A DNA stretch of 44,278 nucleotides from Chlamydiota bacterium (GTDB lineage Bacteria; Auribacterota; Tritonobacteria; UBA1439). Under the pieces are notes generated by a model. It worked only from the letters and a program-made list of their open reading frames with translations, was not told where the DNA came from and did not search any database. The position numbers were made by a program, and so were the translations under genes. The stretch covers positions 1-44,278 of the forward strand of contig JAAYCL010000004.1 of assembly GCA_012729785.1 (NCBI GenBank). Reading direction: 5' to 3'. Positions 1 through 44,278 of this stretch are shown piece by piece (within the stretch, counting starts at the first letter, position 1; each line of letters starts with the position of its first letter).

Positions 1-3
1 CTT

Positions 4-125
4 GTAGACGTTGTATGCAATTCCAACGGGCGCAGGTGGTTGAGGATTTAGTCGTCCCGGCGAGCGGCGAGGGACGACTAAATCCATAACTTACTGTCCG
101 GCAACTGGTTGGATACAACGTCTAC
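4..125. repeat. Nested inverted-repeat element E1
   Basis: Outer arms GTAGACGTTGTATGCAA (4-20) and TTGGATACAACGTCTAC (109-125) are near-perfect inverted repeats. Inside sits an unrelated perfect 15-bp stem (44-58 with 71-85) around a 12-base loop. The same outer arms recur at 1706-1817 and 3005-3131 with different inner stems. It ends 16 bases before the start codon of the next gene. Confidence 0.8.
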
Positions 126-141
126 TAACACGGAGGCCGCC

Positions 142-1704
142 ATGCAACGTATCCTCTCCCTCCCAATTGCGCTCTCGCTCGTACTGCTCCCCACCGGTCC
201 CTCGCCCGCCCAGCCCGCCGACTCCCCGTGGCCAATGTTCCGGCACGACGCGCTCCACTCGGGGCGAAGCGCCTACGCAGGGCCCCCCTCGTGCCGGCTC
301 TCGTGGAGCTACCGCACGGTCTCGAATATGGGGTCCTTCTCCCCGTGCATCGGGAGCGACGGCACGATCTACATCGCCAGTTACGGCAACCGCCTCTACG
401 CGTGCACCTCCGCGGGGAGCCTGCGCTGGTCTCTTAGCGGGATGGACATCGAGTGCTCTCCCCTGGTCGACACGGAGGGCAGGATCTATTTCGGCACGTA
501 CGACAACCGGGTCTGCTCGGTGAATTCCGCAGGGTCGCTCTCCTGGAGCTATCTGGCGGGCGACACGGTGCTTAGCTCCCCTGGGATGGACGGCGACGGG
601 TCCGTCTACATCGGTTCCACCGACAACGCCCTGTACTGCATCGACTCGTCGGGGGCGCTGCTGTGGAAGCATGTCACGGGAGGCGACGTCCAGACGTCCC
701 CCGCCGTCGCGGCCGACGGCAGCGCATGCGCGGGTTCGCTCGATGGCATGATCTACGCCATCGACAGCTCCGGCGGATTGTCCTGGAGTTATAACGCGGC
801 GGGCTACATCCTTTCTTCCCCCCTCATCACGCCCGGGGGGAGGGTTTACGCGGGCAACAATATGCACAGGGTCTTCGCGCTGAATGTGTGGGGCGCCTTC
901 GTGTGGTCGTATGCGACGGGGGACGTCGTGATGTCATCCCCCTCCCTCGGCACTGACGGCCGTGTGTATGTCGGCTCCCGTGACAACCGTTTCTACGCAT
1001 TGACGACGACCGGGACGCTTGCATGGAGCTATGCGACAGGCAAGCCGATCGAATCCTCGCCCGCCATCGGGAGCGGGGGCGGGATCTACTTCGGCTCGGA
1101 CGATAACCGGCTGTACGCTCTCGGTCCGGCGGGGGCGTTGAGTTGGAGCTATGTGACCGACCTCCCGTGCCAGTCGTCGCCCGCCATCACGGGGGACGGC
1201 CGGCTGGTGGTCGGTTCCGACGATTGCGTGATCTATTGCATCGAGGCCGCGTTCACCCCGGCGCCGACGCGGACGCCGACGTCCACGGGGACGCCGACGC
1301 GGACGCCCACGTCGGTTCCGACGGCGACCCCGCCGATCGACCTGACGGCGCAGAAGGTGGAGTTCTCGACGACGGACCGGATCGAGGTGTGGGCGGACGT
1401 GCGGCCGCTCCCCGTTCCGTGCTACCCGTTCGTGCGGATCGGCATGGCGGACGGGACGACGCAGTACTACGTGGCGGGCGTGGGGTTCACGACGGATCCG
1501 ACGCCGTACCTCGGGTTCGAGGCGGGGACGACGACGCTTGTGGATCCGATCCTGGGGTACGCGGTGCTGGCGGAGAGCTTCTCCGGGATCCCGGCGGGGG
1601 CATACGTGCTGGAGGGCGGGGCGGTGGACGCCGTGCGGACGACGTCGGCGGAGAACCTGGTGTACTTCGGCGGGATCGACCGCGAGCCGCTAACGGTCCG
1701 TTAG
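142..1704 (+). CDS. Exported PQQ-type beta-propeller protein with Thr-Pro linker and C-terminal beta domain
   Basis: The start is ATG 142, behind GGAGG at 132-136; an upstream in-frame ATG (109) lies inside element E1 and is unlikely. The 520-residue product has a signal peptide (about 1-23), then the WPMFRHDALHSGRS opening typical of BamB/PQQ-like propellers. About nine ~38-residue repeats follow, of the pattern SWSY..G....SSP.I..DGxIYxGSxDNxLYAL. A linker rich in TPT (about residues 372-398) leads to a ~120-residue domain resembling the C-terminal domains of the proteins at 10186, 12667 and 26076. This is probably a periplasmic or surface protein with a structural or binding role; no catalytic motif is seen. 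Many BamB-like proteins are not assembly factors, so no BamB function is claimed. Confidence 0.85.
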   Translation: MQRILSLPIALSLVLLPTGPSPAQPADSPWPMFRHDALHSGRSAYAGPPSCRLSWSYRTVSNMGSFSPCIGSDGTIYIASYGNRLYACTSAGSLRWSLSGMDIECSPLVDTEGRIYFGTYDNRVCSVNSAGSLSWSYLAGDTVLSSPGMDGDGSVYIGSTDNALYCIDSSGALLWKHVTGGDVQTSPAVAADGSACAGSLDGMIYAIDSSGGLSWSYNAAGYILSSPLITPGGRVYAGNNMHRVFALNVWGAFVWSYATGDVVMSSPSLGTDGRVYVGSRDNRFYALTTTGTLAWSYATGKPIESSPAIGSGGGIYFGSDDNRLYALGPAGALSWSYVTDLPCQSSPAITGDGRLVVGSDDCVIYCIEAAFTPAPTRTPTSTGTPTRTPTSVPTATPPIDLTAQKVEFSTTDRIEVWADVRPLPVPCYPFVRIGMADGTTQYYVAGVGFTTDPTPYLGFEAGTTTLVDPILGYAVLAESFSGIPAGAYVLEGGAVDAVRTTSAENLVYFGGIDREPLTVR

Positions 1705-1705
1705 T

Positions 1706-1817
1706 GCAGACGTTGTGCCCAACATCTTCGCGCACAATGGATTGCAGCGATATTCTCGCCTGGTGAGAATATCGCTATAATTAGTTGCAGCACAGGATAT
1801 TGTATACAACGTCTGTG
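1706..1817. repeat. Nested inverted-repeat element E2
   Basis: Outer arms GCAGACGTTGTGCCCAA (1706-1722) and TTGTATACAACGTCTGTG (1800-1817) match those of E1. The inner stem is different: AGCGATATTCTC (1746-1757) pairs perfectly with GAGAATATCGCT (1765-1776). The element begins one base after the stop codon of the preceding gene and ends 7 bases before the next start codon, so it fills the whole intergenic space. Confidence 0.8.
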
Positions 1818-1824
1818 GGGGGGT

Positions 1825-3003
1825 ATGACAGAGAAACGTATATTCAACATCGCATCCGAGGCGGACGTCGTGGCGGGGCGGACGACGGACGTCTATTTCG
1901 AGCGGACGCTCAAGATCCTGCGGGCGCGCGGCATCGACCCGCGCGTGACGATGGAGGTCCGTGCGAAGGAGCTTCCCAACGGAAGCGCGTGGGCCATCTT
2001 CGCTGGCCTCGAGGAAGCCCTCCTGATGCTCGAGCGGCTGAACGCCCCGCTCGAGGTGCGGAGCATCGAGGAGGGGACGATCTTCGGCCCCGGCGACGCC
2101 GTCTTCTCGGTCTCGGGGCCGTACCGCGCGATCTGCGCCCACGAAACGCCGCTCCTCGGCCTCCTCTGCCAGGCGTCGGGGATCGCCACCGCGACGGCGC
2201 GATGCCGGAAGGCCGCCGGCGACCGGACGCTATTGAGTTTCGGCGCCAGGCGGATGCACCCATGCCTTGCGCCGATGATCGACCGTAGCGCCTGGATCGG
2301 CGGGGCGGATGGCGTCTCGACGGTCGGTTCCGCGGCCGCGCTCGGCATAGAGCCGGAGGGGACGATGCCGCACGCGCTCATCCTGTGCCTCGGCGACACG
2401 GTCGAGGCCGCGAAGGCGTTCCGGGAGGTGATCGGGGAGGGGGTGCGCTGCACGGCGCTAGTCGACACGTTCGGCGACGAGAAGTTCGAGACGCTCCGCG
2501 TGGCGCGCGCGCTCGGCAAGCGGCTCCACGCGGTCCGGCTCGACACGCCCTCCTCGCGCCGCGGGGACATGGCCGCGATATGCCGTGAGACCCGGTGGGA
2601 GCTCGACCTGAACGGCTACCGGCACGTGAAGATCCTCGTGAGCGGCGGGCTTGACGAGGGGAAGATACTCGCGCTCAACCCGTGGGCGGACGGCTACGGC
2701 GTGGGGACAGGCATCGCCTCCGCCCCGGTGGTGGATTTCGCCCTCGACATCGTCGAGATCGACGGGAAGCCGGTTGCGAAACGGGGGAAGCAGGCCGGGG
2801 CGAAGCGCCTCGTCCGCTGCGGGCGCTGCCTCGCGCGCCGTAACGTCCTGCTCCGCAATCCCGCGCCGCGCTGCGCGTGCGGCGGGGGGATGGCGGACCT
2901 GCAGAAGCGTTTCATTCGCGATGGACGGCTCGCCGTGCGGCTGCCGACGGCGGGTAAGATCAGGGAGAGGACGCTGCGCGAGCTGAAGGGGGTCGAGCTA
3001 TAG
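1825..3003 (+). CDS. pncB: Nicotinate phosphoribosyltransferase (archaeal-type)
   Basis: Converts nicotinate, PRPP and ATP to nicotinate mononucleotide (EC 6.3.4.21) in NAD salvage, in the cytoplasm. The 392-residue protein is of the short archaeal/Thermoplasma-type class. It opens IFNIASEADVVAGRTTDVYF, has the LSFGARRMHP loop (about 138-147) and VDTFGDE (about 214), and ends with a zinc-ribbon tail CGRC...CAC (about 332-352) characteristic of that group. ATG 1825 follows a run of seven G bases that can serve as ribosome binding site. The next gene on the same strand encodes a nicotinamidase-like hydrolase, which would supply its substrate. Both neighbours are separated from it by nested-palindrome elements. 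Family assignment is firm; the biochemical activity is inferred from it. Confidence 0.93.
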   Translation: MTEKRIFNIASEADVVAGRTTDVYFERTLKILRARGIDPRVTMEVRAKELPNGSAWAIFAGLEEALLMLERLNAPLEVRSIEEGTIFGPGDAVFSVSGPYRAICAHETPLLGLLCQASGIATATARCRKAAGDRTLLSFGARRMHPCLAPMIDRSAWIGGADGVSTVGSAAALGIEPEGTMPHALILCLGDTVEAAKAFREVIGEGVRCTALVDTFGDEKFETLRVARALGKRLHAVRLDTPSSRRGDMAAICRETRWELDLNGYRHVKILVSGGLDEGKILALNPWADGYGVGTGIASAPVVDFALDIVEIDGKPVAKRGKQAGAKRLVRCGRCLARRNVLLRNPAPRCACGGGMADLQKRFIRDGRLAVRLPTAGKIRERTLRELKGVEL

Positions 3004-3004
3004 A

Positions 3005-3131
3005 CAGTAGACGTTATATGCAACGTGCTATGGTTCAGCAGGTTATGCCTTTAATCGTCCCGTCGGCGTTGTCGAGACGATCAGACGCATGACAGTCTGC
3101 ACGGCTACGGTCGGATACAACGACTACACTG
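3005..3131. repeat. Nested inverted-repeat element E3
   Basis: Outer arms CAGTAGACGTTATATGCAAC (3005-3024) and GGATACAACGACTACACTG (3113-3131) belong to the same family as E1 and E2, with more mismatches. An inner pair ATCGTC (3054-3059) and GACGAT (3076-3081) forms a separate stem. It begins two bases after the stop codon of pncB. Confidence 0.7.
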
Positions 3132-3198
3132 TGTGGCTTTTCGCTTGCCCGCGGCCGGGGGTTCTTGCTATCACGTTACCTGGAACCGGGGGTCGAGC

Positions 3199-3732
3199 AT
3201 GCCGGCGAGAATGAAGAGCACCACCGCGGTCCTCGTGGTGGACATGATCAACGACTTCGTCCTCAAGGGGGCGCCGCTCGAGGTGCCGCGCGCGAGGGGG
3301 ATCATCGGGCATCTGAAAAAGCGGCTCGCCCGCGCCTCGCGCGACCGGGTTCCCATCATCTACGTCTGCGACAGGCACCGCAAGGACGACCCGGAGTTCG
3401 GCGTCTGGCCGCGGCACGCCGTGAACGGGTCCCCGGGCTCGGAGGTGGTCGCGGAACTCAAGCCCCGGAGCCGGGACTATATCGTCGACAAGATCACCTA
3501 CTCGGCGTTCTTCCGCACGAAGCTCGAGAAGCTCTTGAAGAAGCTCGGGACCAGGAAGCTCGTCATCACCGGCGTATGCACGGAGGTCGGCGTGCTCTAC
3601 ACCGCGGCGGACGCGTATATGCGCGGTTTCCAGGTCGAGGTCCCCGAGGAGTGCGTCGCCGGCCTCTCCGAGGGCGACCACCGCTTCGCCCTCCGCCAGA
3701 TCGCCAAGGTCCTCAAGCCCTGCCAGGGGTAG
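3199..3732 (+). CDS. Isochorismatase-family cysteine hydrolase, probable nicotinamidase
   Basis: Likely converts nicotinamide to nicotinate (EC 3.5.1.19), feeding the phosphoribosyltransferase encoded just upstream. The family catalytic triad is visible: Asp in VLVVDMINDF, Lys in YIVDKITYSAF, Cys in ITGVCTEVGVLYTAADAY. The metal-site pattern D-x-H (CDRH) and the His of WPRHAV match archaeal nicotinamidases. ATG 3199 behind GGGGG is preferred; ATG 3211 is also possible. A GTG-initiated extension from 3133 would start inside the edge of element E3 and adds residues without family similarity. The product is 177 residues, normal for the family. Other isochorismatase-like amidases are possible, but the metal-site residues and the neighbour favour nicotinamidase. 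Confidence 0.8.
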   Translation: MPARMKSTTAVLVVDMINDFVLKGAPLEVPRARGIIGHLKKRLARASRDRVPIIYVCDRHRKDDPEFGVWPRHAVNGSPGSEVVAELKPRSRDYIVDKITYSAFFRTKLEKLLKKLGTRKLVITGVCTEVGVLYTAADAYMRGFQVEVPEECVAGLSEGDHRFALRQIAKVLKPCQG

Positions 3733-3740
3733 CATGCGCC

Positions 3741-3804
3741 GTACGCTATAAGCTATACGCGCTACGCAAATACGCCATCCGTGTATTCCGAGCTTGCAGC
3801 GTAC
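3741..3804. repeat. Short nested inverted repeat (E4) between convergent genes
   Basis: Outer arms GTACGCTATAAGC (3741-3753) and GCTTGCAGCGTAC (3792-3804) pair with two mismatches. An inner AATAC/GTATT pair (3769-3773, 3783-3787) forms a second stem. The architecture resembles E1-E3 but the arm sequence differs. It could act as a bidirectional terminator, although no U-tract is seen. Confidence 0.5.
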
Positions 3805-3812
3805 AGATGGAA

Positions 3813-4154
3813 TCAGCACGTCAGGTGGAAGGCGCCGACAGCCCCCGGGTCGTCGGCGCGCCTGTTGTACTCCTCGACCGCGGCGGCCGTCCGCAGGGCG
3901 ACGAGGCGGATCCCCCGTTTCGCGAGGTAACGCCCGGTCTCGGCCGGCACGCGCAGCATCCCGAGCGCGCCGCGCCCGAGGACGAGGGTGGAGGGGGAGG
4001 CAGCGGCGACGTCGCGAAGATCCTCGGGCAGGAGCGAGTGCCCGTTCCTGCGCCGCCACCCCGAAACGACGCGGTCGCGGAAGACGATGACGTCGCGGGC
4101 GTAGGCCTCGCCGCCGATCACGATCTCCCCGAACCGGTACCTGTCGATCCTCAT
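3813..4154 (-). CDS. Mth938-like domain protein
   Basis: Small protein (113 residues from ATG 4154) of the Mth938/NDUFAF3-like family: RIDRYRFGEIVIGGEAYARD, DVIVF, GWRRRNGHSLLPEDL, LVLGRGALGMLRV, TAAAVEEYN and the terminal AFHLTC are all family signatures. Biochemical function is not established for bacterial members. It is often encoded near AmmeMemoRadiSam-system genes; here the radical SAM gene amrS lies just upstream on the same strand. The in-frame extension to 4202 runs into an intergenic repeat and is rejected. It ends with TGA directly after the conserved HLTC, which shows UGA acts as stop in this genome. Confidence 0.8.
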   Translation of the reverse strand: MRIDRYRFGEIVIGGEAYARDVIVFRDRVVSGWRRRNGHSLLPEDLRDVAAASPSTLVLGRGALGMLRVPAETGRYLAKRGIRLVALRTAAAVEEYNRRADDPGAVGAFHLTC

Positions 4155-4159
4155 TGTTT

Positions 4160-4254
4160 TCGCCACGGGTTTGCGCGGATCGGCACGGACAGGGAGATCC
4201 ATTTCGAGGCGTGCGGATCGGTGCCCACCCGTGCGAATCCGCGGCCAAAAACCG
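4160..4254. repeat. Degenerate intergenic repeat rich in ccgcggatcggcacggat-like words
   Basis: The spacer between the Mth938-like gene and amrS contains repeated words such as gcgcggatcggcacgga and gtgcggatcggtgccc. Related words occur at 5299-5325, 7280-7300 and 7850-7925, always between genes. This looks like a dispersed, degraded intergenic repeat of unknown role. Confidence 0.45.
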
Positions 4255-5298
4255 CTACGCGAACACCCCGTCGATCCTCGCGCCGCAGTCGGGGCAGGCG
4301 CCGTTCCTGAGGCGGTTCTCGCGCACCTGGAACCCCCGTCGCGCGATGAGCGCGGCGCCGCAGGCGTGGCAGGAGGTGTTTCCGCTCTCGTCGCCCGGCA
4401 CGTTTCCGCCGTACACGTAACGAAGTCCCGCCTCCCTCCCGATGCGGCAGGCGCGCCGGATGGAGTCGACCGGCGTGGGCGGGAGGTTCGCCATCCGGTA
4501 GGTAGGGTAAAAGGCGCTCACGTGCCACGGGATCCCCGGGTCCACGGAGGCGAGGAAACGGGCGATCGCGGTCAGCTCCTCGTCCGAGTCGTTCTCCGTC
4601 GGGATGACGAGCGTCGTCACCTCGACCCAGATCCCCTTCTCGCGCATCAGGCGGATGTTCCGCTTCACCGGCTCGATCCCCGCGCCCGTACGGCGGCGGG
4701 TCCGCTCCTTGTCGAACCCCTTCAAATCCACGTTGGCTGCGTCGAGGACGGGGGCGAGCAGCTCGATCGCCTCGGGCGTCATATAGCCGTTCGTGACGAA
4801 GCTGTTCCGTATTCCGCCCCGCTTCGCCAGCGCCGCCGTGTCGAGGGCGTACTCGATGAAGACGGTCGGTTCCGTGTAGGTGTAGGAGATGCTCGCGCAG
4901 CCGTGACGCGCGGCGAGGGCGACGATCTCCCGGCAGGGGAGCGCCTCCCCCTCGATCTCGCCGTCGCGGTCGCGCGGGAGCTGGGCGATCTGCCAGTTCT
5001 GGCAGTGCAGGCAGCGGAAGTTGCAGCCGACCGTGGCGACGGAGAATGCGCTGCTCCCGGGGAGGAAATGGAAGAACGGCTTCTTCTCGATCGGATCCAC
5101 GGCCGCGGAGACCGCCCGCTCGTAGACGAGGGTGAAGAGGGTCCCGCCCCGGTTCTCGCGCACGCAGCACAGCCCCCGCTTCCCGTCGGCGATACGGCAC
5201 CTGAACTCGCAGAGGAAGCAGTCCACCGCTCCCCCCTCCGCCTTCCGCCACAGCATCGCCTCTTTCATGACGCGATCCCTTATGATGGTGTTCGACAC
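4255..5298 (-). CDS. amrS: AmmeMemoRadiSam system radical SAM protein AmrS
   Basis: Radical S-adenosylmethionine enzyme of the AmrS family, 347 residues. The N-terminal Cys-rich stretch CFLCEFRCRIADGKRGLC (about 27-44) is followed by FFHFLPGSSAFSVATVGCNF and the radical SAM cluster motif CNFRCLHC (about 92-99), then SYTYTEPTVFIEYA and NVDLKGFDKE. A C-terminal zinc-ribbon (CHACGAAL... CPDCGARI) closes the protein. The family partners MEMO1 and AMMECR1 are not in this window; only a Mth938-like gene adjoins. The reaction of the system is not established. ATG 5298 is used; an in-frame ATG at 5268 (MKEAML) is an alternative. Spacing to the upstream rtcB stop is 27 bases, so co-transcription is likely. 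Confidence 0.9.
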   Translation of the reverse strand: MSNTIIRDRVMKEAMLWRKAEGGAVDCFLCEFRCRIADGKRGLCCVRENRGGTLFTLVYERAVSAAVDPIEKKPFFHFLPGSSAFSVATVGCNFRCLHCQNWQIAQLPRDRDGEIEGEALPCREIVALAARHGCASISYTYTEPTVFIEYALDTAALAKRGGIRNSFVTNGYMTPEAIELLAPVLDAANVDLKGFDKERTRRRTGAGIEPVKRNIRLMREKGIWVEVTTLVIPTENDSDEELTAIARFLASVDPGIPWHVSAFYPTYRMANLPPTPVDSIRRACRIGREAGLRYVYGGNVPGDESGNTSCHACGAALIARRGFQVRENRLRNGACPDCGARIDGVFA

Positions 5299-5325
5299 AA
5301 TCCGCGAACATCCGCGGCAAAAACC

Positions 5326-6786
5326 TCACCCCTTCACGCAGATCATCGGCTTCAGGCGGGCGACCTTCCGGTTCACCCCGGCCCCCTCCATCGCGTCCAC
5401 GACCTCCCGCACATCCTTGTAGGCCCCGGGCGCCTCCTCGGCGACGCCGGCGAGATTGTGCGCCTTCACGACGATCCCCCGCGCGCCCAACTCCCCGACG
5501 ACCCGCCCCCCGCGGTAGTCGCGCGTCGCCTGGGTGCGCGACTTCAGCCGCCCCGCGCCGTGGACCGCGCTCCCGAACGTCTCCGCCATCCCCTTCTCGG
5601 TGCCCACGAGGATGTAGGAGCAGGTCCCCATCGTGCCCCCGACGAGCACCGGCTGCCCGACGCCCCGGTACGCCGCGGGCAGCCCTGGGTTTCCGGCCGG
5701 GAACGCCCTCGTGGCCCCTTTCCGGTGGACGAGGACCATCTTCTCCGCCCCCCCCACGCGGTGGCGCTCGAGCTTGGCGGTGTTGTGCCCGACGTCGTAG
5801 AGCACGCGGATCGACGCGGGGTCGAGGCCGAAGACCCGGGCGAAGGCGAGGCGCGTTAGGTGGGAGATCGCCTGCCGGTTGGCGAAGGCGCAGTTGATGC
5901 CGCAGAAGACCGCGGAGAGGTAGTCGCGACCCTCGGGGCTGTCGATGGGGGCGCAGACGAGCTCCTGCTCGGGCACGGGGAGGTCGTAGTGCCGGCTCGC
6001 GGCCCTGAGCTTCGGCAGGTAATCGGTCCCGATCTGGTGCCCGAGCGCCCGGCTGCCCGTGTGGATGGCGACGAGGACCGTGCCGGGCCCGATGCCGAAC
6101 GCACCCGCGGCGCCTTCGTCGTACACCTCGTCCACGTACTGCACCTCCAGGTAATGGTTCCCGGAGCCGAGCGTGCCGACCTGGCGGAACTGCCGCTCCT
6201 TCGCCCGGTCGCTCACCCGCGCGGGGTTGGCGCCCGCGACGCAGCCCCGCTCCTCGATATACTCCAGATCCGCCTCCGTCCCGTAGCCGCGGCGCACGGG
6301 GAACTCCGCGCCGCTCCGCAGCACGTCGTCGATCTCGCGGCGGTTCAGGCGGAACTCCCCCTCCGAGCCGAGGCCCGCCGGGACCCCACGGTACAGCTCC
6401 TCCGCGAGTTCCGCCTTCTTCCTCTCGACCTGTTCCCGGTCGATCGGCGCCGCGAGCGCCCGGACGCCGCAGTTGCAGTCGAATCCGACCCCCGCCACTG
6501 AGACGACGCCCTCCTCTATGTCGAAGGCGGCGACGCCGCCGATCGGGAACCCGTAGCCGGGGTGGACGTCGGCCATCGCGAGGGAGTGGTTCAAGATGCC
6601 CGGCAGGCAGGCGACGTTTCGCACCTGGAGGAGGGCGTTCCACTCGCGCGCCTTCGGCTGGTCGGCGAGGAGGTGGTCGATGATCGCGCGGGTGCCGTAG
6701 ATCCTCCCCGGGACGCGCATCCTTCCGGTTTTGGGGATCTCCCAGACGAACTCTTCGATCCGCCTCAGTTCGACGCGCTCAGGCAT
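5326..6786 (-). CDS. rtcB: RNA-splicing ligase RtcB
   Basis: GTP-dependent 3'-phosphate/2',3'-cyclic phosphate to 5'-OH RNA ligase acting in tRNA splicing or RNA repair. The 486-residue protein has the archaeal/bacterial RtcB hallmarks: NHSLAMADVHPGYGFPIGG, GVGFDCNCGVR with the metal-binding Cys, GSGNHYLEVQ, AIHTGSRALGHQ, LYDVGHNTAK, and HGAGR carrying the guanylylated His near the C terminus. No intein is present. The usual Ile/Val in DINCG/DVNCG is Cys here (DCNCG). Its ATG overlaps the end of the preceding gene by 8 bases (6779-6786), implying translational coupling. Archease, its activator, is encoded in the same run. Confidence 0.95.
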   Translation of the reverse strand: MPERVELRRIEEFVWEIPKTGRMRVPGRIYGTRAIIDHLLADQPKAREWNALLQVRNVACLPGILNHSLAMADVHPGYGFPIGGVAAFDIEEGVVSVAGVGFDCNCGVRALAAPIDREQVERKKAELAEELYRGVPAGLGSEGEFRLNRREIDDVLRSGAEFPVRRGYGTEADLEYIEERGCVAGANPARVSDRAKERQFRQVGTLGSGNHYLEVQYVDEVYDEGAAGAFGIGPGTVLVAIHTGSRALGHQIGTDYLPKLRAASRHYDLPVPEQELVCAPIDSPEGRDYLSAVFCGINCAFANRQAISHLTRLAFARVFGLDPASIRVLYDVGHNTAKLERHRVGGAEKMVLVHRKGATRAFPAGNPGLPAAYRGVGQPVLVGGTMGTCSYILVGTEKGMAETFGSAVHGAGRLKSRTQATRDYRGGRVVGELGARGIVVKAHNLAGVAEEAPGAYKDVREVVDAMEGAGVNRKVARLKPMICVKG

Positions 6787-7225
6787 GGTCGCGCCCCCTC
6801 GCCCGGTCGATCGCCTCCGCCAGCGCCTCCGGCTCGGGCGAGCCGACGCAGAACCTGCGCCCCGTGTCGAGCTCGATCTCGACCACGGCGGTCCCCGTCC
6901 CGCGGAACATCCAGCCGCGGGGGATCCACCGGACGCCCCAGCCGAAGTACCAGGGCACCTCCATCGGCCTGACGTACCGGATCGACCTGAGCGGGATCGT
7001 CTTCTTCGGCCAGCCGAAACCGAACCGCGCCTTCAGCGCGTCCTCCGCGATCTCGACCGTGAGCGTGGAGAAGAGGGCCAGGACCGCCGCGAGCAGGACG
7101 ATCACCGCCGCCGGCCCCCAGCCGCCCCCGTACGCCCACATCAGGTTGCCGAGGACGATGATGCCCGCCCCCGCGGCGCCCACGATGACGCTGCACGCCT
7201 CCGTCTTCCGGTAATGGACGACCAT
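6779..7225 (-). CDS. Small membrane protein, bacterial PH-like domain
   Basis: A 148-residue protein with two adjacent hydrophobic helices (about residues 10-32 and 36-57). They precede a soluble domain containing VEIAEDALKARFGFGWPKKTIPLRSIRYV and a second strand-rich half ending FCVGSPEPEALAEAID. This layout resembles bacterial PH-domain membrane proteins. The gene lies between archease and rtcB in the same orientation and overlaps rtcB by 8 bases. Position suggests a link to RNA repair, but no family member is known to me to have such a role. It may simply be co-transcribed. Confidence 0.65.
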   Translation of the reverse strand: MVVHYRKTEACSVIVGAAGAGIIVLGNLMWAYGGGWGPAAVIVLLAAVLALFSTLTVEIAEDALKARFGFGWPKKTIPLRSIRYVRPMEVPWYFGWGVRWIPRGWMFRGTGTAVVEIELDTGRRFCVGSPEPEALAEAIDRARGRDHA

Positions 7226-7347
7226 CGCGGCCTCCTCTCGTCACCCTGTTCCCGGACGATTGCCTTCCGCGTGGGTGCGCGGATCGAGACGACGTGCGCC
7301 GCGGCGCCGTGCCGGTGCCCGGCGGCGGATACTTCGCGACGGCTCGG

Positions 7348-7779
7348 TCACAGGTCGAGGACGACGCGGGCGAGGTACCCGCCGTTTCGCCTCTCCACCC
7401 GGAGGCCGAGGTACGAGGCGCCCTTCACCTCCGTGCCGAGCCTGCCCGCGAGCGCCTCCGGCGGCGCCCCCTCCGCCTCCGCCTCCAGCATGAATCCCGC
7501 CCCCCCCGCGCGGCCGATGTGCGCCACCTCGCAACGCGTGAAGAGCAGGCCGAGGAGCCCCTGGCGCGAGAGCAACTCGTTGAGGAACTCGACGAGAAGC
7601 TCCTCGAGGGACTGCGCCCGCGCCTCGATCCTGACGCGCCGCCCCGGCGCCGGCGTTTCGGCTCCGCGCACCATCAGGCCGAGCATCGCCGCCGCCGCTC
7701 CGGCGAACGCCTCCTCGAGGGTCTTCCCGCTCCCCTCGATCGCCGCGTCGCCGACGTGCTCGAGGTACCGGTAGGGCAT
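7348..7779 (-). CDS. Archease, activator of RtcB
   Basis: Archease stimulates guanylylation and turnover of RtcB. The 143-residue product begins MPYRYLEHVGDAAIEGSG, corresponding to the archease EHTADIGI segment. It has the LEEAFAGAAAAMLGLM helix and the LEELLVEFLNELL helix, and ends YLARVVLDL, where most archeases end in a V.LD strand. ATG 7779 is chosen because GGAGG stands about 10 bases upstream and similarity begins there; longer in-frame extensions run into repeat sequence. The first acidic motif differs from the usual TADIG (VGDAA), but the Asp is retained. Confidence 0.85.
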   Translation of the reverse strand: MPYRYLEHVGDAAIEGSGKTLEEAFAGAAAAMLGLMVRGAETPAPGRRVRIEARAQSLEELLVEFLNELLSRQGLLGLLFTRCEVAHIGRAGGAGFMLEAEAEGAPPEALAGRLGTEVKGASYLGLRVERRNGGYLARVVLDL

Positions 7780-7978
7780 AGGTCCCGCCTCCAGGCGGCT
7801 GCGACAACGAGGCATCGTGCGGCGGGGTGTCGCCGACCCTCGCGAATCTCCACGGATACACAATCCTTCCTCGATCCGCGCAGATCCGCCTCCGCCCGTG
7901 TCGATCCGTGCCGACCATCTGTCCGCGTTCGTCCCCGCCGGCGGACAGGCGCGCCAGCTCCGCGGCGACAACGCGATC

Positions 7979-8770
7979 TCAGCGATGCGTCGGCACCGCG
8001 TCCCGCCAGTCAAACGACCTCCGGTGCAGCGGGCAGGGGCCGTGTTCCCTGAGCGCCCGCAGATGCTCATCGGTGCCGTAGCCTTTGTGGCGTCTGAAGC
8101 CGTACGCCGGATAGTCGGCATCGAGGGCGCACATCAGGGCGTCGCGGTAGACCTTCGCGACGATGGAGGCCGCCGCGATGGAGAAGACGGTCGCATCGCC
8201 TCCGACGATCGCCTCCTGGGGGATGCCGATGCCGGAGATGACGCGCGCATCCACGAGGACGTGCTGGACGCGGAGGGAGAGGCCGAGGATGGCCAGGCGC
8301 ATCGCCTTGATCGACGCCCGGCGGATGTTCAAACGGTCGATCTCCTCGACGTCGACGGAGCCGATGCCGACGGCGAGCGCGGCGCCCCTGATGCGCGTGT
8401 CGAGCGCGACGCGGCGCGCGTGGTCGAGGCGCTTGGAGTCCCTGACGCCCTCGATGCGCACGCCGGGAGGGAAGACCACGGCGGCGGCGACGACGGGGCC
8501 CGCGAACGGCCCCACGCCGACCTCGTCCACCCCGGCGACGTAGGAGACTCCGCGGGCCCAGAGGGTCTTTTCGCGTTCGAGCATCGCCTCGATGCGCCGG
8601 GTCTCGTTCTCCCGCGCGGCGGCGCGGTTCCGTATCGCCGCGGCGATTCGGCGGACCCCCGCGCGCGGGTCGCGGTCGAGGAGGAGGAGCGTCTCCGCGG
8701 AGGGGGACTCTCCGCCGCGGAGGAACCTCGTCTCCAGGTCGCGGATCGAGAGCTTCGCGATCTCGGACAC
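7979..8770 (-). CDS. rnhB: Ribonuclease HII with altered GRG motif
   Basis: Removes RNA from RNA:DNA hybrids and single ribonucleotides from DNA. The protein (263 residues from GTG 8770) has the Firmicutes-type N-terminal extension (IRDLETRFLRGG...LLLLDRDPRAGVRRI). The catalytic core shows GVDEVG, VDAR, and the SIAAASIVAKVYRD signature, and it closes RRHKGYGTDEHL. The normally invariant DEVGRG is DEVGVG here, so the Arg of the GRG junction-recognition motif is replaced by Val. GTG 8770 stands behind GGGAGGGG; ATG 8833, five bases after the apgM stop, is the alternative and would add 21 residues. Confidence 0.85.
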   Translation of the reverse strand: MSEIAKLSIRDLETRFLRGGESPSAETLLLLDRDPRAGVRRIAAAIRNRAAARENETRRIEAMLEREKTLWARGVSYVAGVDEVGVGPFAGPVVAAAVVFPPGVRIEGVRDSKRLDHARRVALDTRIRGAALAVGIGSVDVEEIDRLNIRRASIKAMRLAILGLSLRVQHVLVDARVISGIGIPQEAIVGGDATVFSIAAASIVAKVYRDALMCALDADYPAYGFRRHKGYGTDEHLRALREHGPCPLHRRSFDWRDAVPTHR

Positions 8771-8838
8771 GATCCCCTCCCGCTGCCGGGCGGACCCTTG
8801 GTGCGGGCGCCGCGTCGGCCGCGTCCGCCGCATGCCCG

Positions 8839-10056
8839 TTACGCCCCGAACTTGGCCAGTTTGCGCGCGTGTGCGAGCAGGATCGGCATCAGGGCGACCG
8901 ACGGCCGGAGCCCCAGCGCCCCCGCCGCGCAGTGGCGTTCCGTGAACCGCGCCGCCCCGGCGGGCCGGGAGAACGGCGAGTGGATGAGCAGCGGCACCGG
9001 GTGCCACGAATGCATCGCGAGGCGTGCGGGCGTCGAGTGGTCCGCCGTGACGGCGAGCACGTCCGGCTTCAGGGCCAGAATCGCGGGGAGCATCGCGTCG
9101 AGCTCCTCGACCGCCGCCACCTTCGCCCGGAAGTCGCCGTCCTCCCCGCGGCTGTCGGTCTTCTTGAAGTGCAGGTAGAAGAAGGTGTGGGCGTCGAAGT
9201 TCCCGGCGAGCGCGTCGAGATCCTCGGCCGCGCTCGCGGTGTGCGGCCCCACCGTCATCCCGACGAGCCGGGCGAGGCCGCGATACATCGGGTACTGCGC
9301 GACCGCGAACGCGTCGAGCCCGTACCGGTCGGCCATCGTCGGGAGCGGCTCGTGCTTCGCGAACCCGCGGAGGAGGAGCATGTTCCCGTTCTTCTCCCCC
9401 GCGAGGAGTTGCGCGGCGCGCGCGACGAGCTCGTTCACGATCGATGCGGTTTTCTCCGCCGCGGGCGCGCAGGCGCGCGCGGGGAGGGGGGGGACGCCGA
9501 GCTCCTGCGGATCGGTGTCGTGGATCTCGCCGGAGAGCCCGTCCCCCCTGAGGACGAGCAGCCCCCGATGCTCCTTCACCGTCTCGATGAAAAGCTCGCA
9601 GCCCTCGGGGGCCTTGAGGCCGGCGCGCAGCAGCCCCACGAGCCGCCGGTTCTCCTCGGTGCTGGGGCGTCCGGCGCGCCGGTCGACGAGGTTCCCGCCG
9701 CCGTCGACGGTGGCGAAGTTGAACCGCGCCGCGACGTCGCGCCCGGTGAGCGGGAAGTCGATGCCGAGCCCCTCGAGGACGCCGCGGCCGATGTTGTACC
9801 GCACCGGGTCGTAGCCGAAGAGGGCGAGGTGCGCGGGGCCGCTGCCGGGGGTGACGCCGGGCCCCACCGGTTCGAGGAGGCCGAGGGAGGAGACGGGGGC
9901 GAGGAGGTCGAGGTTGGGCGTGCCCGCCTCCTCGAGTTCCGTGAGGCCCACGTGTTTCGCCGGAAGTCCCCCGAGCCCGTCCGCGACGACGAGCACGATC
10001 CTGCTCCCCGTCTTCTCGACCAGGCCCCCGATCAGTCCCGCGTAGTCCCCGTTCAT
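8839..10056 (-). CDS. apgM: 2,3-bisphosphoglycerate-independent phosphoglycerate mutase, archaeal type
   Basis: Interconverts 3- and 2-phosphoglycerate in glycolysis/gluconeogenesis (EC 5.4.2.12) using two metal ions and a phosphoserine intermediate. The 405-residue ApgM-type protein shows VVADGLGG (first metal Asp), the nucleophile region TPGSGPAHLALFGYDP, FNFATVDGGG, and the C-terminal alkaline-phosphatase-superfamily motifs TADHSTP and HSWHPVPLLI. ATG 10056 follows seven G bases, giving a good ribosome binding site; the upstream extension is not conserved. It is the first gene of a leftward run through rnhB, archease, rtcB, amrS and the Mth938-like gene. An extended -10 element lies just upstream. 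Confidence 0.93.
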   Translation of the reverse strand: MNGDYAGLIGGLVEKTGSRIVLVVADGLGGLPAKHVGLTELEEAGTPNLDLLAPVSSLGLLEPVGPGVTPGSGPAHLALFGYDPVRYNIGRGVLEGLGIDFPLTGRDVAARFNFATVDGGGNLVDRRAGRPSTEENRRLVGLLRAGLKAPEGCELFIETVKEHRGLLVLRGDGLSGEIHDTDPQELGVPPLPARACAPAAEKTASIVNELVARAAQLLAGEKNGNMLLLRGFAKHEPLPTMADRYGLDAFAVAQYPMYRGLARLVGMTVGPHTASAAEDLDALAGNFDAHTFFYLHFKKTDSRGEDGDFRAKVAAVEELDAMLPAILALKPDVLAVTADHSTPARLAMHSWHPVPLLIHSPFSRPAGAARFTERHCAAGALGLRPSVALMPILLAHARKLAKFGA

Positions 10057-10085
10057 CGATCCCCCCCCTGTGCCGTCCGGTCCAT

Positions 10086-10094
10086 AGTCTAGCA
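10086..10094 (-). promoter_or_regulatory. Extended -10 promoter candidate for apgM run
   Basis: On the minus strand TGCTAGACT matches the extended -10 form TGnTAnnnT. It would place the transcription start about 20-25 bases before ATG 10056. No clear -35 box is seen. Confidence 0.45.
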
Positions 10095-10185
10095 CACGAC
10101 CGGGGCGAGGTACACGGGGAGGAGGAGCCGGGTGCCCGGGGTTTTTACGGGGGGAGGCGCGCGCGCGCGGGCCGCGCCCCCGGCG

Positions 10186-11946
10186 TCACGGAACGACGGC
10201 GAACGGGGTGTGCGCGAGGTTGCTCGTGCGCGAGGCGCCGTCCAGCGGGCCGGCGCCGGGGGCGGTGAGCACGGCGTACCAGGCGTACGGGCCGGAGGGG
10301 AGGGACTCGGTCACTGGAAATGCGCCGACCTGCGCGTCCATGTCGTCCGTCACGCCGAGACCCGTCGCGATGGGAACGGGGGACGGCGACCATCGCCCCC
10401 CCGGCGCGAGAAAGAAGAGCCGGCCGCCGGGGAGGAGCGCGGCGACGTAGCCGTCGCAGACGGTATGCGCGGATTGCGCGCCGGCCCCGACGATCGCGGA
10501 GAGTTCCAGCCGCCCGCCGGGGGAAAACGCGTTCCCGTTCAGCACGAGGGAGACGGAGTGAAGATCCGGGTCCGTCACGGGGGGCGGCTCCACGGTTCCG
10601 GGGGAGAGCGTCCTGTACAGGTTCAGCCTGCCGGAGGTACGGACCATTCCCCGGAGTGGAGCGAGCGTTTCCGCGCCGTCGAGTATCTCCGATATGATCT
10701 CCGTGTTGCTCGCGCCGGGGGTGCGGGCCCAGGCCAGGGCCGCCGCGCCGGAGACGTGCGGGGCCGCCATGGAGGTGCCGCTCATCAGCCTGTATCCCCC
10801 TCCCGGCACGGTGGAAAGTATCTCGTCGCCGGGGGCGGCGATGTCCACCGACTGCGGGCCCCAGCACGAGAACCAGGCGAGGTTTCCGTTCCGGTCCGTG
10901 GCGGCGACGGAGATCACGTTCGGGGACGGGGAGCTCGACGGGTAGATGGGGGCGGCGTCGTTGTCGCTCGAGGAGTTCCCGGCGGCCGCCACGACGATCG
11001 CCCCCGCCGCATCCGCCGCGCGTATCGCATCCTCGAGCGCCTGCGAATACACATTCAGTCCCCACGAGCAGGAGATCACCCGCGCCCCGGCCTTCGCCGC
11101 GTAGTCGATCGCCTGCACCGCTCCTCCCAGCGACCCGGCGCCGTCCGGTCCCATGAAGCGGAGCGGAATGAGGCGCGCCTTCCAGCCGACGCCCGTCACC
11201 CCGCGGCCGTTGTCGCCCGCCGCCCCGATGATCCCCGCGACGTGGGTTCCGTGGCCGTATGCGTCCCCGGGGGCGTTGTCGCCGGAGAAGAAGTCCCATC
11301 CCCGCACGTCGTCGACGAAACCGTTGCCGTCGTCGTCGATCCCGTTTCCGGGGACCTCGCCGGGGTTCGTCCAGATGTTGGCGGCGAGGTCCTCGTGCTC
11401 GTAGTCGATGCCGGAATCGACGACCGCCACGGGGACCTCCCCGCCGGTGAGGATCTCCCACGCGGCCCGGGCGTCTATGTCGCCGCGCCCGTCAGCCTCC
11501 GCGAGGGCGTAGAGTTCCCCGAAGAGCGGGTCGTCGGGGATCTTCTCGGCATGGATGATGTAGTTGGGCTCGGCGTACTCCACGAGGTCGGGCGCCTCCG
11601 CGCGGAGCTCCGCGGCGGCCTCCTCCTCGGTCAGGCCGGCGGGAATCGGCATGCGCCAGAGGCCGCCTCTCGAGACGCGGGCGGCGGAACTCTTCCGGAC
11701 GGCTGCCGAGCGCGCGGGGAGCGCGGCGGGGGACGCGGCGGCGCGCATCTTCACGAGGATCTCCCCCGCAACGCGGGGGCAGCGGTCGGCTGCGGACATC
11801 CCGGCGCTTGTCCGGGGTAGGGCGGGGGAGGGGAGGAGGCAGATGCAGCCGGCGAAGGCCCCCGCAAACAACCGGATGACGGTGTCGAAATGCCGGGCAA
11901 TTCTCTTCCGGCAGGGTACGGCGTGGACGAGCGTAGGCGCAACCAT
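10186..11946 (-). CDS. Exported subtilisin-like serine protease (S8) with C-terminal beta domain
   Basis: A 586-residue exported protease. A basic N terminus and hydrophobic stretch (about 22-45) act as signal or anchor. An inhibitor-like propeptide (about 60-130, ending YAEPNY) is followed by the S8 catalytic domain with Asp in VAVVDSGIDYEHEDL (about 174), His in GHGTHVAGI (about 233) and Ser in SGTSMAAPHVSGAA (about 388). A calcium-type insertion, NGIDDDGNGFVDD, follows the Asp motif. After a PPP linker, residues about 455-586 form a beta domain resembling the C termini of the proteins at 142, 12667 and 26076. The short leader carries a c-di-GMP-I-like riboswitch ending about 18 bases before the start codon. 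Substrate is unknown; shedding of surface proteins is one possibility. Confidence 0.9.
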   Translation of the reverse strand: MVAPTLVHAVPCRKRIARHFDTVIRLFAGAFAGCICLLPSPALPRTSAGMSAADRCPRVAGEILVKMRAAASPAALPARSAAVRKSSAARVSRGGLWRMPIPAGLTEEEAAAELRAEAPDLVEYAEPNYIIHAEKIPDDPLFGELYALAEADGRGDIDARAAWEILTGGEVPVAVVDSGIDYEHEDLAANIWTNPGEVPGNGIDDDGNGFVDDVRGWDFFSGDNAPGDAYGHGTHVAGIIGAAGDNGRGVTGVGWKARLIPLRFMGPDGAGSLGGAVQAIDYAAKAGARVISCSWGLNVYSQALEDAIRAADAAGAIVVAAAGNSSSDNDAAPIYPSSSPSPNVISVAATDRNGNLAWFSCWGPQSVDIAAPGDEILSTVPGGGYRLMSGTSMAAPHVSGAAALAWARTPGASNTEIISEILDGAETLAPLRGMVRTSGRLNLYRTLSPGTVEPPPVTDPDLHSVSLVLNGNAFSPGGRLELSAIVGAGAQSAHTVCDGYVAALLPGGRLFFLAPGGRWSPSPVPIATGLGVTDDMDAQVGAFPVTESLPSGPYAWYAVLTAPGAGPLDGASRTSNLAHTPFAVVP

Positions 11947-11963
11947 GATCGCACTCTTACCCC

Positions 11964-12092
11964 TGGCAGCTGACTGCCGTATTCGGGAATTAGCCCGAAC
12001 GTAGGCTCTGAAGCTTTGCGTCCGGCCCGTGCTTCAAGGCCGGTCGGGGTGTTACCCCGTCCCACCCTTTCGGATGGGTTGCCTTTTTCAGG
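11964..12092 (-). promoter_or_regulatory. c-di-GMP-I (GEMM-I)-like riboswitch with a two-hairpin insertion
   Basis: Read on the minus strand it begins AAAAAGGCAACCC, then a 7-bp stem closed by a GAAA tetraloop (CCCAUCC-GAAA-GGGUGGG), then GGACG. It resumes as GACGCAAAGC, followed by CCUACG...UACGG, which looks like a GAAA tetraloop receptor, and ends ACGGCAGUCAGCUGCC, which closes P1 with GGCA. These are the marks of the GEMM-I aptamer. Two extra hairpins (stems CGGGGU/ACCCCG and CCGGCC/GGCCGG, about 45 bases) separate GGACG from GCAAAGC. The element ends about 18 bases before the subtilase ATG, so control of translation is plausible. Ligand and function are inferred from sequence only. Confidence 0.7.
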
Positions 12093-12666
12093 GGACGAGC
12101 CCGATCGCACGTCAGGAGCGCCCCCCGAGCCAAAGACCGTTATGTTGTATCGATCGGTTTCGAGCGTGCCGCTCGTATCCCTCCCGTTCAATCCACTTGA
12201 AAGTTACCTGCAATGTGACGGTCCGTCAAGGGCACCGGGGATTTTCGGAACCTTCGGAATCAGAGGGCGACGAAGCATGATTCGGGGCGGAGGATTGGGG
12301 GGCGTGCGGGTGGAAATGGCGCACGGGCCGCGGGAGGGCGCGGAAGAAGAACCGGGACGGCGTCTCGCGGCATGCCTGCGGCGGCACGAACGCCGGATTT
12401 CGCGTCTCTTCGCGCCCTCCCGCGGCCTCGTCGCGCAACGTGGACAGACGGGTCCCGGCGCGAAGCTTCCGCCTGTCCGGTGAAGCCGCACGGGCACGCG
12501 CAGCGAGGATCCGCGCCGGGAGGCTGCGCGCTTACACGGGCGCGGGGTGGAAGCGGCGGGGAGAGGGAGGCGGGAACTTCTCTGCACGGTCAGCGGGGAG
12601 ACGCTCTGGAATGCAGGGCATTCCGTTGCCGCGATCTCCCCGTTGCCGTGCCATCACGCCGTCCGT
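12093..12666. other. Long spacer between the DUF11 protein gene and the subtilase riboswitch
   Basis: About 570 bases without a convincing gene. On the minus strand a sigma-70-like pair TTGACG (12224-12229) and TAACTT (12201-12206) with 17-bp spacing could drive the subtilase transcript. A weaker sigma-54-like string, TGGCTCGGGGGGCGCT, lies at 12117-12132, just before the riboswitch. A nested palindrome lies at 12595-12641. Short open frames here have biased, low-complexity products and no ribosome binding sites. Confidence 0.5.
12595..12641 (-). terminator. Nested palindrome downstream of the DUF11 protein gene
   Basis: Outer arms GGGGAGA (12595-12601) and TCTCCCC (12635-12641) enclose a perfect inner stem GGAATGC-AGG-GCATTCC (12608-12624). 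It lies about 25 bases past the stop codon on the minus strand. It could terminate transcription, but there is no U-tract, so a Rho-independent role is uncertain. Confidence 0.4.
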
Positions 12667-14805
12667 CTAGGGTACCAGACGCACGGTCGTTATGTCGAAG
12701 CCCAGAACGTCCTTTTCGTCGGGCGGGACGCCCGCCGGCATGATCCTGAGCGCCACTGCGTAGTTGCCGAACGCGGTGCACGCGGTGTGCGTGAAGAGGA
12801 CGCCGCACCAGTAGTCCTGGATGAATATCCCGCTGTAGTACGGAACGAACCCCTTCAGGATGATATTGCCGTACAGCACGGAGTAGATCGTCCCGCCCGG
12901 AGCCCTGACCAGCAGGTACAGGTCGAACGGGTTGTCCTGGACCATTGCCTTGAGCGGCAGGCAGGCGGAGACGGTGATCGTATCCCCCGGATGCGCCTCA
13001 TAGGTTGACAGGTTCATTGTCATCCTGTCGCACACGCAGATCCGTGGCGTTGGCGTGGGTGTAATGACCACGAACGGCGTGGTCGTAGGCCAGGGTGTCG
13101 GTGTGGGGGTCAGTGTCGGCGTCTGTGTGGGCGTGTTGGTCGGCGTGTTCGTGGGCGTGTTGGTCGGCGTTTGTGTCGGCGTCTCGGTGGGCGTCTCCGT
13201 GGGCGTGGGCGTGATCGTCGGCGTCTCGGTGGGCGTCTCCGTGGGCGTGGGCGTGATCGTCGGCGTCTCGGTGGGCGTGACGGTCGGCGTACTGGTCGGA
13301 CAGAGCACTCCGGTCGGCTCGGAGGCGCTGTTGTTGCTCGGGTCGGGGTCAGCCGTAAGGGCGGAGACGCTCGCATTATTGCACAGGTCTTCGGTCCCGT
13401 CGCACGGGCCTGTTCCGCCTGCACCGGTTGTCGAAGCCGAGGGAAGCACATCGACGGTGATGGATATGGCCGCGGTCTCGCCGGGAAGCATGAAGCCCAG
13501 ATCGAAGGTGAGTGTCTGCCCGACCTGGTCGACCGGGGAGGGGACCGCACTGACGAACGAAGTGTCGGGATCCAGCGTGTCGGTGACCGTGACCTGGTTC
13601 GCGACGGTGTCCGCGGAATTGTTGGTGACCTCCACGGTATAGGTGAATCGATCCCCGCAGTAGACCGGGTCGCGGTCGTCGCTCTTGACGATCGAGAGGT
13701 CCGCGTTGGAGGTAATGAACTCCTGCACCCTTTGGACCGGGACCGTCTGGCTCCCCGTGCTGATGGCCGCTCCGCTGCCCGAAACGGCGCTGATCAGGCG
13801 CGATGGGACGTTGCCGGAAACCTTCGGGGGGAACGGCATGGGGTTCGCGAGGACGAGCCATATCTCGACCACGACCTCGTCGCCGTCGTCGAGCCCGCTG
13901 ATACCGAACGTCCCCTGGATCTCGTCCGCGGTGGTGAGCCACGAGTACGAGTCCACCTTCTCGTCCCCGTCGAGGTTCAGATTCGCCCCGTCGCTCGTGT
14001 CCACGAACGCGCACAGGACCCCGTACGCCGCGTCGTAGCCGAACGGGGCGCCCGATGTCATCTCCGTATTCCACCCCGCGACGAATGATATAGCCCCTCC
14101 GTCCGCCGCGGTGTCTCCCGACACGCGGATCAGGATCTCGAACGGAACGATCTGGCCGAGGCCGAGCGTGGCCGGAGCGAGCGACTCGATCGACTGTTTC
14201 GGGTAGCCGAACGTCGCCTCATCGACCCCTTGCCCCGGGGGCGGGTCGATCGGGTCCTCCGCCGTCCCCTGCGAGCCGGAGGGCGCCGGGCAGACGATCT
14301 CCGAGGGGAGGAGCTTCATGTAATCCTCCGGTTCGGCCGCGCTGAAGTTGAGGGCGTAGGAGACGTTGGCATCGATCGAGAGCGCCAGGTTGGCGTAGTC
14401 GACCGCCTCGTCGGCCTGCGCGCCGAGTATCACCTCCTGCTCGGCGGGGGCCGCCTCCCCGAACTCCGGGGTGCCGGAGTACTCCTGCACAATCATGTAA
14501 TCTCCGCCCTGAAGCGCGGGGAACACCAGGGTCCCATCCGGGCCGGTGGTCGCCGCGCCCACCTGTTCCCAGGCGCCCGATTGCAGCCCGTGCAGGGAGA
14601 AGACGCCGAGCTCGAGGGGCGGCTCCTCCTCGTCGCGCACGCCGTTCCCGTTCAGATCCCCGTACGAGTTCACCAAAATCGCCGAGGAACCGCCGTTCTC
14701 CTGCGGTTGCAGCGGCGGCGGGGCGAGCAGCAGGACCGTCGCCGCGGCCAAGGCGAGGCGGATATCCAGCCGCCTTGCATCTCGGGCAAATCGTTTCATT
14801 TTCAT
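12667..14805 (-). CDS. Exported SdrD-B-like/DUF11 protein with long Thr-Pro linker
   Basis: A 712-residue exported protein. After a signal peptide (about 1-35) an SdrD-B/Cna-B-like domain follows ([20 protein letters not shown]...[12 protein letters not shown], about 47-110). Next is a ~240-residue domain of unknown type, then a DUF11 repeat ([20 protein letters not shown]...[11 protein letters not shown], about 368-490). A 90-residue linker of TPT.TPT repeats leads to a C-terminal beta domain (about 593-712, starting CDRMTMNLS, ending TTVRLVP). Such proteins are usually cell-surface or extracellular adhesion or structural proteins. ATG 14805 follows GGGGGAAG. It lies 39 bases after the stop of the GspE/PilB-type gene and is probably co-transcribed with it, which would link it to pili or secretion. 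Confidence 0.8.
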
Positions 14806-14844
14806 GCGCTTCCCCCGTCGTTGGCTTCAATCGCGGCGCGCGCC

Positions 14845-16812
14845 TTAATCCTCCGGCGTGACCCGCAGTATTTCCCCGATCGTCGTCAGTCCCTCGAACG
14901 CCTTTTCCAGGCCGACCATGCGGAGCGTCTTCATCCCGTCGCGCACGGCGGCGCGCTTGATTTCGTTCGCCGGCACCCGGGCGGAGATGAGGGCGCTGAT
15001 GGCGTCATCCACCGTCAGCGCCTCGATGAGCGCGAACCTTCCGCTGAAGCCGGTGTGCATGCAGGCGGGGCAGCCGGCCCCCTCGCGCAGGGAGGGCGTC
15101 CCCGCGACGTTTGAGCGGGGACCGACCATGCCGCCAAGCTCATCCTCGGATACGTGCGCCTCCCGGCCGCACTTGGCGCAGATCCTCCGCGCGAGCCGCT
15201 GCGCCGCCACGAAGCGCAGGGACGAGGAGAGCAGGTACGGCTCCACCCCCATATCGATGAGCCGCGTGATCGCGCCCGCGGCGTCGTTCGTGTGCAGCGT
15301 GGAGAAGACGAGGTGGCCGGTAAGGGCCGCCTTGACGGCGATCTCCGCGGTCTCGTAATCCCTGATCTCCCCGATCATGATGACGTTGGGGTCCTGTCGG
15401 AGGATCGACCGGAGCCCCGCGGCGAAGGTGAGCCCTATTTCCGGGCGGGCCGCGACCTGGTTGATTCCCTCGATCTCGTACTCGATCGGGTCCACCACCG
15501 TCACGATGTTGATCCCCGGCTTGTTGATCTCCCGGAGCGCCATATAGAGGGATGTCGATTTCCCGCTTCCGGTGGGCCCGGTCATGATGATCATCCCGTG
15601 CGGCGCGCTGGCCGCGCGGCGGAACTCCTCGAGCCCGCGCGCATGGAAGCCGAGCGTATCAAGAGAGAACCCCTTGAGCGCCAGGGTGTCGAGCACGCGG
15701 ATGACGATCTTTTCGCCGTAGCCCGTCGGGAGGCACGATACCCTGAAGTCGATCTCCCGCCCCTCCACCTGGGCCCGGAACCTTCCGTCCTGCGGGCGCC
15801 GACGCTCGGCGATATCCATCTCGGACATCACCTTGATCCGCGAGACGATCGCGTTGTGCATCTGAAACGGCGGCGGCGACTCCTCCTGGAGCACGCCGTC
15901 GACGCGGAACCGGAGGCTGGTCGTTTTGCTCTGGGGCTCGATATGGATGTCGCTCGCCCGCACCATCACCGCGTGTCGCAGCATGCAGTTGACCGTCCGG
16001 ATGACGGAGGAGCTCCCCGATGCCGCCAGAACCTCGTTGAGGTCGATCTCCTGCGGCTGGCGCGCGGCAAAGGAGATGCCCGGCACCGGATCGAGCGCCT
16101 CCCCGGCGATTTCCTCGATTGCCACCTTGAACGAGTAGAACGCCTCGAACCTCTGGCAGAAGTCGTCATGGGTGCAGAGCACCGGGGCGATATCGAGGCC
16201 GGTGATCTCGTGTATGTCGTCGGCCGCCAGGATGTTGAACGGGTCCACCATCGCCAGGGTGAGCCGCCGGCGCATCGCCGCGATCGCCAGCACCTGATAG
16301 CGCATCGCGATGTGCCGCGGGATAAGGGGCACAACGTCGGGGACAGGCGTGAAGCGGTTGAGATCGAGCGGGGGGATGCCGATACGGCTCGCGCAATCGG
16401 CGGGAGGGGGGAGCTCCCCGCTTCCCGCGGCGGGGTTGTGCGCTGTCTGTGTCCACGCTCGCGCCGCGCCGTAGTTCGCGGCGAGCGCAGCATCCAGCTC
16501 ATCCGGGGCGGAGTAGAAACAGAGGATCGTGCCTCCCGCAAGCCTCTGCATAACGGCAAGGACGGCATCGTCCAGATCGCAGTCGCTTGCCACCGTCACG
16601 ACCGAGCCGTGCCGATCGATCGGCATCACGCGGTGTTGCCGCGCAAACGATTCCGGTATGACGCTGAGAAGCGCGACATTGACCTCGATCCGGGAGAGGG
16701 GGAGATACGGGTATCGGTACTGGCAGGCGATAGTTGGCCCGGGCAGTCTGGGAGCGATGAACGATGCGACACGTGAGGTTCCCCGGGGCTGTAATTCCCT
16801 GCGCATGTCCAT
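14845..16812 (-). CDS. GspE/PilB-type secretion or pilus-assembly ATPase
   Basis: Hexameric ATPase powering type IV pilus extension or type II secretion at the inner-membrane base. The N-terminal half carries two GspE-N-like domains (PYLPLSRIEVNVALLSVIPE and DVVPLIPRHIAMRYQVLAIA). Then come Walker A GPTGSGKST, the Asp box FRVDGVLQEE, Walker B VIMIGEIRDYETAEIA and the His box STLHTNDAAGAITRL. A four-Cys zinc motif (CAKC ... CPAC) is typical of PilB/GspE. ATG 16812 is chosen for its AGAGGGGG ribosome site; GTG 16836 has none. A near-consensus sigma-54 promoter ends about 60 bases upstream. PilB versus GspE cannot be decided, because no other pilus or secretion genes are in the window. Confidence 0.9.
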   Translation of the reverse strand: MDMRRELQPRGTSRVASFIAPRLPGPTIACQYRYPYLPLSRIEVNVALLSVIPESFARQHRVMPIDRHGSVVTVASDCDLDDAVLAVMQRLAGGTILCFYSAPDELDAALAANYGAARAWTQTAHNPAAGSGELPPPADCASRIGIPPLDLNRFTPVPDVVPLIPRHIAMRYQVLAIAAMRRRLTLAMVDPFNILAADDIHEITGLDIAPVLCTHDDFCQRFEAFYSFKVAIEEIAGEALDPVPGISFAARQPQEIDLNEVLAASGSSSVIRTVNCMLRHAVMVRASDIHIEPQSKTTSLRFRVDGVLQEESPPPFQMHNAIVSRIKVMSEMDIAERRRPQDGRFRAQVEGREIDFRVSCLPTGYGEKIVIRVLDTLALKGFSLDTLGFHARGLEEFRRAASAPHGMIIMTGPTGSGKSTSLYMALREINKPGINIVTVVDPIEYEIEGINQVAARPEIGLTFAAGLRSILRQDPNVIMIGEIRDYETAEIAVKAALTGHLVFSTLHTNDAAGAITRLIDMGVEPYLLSSSLRFVAAQRLARRICAKCGREAHVSEDELGGMVGPRSNVAGTPSLREGAGCPACMHTGFSGRFALIEALTVDDAISALISARVPANEIKRAAVRDGMKTLRMVGLEKAFEGLTTIGEILRVTPED

Positions 16813-16868
16813 GGACGCGCCCCCTCTGCGTGGCACCGAAGCCGTGCCACGACCTGCATGTCTGGAAT

Positions 16869-16884
16869 CGCATACGCTGTGCCA
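16869..16884 (-). promoter_or_regulatory. Sigma-54 (-24/-12) promoter of the GspE/PilB gene
   Basis: The minus strand reads TGGCACAGCGTATGCG, matching TGGCACRNNNNTTGCW except at two positions, with GG and GC at correct spacing. Transcription would start near 16858, 46 bases before ATG 16812. Confidence 0.75.
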
Positions 16885-17229
16885 GAATGGCGATCAGACT
16901 CATGATGGACGCAACTCCTACCGGGGGAAAAAGTAGCGGATTAAACCTTCGGCGATACCGCCGTGTTGCGGTACGGCATTGAGACACAAGTTGTCTCACC
17001 AGGTGTTTCACGGCGTCGATGACCGGACACGGCGACAACGCGATATCCGGATACCCTTTTCAAGGTGGGGCATGCGGCGGCGTTCACGGGGAAGGCGGAG
17101 GAGGGCGGTCCATGACGCTGAGCCGGGTCTCCGCGACCTTCGAGATCTCTCCGCGGCCCTGCTCTTCGCGGGAAAAGGAAACAGTGGCGAGGCCTCGGCA
17201 TACGCGGCGGGGCCGGCGGGGCCTCGGCA
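16885..17229. other. Regulatory spacer between PilZ gene and GspE/PilB gene
   Basis: The spacer runs from the PilZ stop to the ATPase start. Besides the sigma-54 promoter and dyad listed separately, it holds a hairpin on the minus strand (ACCGC-AACAC-GGCGGT, about 16956-16971). It has no convincing coding sequence. No terminator with a U-tract follows the PilZ gene, so some read-through into the ATPase gene is possible. Confidence 0.5.
16980..17000. promoter_or_regulatory. Dyad enhancer candidate upstream of GspE/PilB promoter
   Basis: Perfect 7-bp inverted repeat TGAGACA-CAAGT-TGTCTCA, centred about 105 bases upstream of the -24 element. An equivalent dyad sits at a similar distance from the PilZ gene promoter. 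This geometry is typical of binding sites for Fis-type helix-turn-helix sigma-54 activators, such as the one encoded at 17792-19543. Confidence 0.65.
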
Positions 17230-17595
17230 TCACAAGAACGCGGCGGTGCGCTTGAACGCGACGCCGACCCCCTTGCTGATATCATCCGCGTGCCGGAGGG
17301 TGATCGTGGTCTCACGCACCACCCGAGCACGGATATGGTGAATCGTCTCCACACTCGTCCACTGCCGGAAGTAGATGTCCAACACATTCCCCGGGGTGTA
17401 CGCGTTTTGGCAGATGAGGAGCGCGCCCCCAGGGGACACGTTCACGGTGAACGTTGATTCGGTCACGCGCTCGCCCCTACGATCCTTGCCGCTGGCGACG
17501 ACCGGGAGGTAGATGTTGTGGCGCTCGAACCTGCGCCGCTCCTCTCCCCCGGGGTTCGTATCCATCCCCGCTGCCCTTCCCGTATCCGGTGGCAT
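17230..17595 (-). CDS. PilZ-domain c-di-GMP receptor protein
   Basis: A 121-residue single-domain protein. The PilZ signature is visible: the Arg motif in EERRRFERHNIYLPV (about 18-32, RxxxR present) and NVSPGGALLIC (about 52, D/NxSxxG type), followed by the beta-barrel strands and KGVGVAFKRT. PilZ proteins bind c-di-GMP and often regulate PilB-type ATPases; the GspE/PilB gene is the next gene downstream, and a diguanylate cyclase is encoded two genes upstream. ATG 17595 lies behind AAGGAG. A perfect-consensus sigma-54 promoter stands about 28 bases upstream, giving a very short leader. Confidence 0.85.
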   Translation of the reverse strand: MPPDTGRAAGMDTNPGGEERRRFERHNIYLPVVASGKDRRGERVTESTFTVNVSPGGALLICQNAYTPGNVLDIYFRQWTSVETIHHIRARVVRETTITLRHADDISKGVGVAFKRTAAFL

Positions 17596-17622
17596 CGCGA
17601 ACGCTCCTTAGACCTCGGGTAC

Positions 17623-17638
17623 AGCAAGCCATGTGCCA
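17623..17638 (-). promoter_or_regulatory. Sigma-54 promoter of the PilZ gene, perfect consensus
   Basis: The minus strand reads TGGCACATGGCTTGCT, matching TGGCACRNNNNTTGCW at every defined position. The transcription start would be near 17611, about 16 bases before ATG 17595. Confidence 0.85.
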
Positions 17639-17722
17639 AAACTCAATTCGTGCTGTAATATTCTGCCGCCCAATGAATACCGTGGTGGAAAGATCGCCCC
17701 CCGATCGGTGCGGCGTCAGCGC

Positions 17723-17743
17723 GGTGAGACAGTTTGTGTATCA
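17723..17743. promoter_or_regulatory. Dyad enhancer candidate upstream of PilZ promoter
   Basis: TGAGACA-GTTTG-TGTATCA (17725-17743) has the same half-sites and spacing as the dyad at 16980-17000, and both are preceded by GG on the same side. It is centred about 96 bases upstream of the -24 element of the PilZ promoter. Confidence 0.65.
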
Positions 17744-17791
17744 TACGGTCTCATCGGACGGATGGGGACGGCGAGGGAGGGGGGGGCGGAT

Positions 17792-19543
17792 TCAGCGGGA
17801 CGGAAGAGCCGGCGGACGGCGGCTTACACCGCTCTTCTTTTTTGGGCCGACATCCATGCGGGCGAGGCGGCGGTACAGCGTCGCGCGACTGATGCCGAGG
17901 AGCTGGGCAGCCCGGATGCGGTTTCCTTCCACCATCTGAAGCGTGTCCAGGATATCCCGGCTTCCGCCCGAAGCGCGACCGCGCCTGCCCACGATCTCCG
18001 GGGGGAGATCGGAGGGCTGGATCGCGGCGTTTCGTGACCTGATGACGGCGTACTCCATGGCGCTTTTCAGCTCGCGGACGTTTCCGGGCCAGCCGTAGTC
18101 GAAGATAAGGCGCATGGCGTCCTCGCTCACCTCCCGCACGTTCTTGCCGCTCGCGACGCAGCACGCGCTCAAGAATCCACCCACGAGGAGGGGGATATCG
18201 CCGCGGTGCTCGCGCAGGGGGGGGAGGCTGATCCTGGCAACGCGTATCCGGTAGAGGAGATCGGAGCGAAAGGCGCCCTCCTTCTCCATGCGGGTCAGGT
18301 CGCGGTTTGTCGCGGCGATGAGCCGGACGTCGACCCTTCGCGGTTTCGATTCCCCGAGGCGCACGATTTCCTTCAACTCGATTGCGCGCAGCAGGTTCGA
18401 CTGGAGCGCGGGCGGGATGTCGCCGATTTCGTCGAGGAAGAGCGTTCCGCCCGCCGCGGCCTCGAAGAAACCCTGGTGGTCTTCGATGGCCCCCGTGAAC
18501 GCCCCGTGACGGTGGCCGAAGAGCTGGCTGGCGAGGAGGGGCTCCACCAGTCCGGCGCAGTTCACGGCGATGAACGGCTTCTCCCGGCGGGGGCTCGCGG
18601 AGTGGAGCGCCCGTGCGACCAGGTCCTTCCCCGTGCCCGTCTCCCCTTCGATGAGGACGGTCCAGTCGACCTTGGCCATCTCCTCTATCTGGCGGTAGAT
18701 CCTTCGCATGGCGTCGCTGCGGCCGACCAGGTCATGGAACCGATCCTGCTTGCCGAGTTCGCTGCGGAGCTGCCGGGCCTCGGTCACATCGTAGAAGTAG
18801 AAGATCTTGCGTTTGCCGTCGCGGGGATCATCGCACACCTCGACCTCGAACCAGTAATGCCGGCTGCCGGGCGCCGCCGTCCGGACCGACACCCGCGAGC
18901 GCTCCCCGGGCGGCCGCGCGCACATGGCCTTGAGCTCCTCCGCCTCGCTCTTGGAGAATCGGAACAGCCGCTCCCAATGCCGCCCCAGCGCGTTGTCCCG
19001 GCTCACGCGGAAATACTCCTCGCCGGCGTGGCTCAGGAAGACGATCCGGCCGCCGCCGTCGGTCATGGCGATCGGCATGCGGAACTGGTCCAGAACCGCG
19101 ATGACGTTGCCGTGGCTCTTCTCGATCTGGGCGAGCGCGTCGCTCAGTTTCGCCTCCGCCTGTCCCCGCTCCAGCGCGTAGCGCATGCAGCGGCGGAGCG
19201 TCCTCCCGTCCACCTGGTCCTTGACGAGGTAATCCTGGGCCCCCGCCTTGACCGCCTCCACCGCGAGAAGCTCGTCGTCCATACAGGTCAGGACCACGAT
19301 CGGCACGCCCCCCGCGCGGCCCTTGAGCTCGCTGAATCTCTCGAGGCGGCGGTTGTCCGGGAGACTCAGGTCGAGGAGGACGAGCCCGACCCCCCCCTCG
19401 CCGATGCGCGCGAGCCCTTCCGAGAGACAGGCCGCGCGCACGACCTCGAACGGGGGGCCGTCCGTGTCGAAGCACATCCCCTCGATCAGGTCCGCCTCCG
19501 CCCGGTTGTCCTCGATCAGGAGGACCGTGGTCGCTTCCGACAT
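17792..19543 (-). CDS. NtrC-family sigma-54 activator: receiver, PAS, AAA+, Fis-type HTH
   Basis: A 583-residue response regulator that would remodel sigma-54 RNA polymerase. The receiver domain (about 6-120) has LVLLDLSLPD with the phospho-acceptor Asp and VLTCMDDE. A PAS domain follows (about 155-265), not standard in NtrC. The AAA+ domain has Walker A GETGTGKD (about 301), the sigma-54-contacting loop GAFTGA intact, FLDEIGDIPP, and R-finger region LLYRIRVARISLPPLREH. The C-terminal helix-turn-helix is DTLQMVEGNRIRAAQLLGIS. ATG 19543 has AAGGGG upstream. It overlaps the end of the diguanylate cyclase gene by 28 bases, so the two are co-translated. Its likely targets are the two dyad/sigma-54 promoter sets just downstream. 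Confidence 0.93.
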   Translation of the reverse strand: MSEATTVLLIEDNRAEADLIEGMCFDTDGPPFEVVRAACLSEGLARIGEGGVGLVLLDLSLPDNRRLERFSELKGRAGGVPIVVLTCMDDELLAVEAVKAGAQDYLVKDQVDGRTLRRCMRYALERGQAEAKLSDALAQIEKSHGNVIAVLDQFRMPIAMTDGGGRIVFLSHAGEEYFRVSRDNALGRHWERLFRFSKSEAEELKAMCARPPGERSRVSVRTAAPGSRHYWFEVEVCDDPRDGKRKIFYFYDVTEARQLRSELGKQDRFHDLVGRSDAMRRIYRQIEEMAKVDWTVLIEGETGTGKDLVARALHSASPRREKPFIAVNCAGLVEPLLASQLFGHRHGAFTGAIEDHQGFFEAAAGGTLFLDEIGDIPPALQSNLLRAIELKEIVRLGESKPRRVDVRLIAATNRDLTRMEKEGAFRSDLLYRIRVARISLPPLREHRGDIPLLVGGFLSACCVASGKNVREVSEDAMRLIFDYGWPGNVRELKSAMEYAVIRSRNAAIQPSDLPPEIVGRRGRASGGSRDILDTLQMVEGNRIRAAQLLGISRATLYRRLARMDVGPKKKSGVSRRPPALPSR

Positions 19544-20505
19544 GCAGCCCCTTTCGATCGCCCCCCCGTCTTCCGGCGCGCGCCCGAAAGGCCGTTGGCC
19601 CCCATCTTGACGGCGTACATCGCCGCGTCCGCGCGCCTGAGCATCTCCTCCAGCGAGCACGGTTTCCCGGGCTCGCAGTGCATCGCCCCGACGCTCATCG
19701 TCAGGCGTAACCCGCGTTTCTGCCGCTCGTTGCGGGCGCTGATCCTGTCGTGCAGGCGCTCGATCAGGTCGTCGGGAGGCGCCGCGGCGGTGCCCATCGC
19801 GAGGACCGTGAACTCGTCCCCGCCGATCCGCGCAATGATGTCCGATTCACGGAAGGTCGACTTGAGGATCCGCGCGATTTCGATGAGCGCGCGGTCCCCC
19901 GCCGCGTGCCCGAAGCCGTCGTTGATCCGTTTCAGATTGTCGACGTCCGCGAAGATCATGGAGAGCCCCTGTTTAAGCCGCCGCTCCATCCGCACCTGCT
20001 GCATCGCGAGCGCCGAAAACCCCCTCCGGTTGTAGAGGCCGGTCAGGTCGTCCCGTATGGAGAGCGACTGCACTCTCTGCTGAAGCTTATGCCGCTCTAT
20101 CGAATAATGGACAGAGCGCCGGAGGATATGGCGGTTCATGTCGGCTTTCGAGATGTAATCCTGGGCGCCCTCGTGCAGCGCTTTCGTCGCGTTCTCCTCC
20201 TCGGCGCAGTTCGTGAGAATCACCATCGGAAGGTCGGGGTGGCGGGCCCGCATCGCGCGGTACGTATCGAGTCCACTCGAGTCTGGAAGCATCAGGTCGA
20301 GTATCACGAGGTCGATCCCCCCCTCGTCGAGGCGCGCCAGGGCTTCCGCGAGGAGCGGCGTGCACTCCACACGGTATCGCAGGTCGTTGGCGTAGTCCTC
20401 CGGCCCGCTCTCTTCGTCGGAGAAAAGCTTCGCGATGAGGGCTGCCTGGGCCTCGTCGTCCTCGACGAGAAGAAGCCGAATTCGGGTATCCCTATCGTCC
20501 TTCAT
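19516..20505 (-). CDS. Response regulator diguanylate cyclase (REC-GGDEF)
   Basis: Makes c-di-GMP from two GTP (EC 2.7.7.65). The 329-residue protein has a receiver domain (about 8-130; LVILDLMLPDSSG carries the phospho-acceptor Asp; VILTNCAEEENA) and a GGDEF domain (about 150-315). The latter shows DDLTGLYNRRGF, FADVDNLKRINDGFGHAAGD and an intact RIGGDEF. The inhibitory I-site RxxD (RESD) lies exactly five residues before GGDEF, so product feedback is expected. ATG 20505 is chosen because the upstream extension lies within the histidine kinase gene. It overlaps the kinase gene by 14 bases and the sigma-54 activator by 28, so the three form one operon. Confidence 0.93.
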   Translation of the reverse strand: MKDDRDTRIRLLLVEDDEAQAALIAKLFSDEESGPEDYANDLRYRVECTPLLAEALARLDEGGIDLVILDLMLPDSSGLDTYRAMRARHPDLPMVILTNCAEEENATKALHEGAQDYISKADMNRHILRRSVHYSIERHKLQQRVQSLSIRDDLTGLYNRRGFSALAMQQVRMERRLKQGLSMIFADVDNLKRINDGFGHAAGDRALIEIARILKSTFRESDIIARIGGDEFTVLAMGTAAAPPDDLIERLHDRISARNERQKRGLRLTMSVGAMHCEPGKPCSLEEMLRRADAAMYAVKMGANGLSGARRKTGGRSKGAACRKRPRSS

Positions 20506-22807
20506 CAGAACCCCCGTGCGCGGCTCCCGCGCCGTTCCCGGCGGGCGGCTCCGCAACGGCATCGCCCGCCTTCCTGTCGGGTATCGTGAAGCGGAACGAT
20601 GCGCCCCTTCCCTCCGCCGACTCGACCCAGACACGGCCGCCGTGCGACTCGACGATCTTCTTTACGATGGCGAGCCCCAGCCCCGTCCCGTGCCGGTTCC
20701 CGCCGGCTCGCGGCCGCTCCATGGGGGCGAAGATCCGTTCGAGGTCCGCCGCCGAAACGCCGATTCCGTTGTCGCGGACGGAAAAGATCCACTCTCGCTT
20801 CCCTCTCCGGGAGGATATCCGGATCCGCAGCGGCTTCGACCCGTGGTTGTTCAGGGCGTTCGACACGAGATTCTGAAAGACCTGGACTATCTGGGAGGGG
20901 ACGGCGATCACCGTCGGCAATTTCTCCACCGTCACCTGCGCGTCGAGCGCGCTGACCGCTCCCCGGAGGTTCGCGAGCGTGGCCTGCACGATCTTGCCGC
21001 AATCGACCGGGCCGGCGGGTTTCCTCCGCGTCCCGATCCGCGAGTAGGTGAGGAGATCGCAGATGAGCGCATGCATCCTGTCGATCGCCCCCATGCAGGG
21101 GGTGAGGAAGTTCGCGAGGGAGGGGGCTGCCGACGCGCTCAGGTTCTCCTTCAAGAGGTTCAGGTAGCCGGAGAGGGTGTTCAGCGGAGACAGGAGGTCG
21201 TGCGAGGCGATGCCCGCGAACTGATCGAGGTCGCGATTTGAGGCCCGCAGGCTCTCCGTCATGCGGCGCAGCTCGTCCCGCTCCCGCTCGATCGCGGAAA
21301 GTTCGACGCCGGAACCTCGGTACCCCTCGAAGTTCCCGCTCTCGTCGAGGATGGGGAAGGCGTTGATCGAGAGAACCGTCTCGCGGCGATCCTTGCGGAC
21401 GAAGACCATCCGGGATTCTTGGAGGCGCTTCCCGGCCGCGAAGGCGTTCCGCGCCTCCGCATCCCCGGGGGAGAGCAGGTCGTGAATGTGCATTGTGCCC
21501 AGAAATTCTTCGGGCGCATACCCCACCAGCCTCTTGCTGACGGCGTTGGAGTAGGTGAGGCGCCGTGCGGCGTCAGTTTCCCACACCCATTCGCTTGTGA
21601 GCTCTGCGAGCCGCTCGAACCGCCGCGCGGCGGACCTCGTCTCCTCCTCTATCCGCTTTCGCTCCGAGATGTCCCTGACGATCGCAATGACGCACTTGAG
21701 CCCCCCCACCTCCGCGGGGGACCTGCGCGCATCCACGAAGATTCTCCGCCCGTCCTTGCGGAGCATCTCCGTTTCACGGCATGCGGTCTCGGTCCGGGAC
21801 CGGGCCGGCGGCCGCGCGGCCTCCTCCCTCGGCACGAGGTCGCGCACCCGCATCGATAGGAGCTCTTCCCGGCTGTAGCCGAGGAGGGCGGAGGCGGTGT
21901 GATTGGCCTCCAGGATTTCCCCCTCCGCGGACTCGATGAAAATGGCGTCTTTCACGCGTTCGAAGACGACCCTGAATCGCTGCTCTCTTCCCTTCAACGC
22001 CTCCTCGAACCGCTTCTGCGCGGTGATGTCCCGGCCGATCCAGACGCTCCCGATCCAGTTCCCGGAGAAGTCCAGGAGTCGGGTGCCGATGACGCTGAGC
22101 ACCCGCGGTTTGCGCGGCGGGGCGGAGAGGGTGATCCGTCCCCATCACTGCTTCCCTCTCTCGAGCGTGCGTGACGCCGACGGGGGGATGGGGCGCTCCC
22201 CCCGCAGGGCAGGCAGTGTCGCCACGTTCTTCCCGATGATGAGGGCCCGCGTGAGGCCGAACAGGCGCTCGGCCGATGCATTCAGGTCGCGGATCGTGCC
22301 GTCAAGCGCGGTGACGAGGACCCCCGAGTCCATCGTGTCGAAAACGGATGATTCGTCCCCGGACGGCTTCTTGTCCGGGAACTGCTTCGCGCATGCGAGC
22401 ATGTAGTTCTCGAGGTGGAGCTGCACGATGGTGGAGCTGACGGATACGCGGACCAATCCCCCGTCCTTCCTGCGGATCACCCCCTCCCGCAGAAGCGTTT
22501 CGGTGTCCCTGCGGGCATTGATCTCGCGGGCGTAGCTCCAGGAGGCGGAGACGGTCGGGTCTATGTCGGCGACGGAGAGGCGGAGAAACTCCCGCCGGGT
22601 ATAGCCGGAGACGAGGCAGGTGGTTTCGTTGACATCCAGGAACCTGCCCGAGTGGGGATCGATGACAGACGCGCAGCCACGCGTCTGGGCGCAGAGCCGA
22701 TGGAGGGCCCGAGACTCCCGCTCCCGGCCGCGATCACCCTCCGCCGACACCTCTGCGGGAGCGCATCCGTGACCTTCAATTGCCCCGACCAATCGGCGGA
22801 GCGGCAT
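20492..22807 (-). pseudogene. Multi-PAS sensor histidine kinase interrupted by an in-frame TGA
   Basis: Two halves share one reading frame. The upstream half (ATG 22807, after GAGGG, to TGA 22147-22145) has one PAS domain (ASVIDPHSGRFLDVNET) and the first half of a second (TMDSGVLVTALDGTIRDLNA). The downstream half (stop at 20492) begins mid-PAS (VLSVIGTRLLDFSGNWIGSV) and holds two more PAS domains, then the H-box FAGIASHDLLSPLNTLSGYL and an ATPase domain (N-box QNLVSNALNN, DNGIGV, GTGLGLAIVKKI). The TGA is followed by TGG within a segment reading KQ-stop-WGRITLS, where intact homologues usually have Trp. It is a nonsense mutation, a sequence error, or two separate polypeptides; an internal start near 22102 could still make an active kinase. 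It heads the operon with the cyclase and sigma-54 activator. Confidence 0.8.
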
Positions 22808-22962
22808 TGGAGCATCCCTCTGCAAGCCCAGTCCGATACGTCCCGTCGAGGGCACGAACGATCCCTTCGCCTCTCCGGTTCCTGGCCCCGGGTGCACCGG
22901 TCGCCCTTCACGAAAAACCTATAGAAGAGCACTCGACAGCAAAATGCTTCTCACTCTCAATT

Positions 22963-23857
22963 AAAGCAAATAGTCATGCCTCCTAAAAGCAAATTATTCA
23001 TGCCTCCGGGGGAACCGCCATTGGGGCATTCCACCAGTTATTGACTCATTCCCACAGGGGGGATGCGCGGGATGGAAAGCGGTACGGGGCGCGGACGGCG
23101 GGGGGGGCGTCCTGCAGCGCGAGGGAGGTGGGGGGATGACGCGGAAGCAGGCGATGAACGGCACGACGTGGAACAGGGTCGCATCGAACGGGCGTTCAGG
23201 ATGTTCCAGGACCGGCTGGTGAAGGAGATGAGGCTGCGCGGCGTCTCGGACGATCGAGGAGGCGAACAGGTTCCTCGACTGGTATCTGCCCCGGTACAAC
23301 AAGAGGTTCAGCGTCGCTCCGCAAGAGGCGGCGGACCTTCACAAGCCCGTCCCCGCGGATGTCGATCTTTGGAGCGTCCTGTCGGTGAAGACGGTCCGCG
23401 CGCTCCGCAACGACTTCACCATCGCCCACGACCGGAAGCTGTATCAGATACAGGATCGCGTGCGCGCCAGGACGCGTACAGTCGAGGAGCGGCTCGACGG
23501 CTCGATGGCGATCACGCACAGGAGGCGGGCGCTGAGGTTCAGGGAGATTGCCGCAAGGCCGGAACGGACGAGACAACCTGCGGCCGGATCGTCGAAGCCG
23601 GCGCAGGCGCACGTTCCTCCCGCGGATCATCCATGGCGCGGACATATGCTGCCCGGCGGCTGGCGTGTGGCCTCATCGCGCCGGGATGGCGCATCCCGGG
23701 ACAATACGGCCGGGCAGAGACGAGCGAAGAACGGAGCGGACCGACAAGTTTTTCGGTTCGGCCCCCTAGGGGGCCAAGGGAAGATGCACTCTCCACGGAG
23801 TGAATCTCAAAACCGGACATTTTAACTTTGCTAGAAATAGGACATTTTAGCTTTGCT
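22963..23857 (+). mobile_element. Remnant of an ISNCY-type insertion sequence
   Basis: The right end has two tandem units, GGACATTTTAACTTTGCT (23815-23832) and GGACATTTTAGCTTTGCT (23840-23857). The left end has two inverted, diverged units, AGCAAATAGTCATGCCTCC and AGCAAATTATTCATGCCTCC (about 22965-23007). Between them lies the C-terminal part of a transposase. At about 0.9 kb it is shorter than an intact element of this type, so the central and N-terminal transposase coding region appears deleted. Confidence 0.6.
23140..23790 (+). pseudogene. Frameshifted C-terminal fragment of an ISNCY-family transposase
   Basis: One frame gives GRIERAFRMFQDRLVKEMRL; a frameshift near 23245-23252 moves to TIEEANRFLDWYLPRYNKRF. 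It continues as EAADLHKPVPADVDLWSVL, VRALRNDFTIAHDRKLYQIQ and VEERLDGSMAITHRRRALRF. These are typical C-terminal blocks of integrase-core transposases of the ISNCY group. The catalytic DDE region is missing upstream, so the gene is dead. Confidence 0.75.
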
Positions 23858-23879
23858 ATTACAACGGCGACGTTTGTGC

Positions 23880-23908
23880 TTGCCGGCGCGTGCGCGCTTT
23901 ACTAAAAT
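23880..23908 (+). promoter_or_regulatory. Sigma-70-like promoter of pckG
   Basis: TTGCCG (23880-23885) and TAAAAT (23903-23908) are separated by 17 bases. Transcription would start near 23915, about 54 bases before the pckG start codon. Confidence 0.55.
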
Positions 23909-23968
23909 CCGCTTCTTTACCGGCGACCGCGGGGCGTGTGCCCCCCCCGATTGAAAGGGGAGCTTCTC

Positions 23969-25852
23969 ATGTCGTTCGACAGGAAGATCGATTCGACGCT
24001 TCGGGCGAAGCTCGGGGCCGCCGACTACAACCGGCTCGCGGCGATTTCCAACACCCGCCTCCATCGCTTCGTGGCGGATGCGATAGCCCTGTGCGATCCG
24101 GAAACCGTCGTCGTGCCGGACGACTCCTCCGCCAGCCTCGCGCAGACGAGGCGCAGGGCGGTCGAGGCGGGCGAGGAGACCCCGCTCGCGGTTGACGGGC
24201 ACACCGTGCATTTCGACGGGATGCAGGATCAGGGGCGCGACCGGGAGGCCACGAGGTACCTCGTGCCCCCGGGCGATGTCCTCTCGCCCTCCCTCAAACA
24301 GATCGGGCGCGAGGAGGGGCTCGCGGAGGTGAATGATCTCCTCCGCGGGGCGATGCGCGGGCGCGCGATGATCGTCCGGTTCCTCTCGCTCGGGCCCTCC
24401 GGCTCGGCGTTCGGCATCCCATGCGTCGAGATCACCGACTCATGGTATGTCTCCCACTCGCTTGACCTGCTCTACCGCCAGGGGTACGAGCAGTTCAAGC
24501 GGCTCGGCGCGAAGGCGGAGTTCTTCGCGACGCTCCACTCCGCGGGGAGATTGGATGAGAGGATGGTCAGCGCGGAGCCGGCGAAGAAGCGCATCTACAT
24601 CGACTACTCGACCGACACCGTCTACAGCGTCAACACGCAATATGCCGGGAACACCGTCGGCCTCAAGAAGCTCGCCCTCCGGCTCGCCGTCCGCCGGGCG
24701 GATCGCGAGGGGTGGCTCGCCGAGCATATGCTGCTGATGGGCGTCCGCGGGCCCGGGGGGAGGAAGACGTACCTGGCGGGGGCGTTTCCCAGCGCCTGCG
24801 GGAAGACCTCGACGGCGATGCTCCCCGGGGAGACGATCCTGGGGGACGACATCGCGTACTTCCGCGCGATCAGGGGTGTGTGTCGGGCGGTCAACGCCGA
24901 ATCGGGCATCTTCGGCATCATCCAGAACGTCACCGCGAAGGACGATCCGGCGATCTGGGAGGTGCTCACGAAGCCCGGGGAGGTCATCTTCTCCAATGTC
25001 CTCGTCAACGGCGGCACGCCGTACTGGCTCGGGATGGGTCGGGAGATCCCGAATGAGGGCGTCAATTATTCCGGCCCCTGGCGCAGGGGGACGCGGGACG
25101 CCGCCGGCGCGGAGATCCCCCCCGCCCACAAGAACGCCCGCTACGCCGTGGCGCTCAGGGCGCTCTCGAACTGCGATGCCGCCCTCGACGACCCGGCGGG
25201 CGTCGAACTGCGCGGAATCATGTACGGGGGGCGCGACGCGAAATCGTACGTCCCGGTCCAGCAGGGATTCGACTGGGAGCACGGTATCGTCGCATACGGA
25301 GCGGCGCTTGAGACCGAGACGACGTTCGCCATCATCGGGCAGGAGGGTATCTCCGAGATCAACCTGATGAGCATCCAGGACTTCGTATCCATACCGCTCG
25401 GCCGGTACGTGCGCAACAACCTCGAGTTCGGGAAGAAGCTGACGCGGCCGCCCGCCGTCTTCGGCGTGAACTACTTCCTGCGCGACCGGGAGGGGCGGTT
25501 CACCAACGGGGTTCGCGACAAGCGCGTCTGGGTGAAGTGGATGGAACTGCGGGTGCACGGGGAGGCGGACGCGCTGCGCACGCCCACCGGGTGGATCCCC
25601 TGCCTCTCGGACCTCCAGCGGCTGTTCCCCTCCGTGACCGGCCAAGAGTACACCGCCGAAGCGTACCGGGCGCAGTTCACCCTGCGTGTGCCGGAGAACC
25701 TCGCCAAGATGGACCGGGTCGAGAGGTTCTACCGGGAGCACGTCGCGGACACGCCGCCGGAGGTGTACCGCGTCCTCGCGGGGCAGCGGGAGCGTCTGCT
25801 CGAGGCGCAGGAGCGTTTCGGCGACTACATCAGCCCCGAGGCGTGGCGGTAG
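23969..25852 (+). CDS. pckG: Phosphoenolpyruvate carboxykinase (GTP)
   Basis: Interconverts oxaloacetate and phosphoenolpyruvate with GTP/GDP (EC 4.1.1.32), in gluconeogenesis or anaplerosis. The 627-residue protein has the GTP-type signatures: DDSSASLAQTRRRA, FGIPCVEITDSWYVSHS, and the kinase-1 loop GAFPSACGKTSTAM containing the family's hyper-reactive Cys. It also has the metal motif TILGDDIAYFR and GRYVRNNLEFG followed by PAVFGVNYFLRD. CGKTS replaces the usual CGKTN. ATG 23969 follows GAAAGGGG with good spacing, and similarity starts there. It stands alone between an IS remnant and a REPIN-like palindrome, with its own promoter candidate. Confidence 0.93.
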   Translation: MSFDRKIDSTLRAKLGAADYNRLAAISNTRLHRFVADAIALCDPETVVVPDDSSASLAQTRRRAVEAGEETPLAVDGHTVHFDGMQDQGRDREATRYLVPPGDVLSPSLKQIGREEGLAEVNDLLRGAMRGRAMIVRFLSLGPSGSAFGIPCVEITDSWYVSHSLDLLYRQGYEQFKRLGAKAEFFATLHSAGRLDERMVSAEPAKKRIYIDYSTDTVYSVNTQYAGNTVGLKKLALRLAVRRADREGWLAEHMLLMGVRGPGGRKTYLAGAFPSACGKTSTAMLPGETILGDDIAYFRAIRGVCRAVNAESGIFGIIQNVTAKDDPAIWEVLTKPGEVIFSNVLVNGGTPYWLGMGREIPNEGVNYSGPWRRGTRDAAGAEIPPAHKNARYAVALRALSNCDAALDDPAGVELRGIMYGGRDAKSYVPVQQGFDWEHGIVAYGAALETETTFAIIGQEGISEINLMSIQDFVSIPLGRYVRNNLEFGKKLTRPPAVFGVNYFLRDREGRFTNGVRDKRVWVKWMELRVHGEADALRTPTGWIPCLSDLQRLFPSVTGQEYTAEAYRAQFTLRVPENLAKMDRVERFYREHVADTPPEVYRVLAGQRERLLEAQERFGDYISPEAWR

Positions 25853-25861
25853 CGCGTGGGG

Positions 25862-25990
25862 GTGGGGTCAGCAGCAGGTGGGGTCAGCGGGTGGGGTCAG
25901 GCCCTTATTTATTAGTTTAGCTGCGCTAAACTAATAAATAAGGGCCTGACCCCATGCTGTTTCTAAACTAATAAATAAGGACCTGACCCC
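25862..25990. repeat. REPIN-like palindrome built on a TGGGGTCAG word
   Basis: The word TGGGGTCAG occurs three times (25863, 25879, 25892). The last copy opens a perfect 28-bp arm (25893-25920) that pairs with 25926-25953 around a 5-base loop. A third copy of the arm with one mismatch follows at 25963-25990. GGGGTCAG...TTATTTATTAG-type repeats resemble REP sequences mobilised by RAYT (TnpA-REP) transposases. No such gene is present in the window. It may also terminate pckG transcription. Confidence 0.75.
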
Positions 25991-26075
25991 ACTGACCCCA
26001 CGCTGTTTCGCCGCGTGGATCTCGGCAACCGAATCGGTGCCTTTTCTGCGTGCTGCGGCTCCCTTCCCTTCCGCC

Positions 26076-27488
26076 CTACTGCACGATCACGTTCTGCACG
26101 CTCGCGTACCCCTCGATCGGCATGAGCGGGTCGAGGTTCGCCGGGCAGAGCTCGACGACTATCGTGTACTCCCCCGCGATGCCGGGCGGGATCGTCAGGT
26201 TCAGCAGTGGCCCCGTGTACACGGCGGGGAGGCCCGGGATGTCCTGGACGAGCGGCTCGGTGCCCTCCCTGAGCGCCGTCGGGTTGCCGAAGGTGAACGA
26301 CCACGCCGAGGCGCCGGGGCCGAAGATGCAGCCCCACGCGTCGAATGCCTGCGCGAGCGGCTGCACCTCCACGTCCACAGTGAAGACGTCCCCGGCCGCG
26401 AGCGAGGTGCCGCTGAGCGTCACGACGAGGCCCTGCGGGACGGGCGGGGCGACGACGTAGCGCTCGGAGGTGGTGAGGGCGTTGTTGTCATTCCACCGCC
26501 GCCCCCCGAAGACCCACATCTCCCCGCCGTCGGTCGCCGGCACGAACGCGGCCGCGTGATCGCGCCGCGCCTCGACGAGGGACGGGAAGGTGGACCAGCT
26601 GTTGTCGGTGATCCGGTAGACGAAGCAGTTCGCCCACTCCGAAGGGAACTGCCCGCCCCCCGCGACGACGATCCGCCCGGCGAGCGGGTGCACGGCGTCC
26701 GGAGAGAAGCCGAACGCGCGCCCCTCGCATACGGCGGTCGGGAGATCGCGCACCGACGCGTCGTCCCAGCCCGCGGCAACGTTCGATAGGTTGAGGCGTT
26801 CGCATCTCGATGACGCCGTCAGGACCTTCGGCACGCCTGTGTAGCGCGCCCCTCCGATCGCGTACGCATAGCCGTTCACCACGGCGGTTTGTATGAACCC
26901 CCGCGCCTGGGAGAGGTTCACGCCTGGCTCCGACCAGCGGTTACCGGGCGCGAGCGAGGGGTCGAAGACGTAGGTCGACGAGAACTCCGACTGGTCGGTG
27001 GAGCGCGTCCCGCCGAAGACGTAGAGCTTGTTCCCGTGCGCGACCACCCCCCCGGGAATGCGCTGCACGGCGGGCCAATCGTCAGCTGGGAGACTCACGG
27101 CGGTGTTGGTCGCGGGGTAGTATACCTGCACCGCGTGCGTGTAGGAAGCGTCGCCGAGCCGGCCGCCGACGAGGTAGATCCCCTTGCCGGTCGAGTCCTC
27201 GAGGATGTTGAGCGTGTAGTTCGAGACGGGGAAGGGGAGATTGGCGCCGGTGTCCGCGTAAACGCCGGTGTCGGGGTCAAAACTCCAGACGGAACCGTCG
27301 GTCGAAGCGTCGGCGAGGCGCCCGCCCAGGAAATAGACGAGGCCCGTGTCGGGGAAATAGATCCCGTCGAACCGCTTGAAGGCGAACGACGTGTCGGGTC
27401 CGTAGTCCCACCGCTGGGCGGCGGCGGGTGCCGCGAGGGCGGCGGCAAACGCGACGGCCAGGGCGACGAGGAAGAGACGCGTGCTCAT
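26076..27488 (-). CDS. Exported Kelch-type propeller protein with C-terminal beta domain
   Basis: A 470-residue exported protein with a clear signal peptide (MSTRLFLVALAVAFAAALAA, cleaved about residue 25). Kelch-type repeats follow: VYFLGGRLADAST..VWSFDP, IYLVGGRLGDASYT, LYVFGGTRSTDQSE, AYAIGGARYTG, IVVAGGGQFPSE and MWVFGGRRWND, giving about six blades (residues 30-350). The C-terminal ~115 residues (GLVVTLSGTSLAAGDVFTVD ... GEYTIVVELCPANLDP) form a beta domain of the type seen at 142, 10186 and 12667. ATG 27488 follows GGGAGG. It probably serves binding or structural functions outside the inner membrane; no catalytic residues can be assigned. Confidence 0.85.
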   Translation of the reverse strand: MSTRLFLVALAVAFAAALAAPAAAQRWDYGPDTSFAFKRFDGIYFPDTGLVYFLGGRLADASTDGSVWSFDPDTGVYADTGANLPFPVSNYTLNILEDSTGKGIYLVGGRLGDASYTHAVQVYYPATNTAVSLPADDWPAVQRIPGGVVAHGNKLYVFGGTRSTDQSEFSSTYVFDPSLAPGNRWSEPGVNLSQARGFIQTAVVNGYAYAIGGARYTGVPKVLTASSRCERLNLSNVAAGWDDASVRDLPTAVCEGRAFGFSPDAVHPLAGRIVVAGGGQFPSEWANCFVYRITDNSWSTFPSLVEARRDHAAAFVPATDGGEMWVFGGRRWNDNNALTTSERYVVAPPVPQGLVVTLSGTSLAAGDVFTVDVEVQPLAQAFDAWGCIFGPGASAWSFTFGNPTALREGTEPLVQDIPGLPAVYTGPLLNLTIPPGIAGEYTIVVELCPANLDPLMPIEGYASVQNVIVQ

Positions 27489-27733
27489 GGGTGCCTCCCG
27501 TGGTTGGCCGGGGCGAACCGCTCCCTCCCCGGCACCTGCCTTTCGCGCGCAGGTACGTTCCGCTCCGCCCGGAAAACGCGGGCGGCCCTTCCCGATCTCC
27601 CGAGTCGCGCCGCGTCCGTCGTGGATCCCGAGCCCGGCCTCGCGCTCCTACGGTCGCTTCCGCCGTCAACGGGGCACGAAGACAACGAAATGGCGTTTCG
27701 AAATCGCACGAAGACGTGCCGGCGCGGGCGGCG

Positions 27734-28249
27734 CTACTGCTCTATCCCCTTCCGCGCCTTCACCCCTTTCCGGTAGTAGTGCTTTACCTCGCGCATCTCG
27801 GTGACGAGATCCGCCCGCTTCTTTAATGACGGGTGCGCACCGCGGCCCGTGATGACGAGCTCGACGCGGGTCGGCTTGAGGTCGGCGAGGCGGAGAAGCG
27901 CCGAGACGGGAAAGAGACCGATCCGCGCCGCGACCGCCGCCTCGTCGAGCACGACGAGGTCGTATGTGCCGGAGGCGATCGCCTTCTCGGCTGCCTTCAG
28001 CCCGCGATGCGCGGCGGCGACGTCCGCCAGGGACGGCTTCCCCCGCACGAAGCACGCCCGCCCGAACTTCTTCACGGTGACCGCGGGGCGGAGAAGGGCG
28101 AGTGCCCGGTCCTCGGAGTACGCGCGCCCCTTCATGAAGCAGGCGATGAAGACGCGCATCCCCGCGCCAGCCGCGCGCAGGGCGAGGCCGAGGGCGGCGG
28201 TGGTCTTCCCCTTGCCGTTCCCCGTGTAGAGCTGGATGTACCCTCTCAT
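27734..28249 (-). CDS. cobO: Cob(I)yrinic acid a,c-diamide adenosyltransferase
   Basis: Transfers the 5'-deoxyadenosyl group from ATP to Co(I) corrinoids (EC 2.5.1.17) in adenosylcobalamin synthesis or salvage. The 171-residue CobO/BtuR-type protein has the Walker-like loop YTGNGKGKTTAALGLALRA at its N terminus, IACFMKGR, YDLVVLDEAAVAARIGL and VELVITGRGAHPSLKKRADL. The family is close to 180-200 residues, so this is a short but complete form. ATG 28249 has GAGGA upstream; an extension to 28315 crosses the promoter. No other cobalamin genes or cobalamin riboswitch lie nearby. Confidence 0.9.
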   Translation of the reverse strand: MRGYIQLYTGNGKGKTTAALGLALRAAGAGMRVFIACFMKGRAYSEDRALALLRPAVTVKKFGRACFVRGKPSLADVAAAHRGLKAAEKAIASGTYDLVVLDEAAVAARIGLFPVSALLRLADLKPTRVELVITGRGAHPSLKKRADLVTEMREVKHYYRKGVKARKGIEQ

Positions 28250-28270
28250 GCGGCATTCCTCAGCGGGAGC

Positions 28271-28279
28271 AGTGTAACA
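28271..28279 (-). promoter_or_regulatory. Extended -10 promoter candidate of cobO
   Basis: On the minus strand TGTTACACT fits the extended -10 form TGnTAnnnT. Transcription would start near 28264, about 15 bases before ATG 28249. Confidence 0.45.
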
Positions 28280-28414
28280 CATTCGCCCCATAGTCCAGAG
28301 ATAGCCCAGACGCAATAGATATCATCTTGGCGTTCAATAAGATATATCCCAAAATTTTGGCAAGAAATTGCCCGGCGTTGCGGGGCGGACCCTTGCCGGA
28401 ATATTTGGAATACA

Positions 28415-28705
28415 TCATTTTGCGCCAGAGCAGGTTGCCCAGTACGTCTGCGTGGGGTATCTGACTGTCACGTTCTCCGAGTCCACGTACCCGGGGATCG
28501 CGTCCCCGGCGCCCAAGGGCCTGATTCCCGCGGGGACGAGGCCGACGATGACCTGGTACGTCCCCGCAGCGCCCGAGGGGATGGCGGGCATGTCGAGGAG
28601 CCGCCCCGTGTGGCGCACGTTGCCCATGCACATCGGCCACGGGGTGTCGGCGAGCTGGCCGTGCGCCCACGACGCCGCGATCACGATGCACAGGATGCGT
28701 CTCAT
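28415..28705 (-). CDS. Internally deleted exported propeller protein (N terminus fused to C-terminal domain)
   Basis: A 96-residue product. Residues 1-16 are a signal peptide (MRRILCIVIAASWAHG). TPWPMCMGNVRHTGR follows, matching the WPMFRHDALHSGR opening of PQQ-type propellers. It passes at once into IPSGAAGTYQVIVGLVPAG and SENVTVRYP, which resemble the last strands of the C-terminal beta domain found in neighbouring exported proteins. The whole propeller and the first part of that domain are therefore missing, and the join keeps the reading frame. ATG 28705 has AGGAAGAG upstream, so it may still be translated. It is most likely a deletion remnant. Confidence 0.6.
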   Translation of the reverse strand: MRRILCIVIAASWAHGQLADTPWPMCMGNVRHTGRLLDMPAIPSGAAGTYQVIVGLVPAGIRPLGAGDAIPGYVDSENVTVRYPTQTYWATCSGAK

Positions 28706-29082
28706 CCCTATGCTCTTCCTTTTGCGCGCGCACCGTCCGGCCCGCATTCCACCCGGAGGGAATGCAGGCGGCACCGATCCCCGCGAGGGGCTGTGCGCGG
28801 GCTTCGACGGATGGCCCTCGCGGAATCGAGAATACTCGCGCTAACCGCGCTGCGCATATGCATGCACATCTTGAAGTCTGCCCCTTGTGCCGTATCCCTG
28901 TCAATCACCTGCGGGGGGAGATTTTTAGGGCCCTTTGGGCCACTCGACCTGATACGGCCGGCCGGGGAAATCGCCGCCTGCGCAATTCCCATCGCATTGC
29001 GCTGAAGATTGTTAAGGTATATCCGCACGCGAATCTCGCCGCAAACGCCTCTCACCGCGAGGGGTAGGTTTGAGGTTTTGCC
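28706..29082. other. Spacer without convincing genes
   Basis: Open frames on both strands have no ribosome site or family-like sequence. A small palindrome, GGGCCCTTTGGGCC (28929-28942), is the only structure noticed. Confidence 0.4.
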
Positions 29083-29370
29083 TCAAACCGGCCGAAATCG
29101 CCGCGTCTCGATGATGCAGTAGATCTCGTTTGATGCCCGGACGTGACCGACCATCGTTCCGCCGACGACGGCGAGCGTCGCGGAGCCGTCCTCGGATTTC
29201 GGTATCCGTCCGGATCAGACGACCCCGCCGGAAGCGGCGAACCCGCTCTGATCGACGACGGCGAGCAGCGAGATCTCATCGAAGAGATTGAGTTCGAGAA
29301 ATTGCGGCGTGGACAACGGGTTGCGGAACGGGGAGAGGTCGGGGACGACCGCGCGCGCGGGACAACGCGC
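29083..29370 (-). pseudogene. Fragment of an exported metalloprotease N-terminal domain
   Basis: Translated on the minus strand it reads TPQFLELNLFDEISLLAVVD, then SGGVV-stop-SGRIPKSEDG, then SATLAVVGGTMVGHVRASNE, then IYCIIETRRF. This resembles the propeptide-like region ahead of reprolysin-type (M12B-like) metallopeptidases in environmental bacteria, which commonly has LNLFxDV..TAVxD and SGxVWSGR.  The in-frame TGA (29217-29215) falls where Trp is usual. There is no signal peptide and no zinc-binding HExxH region in the window. Confidence 0.45.
29310..29325 (+). promoter_or_regulatory. Weak sigma-54-like promoter upstream of barrel-FecR-activator operon
   Basis: TGGACAACGGGTTGCG has GG and TTGC at sigma-54 spacing but deviates at three positions of the -24 element. 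An extended -10 element (TGCTATGGT, 29391-29399) is an alternative promoter for the same operon. Confidence 0.3.
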
Positions 29371-29390
29371 TTCCCCCCTTCCCCGGCCTG

Positions 29391-29399
29391 TGCTATGGT
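29391..29399 (+). promoter_or_regulatory. Extended -10 promoter candidate
   Basis: TGCTATGGT fits TGnTAnnnT. It would start transcription about 36 bases before ATG 29442. Confidence 0.4.
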
Positions 29400-29441
29400 A
29401 GACACGTTTTCGGATGGGATCAAGCCGCCGCCGCGCGCGAG

Positions 29442-30983
29442 ATGCCGATGAAAGCCCCGGATTCCCCGACCTGCTGCATACGCGCGCTCGTATCCGTTTG
29501 CGCGACAACGCTCCTCTGCGTTCCCGCCTCCGCCCGCCCGGGGGATACCGTCAGGGACATCCTCTTCGCCCGGGGCATCGCCGCGTACGATGCGGGCCGC
29601 TACGACGAGGCGGCGCGGGCGTTTCGCGAGATTCTCAGCTCCGCCCCAACCGACGCGGAGTCGCGCCGCGCCCTCGCCCTCTCCCTCTCGGGCGCGGGGG
29701 ATTTCGGGGAGGGCGTGCGCCTTCTCCGGGAGCTTCACCGCGAGCGGCCGGACGATTTCGAGACGGGGGCCGAGCTGTGCCTCGCCCTCGCCCTCGCCGG
29801 AGATTTCGGCGAGACGGAGGATCTCCTGCGCGGCCTCGACGCGCGGGCCGGCGACGGCGCGCGCCGGGCGGAAATCTCCTTCCTCCGGGGGGTGCTCGCC
29901 GGCGAACGGGGAAACCACGCCGAGGCGCTGACGCTCCTCGCGGACGCGGCGGCCTCGGATGCGGCGGCCGCGTCCCGCGCCCGCTACTACCGCGGCGTGT
30001 ACCTCGCGCGCTCTGGCGACCGGGATGCGGCGCGACGCGAACTGGCGATGCTCGGCGAACGCGCGCCCACGGCGGCGATCGGGAGAATGGCGGGGAGGGA
30101 CGCGGACCTTCTCGCCCGTCCGCCGGATGAGAAACAGTGGGGCGGCAAGGTCACCGCGCGCTACGAGTACGACGACAACGTGATGCTCGCCCCCGACAAC
30201 GAGCAGCTCCTCGGCGTCTCGGGGAGCGGCGACTGGCGCTTCCTGACGACGTTCGAACTCGACGCCCCCGCGCTCGCCCGGGGTCCGTTCGAGCTCGACA
30301 CCCGTTACGCGTTCGTCCAGTCGGTGCACAACCGGCTCGGCGACTTCAACCTCCATGGCCACGTCGGGGACGCGTGGGTCAGGTACCGCGGGTCCCGGGC
30401 CACGCCGTTCCTGGGCTACGAGTACGCCTACTACCTCCTCGACGACTGCAGGCAGAGCTATCTCCGCGGCAACCGCCTGTTCGGGGGACTCGACATCCCC
30501 GTTGCCTCGCGCGCCTTCTACCGCCTGACGTACACCTGCAGTCTTGACGACTACATGCTCCCGTACGGCCCCTCCGAGGACGACTGGGACACCGAGCCGG
30601 CCAACGCCGTCTCCCTCGAGCAGTACCTTTTCCTGGGGAGGGAGCGGAAGGCGTTCTGGCGGACGGCGCTCCGCTACGACCACAACAACGCCCGCGGCGA
30701 CAACTTCTACTACCACGGCGGGGCGCTCGCCGGGGAGCTCTACGTCCCGCTCGGGCGCGGCTTCGCGGCGGATCTCGAGGCCGGGTACCTCGTGTACGAC
30801 TACACGCGGAACGCGGACAACCGGGCCGACCAGCGGCTCGATCTGAACGCCGACCTCCGGAAGAACCTTTTCGGGGACACCGATCTTGTCTTCAGCTACG
30901 CCTTTATCCGGAACATGTCGAACGTGTCGCTGTACCAGTTCAGCCGGAACATCTACTCGCTGATATTGGAGACGCGGTTCTGA
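29442..30983 (+). CDS. TPR protein with C-terminal outer-membrane beta-barrel
   Basis: A 513-residue exported protein. A signal peptide (about 1-33, ending VPASA) is followed by TPR-like helices (GIAAYDAGRYDEAARAFREIL, ALSLSGAGDFGEGVRLLREL, and others, to about residue 225). The C-terminal ~285 residues alternate aromatic and polar residues in barrel fashion (KVTARYEYDDNVMLAP, LDTRYAFVQSVHNRL, FLGYEYAYYLLDD, LFGDTDLVFSYAFIRN) and end in Phe, as outer-membrane proteins do. TPR plus barrel recalls surface-lipoprotein-assembly-modifier (DUF560-like) proteins, but this assignment is tentative. ATG 29442 or 29448 may be the start; neither has a strong ribosome site. The FecR-domain gene follows after 73 bases. 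Confidence 0.8.
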   Translation: MPMKAPDSPTCCIRALVSVCATTLLCVPASARPGDTVRDILFARGIAAYDAGRYDEAARAFREILSSAPTDAESRRALALSLSGAGDFGEGVRLLRELHRERPDDFETGAELCLALALAGDFGETEDLLRGLDARAGDGARRAEISFLRGVLAGERGNHAEALTLLADAAASDAAAASRARYYRGVYLARSGDRDAARRELAMLGERAPTAAIGRMAGRDADLLARPPDEKQWGGKVTARYEYDDNVMLAPDNEQLLGVSGSGDWRFLTTFELDAPALARGPFELDTRYAFVQSVHNRLGDFNLHGHVGDAWVRYRGSRATPFLGYEYAYYLLDDCRQSYLRGNRLFGGLDIPVASRAFYRLTYTCSLDDYMLPYGPSEDDWDTEPANAVSLEQYLFLGRERKAFWRTALRYDHNNARGDNFYYHGGALAGELYVPLGRGFAADLEAGYLVYDYTRNADNRADQRLDLNADLRKNLFGDTDLVFSYAFIRNMSNVSLYQFSRNIYSLILETRF

Positions 30984-31010
30984 TCCCGCGCGTCGCGCGG
31001 GGGCCGCCTG

Positions 31011-31019
31011 TGGTACAAT
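31011..31019 (+). promoter_or_regulatory. Extended -10 promoter candidate of FecR-domain gene
   Basis: TGGTACAAT matches TGnTAnAAT. The implied leader is about 30 bases before ATG 31057. No -35 box is evident. Confidence 0.5.
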
Positions 31020-31056
31020 GCGGAGAGACGGTACCGATAGCCCGGAGAAGACCCGT

Positions 31057-31926
31057 ATGCGCACGATGGCGAGGGTGGTGTGCATCCTGGCGGTGGCCTG
31101 CGCCGCGCGGGCGCATGCCGCCGAGGGCGGGTGCGGCACGGTGGTGGCGATCAGCGGGGAGGTTCTGGCGACGCCGCCCGGGACGTTCCTTAGGATCGGC
31201 GACACCGTACAGGAGGGGACGGTCGTCGAGACGGGACCCGGCGCGGCGGTGAAGCTCGTCTTCGACCGGGCGCTGCTGAGCATCGGCGGGGGCACGAGGA
31301 TGGAGCTCTCGAGATACTACTTCGCGGATGAGAAGGGGGTGCTCGAGACGCTCATCCGGCTCGTGAGGGGGATCATCCGTACGCAGATCGGGCCGGGACT
31401 CGGACCCGAGTCGTCGTTCCAGATCGCCACCTGGAACACCATCGCCGGCGTGAAGGGGACCGATTTCTCCGTCGAGGCCGAGGAGGGGACGTTCAGCGCC
31501 TGCTACGTCTTCGAGGGCGAGGTCGAGCTCGTCTGCTCCTCCGGCGACCGGCGCATCCTTTCGGCGGGCGAGATGGGGCGCGTGGAGGGGGCCGGCGGCG
31601 CGATCACGGCGAAACCGATTTCCCCGGGCCTGCAGGCCCAGAAGCAGGTGACGCTGCGCGAGGCGCCGCGGAGCGGGGCGCTCTCCGGGGGCGCCCGCGC
31701 GAAGGCCCTTGCGGCGTCGGCGGCGCCCGGCTCCTTGGCGGCGCCGCCCGCGGGAATCGCGCAGAACCCGCAGGTGAACGTCGTCGGGAACCAGCCGATC
31801 AATCCGAAGAATCTTTCGGTGCCCGCCGTGCCGGGCCAGGCGCCCCCCGTTCCGCGCCCGCCCGCTCCGCCGGGGCCGCCGGGGCCGTCCGTGCCGCCGG
31901 AACGGCCGGAAGGGCTCCCGTTCTAG
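31057..31926 (+). CDS. Exported FecR-domain protein
   Basis: A 289-residue exported protein with a signal peptide (about 1-22) and a FecR domain: GTVVAISGEVLATPPGTFLR, GDTVQEGTVVETGPGAAVKLVF, LIRLVRGIIRTQIG and TIAGVKGTDFSVE are the typical FecR blocks (about 28-180). The C-terminal ~100 residues are Ala/Pro-rich and low in complexity, ending PPGPPGPSVPPERPEG. It is not next to a FecI sigma factor or a TonB receptor, so classical iron signalling is unlikely. Instead it precedes a CHASE2-containing membrane activator by two bases, so the two are co-translated. FecR domains in such settings may sense or bind periplasmic or envelope ligands. ATG 31057 has GGAGA upstream. Confidence 0.85.
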   Translation: MRTMARVVCILAVACAARAHAAEGGCGTVVAISGEVLATPPGTFLRIGDTVQEGTVVETGPGAAVKLVFDRALLSIGGGTRMELSRYYFADEKGVLETLIRLVRGIIRTQIGPGLGPESSFQIATWNTIAGVKGTDFSVEAEEGTFSACYVFEGEVELVCSSGDRRILSAGEMGRVEGAGGAITAKPISPGLQAQKQVTLREAPRSGALSGGARAKALAASAAPGSLAAPPAGIAQNPQVNVVGNQPINPKNLSVPAVPGQAPPVPRPPAPPGPPGPSVPPERPEGLPF

Positions 31927-31928
31927 CG

Positions 31929-34679
31929 ATGAGACGGGCGCTTGCGTTCCGCTGCGTCACGATCGCCCTCGCCGTCTCCGCCGTGTTCATCGCGCTCCTC
32001 GCGGTGCGGACCCCCTTCCTCGAACAGCTCAATCTGCGCCTTCTCGACATCAAGTTCCGCCTCCGCGGCACGTCGCCCTCCGGCGGCGGCGTCGTGCTCG
32101 TGGTCGTCGACAGCGAGAGCCTCGCGAGGGTCGGGAGGTGGCCCTGGCCCCGCACGGTTCTCGCGCGCCTCGTCCGGGAGATCTTTCGCTGTACCCCGCG
32201 GGCGGTCGGGCTCGACATCATCTTCGCGGGGAACCCGCCGGGCGGCAGCCCGCGCGACCCGTCGGAGGATCGGGAGCTCGTCGACGCGCTCGGGCGGCCG
32301 GGCGGGGTGGTGCTCTCCACGCACTTCGCCTTGTCCCGCGAGGAGGGGGGGTTCCAGCCGCAGCGCGACTTCGAATCGGTGCTGGAGACGATTCGGAGCG
32401 GGAGGATCGAAAGCGTCCTGCAGACGGGAATCCCGACGGACCAGTCGTTCGTCCTGCAGGCCTACGGGGCGGAGGCAAGCGGGCCGGAATTCCAGGCGGC
32501 CGCGGGGAGGAGCGGGTTCTACAACGCGCTCGCGCACGCCGACGGCTCCATCCGGCAGATCCCGCTCGTGATCCGCGCGCAGGGCGACTACTACCAGAGC
32601 TTCGCGGTCGCCGTCCTCAAGGCGGCCGTCGGGGAGGGGGTCACGCAGCTCGTCATGGACGGTCCCGCCGTGCGCGAGCTCAAGGTGGGGCCGGTCCGCA
32701 TCCCCTGCGACGAGCAGGGGCTCTACCTCGTGAACTACTACACCGCGCGGAAAGGTTTTCCCGTGATCCCCGCCTGGAGGATCCTGGCAGGGGAGTTCGA
32801 GCCGGAGGAGCTCGAGGGGAAGATCGCCCTCGTGGGCGGAACCGCCCCCGGGAGCTTCGAGCTCAGGGTGAGCCCGTTCAACCCGGTCACCGCGAGCATC
32901 GACATCCAGGCCACGATCGTGGACAACGCCCTGACGGGGCGTTTCATCGGCCAGAGGATATTCGGCCCGTCGCTCACCGCGGCGGTCCTCGTGGCCTTCA
33001 CCCTCCTCGCGGGCATCGCGGTGCCGTTCGCGCGGAAACCGTGGCAGGAGGCCTGCGCGGCGTCGTTGCTGCTGGGCGCCTACCTCGCGTGCGACTACCT
33101 CTGCTTCGTCCGTCTCCATCGAAACCTCTCCACCTTCTACCCCCTCGCCTCGATCCTCTCCGCTTCGCTCGCGGCGGGGCGCTACCTGTCCCGCGCGAGG
33201 GAGCGGTGGCACGAGCTCCAGAGGAGGACGGCCCTGGACCTGAGCGAGGTGTTGAACCGGATGGGAGACCCACGGGGACTCCCGGACAAGATCGTGGCGG
33301 CGTTCGTCGAGATCACGGGGGCGTCCCGGGGGCTGCTCGCGGCGCCGTCGGGGGACGGGCACGCCGTGGAGGCCGCGCGGGGGATCGATCGCCGGATCTG
33401 GGAGGGGGACGGGTTCGGGGAGGCGCGGAAGGCGATCGCGCGGGCCCTCCGGGACGGGCCGATTTCGATCGAGACGAGCCCCCGCGGCGGTGTCCGCTGG
33501 AGCGTCTGCGTGCCGCTCGCGGGCAAGGGGAGCCCGCGCGGCGCGGTGTACCTCGACGGCGTTTCGTCGCCGCCGCCGTTCGGGTTCGACGCGGGCGTGC
33601 TCGCCACCTTCGCCAATCAGGCCGCCATCGCGCTGGAGAATGCCGCCCTGTACGCGCGGCTTCGGGAGGAGGAGGAGACGCTGCGGCGTGAGAACCTGTA
33701 CCTCAGGAAGGAGATCGAGGCCGCGCCGCGCCCGGCCTATATGATCGGCAACAGCGCCTCGATACGCCGGGTCTACGCGCTGATCCACAAGGCCGCCGAG
33801 TCGTCCATCTCGGTCCTCATCCAGGGGGAGACCGGGACCGGCAAGGAGCTGATCGCGCGCGCGATCCACTTCACCGGCGCGCGCAAGGACGCGATCTTCG
33901 TCGCGCAGAACTGCGGCGCGCTCCCCGCGTCGCTCCTCGAGAGCGAGCTCTTCGGCCACGTCAAGGGCGCGTTCACCGGCGCCGTGCGGGACAAGAAGGG
34001 GCTCTTCGAGGCCGCCGACGGGGGGACAATCTTCCTCGACGAGGTGGGCGACATGCCCGCGGAGCTGCAGGTCAAGCTCCTGCGGGTGCTCCAGGAGGGG
34101 GTCATCCGGCCGGTCGGGGGGGTGGGGGAGAGACGGGTCGACCTGCGGGTCGTCTCCGCAACGAACAAGGACCTCGCCGCGGAGGTTAAGGAGGGCCGGT
34201 TCCGCGAGGACCTCTACTACCGCCTCAACGCCTTCACCATCCACGCCCCCCCGCTGCGGGAGCGCGCGGACGACATCCCCGCCCTCGTGGCGCACTTCAT
34301 CGCGCAGGCGACCGCGCGGCTCGGCAAGAAGGTCGCCGGGATAAGCCGGGAGGCGATGGAGCGGCTCGCGGCGTACCCGTTCCCCGGCAACGTGCGGGAG
34401 CTCGAGAACGAGATCGAGAAGGGCGTGCTTCTCATCCCCGAGGGGGGGATGATCGACACGGACGCGCTCTCCGAGAAGTTCTCCGCCGCGCGCCCCGCGG
34501 GCGCCGCGCCGGCGTTCTCGCCGGAGCAGATGCGCTTCGACCAGGCGGTCGCCGCGGTGCAGCGGGAGTGGATCGCGCACGCCTTGAAGAAGCACGGCGG
34601 CAACAAGACGAAGGCCGCCGAGGAGCTCGGAATGGACCGCAAGACGCTCAACGCCATGATCGAGCGGCTCGGCCTGTAG
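31929..34679 (+). CDS. Membrane-bound CHASE2-GAF sigma-54 transcription activator
   Basis: A 916-residue one-component regulator. An N-terminal helix (about 7-27) leads to a periplasmic CHASE2 domain (about 30-335; [59 protein letters not shown]). Further transmembrane helices follow (about 340-425), then a GAF domain (about 430-575). The AAA+ domain has Walker A GETGTGKE (about 632), an intact GAFTGA loop, [13 protein letters not shown] and [21 protein letters not shown] Fis-type helix-turn-helix lies at the end ([19 protein letters not shown]). CHASE2 is normally joined to cyclases or kinases; a direct fusion to a sigma-54 activator without a receiver domain is unusual. It is encoded two bases after the FecR-domain gene. 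DNA targets may include the sigma-54-like promoter at 34928. Confidence 0.9.
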
Positions 34680-34692
34680 CGCCTTCTCTCCG

Positions 34693-34714
34693 CGCCGGGT
34701 CCTTCCGGCGTTTT
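34693..34714 (+). terminator. Rho-independent terminator after the CHASE2 activator gene
   Basis: A CGCCGG stem, 6-base loop and CCGGCG are followed by TTTT, 13 bases after the stop codon. Confidence 0.6.
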
Positions 34715-35100
34715 CGTCCCCTATCGTTGTCTGCTCGTCCCGTCTCCGGGTATCCCGTCCCAGTCTTTGTGCGGAGATATTCCCCGCCCTTTCCGGGAAA
34801 AATTACCCGCCGGCGCCATTTTGTCATCTGCGTGTCGCTGGAAGTCACTCAAGGCGGTCAGCGCAACCTGCTGCACTTGAATGTGTAAGGCGAGTATTTC
34901 CTTTTCTTTGCGGAGACTGTTCCTTATGGCATCCGAATTGCATGTGTCTACCCGTGGCCCGAAAAGAGAATCCCTCTTTCACGAGACCGCAGCACGATCT
35001 GAACGGACGGGCTGAAGAAGCGAACGCGGCATGGACGGCGCTCTTTTGGCGGATGCCGAAAAGGATCGTCGTGGCGCATGCAGCCGCAAGGGAGGAGTCG
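34715..35100. other. Leader region upstream of the exported metallo-beta-lactamase-fold protein
   Basis: No convincing gene. An in-frame extension of the next gene begins at 34942 but lacks a signal peptide and a ribosome site. The main feature is a sigma-54-like promoter at 34928-34943, listed separately. Confidence 0.5.
34928..34943 (+). promoter_or_regulatory. Sigma-54-like promoter upstream of exported protein gene
   Basis: TGGCATCCGAATTGCA matches the sigma-54 consensus except for T at the sixth and C at the seventh position; the GG and GC elements are correctly spaced. The start would be near 34955, with a leader of about 145 bases. Confidence 0.55.
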
Positions 35101-37917
35101 ATGGGTCGGATACGGATCTCTGTCGTCGTGGCGGCGTGCGCGGTATGCGCCGCGATGTCCTTCGGAATCTCCGAGGCCCAAAATCTCGAGATCTACTGCG
35201 TCGCAGTGGGCCTCGACGTCAGCGGTACCTGGCACCAGGGGGATTCGACGCTGGTGATATCGCCGGCCGGGAAACGCGTCCTCATCGACGGAGGACTGGG
35301 GGGGAGCGGGGGATCGGACTCGGTGCTCGCCTTGTTCAATCGGATCAGCCTGGGCGGTCTGGACTACATGGTCGCCACGCACTGGGACATGGATCACTCT
35401 CAGGGGCTCGACAACATCGCCACGCACAACTCGAATCAGTACATGCCGACCATCGCGGTGTACGATCTGGGAGACAGCGGCGGCGGAACGACGTACGACA
35501 ACGTATTCGGCGCGTTGAGGAGTACCCCTGCCGCGGGGTCGTTCATAAACCTGGGCGGTGGATGCACGATGCGTTTCGTGACCGTCGACGGCCAGATCGA
35601 GGGCGGCGATTACCTGGATCCCGGCACTGACGCGAACGCAAGATCCATCGGTGTGCTGATCAGCTACGGGGGATTCGACTACCTCTCGCTGGGGGATCTG
35701 CCTTCCGAATGGGAGGATCTGCTCGGCGAGTATCTCGCCGCCCAGGGATGGGGGATAGATATCCTGCACGTGAGTCACCACGGTGCCAACACCTGTTCCA
35801 GCCACGACTTCCTGGCGCGGATCCTTCCCGAATTCGGGGTGATCTCCTGCGGGAACAACAACAAATACGGGCACCCCCACCAGTACGCGATCAATCGTCT
35901 GAACGGACTGACGAACAGCGGGCTGGGGGTCTTCTGGCCCCCGTACGCCCCGATGACGAAGATCTACGCCCTCGAGGATGGCGATCCGGGCGCCGGGACC
36001 GCCTCGAACGTCACTGTCGTGGGCGCCGGGCACGACACGGATCCGACGCTGCAGGGCAGCCTCAAGATCACGGTGTCTAATCCGGGCTGCTCGTATCTGT
36101 TCACGAACGAGGGGCCCAATACATTCCAGGTACAGGACGGCCCCTATCCCGTGGACGACGACTTCGGCGGCTGCCCCCCGGTTCCCACTCCCACACCCTC
36201 GCCGGCGCCCTGCACGGTGCTGGCCGAGGAGCAGTTCGAAGGCGCCTGGCCGCCCAGCGGAGGATGGCAGGCGGGAAATACCACGTTGAGCTCCTCCATC
36301 TCCCATAGCGGTTCGCGCAGCGTCCTGATCAACGGGAACACCGAGTTCCTGATCACCCCGTATCTCGACGATCCGGGCATGCTGGTCTACTGGATCCGCT
36401 CGGCTGCCGGGCTCACCAACTTCAATGTGGAGTACTCCAAGACCGGATTGTCCGGGTCGTGGATCCCGCTGCCCGGTTCCCCGACGACGACCAATTATTT
36501 CGGCGCCTTCGCGCAGGAGACGTTCAACCTCTCCGGCTATCCCGACTGCTTCGTCAAATTTTCCCGGGCCGACAGCAAAACATACTACCTGGACGATCTG
36601 ATGGTGACCTGTGTCCAGGCATTCACGTCCACGCCCACCATCACCCTCACGCCGACGATCACGCCGACGCCGACGATCACGCCGACGCCCACCGGAACAC
36701 CCGCTCCGGGAGGCGCGGGGGTGGTCATCAATCAGGTATGTCCGTTCTCCTCGCAGGGCGAGTACGTGGAACTCTACAACAACGGGGGCACGGCGGTGAA
36801 CCTCGACGGCTGGACGCTTAACGTGTATACGAACGATTATACGTTCGGCGTTTCCGACGTGATCCAGGCGCAAGGGTACTTCCTGATAGCCGATAGCGAT
36901 CCTGTCGCCGGTGTTACCCCGGACGCCCTCTGCGGCATCAATATCACCGACAACGGCGCGTCCAGCTACGTACAGCTTCTGGACGCATCCGGGACGACGA
37001 TGGACACGGTGGGATGGGCGTCCGCGTCACTCTACGAGGGGACAATCCTCGGCACCCTCGGGAGCGGCAAGGCATGGGCGCGGACGACGGACGGCGTGGA
37101 TACGGACGACAATCTAAACGACTTCACGCAGATCGTTCCGTATCCGAACAACAGCGCGAGCAGTTCCTCCACCGCGACGCCCACGGAGACGCCGACTCAA
37201 ACGCCCACCATCACGCCCACACCCACGGAAACGCCGACTCAAACGCCCACGATAACCCCGACGCCTACGGAGACACCTACAGAAACGCCCACGATAACCC
37301 CGACGCCCACGGAAACGCCGACTCAAACGCCCACGATAACCCCGACACCCACCCGGACGCCGACGCCGACCCCCACGCCGGTTTTGTGCACGTGCGAAAG
37401 CTTCGAAACGGGCTTCCCGCCGTCGGGATGGGCGGAGTCCCACTGTGTCTTGACCCATGCGTACGCGTCCGACGGCTCATGCAGCGTCCTCCTCGAAAAA
37501 GGGGCCATCCTGATCACCGACCCGGTTGCCTCGGGGAGTTCCATTACGTTCCGACTGTTCGCGAAGGCATTGCCGTACGATACGGCGGCCTGCAAATTCA
37601 TCGTCGAATATTCGCCTTCCTCCAGCGGACCGTGGACCGCGTTCCCCGGATCGCCGGTTACCGGGTCGTGCCTCAGCGGATTCATAAAGGTGGCCGGGAC
37701 GCTTCCGAGCACGCCGGGGTCCGTGTACGTACGCTTCCGGCCCGGCAACAAAAAGTCGTACTATCTCGACCTGGTATGCGTGAGCGGCGATCCCTGGCCG
37801 GGCAAGGACCATGTCGGCAAGCCCCTCGCGGTGGTCCATCGCGTCCATTTCTCGGTGACGCCCACTCCGGCCGCGAAGAGAGCGGTCGTGCGTGCAATAG
37901 GCGCTTCGCTGAAGTAG
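35101..37917 (+). CDS. Large exported protein: ComEC-type metallo-beta-lactamase fold, lamin-tail domain, repeated Cys domain, Thr-Pro linkers
   Basis: A 938-residue protein. ATG 35101 follows GGGAGG and opens a signal peptide (about 1-26, ending SEAQ). Residues about 28-340 form a metallo-beta-lactamase-fold hydrolase like the ComEC/Rec2 C-terminal domain. They contain [19 protein letters not shown] (HxDxDH), [25 protein letters not shown] and [13 protein letters not shown]. Three TPT-type linkers (about 360-370, 506-535, 688-762) join a domain with [14 protein letters not shown]...YLDDLMVTC (about 371-505), a lamin-tail-like domain ([20 protein letters not shown], about 540-690) and a second copy of the first type ([10 protein letters not shown]...[10 protein letters not shown], about 762-900). 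It may be an extracellular nuclease or phosphoesterase with surface-binding modules; activity is inferred only. Confidence 0.85.
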
Positions 37918-38211
37918 GTCAGGACGGGGGAGATCAGCGTCGGCCGAAAGAAGCTCAAAGACAATGGTCGGCGGGCGAGGGAATGTAGAGGCGCCCTCCT
38001 CCCGCATCCGCGGCGGTGCGAGAGGAGACGGACGCTGGTCTTCGCCGAAGGATGCGGGATTGAGGCAGGAGCCTCTCGCGAAAGATCGACACGATACGCG
38101 AGGAGCGTAGTGGGCTCACAAGGCATGAGTGTTTCTGTGTTTCATGGGGGCGGAGCCGCGTGCTCCGAGAGGTGGCAACGGACAGTGATGCATGAAAGGG
38201 AGGCCGGCACG
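37918..38211. other. Spacer upstream of the seven-repeat propeller gene
   Basis: No gene is seen. It contains one copy of a ~60-bp repeat (38048-38110) that recurs at 39960-40020. Upstream in-frame ATGs of the following gene (38110, 38125, 38149, 38191) give no signal peptide-like start. Confidence 0.45.
38048..38110 (+). repeat. Direct repeat copy 1 (60 bp, hairpin-containing)
   Basis: A segment beginning aaggatgcgggattgaggca and ending gatacgcgaggagcgtag. It is nearly identical to 39960-40020. It includes a GAGGC-AGGA-GCCTC hairpin. Confidence 0.8.
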
Positions 38212-39960
38212 ATGACAACCGGATCAGGACGGAGAACGCGGAGCTGTTTCGCGCACCTGCTCGGGGGCATAGCGATCATTGCGCTGCTCATACTGTCCAC
38301 TGGAAACGCATCCGCCGCTGACGGTGAGTTGGTTTGGGCAAAGCGCGCCGGCGGGACGAGTGGGGATCGATGCTATGGCATCAGTTCTTTTTCAGACGGT
38401 TCAAGCGTCGTGACGGGATCTATCATTGGCACCGCTGTATTCGGGGCGGGTGAGGCAAACGAGACGACGCTCATCTCGGCTGGTTCTATCGACATATTTA
38501 GTGCGAGATACAACGCGAATGGGACGCTTGACTGGGCGAAGCGCGCCGGCGGGACGGGTCAAGATTACGGCACCGGCATCAGTACCTTATCAGATGGTTC
38601 AAGCGTCGTGACAGGGTATTTCAACGGCACCGCCGTATTCGGCGCGGGTGAGCCGGACGAGACGACGCTCGTCTCGGCTGGTTCTTGCGACATATTTGTT
38701 GCGAGATACAACGCGAATGGGACGCTTGCCTGGGCGACGCGCGCCGGCGGGACGGATACCGATCAAGGCTACGGCATCAGTGCCTTTCCTAACGGGACAA
38801 GCGTCGTAACGGGGAGGTTCAAAGGCACCGCCGTGTTCGGTGTGGGTGAGCCGAATGAAACGACGCTTGTCGCGGCTGGTTATTACGACTACGACATATT
38901 GATCGCGAGATACAACTCTGACGGGACGCTTGATTGGGCGACGCGCGCCAGCGGGACGCAAGAGGAAGGCCTTGGCATCAGTTCCTTTCCCGACGGGACA
39001 AGCGTCGTGACGGGGTGGTTCGCTGATACTGTTGTATTCGGCGCGGGGGAGCTGAATGAGACGACGCTCGTTTCGGCAGGAGCGGGCGACATATTTGTCG
39101 CGAGGTACAACACTGATGGGACGCTTGACTGGGCGACGCGCGTTGGTGGGGCGTACCATGATCTCGGCAGAGGCATCAGTACCTTTGCCGACGGTACAAG
39201 CGTCGTGACGGGGGATTTCAGGGACACTGCCGTATTTGGCGCGGGTGAGCCGAACGAGACGACGCTCGTCGCGATTAAGAGTGACATCTTCATCGCGAAG
39301 TACAACTCTGACGGGACGCTTGCTTGGGCGAAACGCGCCGGAGGGAAGGGTTGGGATCAGGGCTGGAGCATTAGTGCCTTTTTCGATGGGACAAGCGTTG
39401 TGACGGGGCCTTTCAGGGGCCTCGTCATATTCGGCGCGGGGGAGCTGAACGAGACGACGCTCGTTTCGGCTGGTTCGATGGACATCTTCATCGTTAAGTA
39501 CAACGCCGATGGGACGCTTGCCTGGGCGACGCGCGCCGGTGGGACGAAGTGGGATCATGGCTGGGACATCAGTTCCTTTCCCGACGGTACAAGCGTTGTG
39601 ACGGGATATATCGAAGGTACCGCCGTATTCGGCTCCGGCGAGCCGAACGAGACGACGCTCATCTCGGCTGGTTACGATGATATATTTGTTGCGAAGTACG
39701 GAGGGCCGTCGACGCCCACTCCCTGGCCGGCGGTTGTCGTGGGGACGGTTGCATCGAAGCGGACCCCGACGCCGACCCCGACGCCGACGCGCACCCCCTG
39801 GCCGACGGTTGCCGTGGGGACGGTTGGATCGAAGCGGACCTCGACGCCGACCCCGTCCCCGACTCCCACGCAGACGAGAACGCCAACGCCAAGGCCGACT
39901 TCTCCCCCCTACAAGACGCCGACTCCTACGCAGGCAAAGGGCAAAGTCGGTCTCCGCTAA
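38212..39960 (+). CDS. Exported seven-repeat propeller protein (SBBP-like) with Thr-Pro tail
   Basis: ATG 38212 follows GGGAGG. The 582-residue product has a signal peptide with a strongly hydrophobic core (GGIAIIALLILSTGNASA). Seven ~65-residue repeats follow, of the form WAxRAGGT..D.G.GIS.[32 protein letters not shown].DIFVARYNxDGTL, consistent with a closed seven-bladed propeller of the SBBP type. The C terminus is a low-complexity [11 protein letters not shown] tail ending KGKVGLR. The repeats are also highly similar at the DNA level and have lower GC than the housekeeping genes, suggesting recent amplification. The partial gene at 42580 encodes a related protein. A surface or extracellular binding role is likely; no enzyme motif is seen. 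Confidence 0.85.
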   Translation: MTTGSGRRTRSCFAHLLGGIAIIALLILSTGNASAADGELVWAKRAGGTSGDRCYGISSFSDGSSVVTGSIIGTAVFGAGEANETTLISAGSIDIFSARYNANGTLDWAKRAGGTGQDYGTGISTLSDGSSVVTGYFNGTAVFGAGEPDETTLVSAGSCDIFVARYNANGTLAWATRAGGTDTDQGYGISAFPNGTSVVTGRFKGTAVFGVGEPNETTLVAAGYYDYDILIARYNSDGTLDWATRASGTQEEGLGISSFPDGTSVVTGWFADTVVFGAGELNETTLVSAGAGDIFVARYNTDGTLDWATRVGGAYHDLGRGISTFADGTSVVTGDFRDTAVFGAGEPNETTLVAIKSDIFIAKYNSDGTLAWAKRAGGKGWDQGWSISAFFDGTSVVTGPFRGLVIFGAGELNETTLVSAGSMDIFIVKYNADGTLAWATRAGGTKWDHGWDISSFPDGTSVVTGYIEGTAVFGSGEPNETTLISAGYDDIFVAKYGGPSTPTPWPAVVVGTVASKRTPTPTPTPTRTPWPTVAVGTVGSKRTSTPTPSPTPTQTRTPTPRPTSPPYKTPTPTQAKGKVGLR

Positions 39961-40020
39961 AGGGTGCGGGATTGAGGCAGGGGCCTCTCTCTAAAGATCG
40001 ACACGATACGCGGGGAGTAG
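39960..40020 (+). repeat. Direct repeat copy 2 (60 bp, hairpin-containing)
   Basis: Nearly identical to 38048-38110, with a few substitutions and a 2-base gap. The stop codon of the preceding gene abuts it. It contains GAGGC-AGGG-GCCTC followed by TCTCTAAA, so a terminator role is possible. Confidence 0.8.
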
Positions 40021-40021
40021 C

Positions 40022-40124
40022 GGCCGGAGCTCGGAGTGGGGCCGGGAATCGATGTTCGTGCGGCCGCCGAAGGGCGCTCCCATCGCGAAGCCGACGCCTG
40101 GGGGGGCGACTTCAACCCGCTGAT
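40022..40124 (+). pseudogene. Duplicated 3' end of the FG-GAP protein gene
   Basis: This ~103-bp segment is almost identical to 41703-41805, the last codons and stop of the downstream gene (encoding SSEWSRESMFVRPPKGAPIA and the following residues). It therefore looks like the leftover end of an earlier gene with the same C terminus, directly upstream of its present copy. Confidence 0.85.
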
Positions 40125-40178
40125 GGATGGAATTTGCGGCTACACACGGCGCGGGGGCGGCGACAGAAGGAGGAAAAG

Positions 40179-41804
40179 ATGGAAACAGCGGGGACGAGCA
40201 TGAAGACCTCTGCGTTAATTTGGATGGCGGGCGCGATCTTCTTCTCCGCCTCATATTGCTCGGCTGACTTCATTCAGGCGCAAGGCACCGGCTTAAATCC
40301 AAATTCCTGGGTGTACCAAGCCTGGGGTGATTTCGACAATGACGGCCTCTTGGATATCCTTGAACATGGGAGTCTTGTGCCTCCTTTGGGTCCATGGCAG
40401 CATTACCAAACTCTGTACCGTAATGAGGGTAATGAACATTTCCTCGAAGTTCCATTTCCCGTGGGCGGTACCTCCGCCTTTTCGGTTAACTTTCCATACG
40501 CGACGGATAATCTGTGGGTGGATGACAACAGGGACGGGAACCTGGACATCGTAGCGCGCAAGTATACATATCTGAACAACGGCAACGGTGTATTTACCAA
40601 AAGCAGCAACGCCTTCCCCACCTTAATCAGTTTCATCTCATGGGGAGATTACGATAACGACGGCGATCCCGACGCGGTCGTTTCTTATCTGGTCTCGCTC
40701 CACAACTGGTCGACCAGAATATTCAGAAACGACGGCAACGGTGTCATGACGGCTTTAAACTCGCCTTCAATAGATATTGAGGATGGAGACGCGGCCTGGT
40801 TCGACATGGACAATGACGGGTACCTTGATCTCGTTGTCAGTGGATGGGATGCCCACGCCGGAGGCCACACCCGTCTCTACAGGAATAATACGAACGGCAC
40901 ATTCACGCAAATGAACAACACTGGGTTGCCCGACTTGGGCTGGACACCGAGCATATCGGTGGGAGATTACGATGGTGACGGATACCTCGACATCGCCATG
41001 CTTGGAGCAACGGTAGACGAATATCCATACACAGGTATTCTCCGGAACAACCAGAACGGCACATTCACCGATATCGGCGCGAATCTCGTGCAATATATTC
41101 TTGGTTGGCTTGCTTTCGGGGATTACAACAACGACGGCAAGCTTGATATCGCAGTAATCGGGAATTACCACAATCCCGGACAGCCGATCGTGTATCAGAA
41201 TCAAGGGCATGATATCTTTACCGGGCTTCCGTATCCGTTGAAGCCGTGTGAGTTTGACGACAAACCATTTTTGTGCTGGGTGGATTACGATAATGACGGA
41301 CGGCTTGATCTCTCATACTCCGGGCTGGAAGCGGGACCGGGGGCGTTCAACACGCTCTATCGAAACATAGGCGATCCCATGCAACCGGCGTTCTTCAACA
41401 AGCGGCCAGCCGCGCCTACGCTCGCCACGCAGTACGGAACGCAGTTCTCGGGGACGGTGACGCTGCAGTGGAACCCGGTGACCACGGACGAGACGCCCGC
41501 GGCGGCGATGACGTACAACCTGCGGGTGGGGACGAGCCCGGGGGCGTGCGACGTGGTTTCGGCGGACGCCGACTCGTCGCACCCGACGAATAACACGCTC
41601 CTCGGCAATGTACAGAATGGAACGTTCGCCAAGCTCAAGGTGCCAGCCGGGAATATCGCTCCGAAACAGTACTACTGGGCGGTGCAGGCGGTGGACGGGG
41701 GGTACCGGAGCTCGGAGTGGAGCCGGGAATCGATGTTCGTGCGGCCGCCGAAGGGCGCTCCCATCGCGAAGCCGACGCCTGGGGGGGCGACTTCAACCCG
41801 CTGA
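40179..41804 (+). CDS. Exported FG-GAP/VCBS repeat protein with C-terminal fibronectin-like domain
   Basis: ATG 40179 is five bases after AGGAGG; an ATG at 40200 is also possible. The 541-residue product has a signal peptide (MKTSALIWMAGAIFFSASYC region). Repeats with calcium-type DxDxDGxxD motifs follow: GDFDNDGLLDIL, DDNRDGNLDIV, GDYDNDGDPDAVV, FDMDNDGYLDLVV, GDYDGDGYLDIAM, GDYNNDGKLDIAV and VDYDNDGRLDLSY, making an integrin-alpha-like propeller (about 30-400). The last ~135 residues (AAPTLATQYGTQFSGTVTLQW...KQYYWAVQAVDGGYRSSEWS) resemble a fibronectin type III domain. The propeller part has clearly lower GC than the 3' end, and the 3' end is duplicated upstream of the gene. The gene thus looks chimeric. 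Confidence 0.85.
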   Translation: METAGTSMKTSALIWMAGAIFFSASYCSADFIQAQGTGLNPNSWVYQAWGDFDNDGLLDILEHGSLVPPLGPWQHYQTLYRNEGNEHFLEVPFPVGGTSAFSVNFPYATDNLWVDDNRDGNLDIVARKYTYLNNGNGVFTKSSNAFPTLISFISWGDYDNDGDPDAVVSYLVSLHNWSTRIFRNDGNGVMTALNSPSIDIEDGDAAWFDMDNDGYLDLVVSGWDAHAGGHTRLYRNNTNGTFTQMNNTGLPDLGWTPSISVGDYDGDGYLDIAMLGATVDEYPYTGILRNNQNGTFTDIGANLVQYILGWLAFGDYNNDGKLDIAVIGNYHNPGQPIVYQNQGHDIFTGLPYPLKPCEFDDKPFLCWVDYDNDGRLDLSYSGLEAGPGAFNTLYRNIGDPMQPAFFNKRPAAPTLATQYGTQFSGTVTLQWNPVTTDETPAAAMTYNLRVGTSPGACDVVSADADSSHPTNNTLLGNVQNGTFAKLKVPAGNIAPKQYYWAVQAVDGGYRSSEWSRESMFVRPPKGAPIAKPTPGGATSTR

Positions 41805-42579
41805 TAGAGAACCACCGACCGGGAAGATGAGCGGTCGCCTCTGGCCGTCCCCGAACGCATAGGGATCCGTATGCGCTCATCTCTGGCGCGTTGAGCGGGA
41901 TCACCGGGTTGAGATCCTGCTTGGCAGCGTAAATCGGGGCGGGTGGTGTCCGTTGGTTATTGTCCCCTCGTCTCGGCGCTCAGGCGCCCGGCCGATCTTT
42001 TTCTAAGGTTCTCTTCCATTACATCTGGAAATCGCCGCCCTTTCCCGTTCCTCGTGTGAGAGGGGAGACATGCGCTCCTGCGGCAATGACGCATATGTCT
42101 CTCCGGCCGAAGATGCTCAAAGCGATCCTTCAGATCTCCCCCCACCGTATGCCTCCCCTTCAGGGAGGAAGGAGACAGGCAAGGGGCGAAGATAAATGAA
42201 AGTGATTACTACTACAGGGCATTTGCCCAAGCGCATCTGTGGAAATAGCGGCTATTTTCGACCTCCGAATGGTCTCCGGCGGGGGAATCTAGACCCGATC
42301 CGCCGAGGAAAACTTCCCCAATAGCTTCTCGCCCATCGCATCGGATGTCGAAAAGCCCCGGGTAATAGCTCCTAATCGCTACCGCTCGAATGTGATACGT
42401 CTATTCCGTTCAATCGTTCTCTGGCGTGCGCGTTGGCATCCTTGTTGCTTCCATAATGTAATCGTTCCGTGAACCGTCACATAAGCGCTCGGAGGCCGCG
42501 CGGAAGAACCGATTCACGGGAGGGACAGGAGCCAATTTCAGGAGCGGAAGGGTGTTCGGGAAGAAAGGGGAGAAGGAGA
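41805..42579. other. Long spacer with palindromes and a sigma-54-like promoter
   Basis: About 775 bases without a convincing gene. It contains a nested palindrome (ATGAGCG at 41827 pairing with CGCTCAT near 41873, inner CGCAT/ATGCG) and a hairpin TGCCTCC-CCTTCA-GGGAGGA-like near 42150-42172. A sigma-54-like promoter lies at 42434-42449. Minus-strand open frames here and inside the next gene are shadows. Confidence 0.5.
42434..42449 (+). promoter_or_regulatory. Sigma-54-like promoter upstream of the partial propeller gene
   Basis: TGGCATCCTTGTTGCT matches the sigma-54 consensus except at the sixth and seventh positions, the same two deviations as at 34928. Transcription would start near 42461, about 120 bases before ATG 42580. 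Confidence 0.55.
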
Positions 42580-44278
42580 TGAAGAAGGCGCTGGTTCTGT
42601 GGTGTATTGGCGGATTCATATCATCCATCGTGTTCGCGAATGAGTACGATCTGATGTGGGAGAAATTCGAGCACGGGGGAGTGGCAACGGGCATTTGCAC
42701 GCACGACAACGGGGACTGCACAATAACCGGGTATTTCAACAATACGATGACGTTCAATGGAGGGCCGGTGCTCACCTCCGCAGGTGGTTCCGATATCTTT
42801 TTAGCGAGGTATACAACAGACGGAACCCTACTCTGGGCAAAAAGCGTAGGAGGTGTGAAAGCGGACGTCGGAAATGATATCTGCGCGCTCCCGGGCGGCG
42901 GATTCGCGGTGACGGGTTGCTTCGGCGACACGGTAGAGTTCGGCCCGGGGGAAACGTTGACCTCGTTAGCTAACTCCCTATTTGTAGCCGAGTATAGCGC
43001 CACGGGAGACCTGGAGTGGGTCGTGAGCGTTGCGTCCGTTTCGTTTGGGGGTTTGGAGGGGAAGGGTATTTGCGCGCTCCCTGACGAAGGGGTCGCGGTG
43101 ACGGGGTGTTTCAGCGGCACTGCTGTATTCGGGGCGGGCGAGCCGAACGAGACGACGCTCGTGTCCATAGGGAACAATAACATATTCGTGGCCAAATATG
43201 ACAAAAGCGGCTCTTTTCTCTGGGCAAGGAGCGCTGGATCGACATACATTAATGGGGGGGAGGGCATTTGCGCAACCTCGAACGGGGGGGTCGCGGTGAC
43301 GGGGTATTTTACCGGCGCGGCGGTGTTCGGCGAGCCGGGCAACCAGCAGATACTGTCCTGTAACGGTGATCTCGATATATTCGTGGCAAAGTATGCGGAC
43401 AACGGAGACTTCCTTTGGGCGAAGAGTGCGGGGGGTGCGGGGAACGACCAGGGACTCGCTCTATGCGAGCATCCCGACAAGACAATCTCGGTGACGGGGT
43501 GGTTCACTGGCACCGCCGTATTCGGCGCGGGTGAGCCGAACGAGACAGAGCTCGTCAAGGCAGGGAACTATGACAGTGACGAGAGCTTCGTTGCGAGATA
43601 TGGCGCGGACGGTGCCTTGGTATGGGCGAGGGGCTCTGGATATACGGGGGATGACACTGGGTCCGACATCTGCGTACACAACGACGGGAGCAGTGTGCTC
43701 GTCGTCTACTGCCCCGGCTATATAGCAAAATACACTTCCAACGGCACGTGTGAATGGGCGCAAGCTATGTCCGCTTTCACGGGGAATAGCATCAGCATCT
43801 TTTCGGATGGGACGTTCGCAATTAGCGGGCAAAGTGCCTATGTTGCGCGCTACGGTTTGTCGACGCCCACGGAGACGCCCACCGAGACGCCGACGATCAC
43901 CCCCACGCCCACGGAGACGCCCAACGAGACGCCGACGATCACCCCGACGCCCACGGAGACGCCTACCGAGACGCCGACGATCACCCCCACGCCGATGGAG
44001 ACGCCCACCGAGACGCCCACGATCACCCCGACGCCCACGGAGACGCCATGCAATACCTCGTTGATGGTCGGTGACATCAGCGATATGGAGATCGCCACGA
44101 CGAGGTCGAGCATGGACGGCGGGTGGTTCTTCTACTTCGGGCTGGCGGAGGACATCTACGAGAACCCCCTCGGCATCGTGAACGACAACGGCAATGGCTT
44201 CACGGACGGAGGCAGCTATACGCCGGCGCAGGCGGTGGGGGTGTGGGTGGGGCGGGACTCCGAGGACTTCGCCATCCA
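42580..44278 (+). CDS. Exported propeller-repeat protein with Thr-Pro linker (partial, runs off the window)
   Basis: Open from ATG 42580 (behind GGGGAGAAGGAG) to the end of the window, at least 566 codons. It starts with a signal peptide ([20 protein letters not shown]). SBBP-like repeats follow ([59 protein letters not shown]), about six units to residue 425. A linker of [12 protein letters not shown] repeats (about 428-488) leads to a new domain beginning [20 protein letters not shown] that is cut off. The repeats are related to those at 38212, and some DNA words (gagccgaacgagacgacgct) are identical between the two genes. Function is unknown; a surface or extracellular protein is likely. 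Confidence 0.85.

Follow-up and report, generated by a model that had tools for sequence, protein, structure and literature searches.

Genomic context of the riboswitch

The window (the whole stretch of DNA that was analysed, 44,278 nucleotides) carries a c-di-GMP-I riboswitch aptamer directly in front of a gene for an exported protease, both on the minus strand, and the following genes lie at the locus:

10186..11946, minus strand: exported subtilase of 586 aa, the putative regulated gene (PF00082, 1.8e-55, plus a Fervidolysin-type prodomain; start region conserved in the homologous leader L002)
12667-14805, minus strand: DUF11 protein with long TPTETPT-type repeats, adjoining the subtilase
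14845-16836, minus strand: type II/IV secretion ATPase in which MshEN occurs in two stretches
19516-20634, minus strand: response regulator REC-GGDEF, a putative diguanylate cyclase with GGDEF and RxxD inhibitory-site motif intact

The N terminus of the 586-aa protein is signal-like. Its regulation by a riboswitch was part of the original prediction, of which the arrangement, i.e., an aptamer preceding a PF00082 gene, is plainly present, and control appears probable. The subtilase recurs as a type of regulated gene, since c-di-GMP-I aptamers also precede subtilase genes at G002:C81 and G009:C71 and, as weak matches, at G002:C85 and G002:C125. Some 7.5 kb separate the riboswitch from the REC-GGDEF gene upstream of it, and the MshEN domain of the secretion ATPase is one that binds c-di-GMP in relatives.

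Identity of the aptamer

A cmscan search with RF01051 (c-di-GMP-I/GEMM-I) returns a minus-strand match at 12093-11962 (44.4 bits, E 1.4e-5), which covers model positions 1-87, i.e., the full length, and leaves a 40-nt stretch inside P2 unaligned. As the gathering score is 35 bits, the aptamer lies above threshold despite the insert, which bears out the predicted GEMM-I riboswitch and corrects its strand to minus. It is the sole c-di-GMP-I match in the genome (2.59 Mb scanned); none was found in the genus mate G001 (80% complete). The elements of the domain are:

11960..12094, minus strand: whole c-di-GMP-I riboswitch domain, from the P1 5' to the P1 3' strand (RF01051, and P1 complement read in the sequence)
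12089..12094, minus strand: P1 5' strand CCCCUG, perfect complement of CAGGGG at 11965-11960
12061..12083, minus strand: G20-G21-C22, then upper P2 with GAAA cap (RF01051 alignment; numbering from PMC4744006, PMC6456294)
12013..12019, minus strand: GCAAAGC, i.e., G45-C46-A47 and the start of the P3 5' strand (C22-G45 and G21-C46 in 15/15 members, see below)
11968..12015, minus strand: P3, with receptor-like CCUACG (12005-12000) and UACGG (11981-11977) (RF01051 alignment)
11960..11965, minus strand: P1 3' strand CAGGGG, part of which falls within the likely ribosome-binding region 11964-11954 (sequence and folding)

Read along the RNA, the order is CCCCUG-AAAAAGGC-AA-CCCAUCC-GAAA-GGGUGGG-AC-[GGGGUAACACCCCGACCGGCCUUGAAGCACGGGCCGGAC]-GCAAAGC-(P3)-GCUGC-CAGGGG. 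In the alignment to RF01051, GGC at 12083-12081 corresponds to G20-G21-C22 and the C at 12059 to C44, and the GCAAAGC that begins at 12019 opens with G45-C46-A47.

The ligand of the Vc2 riboswitch is contacted by G20, A47 and C92 (PMC4744006), and according to the A20/G20 rule a G at position 20 predicts c-di-GMP and not cGAMP (PMC6456294). In the window, position 20 is a G (AAAAAGGCAA) and not the A of GEMM-Ib, A47 is flanked by G21-C46 and C22-G45, and a GCC at 11967-11965 that aligns to the model on the 3' side of the junction provides the counterpart of C92. An interhelical C-G pair is universally conserved and is C36-G90 in Vc1 (PMC4744006). By the 8-nt offset of the two numberings, C36 of Vc1 becomes C44 of Vc2. 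With a partner in Vc2 that we take to be G83, the window offers candidates for this pair, namely the C at 12059, which could alternatively close the first inserted hairpin, and the AG bulge of P3. P2 is capped by GAAA, and the receptor-like CCUACG/UACGG of P3 has two differences from the canonical tetraloop receptor motif, CCUAAG/UAUGG. Because the pocket residues are kept and G20 is present, c-di-GMP would still be the ligand expected by default.

The window aptamer thus resembles the RF01051 type Vc2 in its GAAA-capped P2, G20, A47 and 3' GCC with C92, as well as in the receptor-like motif of P3, a P1 formed from the flanks and a downstream gene for an exported protein, but differs from it by an arm of 39 nt and two hairpins, which separates C44 from G45 and turns lower P2 into a four-way junction. 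It has clan and overall fold in common with c-di-GMP-I-GGC (RF03167) and GEMM-Ib (3',3'-cGAMP); however, the latter differs at nucleotide 20 and the former has a model of its own, whereas the window aptamer has G20 and is reported under RF01051.

A two-hairpin arm in lower P2

In the sister genome G002, the nearest homologue of the subtilase (G002:C81, 53% identity) is preceded by an ordinary aptamer, L002, which scores 82.1 bits. The two leaders align almost without a break over P2, P3 and the surroundings of the start codon, and the comparison isolates the insert as a single clean block of 39 nt that is extra in the window, compared to the gain of about 45 bases in the original prediction:

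12020..12058, minus strand: 39-nt insert between C44 and G45-C46 (missing from L002; 14 other distinct aptamers have one at the same position)
12045..12059, minus strand: hairpin hA, CGGGGU-AAC-ACCCCG (MFE and centroid folds; the equivalent helix covaries across members)
12022..12043, minus strand: hairpin hB, CCGGCCU-UGAAGCAC-GGGCCGG (MFE and centroid folds; covariation)

Two extra hairpins had been foreseen, and hA (12059-12045) and hB (12043-12022) do fold in the sequence, the insert being more stable than dinucleotide-shuffled versions of it (z -2.5 to -3.2). The foreseen location in the three-way junction has to be revised: the insert does not interrupt the P1/P2/P3 junction itself, but sits in lower P2 adjoining A47, where it makes P2 a four-way junction of P2 base, P2 top, hA and hB. 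Point mutations in lower P2 alter both affinity and selectivity (PMC9262584).

Recurrence and covariation

A plain RF01051 search of the phylum, in which matches were collected without regard to an insert, revealed three further aptamers with a ~44-nt insert in the identical place (L031 and L032 of genome G017, and L033 of G006), and aptamers without insert are the majority. A covariance model built on the G017 members (R1) detects the window aptamer at 46.7 bits, plus a new member, L205, in G009. The refined models R2 and R3 added members outside the phylum (L212, L213, L216, L220, L222 (genus g229), L214, L233, L234, L235 (genus g144) and L242 (G327)). In total, 15 distinct aptamers, some of them orthologous, carry a two-hairpin insert at exactly the same site; those beyond the first four came from models that reward two hairpins, so that "always two hairpins" is partly a matter of selection. 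They represent at least four phyla, since G251, G158, G327 and the window fall in separate ones: the phylum of G251 comprises 6 genomes and that of G158 comprises 3, and G327 belongs to neither of them, nor to the phylum of the window. The genes behind the other insert-bearing aptamers mostly encode exported or type IV pilin-like proteins, as judged by their N termini, and such proteins form the usual GEMM regulon.

Several candidates were set aside. L243, picked up by R3, is an ordinary aptamer and was excluded from the final counts, and the long aptamers L008, L010, L014, L017, L026, L027, L030 and L034 have their extension in P3, not P2. A search of 84,980 genomes with the pattern AAAGGCAA..GAAA..GRCGCAAAGC gave 26 stretches, none of which is an insert-bearing aptamer by sequence inspection; a Rfam scan of 20 of these 26 loci found no aptamer where the pattern matched. 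This pattern is too strict, because several members have TCGCAAAGC or CTGCAAAGC, and a looser one was discarded, as chance matches are to be expected. As a separate observation, L007 and L024 (G024:C3:9255-9344 and 9393-9482) form a tandem pair of c-di-GMP-I aptamers.

A MAFFT-only alignment of the inserts misplaced hA of the window, and model-based alignments were therefore used. In A7, the alignment of the 15 distinct members to R3, which is fitted to the structure, 96.1% of pair cells are paired, compared to 34-49% with partners slid by 1-3 columns, and the covariation score is 0.861, compared to 0.07-0.20 in the slid controls. Changes on both sides occur in 6/6 pairs of upper P2, 6/6 of hA and 10 of the 11 of hB; the pairs of the P2 base, G21-C46 and C22-G45, are invariant. 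Folded alone, the insert of most members places hA directly after C44 and hB up to G45, with a 0-nt linker between them, a geometry found in 1-9% of shuffled inserts (computed for seven sequences). Between lineages, the insert sequences are unrelated and the arm loops have no conserved sequence.

The recurrence at the same spot with unrelated sequences is more suggestive of a structural variant than of an accident confined to one genome. The two-hairpin insertion expected to make this an unusual aptamer is real, but it is not unique, the same architecture being present in at least four phyla. In the literature searched, which leaves much work on riboswitches beyond its reach, no insertion of a two-hairpin arm was found described, and the window aptamer appears to be a structural variant, hitherto unnoticed, within a riboswitch class that is itself known. 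A comparable case is provided by the expansion segments and peripheral domains of large RNAs, such as the expansion helices of rRNA, which are added where a trunk helix tolerates them, with the core undisturbed and the sequence unconserved. The arm is likewise grafted on a trunk helix with unconserved sequence, but in an aptamer of ~90 nt and beside the ligand-contacting A47.

Proposed mechanism

The ATG of the subtilase gene lies 15 bases beyond the end of the RF01051 match and 13 nt beyond the P1 3' strand CAGGGG, the GGGG of which has a predicted unpaired probability of about 0. An upstream stretch (12106-12097) can pair with 11956-11947, extending the cover to the ATG. No terminator is predicted in 11900-12400. 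Since P1 overlaps the ribosome site and no terminator is predicted, a ligand-stabilized P1 would presumably act by repressing translation. As ligand-free folding already predicts a formed P1, the premise of switching is what is generally known of the c-di-GMP-I class.

The resulting hypothesis, to which we assign a probability of roughly 0.6 as a whole, is that a c-di-GMP-I riboswitch with a tuning arm and P1 as OFF switch controls the exported subtilase, and the c-di-GMP machinery nearby (REC-GGDEF, MshEN ATPase) was counted in its favor. Binding of c-di-GMP would stabilize P1 (CCCCUG/CAGGGG) and thereby cover the ribosome-binding region before the ATG, such that high c-di-GMP would lower the translation of the protease. 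Having almost no unpaired linkers, hA and hB could stack together as well as onto the base of P2, which would leave the GAAA tetraloop, C44, A47 and the P3 receptor unmoved. The most likely role of the arm would then be to tune the folding or stability of the pocket, either by stabilizing lower P2 or by shaping its folding. The analysis demonstrates an aptamer with a folded, recurrent and covarying insert and a P1 that overlaps the ribosome site; we infer ligand binding, the direction of switching and this tuning role.

Aptamers usually grow at peripheral loops, which in the c-di-GMP-I class means the apex of P3. The arm-bearing RNAs grow beside A47 instead, with strict geometry, without sequence conservation and in several phyla, and they mark the C44/G45 position of lower P2 as a site where this widely employed riboswitch permits grafting, which could be useful for biosensors. 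Moreover, aptamers with and without the arm in front of one gene family provide a natural series in which junction tuning of the ligand response might be studied.

Possible origin of the insert and alternative roles

REP/MITE-like dispersed palindromic repeats are known as a class, and genome G017 has one whose copies include its aptamer inserts: a ~46-nt two-hairpin palindrome that is also dispersed outside riboswitches (L152-L164), that occurs in tandem in aptamer L120, and that in L144, L149 and L150 has a further copy nested within its first hairpin loop. Locus L122 of this genome is also among those with the ~46-nt repeat, and several copies outside aptamers have a longer conserved flank in common. 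In L118 and L119, likewise of G017, the P3 5' strand carries a different inserted repeat, of the type ATCCTGAGCGAAGCGAAGGAT. An origin of the inserts from mobile palindromes is thus plausible from this one genome, which would illustrate a route for such elements into regulatory RNAs. The window insert differs in being single copy (at E <= 1 it matches one place only in its own genome), and for the window such an origin is only suggested, by a 5-bp direct repeat, GGACG, that flanks the insert (12062-12058 and 12023-12019), is present once in L002 and is possibly a target-site duplication. A similar pair, GGAC/GGGACG, is seen in L205.

These observations raise the possibility, which we regard as unlikely but serious, that the arm is passenger DNA without a function of its own and that lower P2 is merely the site where a mobile palindrome does the least harm. 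The dispersed, tandem and nested copies in G017, the direct repeat that is single in the sister leader, and the mostly insert-free aptamers of the phylum would all fit. Apart from the single copy in the window's genome, it is the behavior of the arm in families f201 (L212/L213/L220) and f132 (L234/L235) that speaks against a mere passenger: the arm is kept in several species, with conserved stems and differing loops, which suggests constraint.

The arm might also be a second input or antagonist that senses a protein, a metabolite or its own alternative pairing and competes with the aptamer. This relates to a complementarity that had been pointed out from the start and is indeed present:

12009..12014, minus strand: GCUUCA, complementary to the UGAAGC of the hB loop (12036-12031); possible alternative pairing, unconserved

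Pairing of the hB loop with GCUUCA would unmake the base of P3. It comprises six consecutive Watson-Crick pairs with the geometry of an H-type pseudoknot (linker ACGCAAA), and a 6-bp match has a chance of about 0.5% in the next 11 nt, but of about 9% anywhere in the 120-nt leader. The proposed pseudoknot is therefore geometrically possible in the window, but the other 14 distinct members, in which hairpin loop and P3 5' strand match over 1-4 bp, all lack it (0/14), and a role as competitor is also hard to reconcile with arm loops that have no conserved sequence; we consider it improbable. Scarcely less doubtful is the broader notion that the arm adds a second input (protein, ligand or self-pairing) beside the pocket, such that c-di-GMP would be read together with another signal and palindromic repeats would have been domesticated repeatedly at one permissive site.

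Finally, it is most improbable that the insertion broke the aptamer and left a decayed relic: the aptamer is among the lower-scoring RF01051 matches of the phylum and the base of its P3 is weak, with a 3-nt bulge, but a similar bulge exists in the insert-free relative L030, the tetraloop, G20, A47, the 3' GCC and all of P3 are intact, and the insert architecture recurs in four phyla.
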